16,134 nt of DNA from an uncultured bacterium (lineage in GTDB: Bacteria > Patescibacteriota > Minisyncoccia > UBA6257 > Colwellbacteraceae): contig CAJVWL010000003.1 of assembly GCA_913009745.1 (NCBI GenBank), forward strand, positions 1-16,134, given 5' to 3'. The notes beneath the pieces were generated by a model that was given only the letters and a program-made list of their open reading frames with translations, ran no database searches and was not told the origin of the DNA. This document shows positions 1-16,134 of this stretch, one piece after another. The translations under genes and the position numbers were made by a program. How positions within the stretch are numbered: position 1 is the first letter of the stretch; each line of letters begins with the position of its first letter.

Positions 1-14
1 GTGTGTTTGTTTTT

Positions 15-72
15 AATGAGACGGCGACCAGCGAGATCTACGCTCTTTCCCTGCGCGACGCTCTTCCGATCT
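15..72 (+). other. Illumina P5/Read 1 adapter remnant (artefact)
   Basis: These 58 bases align without gaps to the Illumina P5 plus TruSeq Read 1 adapter and end in the familiar GACGCTCTTCCGATCT. I count five mismatches (positions 20, 31, 42, 53 and 55), and the contig base is G in every case. The match is made from memory of the adapter sequence. The 14 bases before it are T/G-rich and unexplained, probably also artefact. This is not part of the organism; genomic sequence starts at about position 73. Any reading frame called across this stretch should be ignored. Confidence 0.97.
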
Positions 73-114
73 ATTCTCAACTCTAACCTGAGTTTCAATC
101 TCCTTATCTTTCAC
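73..114 (-). CDS. 5' end of an unidentified gene, cut by contig edge
   Basis: Downstream of glyA on the same strand, a GTG codon (114-112) opens a frame that stays open for 14 codons until the adapter junction, reading MKDKEIETQVRVEN if GTG is taken as Met. An AAGG sequence lies about eight bases upstream, one of only two good ribosome-binding sites seen in this window. The start is 53 bases past the glyA stop, so it could be the next gene of the same operon. Fourteen residues are too few to assign a function. It could also be chance; the RBS and the absence of stops are the only support. Confidence 0.4.
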
Positions 115-167
115 GTTAAGACCTTATTATAAATTTTGAATTTATACAACCAATCACGTAAATATAT

Positions 168-1385
168 CTATAAAAACTTCTTTGCTGAAAATCTTTTTGC
201 GAGTTTAAGGACTTCCATCTTTGTTCCCACTCTATTGTGGACAGCGCCGTATATAAGATTTGCGAGCTGTTTCATTTCCGGTTCCTTCATACCGCGTGTC
301 GTAAGCGCAGGTGTGCCGAGGCGGACTCCAGACGGCCTAAACGGCGAAGTATCGTCGGGAACGGAGTTTCTGTTTGCTATGATGTTTGCCTTCTCAAGGC
401 GTTTCTCCGCCTCGGAGCCGTCAAGGCCAAAGCACCTCATATCAACAAGTATCAAATGTGTATCCGTCCCACCGCTTACCAGAGTAAATCCCAGTTTTTT
501 CAGCTCCTCCGCAAGAGCTCTTGCGTTTTTTACAATCTGATGGGCGTATGTTTTGAATGTTGGTTTCAATGCCTCCTGAAATGCAGCTGCTTTCGCGGCA
601 GTAACGTTATTATGCGGACCTCCCTGCATACCCGGGAAAACTGCTTTATCAATTTTGGATGAAATTTCTTTGCGCGAGAAGATTATCGCGCCCCTCGGAC
701 CGCGGAGAGATTTATGGGTTGTTGTCATTACAACATCCGCGTACGGAAATGGCGCGGAGTGCGCCCCTCCCGCGACAAGTCCCGCAATATGTGAAATATC
801 CGCAAGGTGATATGCTCCAACACTTTTTGCAATCTCGCCAAATTTTTTAAAGTTAAACTTTCTCGGATATGCGGTAAAGCCCGAAATGATGATTTTCGGC
901 TTTATCTTTCGCGCCAGCCTATACACGTCATCGTAGTCAATAAGCCCCGTTTTTAAATTCACTCCGTATTGAACACTTTTCCAAAACCTTCCGGTTATAG
1001 AAACCTTGTGGCCGTGCGTCAGGTGTCCGCCGGATGCAAGCTTCATGCCCATAATTGTGTCCCCCGGTTCGGCAAGCGCGAGATAAACCGCGACATTCGC
1101 GGGCGAACCGGAATACGGCTGGACGTTTACGTTCCATTTTTCTGCGTTTAACTTAAATAATTTTAATGCCCTATCCTGCGCAAGGTTTTCTATCTTGTCG
1201 TAATACTCATTTCCCGGATAATATCGTTTGCCCGGATATCCTTCAGAATATTTATTTGTAAGCGGGGATCCCAGAATCTTTTGGATTTCGTGTGATGCAA
1301 AATTCTCGGAAGCTATAAGGTCAAGTGTTTCCTCCTGGCGTTTTATCTCCTCTTTTATTAATTTTTCCAGTTTAATGTCTTTCAT
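168..1385 (-). CDS. glyA: Serine hydroxymethyltransferase
   Basis: This PLP enzyme interconverts serine plus tetrahydrofolate with glycine plus methylene-tetrahydrofolate, the main source of one-carbon units, in the cytosol. At 405 residues it is near the usual family length of about 415. Visible signatures are the N-terminal LDLIASENFAS, YSGSPANVAVY near residues 91-101 (family form SGSQANMAVY), HLADISHIAGL around 193-203, and the PLP-lysine motif TTTHKSLRGPRG with the Schiff-base lysine at K225. A C-terminal RPSGVRLGTPALTTRG follows at about 350-365. It starts 15 bases after the membrane-protein gene at 1401-1982, so the two are probably co-transcribed. No Shine-Dalgarno precedes the ATG; the leader is nearly all A/T. 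I see no missing catalytic residue. Confidence 0.96.
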   Translation of the reverse strand: MKDIKLEKLIKEEIKRQEETLDLIASENFASHEIQKILGSPLTNKYSEGYPGKRYYPGNEYYDKIENLAQDRALKLFKLNAEKWNVNVQPYSGSPANVAVYLALAEPGDTIMGMKLASGGHLTHGHKVSITGRFWKSVQYGVNLKTGLIDYDDVYRLARKIKPKIIISGFTAYPRKFNFKKFGEIAKSVGAYHLADISHIAGLVAGGAHSAPFPYADVVMTTTHKSLRGPRGAIIFSRKEISSKIDKAVFPGMQGGPHNNVTAAKAAAFQEALKPTFKTYAHQIVKNARALAEELKKLGFTLVSGGTDTHLILVDMRCFGLDGSEAEKRLEKANIIANRNSVPDDTSPFRPSGVRLGTPALTTRGMKEPEMKQLANLIYGAVHNRVGTKMEVLKLAKRFSAKKFL

Positions 1386-1400
1386 TGTGTATAAATATTT

Positions 1401-1982
1401 TTATTTTATAACTATATGCCCTATCTCCACCACTATCCAAATACCGATTCCGTTCAATATGGTTGAAATCGGTATTAGTTTTTTAGTATCAAGTTTATAG
1501 TATGCGAAAAGCGCAATCGCCGCCTCATCCGGCAACGGCAACAACAGGGTAATTCCCGCAACAAACAGCCCGAAAAAATGGAATATTCTTTTGCGGAAGA
1601 GGTTTGCAAGCATATCGTGCCTTGCCCTATACCAGGATGAAAGCTCTCTGTGCTCTTCGTGTTTTTGCCAAATCTCTTCAAGCTCCTTGAAAATCCCGTT
1701 CTTGAAGAAGGTTAATATCGCGATGTCTGATATAAGCGCTCCAATGGCGCCGGAGACAACAATGCCAATGGAATTATTGAATCCGCCTAAGTAAAAAAAA
1801 CTTGCCGTAGAAACCGGAGCGGCGAATGTAAACGGCCAAAGCAGGCCCGATATGAATCCTCCTATATATCCCAGCCCACCAATGCCCCTAAAAACTATTT
1901 CAAACATATTGAACCAGACCAGTAATAGCGTAATGCCAATAGACACGATAAAAAGAGAAATGTTCGGATGTTTAATCTTCAT
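1401..1982 (-). CDS. Small multi-pass membrane protein, function unknown
   Basis: The 193-residue product is strongly hydrophobic, with about five likely membrane segments (roughly residues 8-28, 34-58, 70-94, 133-152 and 168-190). A charged, helix-prone loop near residues 95-130 is rich in Glu, His and Arg (ELEEIWQKHEEHRELSSW). A PLPDEAAIA motif sits at about 149-157. The pattern of glycine-rich helices around a P-x-P-D-E turn recalls small SNARE-associated/DedA-like (VTT) membrane proteins, but the resemblance is weak and I do not assign the family. It precedes glyA by 15 bases and has a TATAAT-like promoter element immediately before its ATG. No signal peptide is evident beyond the first membrane helix. 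Confidence 0.75.
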   Translation of the reverse strand: MKIKHPNISLFIVSIGITLLLVWFNMFEIVFRGIGGLGYIGGFISGLLWPFTFAAPVSTASFFYLGGFNNSIGIVVSGAIGALISDIAILTFFKNGIFKELEEIWQKHEEHRELSSWYRARHDMLANLFRKRIFHFFGLFVAGITLLLPLPDEAAIALFAYYKLDTKKLIPISTILNGIGIWIVVEIGHIVIK

Positions 1983-1991
1983 AACAATTAG

Positions 1992-2002
1992 ATTATATTA
2001 TA
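1992..2002 (-). promoter_or_regulatory. Tandem TATAAT -10 elements for the membrane protein-glyA unit
   Basis: On the minus strand two overlapping perfect TATAAT hexamers (2002-1997 and 1997-1992) lie only 9 to 15 bases upstream of the ATG at 1982. No good -35 hexamer is found at 16-18 bases. If either is used, transcription would begin within a few bases of the start codon, giving a nearly leaderless mRNA. The composition is AT-rich, so a chance match is possible. Confidence 0.4.
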
Positions 2003-2079
2003 TCACCTTAAATATACGGCATATACAGATACGGAGCAGGGCCTAAATGCCCATACCCGCATCTCATGCGCGATGCGTC

Positions 2080-3276
2080 TTAGTAAATCCTAATAAGCTC
2101 GTTGAATTTATATATTCTCTCTCTTGTCGGCGACCCTATCTTTACCCCTTCTGCGCCGGATGCCTTCGCGAGATGAATAATAAACGTATCCTCAACCTCA
2201 CCGGAACGGTGGGAGATGATGCGATAAAGCTTCTTGTCTTTTGCCATACGCAGCGCATTGCATGTTTCGGTTATCGTGCCTACTTGATTCGGTTTAATAA
2301 TTACACCGCTTATTAGTCCTTCGTCTGCGTATTGCTCTATCAATGACGTATGCGTTGTTGTTATGTCGTCTCCGACAACTATCTTGTCGTTCTCCATCCT
2401 CTTCTTTAGCTCCTTAAATCCCCGCAGGTCTTTTTCTCCAAAGGGATCTTCTATGGATTTGAATAATTTTTCTTCTTGAAAATATTTCAAATATATATCC
2501 GCCAGCTCATCCGTCGTCGTTTCCCTGCCTTCAAATATATAATTATCGCTTTTCATAAACTGTGTCGCCGCAGAATCAATTCCCAGGGATAAATATTTTT
2601 CTAAATTTAGCTTGGCAATAAGTTCTCCGAGCAGCTTTATCGGTTCAAAATTATCGGAAAAATCTATTGCATATCCTCCTTCATCTCCGATTGGCAAGCG
2701 TTCGCTCTTTGTTTCGTTTATTAGATATTTTCCAAGCTCTTTGTAAAAAGAAACTATCCTGCTTACGGTTACGGGAATTGGGTCGCGATTATTGCCGATA
2801 ACAATATACTCCTGAATATCAAGATTCGTCTTCGCGTGCTCTCCGCCGTTTATCATATTTGAAAAGATGGACGGCGTGATATCTTCCAATACATCGCTGA
2901 AAAATTCCCCTCTTACAACTTCCCAGACCTCTTTCCCGGAAACCGAAGCAAGAGCTCTGGCAAACGCAACCGATATGCCCAAAGATAGATTCCCTCCAAT
3001 TCGTTTTTTGTTCGGTGAGTCATCAAATCCCAGAAGGACTGAATCAAGCTCTCTTATTGAGTTTAGGTCATTCTTTAATAATTTATCCTTAAGCCCTCCT
3101 TCAAGAACCTCCACAACGGCATCGTACGGCAAGACTACCGCCTCTTTTTCTCCTGTACTTTTGCCCGAAGGGATTTGCGCGCGAAATTTCTTTGAGTCGC
3201 TTATCAGCTCAATCTCAAGGGTTTTTTCTCCTCTTGAATCAAATATCTCCCTTGCTTTTATGTCGTCTATAACCAT
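2080..3276 (-). CDS. eno: Enolase (phosphopyruvate hydratase)
   Basis: Enolase interconverts 2-phosphoglycerate and PEP in glycolysis/gluconeogenesis. The 398-residue product is shorter than the usual roughly 420-430. Catalytic and Mg-binding positions are recognisable: H147 in NGGEHA, E156 in LDIQE, E199 in GDEGG, D234, E276 in SIEDPF, D303 in VGDD, K328 in IKPNQ, H356-R357-S358 and K379. Two usually invariant places differ: the mobile substrate loop reads SGKSTG (37-42) rather than SGASTG, and the Mg-ligand neighbourhood reads DSAATQF instead of the common D-A-A-S-E-F. The gene is 14 bases downstream of the dehydrogenase gene and completes a set of enzymes acting around 2-phosphoglycerate, PEP and pyruvate. 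No Shine-Dalgarno precedes the ATG. Confidence 0.95.
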   Translation of the reverse strand: MVIDDIKAREIFDSRGEKTLEIELISDSKKFRAQIPSGKSTGEKEAVVLPYDAVVEVLEGGLKDKLLKNDLNSIRELDSVLLGFDDSPNKKRIGGNLSLGISVAFARALASVSGKEVWEVVRGEFFSDVLEDITPSIFSNMINGGEHAKTNLDIQEYIVIGNNRDPIPVTVSRIVSFYKELGKYLINETKSERLPIGDEGGYAIDFSDNFEPIKLLGELIAKLNLEKYLSLGIDSAATQFMKSDNYIFEGRETTTDELADIYLKYFQEEKLFKSIEDPFGEKDLRGFKELKKRMENDKIVVGDDITTTHTSLIEQYADEGLISGVIIKPNQVGTITETCNALRMAKDKKLYRIISHRSGEVEDTFIIHLAKASGAEGVKIGSPTRERIYKFNELIRIY

Positions 3277-3290
3277 ATAGCGCTGTTTTT

Positions 3291-4304
3291 TTATTTTTTG
3301 CCGGAAATAAGATTAATTGGCTTACCATTGATAAAACCCTCTATATTCTGCAGGGTTGTCTCTAAAATTTCTTCAAGCGCTTCCTGTGAATTGAATGCCG
3401 TATGCGGAGTTATGAGAACATTAGGCATCTCCATTAGAATATGGTCATACAGCATATTACGTATTGTTTTACCGTCCTGTTTTTCTTTTGCGAGAAAATC
3501 CAGCTCATCCTTAACCTCGCCCTCCTCCTCCAAAACATCAAGCGCCACACCGCCCAAGATTCCCTTGTTTAATCCATCTACCATGGCTTCGGTCTCTATG
3601 ATTCCTCCGCGCGCCGTGTTTACAAGAAGCGCCCCTTTCTTAATGGTGGCGATATTTCCTTTATTTATGAGATGGTGGGTGGACTTATTGTGCGGACAAT
3701 GGAAAGTTATTATATCTGCATTCTTCAGTAAATCCTCAAACGGGACATATTTAATTCCCGCCTCTTTCTCAAATGCCGTATCCGGATATAGATCGTAGGC
3801 AATTACGTTCATTGAAAATCCTTTCGCGATTTCAATTACTCTTTTTCCTATCCTGCCCGTTCCGACAACTCCCAGTGTTTTGCCGTGAAGGTCTCTGCCT
3901 CGTAAATCTTTTAATGAGAATGACCCTGCTTCTTTTATGCGGTCAATCGCCAGGTAAATTTTACGAGAAAGATTTAGCATCAGCCCAAAAGTAAACTCCG
4001 CAACGGTATGTTCACCGTAGCCCGGCACGTGACTTGCCAAAATGCCGCCTGCATTGATGTCCTCTATGTTTATGTGGTCAAACCCCGTTGACCTCGTTGC
4101 GATAAATTTTAAATTGGGAAAACTTTCAATAACCTTTTTGTTGATTCTTGAGTCAATGAATATTGAGATAATCTCAAAATCCCTCTCCTTAGGAAGATTA
4201 TATTCATCTATCTTATCCGCGCTGAAAAAGATATCATGCGATGACAATCTGCCGGATATTACACTTTCTTCCCATCCCTCAAGTTCAAAAAATCCTATCT
4301 TCAT
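3291..4304 (-). CDS. D-isomer 2-hydroxyacid dehydrogenase, D-lactate dehydrogenase type
   Basis: This is an NAD-dependent D-2-hydroxyacid dehydrogenase of 337 residues, the family's usual size. The Rossmann motif GTGRIG is at 148-153, with D171 at the end of the next strand indicating NAD rather than NADP. The catalytic triad is R232 (in NTARGG), E261 and H301 (in ITPHTAF). The HTAF context and the EEEG stretch after DVL resemble D-lactate dehydrogenases more than phosphoglycerate dehydrogenases, which usually carry HIGAST. Hydroxypyruvate or glyoxylate reduction remains possible and would fit the glycerate kinase in the same operon. Its ATG overlaps the TGA of ppsA (ATGA), and an AAGGAG lies six bases upstream, so translation is probably coupled. 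It would regenerate NAD by making D-lactate from pyruvate. Confidence 0.88.
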   Translation of the reverse strand: MKIGFFELEGWEESVISGRLSSHDIFFSADKIDEYNLPKERDFEIISIFIDSRINKKVIESFPNLKFIATRSTGFDHINIEDINAGGILASHVPGYGEHTVAEFTFGLMLNLSRKIYLAIDRIKEAGSFSLKDLRGRDLHGKTLGVVGTGRIGKRVIEIAKGFSMNVIAYDLYPDTAFEKEAGIKYVPFEDLLKNADIITFHCPHNKSTHHLINKGNIATIKKGALLVNTARGGIIETEAMVDGLNKGILGGVALDVLEEEGEVKDELDFLAKEKQDGKTIRNMLYDHILMEMPNVLITPHTAFNSQEALEEILETTLQNIEGFINGKPINLISGKK

Positions 4305-6763
4305 AATCTTCTCCTTATAACGCTTCTTTTTCGCTCCATTTCATATATTCTGGGAATGGTTTTTATTACCGTATCGGGATTTAATGAAATACTGTCTATG
4401 CCGTTTTTAACAAGGAAGTCTGCAAACTCCGGGAAGTCGCTCGGCGCCTGCCCGCAGATGCCAATATATTTTCCCCGCTTTTTGCTTCGTTTGATTACCT
4501 GCTTTATAAGCTTCTTTACCGAGGGGTCATTTTCATTCGCAACACCGCTTACAATCTCCGAATCGCGGTCAATACCCAATGTAAGCTGGGTAAGGTCGTT
4601 TGAACCTATAGACATCCCATCAAAGATATCCAGAAACGCGTCCACCAGGAGAATGTTTGACGGAATCTCGCACATTACATACACCTTGAGCTTCTTGTCT
4701 TTCTTTTTGCTTAGGCCGTGCTTTTTCATAATACCCAAAACCTTCTCCCCCTCCTCGGGTGTTCTGCAAAATGGAATCATAGGGATTATATTTTTAAGGC
4801 CCATCTCATATCTCGCTTTATTCAGCGCCTTACACTCAAGGCCGAATGCTTTTTCAAATTCTTTGTGATAATAACGTGATGCGCCGCGCCATCCAAGCAT
4901 TGGATTATTCTCATTCGGTTCATAAAGCTTGCCTCCCAAGAGTTCTTTGTATTCGTTCGTCTTGAAGTCCGAGAACCTGATAATCACATCATTCGGCCAA
5001 AACGCCGCAGCTATCTTGGCTATTCCCTCCGCAAGCTCATCAACATAATATTTCTTCTTGTCCGTATATCCGGGCGTCAACTCTTCTATGTCGTTCAAAA
5101 TTGCTTTAATCTCCTTATCTCTTCCCGCTTTTTTCTTTAAGTCCTTGAAGTATATGAGCGCGTTGGGATGAATTTGAATGTGCGATGCTATTATAAATTC
5201 CAATCTTCCGAGTCCAACTCCATCCACCGGAAGATAATAATCCTTAAACGCCTCATCGGGAGAGCCGATATTGACCATTATTTTAGTTTTTGTTTTTGGC
5301 GTCTTGCCAAGGCGATGCTCAATGACCTCATATGGAATCTTGCCCCTATATACAATGCCCCTATTTCCAGTAGAACAATCAACCGTAACCATCTGTCCAT
5401 TTTTTAATAATTTCGTAGCGTTCTCCGACCCAACGATAGCCGGAACTCCGAGTTCACGCGATACAATCGCCGCGTGACTTGTGCGCCCCCCTTTATTTGT
5501 CACGATTGCCGATGCAATTTTCATTATAGGCTCCCAGTCGGGGTCCGTTGTGTCCGTAACAAGGACATCTCCTTTTTTGAACTCCGCCATACGATTCGGG
5601 TTATTGATGACTCTAACTTTCCCGGAACCAATCATTGTTCCAACCGCAATACCGGAGAGAATAATATCTCCCTTGCCCTTTAGTCTATATTCTTTATATA
5701 ATGTTTTTTCTCCGATTTTAGCGTGTACGGTTTCCGGACGTGCTTGGACTATAAACAGCTCATTTGTTCTGCCGTCCTTTGCCCATTCAATATCCATCGG
5801 CTGATAATGACCCTGCTTTTTTGAAAAGTGCTCTTCAATCTTAATACCCCAGCCGGCAAGTTTTAATACCTCGCTGTCTTTTAGGGAGAACTTCTCTCTT
5901 TCTTTTACGGGAACCCTTACCTGTTTTATCCCATTTTTTGAGTATATTATTTTATTCTTCTTCTCGCCCAGGTTTCTTTCAATAATAGATGCAAATCCCT
6001 TTTTAAACGTAGGTTTAAAAACGGTAAATTCATCCGGTATGACCTCTCCCTGAACTATCATCTCTCCAAGACCGTATGAACTATTAATTATAACCACACT
6101 GTCTAATCCCGTTTCCGTATCAATCGTGAACATAACTCCGCTTGACGCCTTGTCGGAACGCACCATTTTTTGAACTCCTACCGATAGTGAAATATCAAAA
6201 TGAGAGAAACCCTTGTCCTTGCGATATGAAATCGCTCTATTTGTAAAAAGTGACGCGAAACATTTCTTTACGGCCTCGGATACGTTATCAATCCCAACCA
6301 CATTAAGATATGTCTCCTGTTGTCCCGCGAATGACGCACCCGGCAAGTCTTCCGCGGTGGCGGAAGAGCGAATCGCAACATCAACATTCTTTCGCCCGTA
6401 TTTTTTCCCCAAGCTTATATATGCTTTTTCTAACTCCGCAACCAAGTCTTTCGGCAACTCGGACCTTAAAATAAGCCTGCGAATGCTCTCTCCGCGTTTA
6501 CGCAAATCCTTAACATCCCTTGTATCCACTCCGTCAAGAATATCTTGAATCTTGTCTTTTAGGTCTGCTTTTTTTAAAAAATAATCATACGCATGCGCCG
6601 TTACGGTAAAACCGTTAGGCACCTTTATTCCCATCGGAACAAGCTTCCTGTACATTTCACCGAGTCCGGCGTTCTTTCCGCCAACAAGCGGGATATCCTT
6701 TATTCCTATGTCCTTGAACCATAGTATAAGTTTCTGTTTTCTGTTCACTAATGCGGTTTTCAT
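4301..6763 (-). CDS. ppsA: Phosphoenolpyruvate synthase
   Basis: The 820-residue protein has the full three-domain layout of PEP synthase (pyruvate, water dikinase). The N-terminal ATP-binding domain carries VGGKNAGLGEM (about 27-37) and RSSATAEDLPGASFAGQQE (132-150). The swivelling phosphohistidine domain has GGRTSHAAIVSRE with H430 as the phosphorylated residue. The C-terminal PEP-binding TIM barrel has GSNDLTQLTLGIDRD (720-734) and the catalytic cysteine C770 in GICGQAPSD. The enzyme converts pyruvate, ATP and water to PEP, AMP and phosphate. In organisms lacking pyruvate kinase it may run in reverse to make ATP; that is inference here. It starts seven bases after the glycerate kinase stop and overlaps the next gene by four bases. 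It ends in TGA, which shows TGA is a stop in this organism. Confidence 0.96.
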   Translation of the reverse strand: MKTALVNRKQKLILWFKDIGIKDIPLVGGKNAGLGEMYRKLVPMGIKVPNGFTVTAHAYDYFLKKADLKDKIQDILDGVDTRDVKDLRKRGESIRRLILRSELPKDLVAELEKAYISLGKKYGRKNVDVAIRSSATAEDLPGASFAGQQETYLNVVGIDNVSEAVKKCFASLFTNRAISYRKDKGFSHFDISLSVGVQKMVRSDKASSGVMFTIDTETGLDSVVIINSSYGLGEMIVQGEVIPDEFTVFKPTFKKGFASIIERNLGEKKNKIIYSKNGIKQVRVPVKEREKFSLKDSEVLKLAGWGIKIEEHFSKKQGHYQPMDIEWAKDGRTNELFIVQARPETVHAKIGEKTLYKEYRLKGKGDIILSGIAVGTMIGSGKVRVINNPNRMAEFKKGDVLVTDTTDPDWEPIMKIASAIVTNKGGRTSHAAIVSRELGVPAIVGSENATKLLKNGQMVTVDCSTGNRGIVYRGKIPYEVIEHRLGKTPKTKTKIMVNIGSPDEAFKDYYLPVDGVGLGRLEFIIASHIQIHPNALIYFKDLKKKAGRDKEIKAILNDIEELTPGYTDKKKYYVDELAEGIAKIAAAFWPNDVIIRFSDFKTNEYKELLGGKLYEPNENNPMLGWRGASRYYHKEFEKAFGLECKALNKARYEMGLKNIIPMIPFCRTPEEGEKVLGIMKKHGLSKKKDKKLKVYVMCEIPSNILLVDAFLDIFDGMSIGSNDLTQLTLGIDRDSEIVSGVANENDPSVKKLIKQVIKRSKKRGKYIGICGQAPSDFPEFADFLVKNGIDSISLNPDTVIKTIPRIYEMERKRSVIRRRL
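4311..4316 (-). promoter_or_regulatory. Shine-Dalgarno of the dehydrogenase gene
   Basis: AAGGAG lies six bases upstream of the ATG at 4304, inside the last codons of ppsA. It is the only textbook ribosome-binding site before a complete gene in the window. It supports the 4304 start and translational coupling through the ATGA overlap. Confidence 0.75.
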
Positions 6764-6770
6764 AATAAAT

Positions 6771-8057
6771 TTATTTATTTTTTATCGCTATTATAATATC
6801 CGAAACGTTTCTGCCGGTATTTCCGGTTAAAATATAATCTCCCGTTTTTTCAAAAAATGAATATGCCATATTTTTATTTAAATATTCTTCTATGTTTAGA
6901 TTCTTTTTGTCAGCAGTATCCTTGGTTATTGTATCACAAAGAGCTCCCGCAAAATCCGTGTTATCCCTTCCATCCGAGCCCACGGCAACAACCGTCTCTC
7001 CTTTATTAATAAATCTTAGCGCGGATAGTATCAACTCTTGGCACCTACCCCCTTTTCCTGGGTTTCTTACGGTTACAGTGGTTTCTCCTCCATATAGAAA
7101 TACTGTGCGATTTTTTGCCTTGCGCAGTTCGTGTACTATATCGCGGCCCACATCTCTCGCTTCTCCGGAGAGCGTTGTTGTGCAAATCTCAGGCAAAAAT
7201 CCTTCCGAGCTAGCTTCCTTCGCCATTGCGGTGAGGGCAATTTTATTTGAGACAACGATGATGTTTCTGATGTTTTTAAAATACTTATCATCTTTTGGCG
7301 TTTCAATCAGCGAGTCTTCATCAACTCCAAATTGGTTTCCATTTTTGCAGGTTTGCAAAATGCGGAGAGCGTCCTTAGTCGTTGTTGTGTCTTTTACCGT
7401 TGGACCCGACGCAATAAATTGCAGGTCATCTCCGGGAACATCGGAAAATATAAGTGAAATCGCCCTGGCCGGATAGGCGTATTTTGCGAGATATCCACCC
7501 CTGGCAAATGAAAGGTGTTTTCTAACGGTGTTCATCTTTTCAATATCTACCCCCTCATCAAACATCAGCTTAATAAACTCGGATTCATCTGAACAGGTCA
7601 TATTCTTGGGTTGGCACAAAAGAGTGGACCCTCCTCCGGAGATGATAAAAATTACAAAATCTTTTTTCGTTGTCCCGGATAACAGTTTAATAATCTCTTT
7701 GGTTGCCTTCATGTTGACCTCCGATGGGAATGGGTGCTGTCCGCTAAATGCGCTAATTCTTTTGAGGTTTCCCTCTCTAACATCAATCACCACCCCATTG
7801 CTTATTCGTTTCCCGAGTATACTTTCCAGTTCTTCCGCCGCGCTTAGGGAGGCTTTGCCGACGCCAACAACAAAAAGATTGTCTATATCCCTCAAATCAA
7901 TCACGGCATCACCGATAGATAGTTCGTCGCCTTTAATGTGAACCGTACTGCGGATGATTTTCTTTGTATCAACGGCATCAAGTCCAACATCTATCATCCT
8001 CAATGCAAGCTTTCTGTCTTCTGTTTTTGCAAGTTTCTCAAAATTCTTAATTATCAT
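6771..8057 (-). CDS. gckA: Glycerate 2-kinase (GckA/MOFRL family)
   Basis: The 428-residue protein matches the GckA/MOFRL type of glycerate kinase, which phosphorylates D-glycerate with ATP to 2-phosphoglycerate. Motifs in order: VGVGKAS (64-70), GQHPFPSE (106-113), SGGGSTLL (140-147), TVRKHLSFARGG, SDVPGDDLQFIASGPT, GGETTVTV, GKGGRCQELILSAL and near the C terminus GSDGRDNTDFAGAL. The length agrees with the family (about 410-450). The gene heads a minus-strand run of glycerate kinase, ppsA, dehydrogenase and eno; its product is the substrate of the enolase encoded three genes on. Its ATG is about 50 bases downstream of the terminator of the structured RNA at 8108-8335, so it could be controlled by read-through or by a weak promoter of its own. 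No Shine-Dalgarno is visible. Confidence 0.93.
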   Translation of the reverse strand: MIIKNFEKLAKTEDRKLALRMIDVGLDAVDTKKIIRSTVHIKGDELSIGDAVIDLRDIDNLFVVGVGKASLSAAEELESILGKRISNGVVIDVREGNLKRISAFSGQHPFPSEVNMKATKEIIKLLSGTTKKDFVIFIISGGGSTLLCQPKNMTCSDESEFIKLMFDEGVDIEKMNTVRKHLSFARGGYLAKYAYPARAISLIFSDVPGDDLQFIASGPTVKDTTTTKDALRILQTCKNGNQFGVDEDSLIETPKDDKYFKNIRNIIVVSNKIALTAMAKEASSEGFLPEICTTTLSGEARDVGRDIVHELRKAKNRTVFLYGGETTVTVRNPGKGGRCQELILSALRFINKGETVVAVGSDGRDNTDFAGALCDTITKDTADKKNLNIEEYLNKNMAYSFFEKTGDYILTGNTGRNVSDIIIAIKNK

Positions 8058-8072
8058 AACTGCATATATATA

Positions 8073-8081
8073 CTTATATCA
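8073..8081 (-). promoter_or_regulatory. Possible extended -10 promoter for the glycerate kinase operon
   Basis: On the minus strand TGATATAAG fits an extended -10 element (TG-N-TATAAT, one mismatch) between the upstream terminator and the ATG at 8057. No clear -35 is present. If used, the leader would be under about 10 bases. The alternative is that the operon is read only by read-through from the RNA upstream. Confidence 0.3.
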
Positions 8082-8107
8082 CAAAATAAAACTGTATTAA
8101 TGTCCAA

Positions 8108-8335
8108 TTAAAAAAAACCACCGATCTGATTCGGCGGCGTATATATTCAAAAGAAGTATGTGAGGAGCGGGTGTTGTCGGCTTGGTCAGCCGACAATTAT
8201 GGTCAATCGGGTTACCGCCCTGTTAGGCGGAGACCAACTAGCCATATTTCGTTCCACCCCGCTTCGGGTTGTACAGAATGAAACAAACACCCAACTCCTC
8301 TTTGATGGCACGTGAAGCCCTGTCCACGCGCCGTA
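8108..8335 (-). ncRNA. Structured RNA of unknown family, about 228 nt
   Basis: A promoter-like sequence (8342-8370) and a U-rich terminator (8110-8137) bound a densely paired stretch with no reading frame. Stems, in plus coordinates: 8307-8314 with 8325-8332 (8 bp); an enclosing helix 8162-8167 with 8295-8300 extended by 8169-8175 with 8286-8292; and inside it three hairpins, 8247-8250 with 8280-8283 (tip 8258-8261 with 8265-8268), 8215-8219 with 8226-8230 closed by 8200-8204 with 8232-8236, and 8176-8182 with 8188-8194. In the first stem and in the terminator, pairs that are G-U on the minus strand would be A-C mismatches on the plus strand, which fixes the orientation. I looked for the conserved cores of RNase P, tmRNA, SRP RNA, cobalamin, TPP, FMN and glycine elements and found none. 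It is either a free-standing RNA or a leader controlling the glycerate kinase operon 50 bases on. Confidence 0.72.
8110..8137 (-). terminator. Rho-independent terminator of the structured RNA
   Basis: Minus-strand hairpin with a seven-pair stem (8131-8137 with 8118-8124, one G-U) and a six-base loop, followed by eight consecutive U (8117-8110). The G-U pair is an A-C mismatch on the other strand, so the terminator works for minus-strand transcripts. It lies between the structured RNA and the glycerate kinase ATG. Confidence 0.85.
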
Positions 8336-8341
8336 TACTAA

Positions 8342-8370
8342 ATTGTGCCACATATATACATACGGGTCAA
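8342..8370 (-). promoter_or_regulatory. Predicted promoter of the structured RNA
   Basis: On the minus strand TTGACC (8370-8365) is followed after exactly 17 bases by CACAAT (8347-8342). The -35 matches five of six consensus bases and the -10 four of six. A start seven bases on would fall at about 8335, just before the first stem of the RNA. Its agreement with the structure's edge is the main support. Confidence 0.55.
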
Positions 8371-8386
8371 ATTTGATGACTATTAT

Positions 8387-8412
8387 GAACGCCTCAACGC
8401 GTTGAGGCGTTC
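8387..8412 (-). repeat. Perfect 26-bp palindrome after csoR
   Basis: The 26 bases are their own reverse complement with no mismatch, with the centre between 8399 and 8400. They begin four bases after the csoR stop codon. As RNA they fold into a GC-rich hairpin of 11 pairs or so. A transcript-ending or 3'-end-protecting hairpin for csoR is the likely role, but no U tract follows on either strand, so it is not a textbook terminator. A binding site for a dimeric protein upstream of the RNA promoter at 8342-8370 is the alternative. Confidence 0.6.
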
Positions 8413-8416
8413 AGGG

Positions 8417-8689
8417 CTAGCCGTCTTTTCTTGATATTTTGTAAACTGAAAGTATCTCTTTAATTGCTTTTGAGTGTTTTCCGCTTTTTATCTGGTCTAT
8501 TACGTGTGTGGAAAGATGGTTTTCAAGCATTAAATTCTCAAACGATGAAAGCGCTTTTTTAACAGCTTGGGTTTGATTAATAATATCAATACAATACTCA
8601 TTTTGTTCAACCATTCTCTGGAGTCCTCGCACCTGACCCTCTATGATGCTAAGTCGTCTGTGTATGTCTTTCTTGACATTCTTTTTCAT
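8417..8689 (-). CDS. csoR: CsoR/RcnR-family metal-sensing repressor
   Basis: This small all-helical repressor of 90 residues (from MKKNVKK) matches CsoR along its whole length, including IEGQVRGLQRMVE (16-28) and the tail IKSGKHSKAIKEIL. Family members bind GC-rich operators and release them when Cu(I) occupies a Cys-His-Cys site. Here the three positions are C33, H58 and H62: spacing is as in CsoR, but the third ligand is His, as in the nickel/cobalt sensor RcnR. C33 is the only cysteine. Starts at 8731 or 8695 are in frame but lie within or before the predicted promoter, so 8689 is preferred and implies an almost leaderless mRNA. The gene is divergent from the DUF1573-CcdA operon. An operator in its own promoter implies autoregulation. 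Confidence 0.92.
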   Translation of the reverse strand: MKKNVKKDIHRRLSIIEGQVRGLQRMVEQNEYCIDIINQTQAVKKALSSFENLMLENHLSTHVIDQIKSGKHSKAIKEILSVYKISRKDG

Positions 8690-8697
8690 ACGCATGT

Positions 8698-8727
8698 ATG
8701 ATATCCCCCGAAGGGTATGGGGGTCAA
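8698..8727 (-). promoter_or_regulatory. csoR promoter with CsoR-type operator in its spacer
   Basis: On the minus strand TTGACC (8727-8722) and TATCAT (8703-8698) are separated by 18 bases. The spacer holds an operator-like ATACCCTTCGGGGGATAT (minus strand, 8718-8701), close to the CsoR site known from Bacillus subtilis copZA as I remember it (TACCC-N-GGGGGTA core). Bound repressor would block csoR. It would also cover the probable -35 region of the divergent plus-strand operon. Confidence 0.75.
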
Positions 8728-8731
8728 GCAT

Positions 8732-8739
8732 TATATAAA
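8732..8739 (+). promoter_or_regulatory. Probable -10 of the DUF1573-CcdA operon
   Basis: The AT-rich TATATAAA lies about 18 bases before the ATG at 8757. No consensus -35 is visible; the -35 position (about 8709-8716) falls in the CsoR-type operator, so the operon is likely metal-controlled. This is inference from position. Confidence 0.4.
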
Positions 8740-8756
8740 ATTAATATTAATAAACA

Positions 8757-9257
8757 ATGAAAAGTAAAATTATTTGGGGAGTTCTTGTTGTTGGAATAAT
8801 TGTAACGCTGATATGGGTTAACGGAAATAAGAATACTGCCCCGTCTAAATCGCAATATTCCGCCGGCGCGATATCCATAGCAGAAAACACATTTGATTTT
8901 GGAAGAGTTCCAATAAACGGCGGTGACGTAATGCATGAATTTCAAATAAAAAATGACGGAGCGGAGCCGGTTACCATAAACAAGGTTTATACATCGTGCG
9001 CCTGCACAACGGCGCGCATAATTGATAGTTCGGGAAAAAAATATGGAACATTCGGTATGCAAGGGCACACGGGAATAGTTTCGGCTGCCAATATCAAAAT
9101 TGACCCGGGAAGTTCTGCGACACTTGAGGCGATATTCAATCCAGCCGCGCACGGACCTGCAGGAATTGGATTGGCTCAAAGATCCATATATATAGAAACC
9201 AACTCAAGAGAACATCCAAAAACCGAAGCTTCATTTAGGGCGGTAGTAACCCAGTAA
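8757..9257 (+). CDS. Membrane-anchored DUF1573 domain protein
   Basis: The 166-residue product has an N-terminal membrane helix (about 4-21) and then a DUF1573 beta-sandwich exported to the outside: FDFGRVPINGGD (46-57), HEFQIKNDGAEPVTI and the hallmark TSCACTTA (79-86), giving a C81-x-C83 pair. DUF1573 proteins are usually anchored or lipidated; their role is poorly defined, though the conserved cysteines suggest thiol or metal chemistry. H60, H104, H132 and M59/M101 could add soft-metal ligands, but that is speculation. It leads a three-gene operon (gaps of 2 and 4 bases) with a CcdA-like protein, and lies next to csoR with a shared control region. The hydrophobic segment may be an uncleaved anchor, as no lipobox or clear cleavage site follows. 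No Shine-Dalgarno is present. Confidence 0.85.
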   Translation: MKSKIIWGVLVVGIIVTLIWVNGNKNTAPSKSQYSAGAISIAENTFDFGRVPINGGDVMHEFQIKNDGAEPVTINKVYTSCACTTARIIDSSGKKYGTFGMQGHTGIVSAANIKIDPGSSATLEAIFNPAAHGPAGIGLAQRSIYIETNSREHPKTEASFRAVVTQ

Positions 9258-9259
9258 TT

Positions 9260-10114
9260 ATGGATGTTATTTTAGGGGCATCAATCATAGCTTCTTTTCT
9301 TGCCGGGATGGTGGCACTTTTTGCGCCGTGTTGTATAACCATACTGCTTCCGGCATATATAGCCTCCGTATTTAGAGACAAAAAGAATGTTCTTAAAATG
9401 ACATTCGTTTTTTTTGCGGGAATATCCGTGGTGCTAATTCCAATCGGACTTGGAGCGGCAAGTCTGGCTAACTTATTTAAGAATTTTCACGAAGAGCTAT
9501 ACATAATCGGCGGTGTATTGATGCTTTTGTTCGGCGTCCTCTCGCTATACGGAAAAGGAATAAACTTTATGCCTATGTCAAAAAAGATAAAGGCAACCGT
9601 TGATGCGAATCACTCTAAATCTGTTTTTGTTCTCGGTATTTTGTCCGGTGCGGCTACGTCATGCTGCGCGCCGGTTCTTGCGGGAGCGGTAACACTCGCG
9701 GTCATATCCGGCGTATTCTGGAAAGCGCTTATTGTAACGTTTGCCTATGTGTTCGGTATGGTGTTTCCATTATTTATCGCGGCATACTTCTATGATCGCT
9801 TTAAGATAGAACAATCCAAGTTGATTATGGGGAAGGAGGTAAAAATCAGCTTGGGGAAAAAGCAGCTGACAATTCATACTACAAATGTTTTTGCGGGATT
9901 ACTCTTCCTTGTAATGGGGGTTGTATTTTTGATAATGGCATTTTCGGGCAACACATTCTGGGCCCCGAAATACCAGGTCGCAATCGGTAATTCATTAGAG
10001 AAAATATCAAATTCTGCTTTTGGGATACTGAGCAATATACCAAACATAGTATGGGGTGGCATTTTAGTCGGAGCGGTCCTATTCTTTGCAATAAAATCAT
10101 TAAAAAACAAATAA
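9260..10114 (+). CDS. CcdA/DsbD-like thiol-redox membrane protein with doubled cysteines
   Basis: The 284-residue protein has six or seven membrane segments (about 5-35, 45-69, 78-98, 120-150, 155-177, 208-230 and 258-278) and the two-fold CcdA architecture, in which a cysteine in each half carries electrons from cytosolic thioredoxin to the outer face. The first motif is FAPCCITILLPAY (C24, C25) and the second TSCCAPVLAGAV (C135, C136). Typical members have one cysteine at each position; here both are Cys-Cys. A loop near 178-207 is polar. It follows the DUF1573 gene by two bases. Related ScsB proteins protect bacteria from copper through periplasmic thiols, which would suit the CsoR-type control region. 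Metal transport through the doubled cysteines is an alternative. I am sure of the superfamily, not the substrate. Confidence 0.85.
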   Translation: MDVILGASIIASFLAGMVALFAPCCITILLPAYIASVFRDKKNVLKMTFVFFAGISVVLIPIGLGAASLANLFKNFHEELYIIGGVLMLLFGVLSLYGKGINFMPMSKKIKATVDANHSKSVFVLGILSGAATSCCAPVLAGAVTLAVISGVFWKALIVTFAYVFGMVFPLFIAAYFYDRFKIEQSKLIMGKEVKISLGKKQLTIHTTNVFAGLLFLVMGVVFLIMAFSGNTFWAPKYQVAIGNSLEKISNSAFGILSNIPNIVWGGILVGAVLFFAIKSLKNK

Positions 10115-10118
10115 CAAG

Positions 10119-11171
10119 ATGAAAGAACTAATAAAAAAGGGGAAGCGCATAACCGGCAAGGTTCGCGGAAAAATCGGTAAAAATAGGGGTAACAGCGCCC
10201 CACATGAGCATGAGAATGAAAATGGCGATGAGAGAAAGGGCGTCTCTTTAGGACGCAACACAATAGATAGTAAAAATCTGTGGATGTGGATAGCTATTAT
10301 CTTGGCGGGAACGCTCATATTTACACAATTATTTGAGGTTAAAATAGAAATACGGCAAAGAGGCGCGCAAGAGGGTACCGAACAGACAACAAGCGGAACG
10401 GCTGTCTCTGACAAGGAAATAGCTAACGCGGTGATACCGGGCAGTGGAGTTGTTCTTCCCGTACGATGGGGAGATCTCGGAGAAAAAATGGTTAAAAATG
10501 GCATAATAGATTCCGTAGCATTTGAAAAGCTTTATGCAACGCGGGGAGGTCTAAGCGACGGAAGCAAACAGCTTTTGTACGGAAAAAATAACGGGAATCT
10601 AAAAATTGATACTCAAAATTCAGGAGTTGTTCTAAATCTTTTATGGGCATTCGGTCTGTCAAATAAAAACGCCATCCTGGAGAACGGGCCAATGCAGGAT
10701 CCTAAATATGGCGGAGCGGGACGTTTTGCTTCTACCGGCGGATGGACACTTGCGAAAGGAAACGCCATGAACTATTACAGCAAATATGCATTTGTTTCTT
10801 TAACGCCCGAACAGCAGGCTCTTGTAGAGAAGGTGTCCAGAAATATATATAGGCCGTGTTGCGGAAACTCGGTGTATTTCCCGGACTGCAATCACGGCAT
10901 GGCAATGCTCGGACTCTTGGAACTCTTGGCGTCACAGGGAGCAAATGAAACGCAAATGTATGCCACCGCATTAAAGGCAAATTCTTATTGGTTTCCAAGC
11001 ACATATGTAACTATCGCAAAATATTTTGCGAAGAGAGGCGTTGCATGGAATGATGTAGATCCTAAAGAAGCCCTGGGTTCTCTATACTCAAGCGCTTCGG
11101 GGTACAAACAGGTTTTATCTGAAGTTGAACCTGTAAAAAGCCAGGGAGGAGGCGGAGGTTGCGGAGCATAA
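10119..11171 (+). CDS. Anchored protein with PCC...CNHG motif, family not recognised
   Basis: This 350-residue product has a basic, His/Glu-bearing cytosolic N terminus (H29 and H31 within 26-40), one membrane helix (about 54-72) and a large exported domain. The most striking feature is PCCGNSVYFPDCNHG at 246-260, giving C247, C248, C257 and H259, followed by an alanine/leucine-rich helix. The C terminus is low-complexity, GGGGGCGA, with a lone cysteine C348. The segment around NGIID and the helical run after CNHG look well ordered, but I cannot name a domain. Four cysteines and a histidine outside the membrane suggest metal binding or disulphide exchange with the CcdA-like protein encoded four bases upstream. 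It is the last gene of the operon adjoining csoR. A copper-binding partner is a guess from context. Confidence 0.82.
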   Translation: MKELIKKGKRITGKVRGKIGKNRGNSAPHEHENENGDERKGVSLGRNTIDSKNLWMWIAIILAGTLIFTQLFEVKIEIRQRGAQEGTEQTTSGTAVSDKEIANAVIPGSGVVLPVRWGDLGEKMVKNGIIDSVAFEKLYATRGGLSDGSKQLLYGKNNGNLKIDTQNSGVVLNLLWAFGLSNKNAILENGPMQDPKYGGAGRFASTGGWTLAKGNAMNYYSKYAFVSLTPEQQALVEKVSRNIYRPCCGNSVYFPDCNHGMAMLGLLELLASQGANETQMYATALKANSYWFPSTYVTIAKYFAKRGVAWNDVDPKEALGSLYSSASGYKQVLSEVEPVKSQGGGGGCGA

Positions 11172-11200
11172 GCATCCGTTGTCCGTATAATTAAATGTAT

Positions 11201-11608
11201 TTATATTATCCTGCTCAAATCCCCCTCTAATATGATTGGCTCAACTGATTCAAGTTCCTCTTTTATATAAGGTTGATTTGGCATTGGATTAATGAAAAAT
11301 ATTTTCTTTTTCAAATGATGAGCAAATCCAATTTCCATAAAAGTATTCGCTCCAATGTAATTCTCAATGTCTTTCTTTGTATAGTTTGCTACAAGTATCG
11401 CATCTGATTTTTCAATCTTTTCCATGTGCTCGCTAATTAAATCCTGTGTCTTTTTTGCGGCAACTCTCTTTGAGCCATCTTCTTCCCAGTAATCAACACC
11501 CTCAACTTTTACGGGCGTGTAGACTATATGTCCAAGCTTCTCAAGTCCAGCCTTTAACTCAAGGGTTTCGTCCCAAAATTTCAGAGATGCGCAAATAGTT
11601 ATAGTCAT
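11201..11608 (-). CDS. Nucleoside 2-deoxyribosyltransferase-like protein
   Basis: The 135-residue product fits the Rossmann-like fold of nucleoside 2-deoxyribosyltransferases and relatives. It begins with a hydrophobic strand (MTITICASLKF), has KSDAILVANYTK around 67-79 and the family's GANTFMEIGFAH at 86-97, whose Glu corresponds to the catalytic nucleophile of the family (GxNxxxExG). Family enzymes move deoxyribose between bases or hydrolyse nucleotide N-glycosidic bonds. The length suits the small branch of the family. It starts two bases after the Nudix gene stop, so the two form an operon likely concerned with nucleotide salvage or clean-up. Its 3' end converges on the plus-strand operon with a 29-base gap and no obvious terminator. 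Confidence 0.8.
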   Translation of the reverse strand: MTITICASLKFWDETLELKAGLEKLGHIVYTPVKVEGVDYWEEDGSKRVAAKKTQDLISEHMEKIEKSDAILVANYTKKDIENYIGANTFMEIGFAHHLKKKIFFINPMPNQPYIKEELESVEPIILEGDLSRII

Positions 11609-11610
11609 AA

Positions 11611-12054
11611 TTAGATAATGTTCAGTTTCTTAAACCAATATTCCCATGCGGGTTCCAGTTTTAGTTCTTTTATTTCTTCCCCGCTATACCAATTTATTGA
11701 TTTTGTCTCTCTCTCGCTTCTCGTTAATTCCCCCAACACATCACACTTGAAAAGATGCCAATAATGAGCGTTTACCCCTTTACTGCACCAATTCCAATCA
11801 AGCTCTTCCTCAAAAAGAAGTTCACAGTTCTTGGCATCTATCCCTCCTTCTTCTTTAATCTCCCTCTTTAGGGCCTGTAACGCAGACTCTCCTTCGTCTA
11901 TGTGTCCGGCAATACCGGCAAATCCAAGAGGAGGCACCGCTCTTTCTATTAATAGATATTTATTATCTTTCTTGATAATAGCCCCAACGGAATAATGCAT
12001 CTTCTCGCCATTGATATTTTTTCCTTCCTTGGGTTTTCCCATATTCAAAACCAT
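11611..12054 (-). CDS. Nudix hydrolase
   Basis: The 147-residue protein carries a complete Nudix box at 50-72 (G50, E56, R64-E65, E68-E69, G71), which binds the divalent metal and cleaves nucleoside diphosphates linked to another group. The substrate cannot be read from the sequence. The fold starts at about residue 19 (MHYSVGAIIKKDNKYLLIERA), so the true start may be that methionine or M5 rather than the first ATG at 12054; none of the three has a convincing ribosome-binding site. It is followed two bases on by the deoxyribosyltransferase-like gene. Both could act on modified or surplus nucleotides. It lies just downstream of the copA terminator, so it probably has its own promoter. Confidence 0.85.
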   Translation of the reverse strand: MVLNMGKPKEGKNINGEKMHYSVGAIIKKDNKYLLIERAVPPLGFAGIAGHIDEGESALQALKREIKEEGGIDAKNCELLFEEELDWNWCSKGVNAHYWHLFKCDVLGELTRSERETKSINWYSGEEIKELKLEPAWEYWFKKLNII

Positions 12055-12104
12055 ATCACATTACCGCATTTATCAACAAATATTGTTTACTGTTTTGTGG
12101 CGCC

Positions 12105-12134
12105 GAAAAGCCCCATGTATCAATGGGGCTTTTC
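12105..12134 (-). terminator. Terminator hairpin after copA
   Basis: A perfect 12-bp stem (12105-12116 with 12123-12134) closes a six-base loop. The 3' arm ends in CTTTTC on both strands because of the symmetry, so it can stop transcription from either side. It lies about 50 bases past the copA stop and before the Nudix gene. The U tract is short. Confidence 0.75.
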
Positions 12135-12186
12135 TAAGCGGAAAATATACTGAGATGAAGTCTGGCTCCTCTACTGCATACAAAGT

Positions 12187-14763
12187 CTATATATCCACTT
12201 TCTTCAATCGCAATGAATTCAAGACAACACTGATACTGCTAAACGCCATCGCCGCAGCGGCAAAAATTGGATTGAGTAGAATTCCAAAGAATGGATATAG
12301 AACTCCTGCCGCAACCGGAATAAACGAAGAATTATAAAAGAATGCCCAGAAGAGGTTCTGTTTTATTATCTTCATCGTTCGCTTTGAGAGGTTTATTGTC
12401 TCCGGTATAAGCATTAAATCTCCCCTCATCAGGGTAATATTGGAAGACTCCATAGCAACATCTGTTCCTTCTCCCATTGCAATACCAATATCAGCCTGCG
12501 TAAGAGCGGGGGCATCGTTTATGCCGTCTCCAACCATCGCCACAACTTTCCCTTGCGCCTGAAGTTCTCGCACCTTCTCGGATTTCTTGTCCGGCAAAAC
12601 TTCACTCATTACATTTTCTATACCCACCTGCTGGGCAATTGCGCGAGCGGTACGATTATTATCTCCCGTAAGCATCCAGACATCTATTCCGCTTTCTTTT
12701 AGAGCTTTTACTGCTTCTATTGATTCTTTCTTTATTACATCTGCAACGGCAATAGCTCCTTTGATTCTATTGCTAACGGCAAGGACCATCACGGTTTTGC
12801 CATCACTTTCAAGTTTCTTTATTTCATCTTCATATAAAGATATATTAAGTCCCAAGTCTTCCATGAGCGCCCTGTTTCCCAGATAGGCCTCTACTTTTTC
12901 CGACTTGATTTGCAAAAATCCGCTTAGTCCCTTTCCGGAGATTGCCTTAAACCCTTCAAGTTTATACAGCTCAATTTTCTCTTTTTTCGCTTCTTCTATT
13001 ATCGCCTTATCAAGCGGACGAGAAGATTTCTGGTCAAGACTTGCAGCATATTTCAGGATTGCCTGCGCCAAGGGGTGCTCCGATCTTTGTTCTAAAGATG
13101 CGGCAAGGTTTAGAACCTGCATTCGGTTTTCATTATCAAACGCAATGATGTCGGTTAACTGCGGTTTGCCTTCCGTAAGTGTTCCTGTTTTGTCTAGAAT
13201 TACCGCGTTGATTTTGTTGGCAATTTCAAGTGATGTAGCGTCTTTAATTAAGATTCCTTTACTTGCAGCGCTACCGGAAGAAACCATAATTGCCATTGGC
13301 GTCGCAAGCCCCAATGCGCAAGGGCAAGCAATAATAAGTACGGCAACAAAGTTAATGAGAGCAAAACTGAAAGCCGGTACGGGACCGAAGAAAAGCCAAA
13401 CTATAAAAGTCAGGATGGCTATGCCAAATACAACCGGGACAAAGTATGAAGCAACTAGGTCTGCAAGGCGCTGAATTGGAGCTTTTGACCCTTGTGCCTC
13501 TTCAACCATCTTAATGATTTGAGAGAGGACTGTATCTTTCCCTATCTTTGTAGCTTTAAAAGTAAAGGTGCCAAACTTATTAACCGTGCTTCCGATAACT
13601 AAACCGTCGACCGTCTTGTGAACGGGCATTGACTCTCCGGTTACCATTGATTCATCAATCTCCGAGTCACCCTCGGTAATTTTTCCATCAACGGGAATTT
13701 TCTCGCCGGGTCGGACAACTATTAGGTCTCCGACACTTACGTCTGTGATTGGTATCTCAACCTCTTTTCCTTCCTTTAAAATCCTTGCGGTTTTAGGCTG
13801 CATGCCAACAAGCTTCTTAATTGCCTCGCTCGCCCTTCCTTTCATTAAAATCTCAAAATACTTACCGAGGAGAATCAAAACAATGATGACCGCCGCCGTA
13901 TCAAAGTACGTTTCAGGCAATACTCCTCCCCTGATAAAAAAGCCAGGAAAGATGGTAACCGCCGCACTGTAAAGGTATGCAGACAAGGTTCCTACGGCTA
14001 TCAGTGTGTTCATATCTGCGGTGCGATATTTTACCAATAACTTAAGACCCGAGTAGAACTGCCACCCCACCCAGAACTGTACCGGTGTTGTAAGGATGAA
14101 AAGTGTCCAGAAATTATTTAAAATCTCCGGAACGAATGGAAACCATCTTGGAAAACTGCCCAAGAAAACAATAATTGAAAGAATGCTTCCAACTATAAGC
14201 TTACGTTTAAGTGTTTTTATTTGTTTTTTCCGCTCAATCTCCTCTTTGTCTAAAACCTCTTCTTCTTCGCCTCCTTCTTGTATCGGTTTATAGCCTGCAT
14301 CCGTAATTACTTTAAGAACATCGTCAACCGTAACCACTTTTTTATCTAACACGACTTTTGCGCGTTTATTGGAAAAATCAACATCAATATTTTTAATGCC
14401 CGGAAGTTTTTTTATTGCGCCCTCAACTATCATCGCGCAGTGAGGGGAGTCCATCCCAATCACTTTTATGGAAATTATCTCCGAATCTCCATTGCCTGCT
14501 TCTTTTTCTTTATCAGTCTCACCCGTAGTGTCTTTAGCGGGAGAATCCTGATGCCCAATCTCAAGCTTGTATCCAGCGGTCTCAACGGCCTTAGCGAGGT
14601 CCGACTCGGAAACGATTTGCTCATCAAATTCAATCAGTGCAGATTCTGTAGCAAAATTAACCGATGCCGAATTTACTCCTTCGGTCTTTGAAAGAACACG
14701 CTCAATCGTACTTACGCAGCTTGCGCAAGTTATTCCGTGAACTTTATATGTTTCTTTTTTCAT
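12187..14763 (-). CDS. copA: Copper-exporting P1B-type ATPase
   Basis: This 858-residue pump moves Cu(I) out of the cytosol at the expense of ATP. In order: a first heavy-metal domain with ITCASC (C13, C16); a second with a single cysteine, GMDSPHC (103-109); membrane helices from about 190; TGES (375-378); the transport-site motif ACPCALG (C480, C482); DKTGTLT with phosphorylated D524; SEHP (H563, P564); GDGINDAP (745-752); and the Cu(I)-type residues Y810-N811 and M839-A-F-S-S. All catalytic residues are present. Residues 554-572 are repeated imperfectly at 573-591, so the HP-motif helix occurs twice, the second time as SSRP. A CsoR-type operator overlaps the promoter, so copper induction is expected. 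The 5' leader is about 37 bases without a clear Shine-Dalgarno. Confidence 0.97.
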
Positions 14764-14806
14764 TATTTATATTTTTTATTTTCCGCCACTTTTTGTGTTC
14801 GTGTTT

Positions 14807-14836
14807 ACTATACCCCCTGGGGGTATAGTTTGTCAA
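14807..14836 (-). promoter_or_regulatory. copA promoter with perfect CsoR-type operator
   Basis: On the minus strand a consensus TTGACA (14836-14831) and TATAGT (14812-14807) are separated by 18 bases. A perfect 11-bp inverted repeat around one central base (14807-14829, core TACCCCC-N-GGGGGTA) fills the spacer and covers the -10. This is the layout of CsoR-repressed promoters and is nearly the same as in front of csoR. Confidence 0.9.
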
Positions 14837-14999
14837 ATGCTTATAGGATATTTGATATCATATGCGACTATTTTAGTCTTCCGCTGATTCTAAAATTAGT
14901 TTCTTTTTCTATTCAACTTTTTCGCCTTTTCTCTGTTTATCTTCTTTGCGGGTATATTGTCACTATATTAACATGCCAGTAAGTAATATCGCGAATGAA

Positions 15000-15035
15000 C
15001 CCGCAGCAAGGCAGAGGTTGCGAGGCTTTGCCGGG
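15000..15035. repeat. Imperfect hairpin between copA and the second Nudix gene
   Basis: CCCG (15000-15003) and GCAAGGC (15006-15012) pair with GCTTTGC (15025-15031) and CGGG (15032-15035), with a two-base bulge and a 12-base loop. An 8-bp direct repeat, GTAATATC, borders it at 14983-14990 and 15035-15042. No U tract follows on either strand. It lies just past the Nudix stop at 15047, so it may end or stabilise that transcript. The rest of the 14764-15046 gap holds only the copA promoter. Confidence 0.4.
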
Positions 15036-15046
15036 TAATATCCTGT

Positions 15047-15472
15047 TTAACCTATAAATTCAACCGCGTTTTTATATTTTTGGGGTATTTTAAGTCTAAA
15101 AAACTCATCTTTAGCTACCCACTTATACCGATTATGTTCATGGCTTAATTTTACCTCATCGGTATTGGACTCCAATCTATGTGTATAGATAAAAGTTATA
15201 ATTGGGCAATCGTATCCATCTCCCTTTATGCTATAGGAAACGTCAAGTATTTTTACCGAGTTTAACTTTATGCCGGTTTCTTCCTTTACCTCTCTCATTA
15301 CAGCTTCTTTAGGACTCTCGTTTGCCTCTAATAAGCCCCCTGGTAAATCCCAAGTCAATGGCCTTTTGGGAGCACTCTCGTTCCTGAAAAGGACTAGTAT
15401 CTTGTCACTTCCATTCGCAATGACAACTTTAGATATTAATACTACTTTTTGTCCGTTGTGGTCCGTGTACAT
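15047..15472 (-). CDS. Nudix hydrolase
   Basis: The 141-residue protein has a canonical Nudix box from G46 to I68 (G46, E52, R60-E61, E64-E65, G67), preceded by the usual WDLPGG. The N-terminal strand reads VVLISKVVIANG. The substrate is not evident; the layout resembles small NUDIX proteins of the MutT/ADP-ribose pyrophosphatase group. It is not closely similar to the other Nudix protein in the window (11611-12054). It starts about 46 bases after the dehydrogenase gene on the same strand, with a weak TAGGG seven bases before its ATG. The two may be co-transcribed. Confidence 0.87.
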   Translation of the reverse strand: MYTDHNGQKVVLISKVVIANGSDKILVLFRNESAPKRPLTWDLPGGLLEANESPKEAVMREVKEETGIKLNSVKILDVSYSIKGDGYDCPIITFIYTHRLESNTDEVKLSHEHNRYKWVAKDEFFRLKIPQKYKNAVEFIG

Positions 15473-15518
15473 AACAACACCCTACCACAAATGTTTAGTT
15501 GTGCTATACCCATCCTAT

Positions 15519-16066
15519 TTAATTCTGTATATTCTTGATGCCGATTTCAGGAAAAACTACATCTTCATCCGTTTCTAAAATAAACCTTATAACACGCGCT
15601 ACTTTTGGGGGGTTAAGCGCGTTTTTAAAGTCTTTTTTAATACCGACTTTCTCAAAAAGACTTGTTTTCATCTTCCCGGGATGAACATCTGTCACGCGGA
15701 TATTATATTTCGCCAGTTCCGGCTGGATTGATTTGGTAAAACCCGTAACACCCCACTTTGTGGCTGTATATACCGAACGCTCGGTCTTAGCATAAAAACC
15801 GGCCTGCGAATTGATGTTAATAATTAGACCCTTTTTGTTCTCCTTCATTGATGGAGCTACTGCCTTCGTGGCAAAAATCAGACCCGTTAGATTTACATCA
15901 ACGACCTGCTGAATACGACTCTGGTCATTATCTGAGATTTCACCTTGTATCCATAGCCCGGCATCATTAATAAGACAGTCTATCTTTCCATACTCTTCAA
16001 CCACAGAATTGACTGCCTTCTCAATTGAAGAATATGAGGAAACATCGCAAACGCGATAACTGCATC
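15519..16066 (-). CDS. Short-chain dehydrogenase/reductase, 5' end missing
   Basis: The frame runs open from the adapter junction at 16066 to the TAA at 15519-15521, about 182 codons. Upstream of the GTG at 16004 it still codes for typical SDR sequence (CDVSSYSSIEKAVNSV), so the gene is truncated by the contig end rather than starting there. Visible SDR features are LINDAG (usual form NNAG), a catalytic Ser in ININSQAG, and Y-x-x-x-K in VYTATKWG. The nucleotide-binding TGxxxGxG segment, some 60 residues, is lost with the missing DNA. The family uses NAD(P) to oxidise or reduce alcohols and ketones; the substrate is not predictable here. Confidence 0.9.
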
Positions 16067-16134
16067 AGATCGGAAGAGCACACGTCTGAACTCCAGTCAC
16101 ATTCCTTTACCTCGTATGCCGTCTTCTGCTTGAA
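16067..16134 (+). other. Illumina indexed P7 adapter (artefact)
   Basis: From AGATCGGAAGAGC onward the sequence is the TruSeq indexed adapter: the Read 2 site, an index reading ATTCCT (positions 16101-16106, which I recall as TruSeq index 27), and the P7 end CGTATGCCGTCTTCTGCTTG, followed by two A. One mismatch is seen, C for T at 16110. It is a sequencing artefact fused to the dehydrogenase gene; genomic DNA ends at about 16066. Confidence 0.98.

Follow-up and report, generated by a model that had tools for sequence, protein, structure and literature searches.

CcdA/CcmG and CcmH form the thiol pair of cytochrome c maturation, CcmH being a thiol oxidoreductase. The copper site of CsoR repressors is Cys-His-Cys, and MerT-type mercury transporters have a vicinal cysteine pair. 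In the Scs systems a DsbD/CcdA-type membrane protein, ScsB, accompanies an extracytoplasmic thiol protein, ScsC, with a link to copper. Caulobacter ScsC is a Cu(I)-binding disulfide isomerase (PMC8900818), and the T. thermophilus CsoR, TTHA1719, represses copZ-csoR-copA (PMC10318464).

Here we compare these systems with a locus in a stretch of 16,134 nucleotides, the window, from an uncultured bacterium. This bacterium belongs to the Patescibacteria, tiny and mostly uncultured bacteria whose genomes are small and which presumably rely on hosts. An earlier note, made from the sequence alone, had read three genes of the window as a metal-regulated thiol system analogous to Scs, in which a CcdA-like protein relays electrons or metal to two extracytoplasmic cysteine proteins. 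That interpretation is partly supported: the evidence favours an extracytoplasmic cysteine system that is linked to copper but differs from Scs in its partners, while a relay of electrons or metal between the CcdA-like protein and the cysteine proteins is something we can only infer. As the note had supposed, the papers listed by literature searches included no previous description of the set of DUF1573, CcdA-like and PCC proteins.

Results

The three open reading frames lie on the same (plus) strand at 8757-9257, 9260-10114 and 10119-11171, with intergenic gaps of 2 and 4 bases, and their coordinates, families and cysteine counts confirm the proposed operon of cysteine proteins. The first encodes the anchored C-x-C protein that had been expected: it matches PF07610 (DUF1573) with an E-value of 1e-14 (54.8 bits against a curated cut-off of 26.1, the best stretch covering profile positions 1-49 of 98), has a single N-terminal hydrophobic segment and contains only two cysteines, C81 and C83, within a TSCxCT motif (codons within 8997-9005), besides a PAHGP histidine. 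Residues C81, C83 and H132 were kept in 48/48 aligned proteins, the set comprising proteins of >120 bits and <240 aa. In published tables, DUF1573 selenoproteins with U-G-C are listed (PMC9312934, PMC13188914).

Gene 2 was rightly described as CcdA-like, since phmmer aligned residues 7-183 of its product with the CcdA of known structure, 5vkv (E 1e-9). It has four cysteines only, in the pairs C24-C25 and C135-C136 (codons 9329-9334 and 9662-9667), and both pairs and H77 are kept in 28/28 proteins of its own subfamily, the positions of C24 and C135 also being cysteine in 37/37 of A2. These neighbourhoods also contain another CcdA subfamily (37 proteins), in which the first cysteine is single and the second motif is C-x3-C. 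No Pfam CcdA/DsbD match was obtained for gene 2, and NCBIfam DsbD models matched only far below their cut-offs. On its similarity to CcdA and its two conserved cysteines, the protein is nonetheless classed by sequence with the CcdA/DsbD-beta proteins.

Gene 3 encodes the PCC protein, which belongs to a widespread family without a name and consists of an extracytoplasmic domain with a membrane anchor. It has a single hydrophobic segment, at the N-terminus, and its cysteines number exactly four: C247, C248, C257 and C348. The earlier picture of an anchored four-cysteine protein therefore stands, with the refinement that C348 sits apart from the PCC/CNHG motif, in the C-terminal tail. The motif itself, RPCC-x8-CNHG in the window (residues 245-260; 10851..10898, plus strand), occurs with the same spacing, as RPCC-x8-C-[NS]-H-G, in 100/100 family members, and the tail, GGGGGCGA (11145..11168, plus strand), is of a GGCG type whose cysteine is present in 98/100. 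Because one of the four cysteines lies in this loose C-terminal GGGCG tail, two elements can be distinguished, the PCC/CNHG site and the tail. The AlphaFold2 model has a mean pLDDT of 85, with blocks between residues 101 and 340 at 92-98 and the last ten residues at 57. The family is mostly patescibacterial among the best 80 of 399 related genome-contig stretches.

The PCC protein of the window has no Pfam, NCBIfam or PDB sequence match, nor any match at E 0.001 in a viral fold library. When 81 family members were compared with Pfam only scattered matches were obtained, the best at E 0.016 and none convincing, and we therefore rejected membership of a Pfam or NCBIfam family; neither PCYCGC/CYCXC (PF13798, at E up to 1) nor PF03918, which we take to be CcmH, was among the 25/26 families listed. 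The sole compact fold match was the periplasmic domain of CcmH (2hl7), fourth by E-value in Foldseek (E 4.6, prob 0.38, TM 0.60 on the 82-residue target, 61 columns). Together with the CcdA-like membrane partner this recalls the cytochrome c maturation pair, but the cysteine spacing of PCC differs from that of CcmH and the likeness lacks sequence support: the C-terminal segment of PCC gave no profile match to PF03918 at E up to 10, in hhalign the match of PCC with E. coli CcmH did not stand out from those with nine control proteins, and 28/400 shuffles equalled or exceeded the real pairwise score against E. coli CcmH. PCC as a CcmH by sequence was thus rejected.

Divergent from the operon lies csoR (8417..8731, minus strand), encoding a CsoR/RcnR-family repressor (PF02583, 89.1 bits against a cut-off of 22.8, E 2.4e-25; NCBIfam RicR 59.1, below its cut-off of 175). 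Judging from the start positions of its relatives, the likelier start of csoR is at 8695 (M13), in which case the operator described below would fall upstream of the gene. The sensor triad is Cys-His-His, its third residue being His rather than the Cys of the copper site; the same triad was found in 30/40 of the CsoR proteins compared (the window's included) and Cys-His-Cys in 10/40, and Cys-His-His is compatible with RcnR too. On the minus strand, copA (12187..14763) encodes a copper-type P1B ATPase (TIGR01511, 618.6 bits against a cut-off of 397) with two HMA stretches. Before it stands a perfect CsoR type-2 operator, ATACCCCCTGGGGGTAT (TAC-N9-GTA; 14810..14826), inside a promoter-like TTGACA-18-TATAGT (14836-14807, minus strand); the consensus is taken from PMC3902906. 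CsoR, CopA and this operator, which is like the Streptomyces lividans sites described there, are shared with csoR-copA copper operons of the type-2 operator. The window differs from such operons in its Cys-His-His triad and in the added divergent thiol operon.

A second, imperfect operator, ATATCCCCCGAAGGGTAT (8701..8718), has one mismatch to ATACCC-N6-GGGTAT and a spacing one base longer than TAC-N9-GTA. It is situated in the divergent promoter region of csoR and the operon: in the csoR promoter-like site (TTGACC-18-TATCAT, 8698..8727, minus strand, 10/12 matches) it falls between the -35 and -10 elements, and in the operon promoter-like site (TTGACA-18-TATGAT, 8673..8702, plus strand, 11/12 matches) at its -10 end, both sites being consensus matches only. 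Of 20 such sites between 8000 and 15100, the operon site is one of the best two, but the total is not above that of shuffled sequence (17.0, sd 4.6). At the level of sequence, this arrangement of CsoR-type operators at promoter-like sites agrees with the metal regulation claimed for the window. Elsewhere, the operator was found upstream of 24/38 csoR genes in PCC loci (0-1 for seven scrambled patterns), and a site of this type was present in 45/99 PCC loci (0-15 for scrambled patterns). At PCC operons themselves such operators are uncommon: one precedes the first gene of the run in 6/73 operons (controls 0-1) and lies anywhere upstream within the run in 18/99 loci (controls 0-3). On these counts we rejected the idea that PCC operons are generally under direct control of CsoR. 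The operator directly precedes a DUF1573 gene in 1/54 cases, that of the window.

We then considered 160 genomes of the window's order, 55 of which carry PCC, using family-stratified permutations (n=5000). The three families cluster and co-occur across the order more than expected by chance, and the co-occurrence of these and of CopA supports the earlier interpretation: PCC was accompanied by DUF1573 in 33/55 genomes (OR 30, reached in 0/5000 permutations), by a CcdA-like protein in 31/55 (OR 11, 0/5000) and by CopA in 49/55 (OR 7.7, 2/5000). CsoR is weakly associated with PCC (OR 2.8, 146/5000 permutations) and not with DUF1573 (OR 0.9). When the best PCC copy of each genome was taken (n=55) and the 5 kb around it inspected, CopA was present in at least 38 genomes, a figure that includes two contig-end fragments below cut-off, DUF1573 in 30, CcdA in 29 and CsoR in 28. 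Among 99 PCC loci, of which 40 are incomplete on a side, 12 lack all six of the partners listed, and in 25 both CopA and CsoR are missing from the nearest six genes.

DUF411 (PF04214), which we take to be the copper-binding CopG protein, stands near PCC as the trio partners do, but only where DUF1573 and CcdA are absent: it was near PCC in 15/99 loci, all without both, and never together with DUF1573 (0/52) or CcdA (0/63). Because DUF411 occupies loci in which DUF1573 and CcdA are missing, the trio is not fixed, and what stays constant is PCC. DUF411 had no match in the window's own genome; 10 PCC genomes among the 160 carry it, 7/10 from one family. That the exclusivity of DUF411 and DUF1573 reflects many independent events was rejected, as a quick tree gave 12 partner-set changes and the supported branches were not significant, leaving 6 pairs of which 1-2 changed in opposite ways, none in the same way and the rest without difference.

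No PF00085 thioredoxin was found in the window's own genome (84.5% complete). Canonical thioredoxin, defined as E <=1e-15 at a gap in the match list, is present in 14/160 genomes and in 3/55 with PCC, while thioredoxin-domain matches at E <=0.001 occur in 68/160 and 23/55, respectively. The usual donor of CcdA is thus missing or unrecognised, which would argue against a simple electron relay. An anchored Trx-like protein lies immediately 5' of PCC in 6/99 loci; four of five such neighbours scanned gave weak thioredoxin matches below the Pfam cut-off, and five of the 55 genomes (G305, G315, G340, G348 and G364) have a weak PF00085 match no more than 160 bases from PCC. The window's own genome also carries a PCC paralogue; the protein encoded before it has two CxxC motifs and matches thioredoxin weakly (E 0.01).

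Discussion

We propose, with about even confidence, that the DUF1573-CcdA-PCC operon is a copper-induced extracytoplasmic copper/thiol module. The layout of operators and promoter-like sites suggests that rising copper would cause CsoR to release copA and, through the shared divergent operator, the operon. CopA would export Cu(I). Outside the membrane, the anchored DUF1573 C-x-C protein and the anchored PCC protein may meet the metal, or disulfides that copper has caused. PCC would be the core, with its CC-x8-C-x-H site and a mobile GGCG arm. Since the arm is conserved and occurs also as separate mini proteins, its cysteine may link the PCC site with a membrane partner by carrying thiol equivalents or Cu(I). 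The CC pairs of the CcdA-like protein, given its relationship to CcdA, may recharge the thiols of DUF1573 and PCC across the membrane. The co-occurrence counts, the operators and promoter-like sites, the exclusivity towards DUF411, the thioredoxin-like neighbours, the GCG-tail mini proteins and the weak CcmH fold match all count in favour of this module. Against it count the scarcity of canonical thioredoxin, the loose tie between CsoR and PCC, the few operators at PCC operons, the imperfect operator of the window, the RcnR-compatible triad and the PCC loci that lack the listed partners. Such a module works like Scs yet is not a member of it: DUF1573 and PCC stand in place of ScsC, Pfam and NCBIfam scans detected no ScsC-type thioredoxin-fold protein among the three genes, the operators are of CsoR type and the host is a member of the Patescibacteria.

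The same genes might instead serve disulfide repair or isomerisation alone, with PCC a thiol oxidoreductase, possibly CcmH-like, that is reduced by the CcdA-like protein, copper acting solely as the inducing stress and being bound at no step. The Trx-like and VKOR neighbours of PCC, the U-G-C of DUF1573 selenoproteins and the CcmH fold match all fit such a role; given that PCC partners are exchanged exclusively with DUF411, which is presumably copper-binding, that CopA lies within 5 kb in at least 38/55 PCC genomes and that canonical thioredoxin is rare, we consider it unlikely. Quite unlikely, in our view, is that the CcdA-like protein conducts Cu(I) instead of carrying electrons, its two CC pairs and His77 forming a transmembrane metal path to DUF1573 and PCC. 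The invariance of these residues (28/28), the vicinal CC shared with MerT-kind transporters and the failure to find a thioredoxin in the genome speak for a conduit, but the other CcdA subfamily nearby makes do with a single first cysteine and C-x3-C.

Copper could also be incidental and the signal a different metal or some thiol stress (nickel, cobalt, silver or sulfide), as the RcnR-like triad of CsoR would allow. Against this, the adjacent P1B ATPase is of copper type, the operators are of the copper-CsoR type 2 and the copper-operon repressor TTHA1719 has the same Cys-His-His triad as the window's CsoR, and we hold such a signal to be very improbable. We give hardly any credence to a role in maturation, in which the proteins would supply copper to a cuproenzyme outside the cell, for example NirK or a multicopper oxidase: PF07732 (Cu-oxidase_3), the cuproenzyme family searched, is somewhat commoner with PCC (9/55 against 6/105), but it was unmatched in 46/55 PCC genomes, including the window's own, and copper-enzyme loading as the main role was rejected on that count.

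Returning to the copper/thiol module, its interest lies in the fact that 55/160 genomes of the order carry PCC, a gene of an unknown family, and that in at least 38 of these a copper-type ATPase is encoded less than 5 kb away. If our proposal is true, the PCC family gains a testable function, these bacteria would possess a copper/thiol defence perhaps independent of ordinary thioredoxin, and a redox or metal arm would exist as a tail in one protein and as a separate protein elsewhere. More tentatively, and with considerable doubt, we suggest that PCC might represent a new class of extracytoplasmic thiol/Cu(I) hub, with a CC-x8-C-x-H site and a detachable GGCG arm (in some genomes a separate one-anchor mini protein), powered or loaded by interchangeable CcdA-like, CPAC-type or Trx-like membrane partners in cells mostly without canonical thioredoxin.

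Small proteins recur around the family. Five separate mini proteins have GCG-tail endings like the PCC tail. A small CCCKCWRW protein precedes two fused PCC genes (L119, L122), and hhalign relates it to PCC with a probability of 56% over 23 columns; it may be a short PCC relative, which we regard as a lead only.

The three-gene set and its products

The ORF listing confirmed three same-strand genes separated by 2 and 4 bases. Gene 1 (8757-9257, +; PF07610, E 1e-14) encodes an anchored DUF1573 protein whose only cysteines are C81 and C83, gene 2 (9260-10114, +; 5vkv, E 1e-9) a CcdA-like protein whose four cysteines form two CC pairs, and gene 3 (10119-11171, +) the PCC protein, with exactly four cysteines and a single, N-terminal hydrophobic segment. 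Profile matches identify CsoR at 8417-8731 (-), divergent from the three genes, and CopA at 12187-14763 (-). Both CC pairs and His77 are invariant in window-type CcdA proteins (28/28), and a second CcdA subfamily in the same neighbourhoods (37 proteins) carries a single first cysteine and C-x3-C. Since published tables include DUF1573 selenoproteins with U-G-C (PMC9312934, PMC13188914), redox chemistry is favoured at the C-x-C motif.

PCC proteins form an unnamed family

Gene 3 is a member of an unnamed family. Pfam gave only scattered matches for 81 PCC members (best E 0.016), NCBIfam had no match for the window protein, and nothing among PDB sequences matched PCC at E < 0.9. A genome-contig scan yielded 399 PCC-related stretches; by record, the best 80 of these 399 loci comprise 62 labelled with a Patescibacteria lineage, 17 labelled only 'bacterium' and one labelled Thermodesulfovibrionia (L067). 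Across 100 non-redundant members R245, P246, C247, C248, N250, D256, C257, H259 and G260 never vary and 98 have C348; RPCC-x8-C-[NS]-H-G keeps identical spacing in 100/100 members. Among 96 members shorter than 400 residues, 60 have exactly four cysteines, one has three and 35 have more than four.

The AlphaFold2 model of PCC has a mean pLDDT of 85, with blocks of 92-98 from residues 101 to 340 and 57 over the last ten residues. Foldseek found no PDB match at E 0.001 and 18 weak ones, of which the CcmH periplasmic domain 2hl7, fourth by E-value, was the only compact alignment (E 4.6, probability 0.38, TM 0.60 on target, rmsd 2.6, 61 columns). This hints at the fold and chemistry that PCC may have rather than at CcmH membership; sequence comparison with E. 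coli CcmH did not support homology.

PCC proteins end mostly in GGCGV, GSCGV or GGCGI. In the 99 loci scanned, 8 of 1440 other genes encode a PCC-like ending. Five of these specify mini proteins, 60-88 residues long and judged by eye to have a single membrane segment (L030:4470-4706, L051:8698-8880, L057:6925-7125, L083:6992-7192 and L124:1154-1420). The L124 mini protein is encoded in the same genome as the window, at a PCC paralogue locus (L124:1154-3624, contig 18). The paralogue there (35% identity) has no such tail and is joined to a membrane domain with CPAC; between it and the mini protein is a protein with two CxxC motifs that weakly resembles thioredoxin (PF13192, E 0.01, under the cut-off). 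Because GGCG-type endings occur on separate mini proteins, beside a tail-less paralogue in L124, the data suggest that the PCC cysteine arm is a module in its own right. Mercuric reductase and thioredoxin reductase, with their C-terminal arms, offer a comparison.

Genomic associations and CsoR-type sites

The earlier note had tied the three families to one another and to copper handling beside CsoR. We compared 160 genomes from the order, each with a completeness of 80% or more and the window's genome among them. Of these, 55 carry PCC, 38 DUF1573, 78 CsoR, 103 a copper ATPase over cut-off and 42 a CcdA-like protein (at E 0.001 or lower, with 20 reaching 1.9e-40 or better); phylum-wide, PCC is rarer (21/212). 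PCC co-occurs with DUF1573 (33 genomes, OR 30, p 1.4e-14), CcdA (31, OR 11, p 1.5e-9) and CopA (49, OR 7.7, p 1.6e-6), and these links hold under within-family permutation, which equalled or exceeded the observed value in 0/5000, 0/5000 and 2/5000 trials, respectively. The part concerning CsoR fared less well: its link with PCC (36 genomes, OR 2.8, p 0.003) was weakened by permutation (146/5000), and with DUF1573 there was no association across the 160 genomes (OR 0.9). Looking up to 5 kb from the best PCC copy of each of the 55 genomes, we found CopA in at least 38 (including two contig-end fragments under cut-off), DUF1573 in 30, CcdA in 29 and CsoR in 28.

A CsoR consensus, ATATACCCCTNAGGGGTATAT with TAC-N9-GTA, is given in PMC3902906. 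The window has a perfect type-2 palindrome, ATACCCCCTGGGGGTAT (14810-14826), inside the promoter-like site of copA (TTGACA-18-TATAGT), and an 18-bp palindrome with one mismatch, ATATCCCCCGAAGGGTAT (8701-8718), inside that of csoR and at the -10 of a TTGACA-18-TATGAT directed toward gene 1; promoter-like sites as such are not enriched (20 vs 17.0 in shuffles, sd 4.6). Across loci, CsoR-type sites stand upstream of csoR in 24/38 (0-1 with seven scrambled patterns), of copA in 6/74 (0 with scrambled patterns), before the first gene of the PCC run in 6/73 (controls 0-1) and anywhere upstream in the run in 18/99 (controls 0-3); directly before DUF1573 there is 1/54, the window's own. From these counts, CsoR control in the window is a prediction well backed by sequence and would be occasional elsewhere. 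The sensor triad is Cys-His-His here and in 30/40 CsoR proteins compared, and so does not fix the metal.

Alternative partners of PCC

Within six genes of PCC in 99 loci, 40 of which end early on one side, we counted CopA in 60, DUF1573 in 52, any CcdA in 63, CsoR in 34 and DUF411 in 15. DUF411 never occurs together with DUF1573 (p 3.5e-6) or CcdA (p 2.6e-8) in these loci, nor does the CPLC membrane family (12 loci) with CcdA. In the 160-genome set, PCC is present in 10 of the 13 genomes with DUF411, where the two are never more than 1.2 kb apart, and DUF1573 is found in 0/10; as seven of the ten come from one family, they are not independent. A quick PCC tree requires at least 12 changes between partner sets, a result not significant on supported branches alone. 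DUF411 corresponds to the CopG copper protein, on which our literature search found no paper. Our reading is that DUF411 serves PCC in a role similar to that of DUF1573 and CcdA together.

Further thiol-type proteins are found near PCC: a linked VKOR and Trx-like cluster occurs in 15/99 loci, six of which have an anchored Trx-like protein immediately before PCC. Pfam confirmed VKOR in 2/2 scanned and gave weak thioredoxin matches, under cut-off, in 4/5.

Small CPICAG membrane proteins lie near PCC in 32/99 loci, spread over both partner sets (e.g. L061:4115-4438, L095:5207-5650, L037:5061-5525); 20/32 end in Cys-Cys, and the one scanned had no Pfam match. A membrane protein of ~137 residues (54/99 loci, e.g. 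L060:3867-4277; one scanned, no Pfam match) often precedes the DUF1573-CcdA-PCC genes; none was seen close to PCC in the window. The gene immediately before PCC at L041:5491-5928 and in L074 encodes an anchored protein rich in cysteine, which carries HPCGEC and either CCLEKPCSYC or CCLEKPCTYC; the L041 protein had no Pfam match.

A possible mechanism

Alongside the observed gene set, invariant cysteines, operators and copper-type ATPase association, we envisage that CopA would export Cu(I), that DUF1573 and PCC would handle metal or disulfides outside, and that the CcdA-like protein would recharge their thiols or pass metal. Counting against the usual electron route, a PF00085 search of the own genome (418 kb, 84.5% complete) gave no thioredoxin match, and thioredoxins of the canonical type (E 1e-15 or lower) are rare in the order (14/160 genomes, 3/55 with PCC). 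Weaker PF00085 matches (E 0.001) occur in 68/160 genomes and 23/55 with PCC, in five of these 23 within 160 bases of PCC, so a divergent electron donor is possible.

The likeness to Scs drawn in the earlier note stands as one of function, in that the set would work similarly, and the partners do differ: the defining ScsC, which isomerises disulfides and binds Cu(I) (PMC8900818), is absent. The earlier note knew of no description of the set, and our search of open-access papers (DUF1573, CcdA, copper, CsoR, Patescibacteria) found none either.

Beside csoR, ~230 non-coding bases (8117-8345, -) separate it from a DUF4147/MOFRL gene. They match no Rfam family at gathering score (three weak matches, E 2.0-2.6) and fold at -104 kcal/mol (z -8.3) into a branched structure with a terminator-like hairpin at its end, possibly an undescribed structured RNA.
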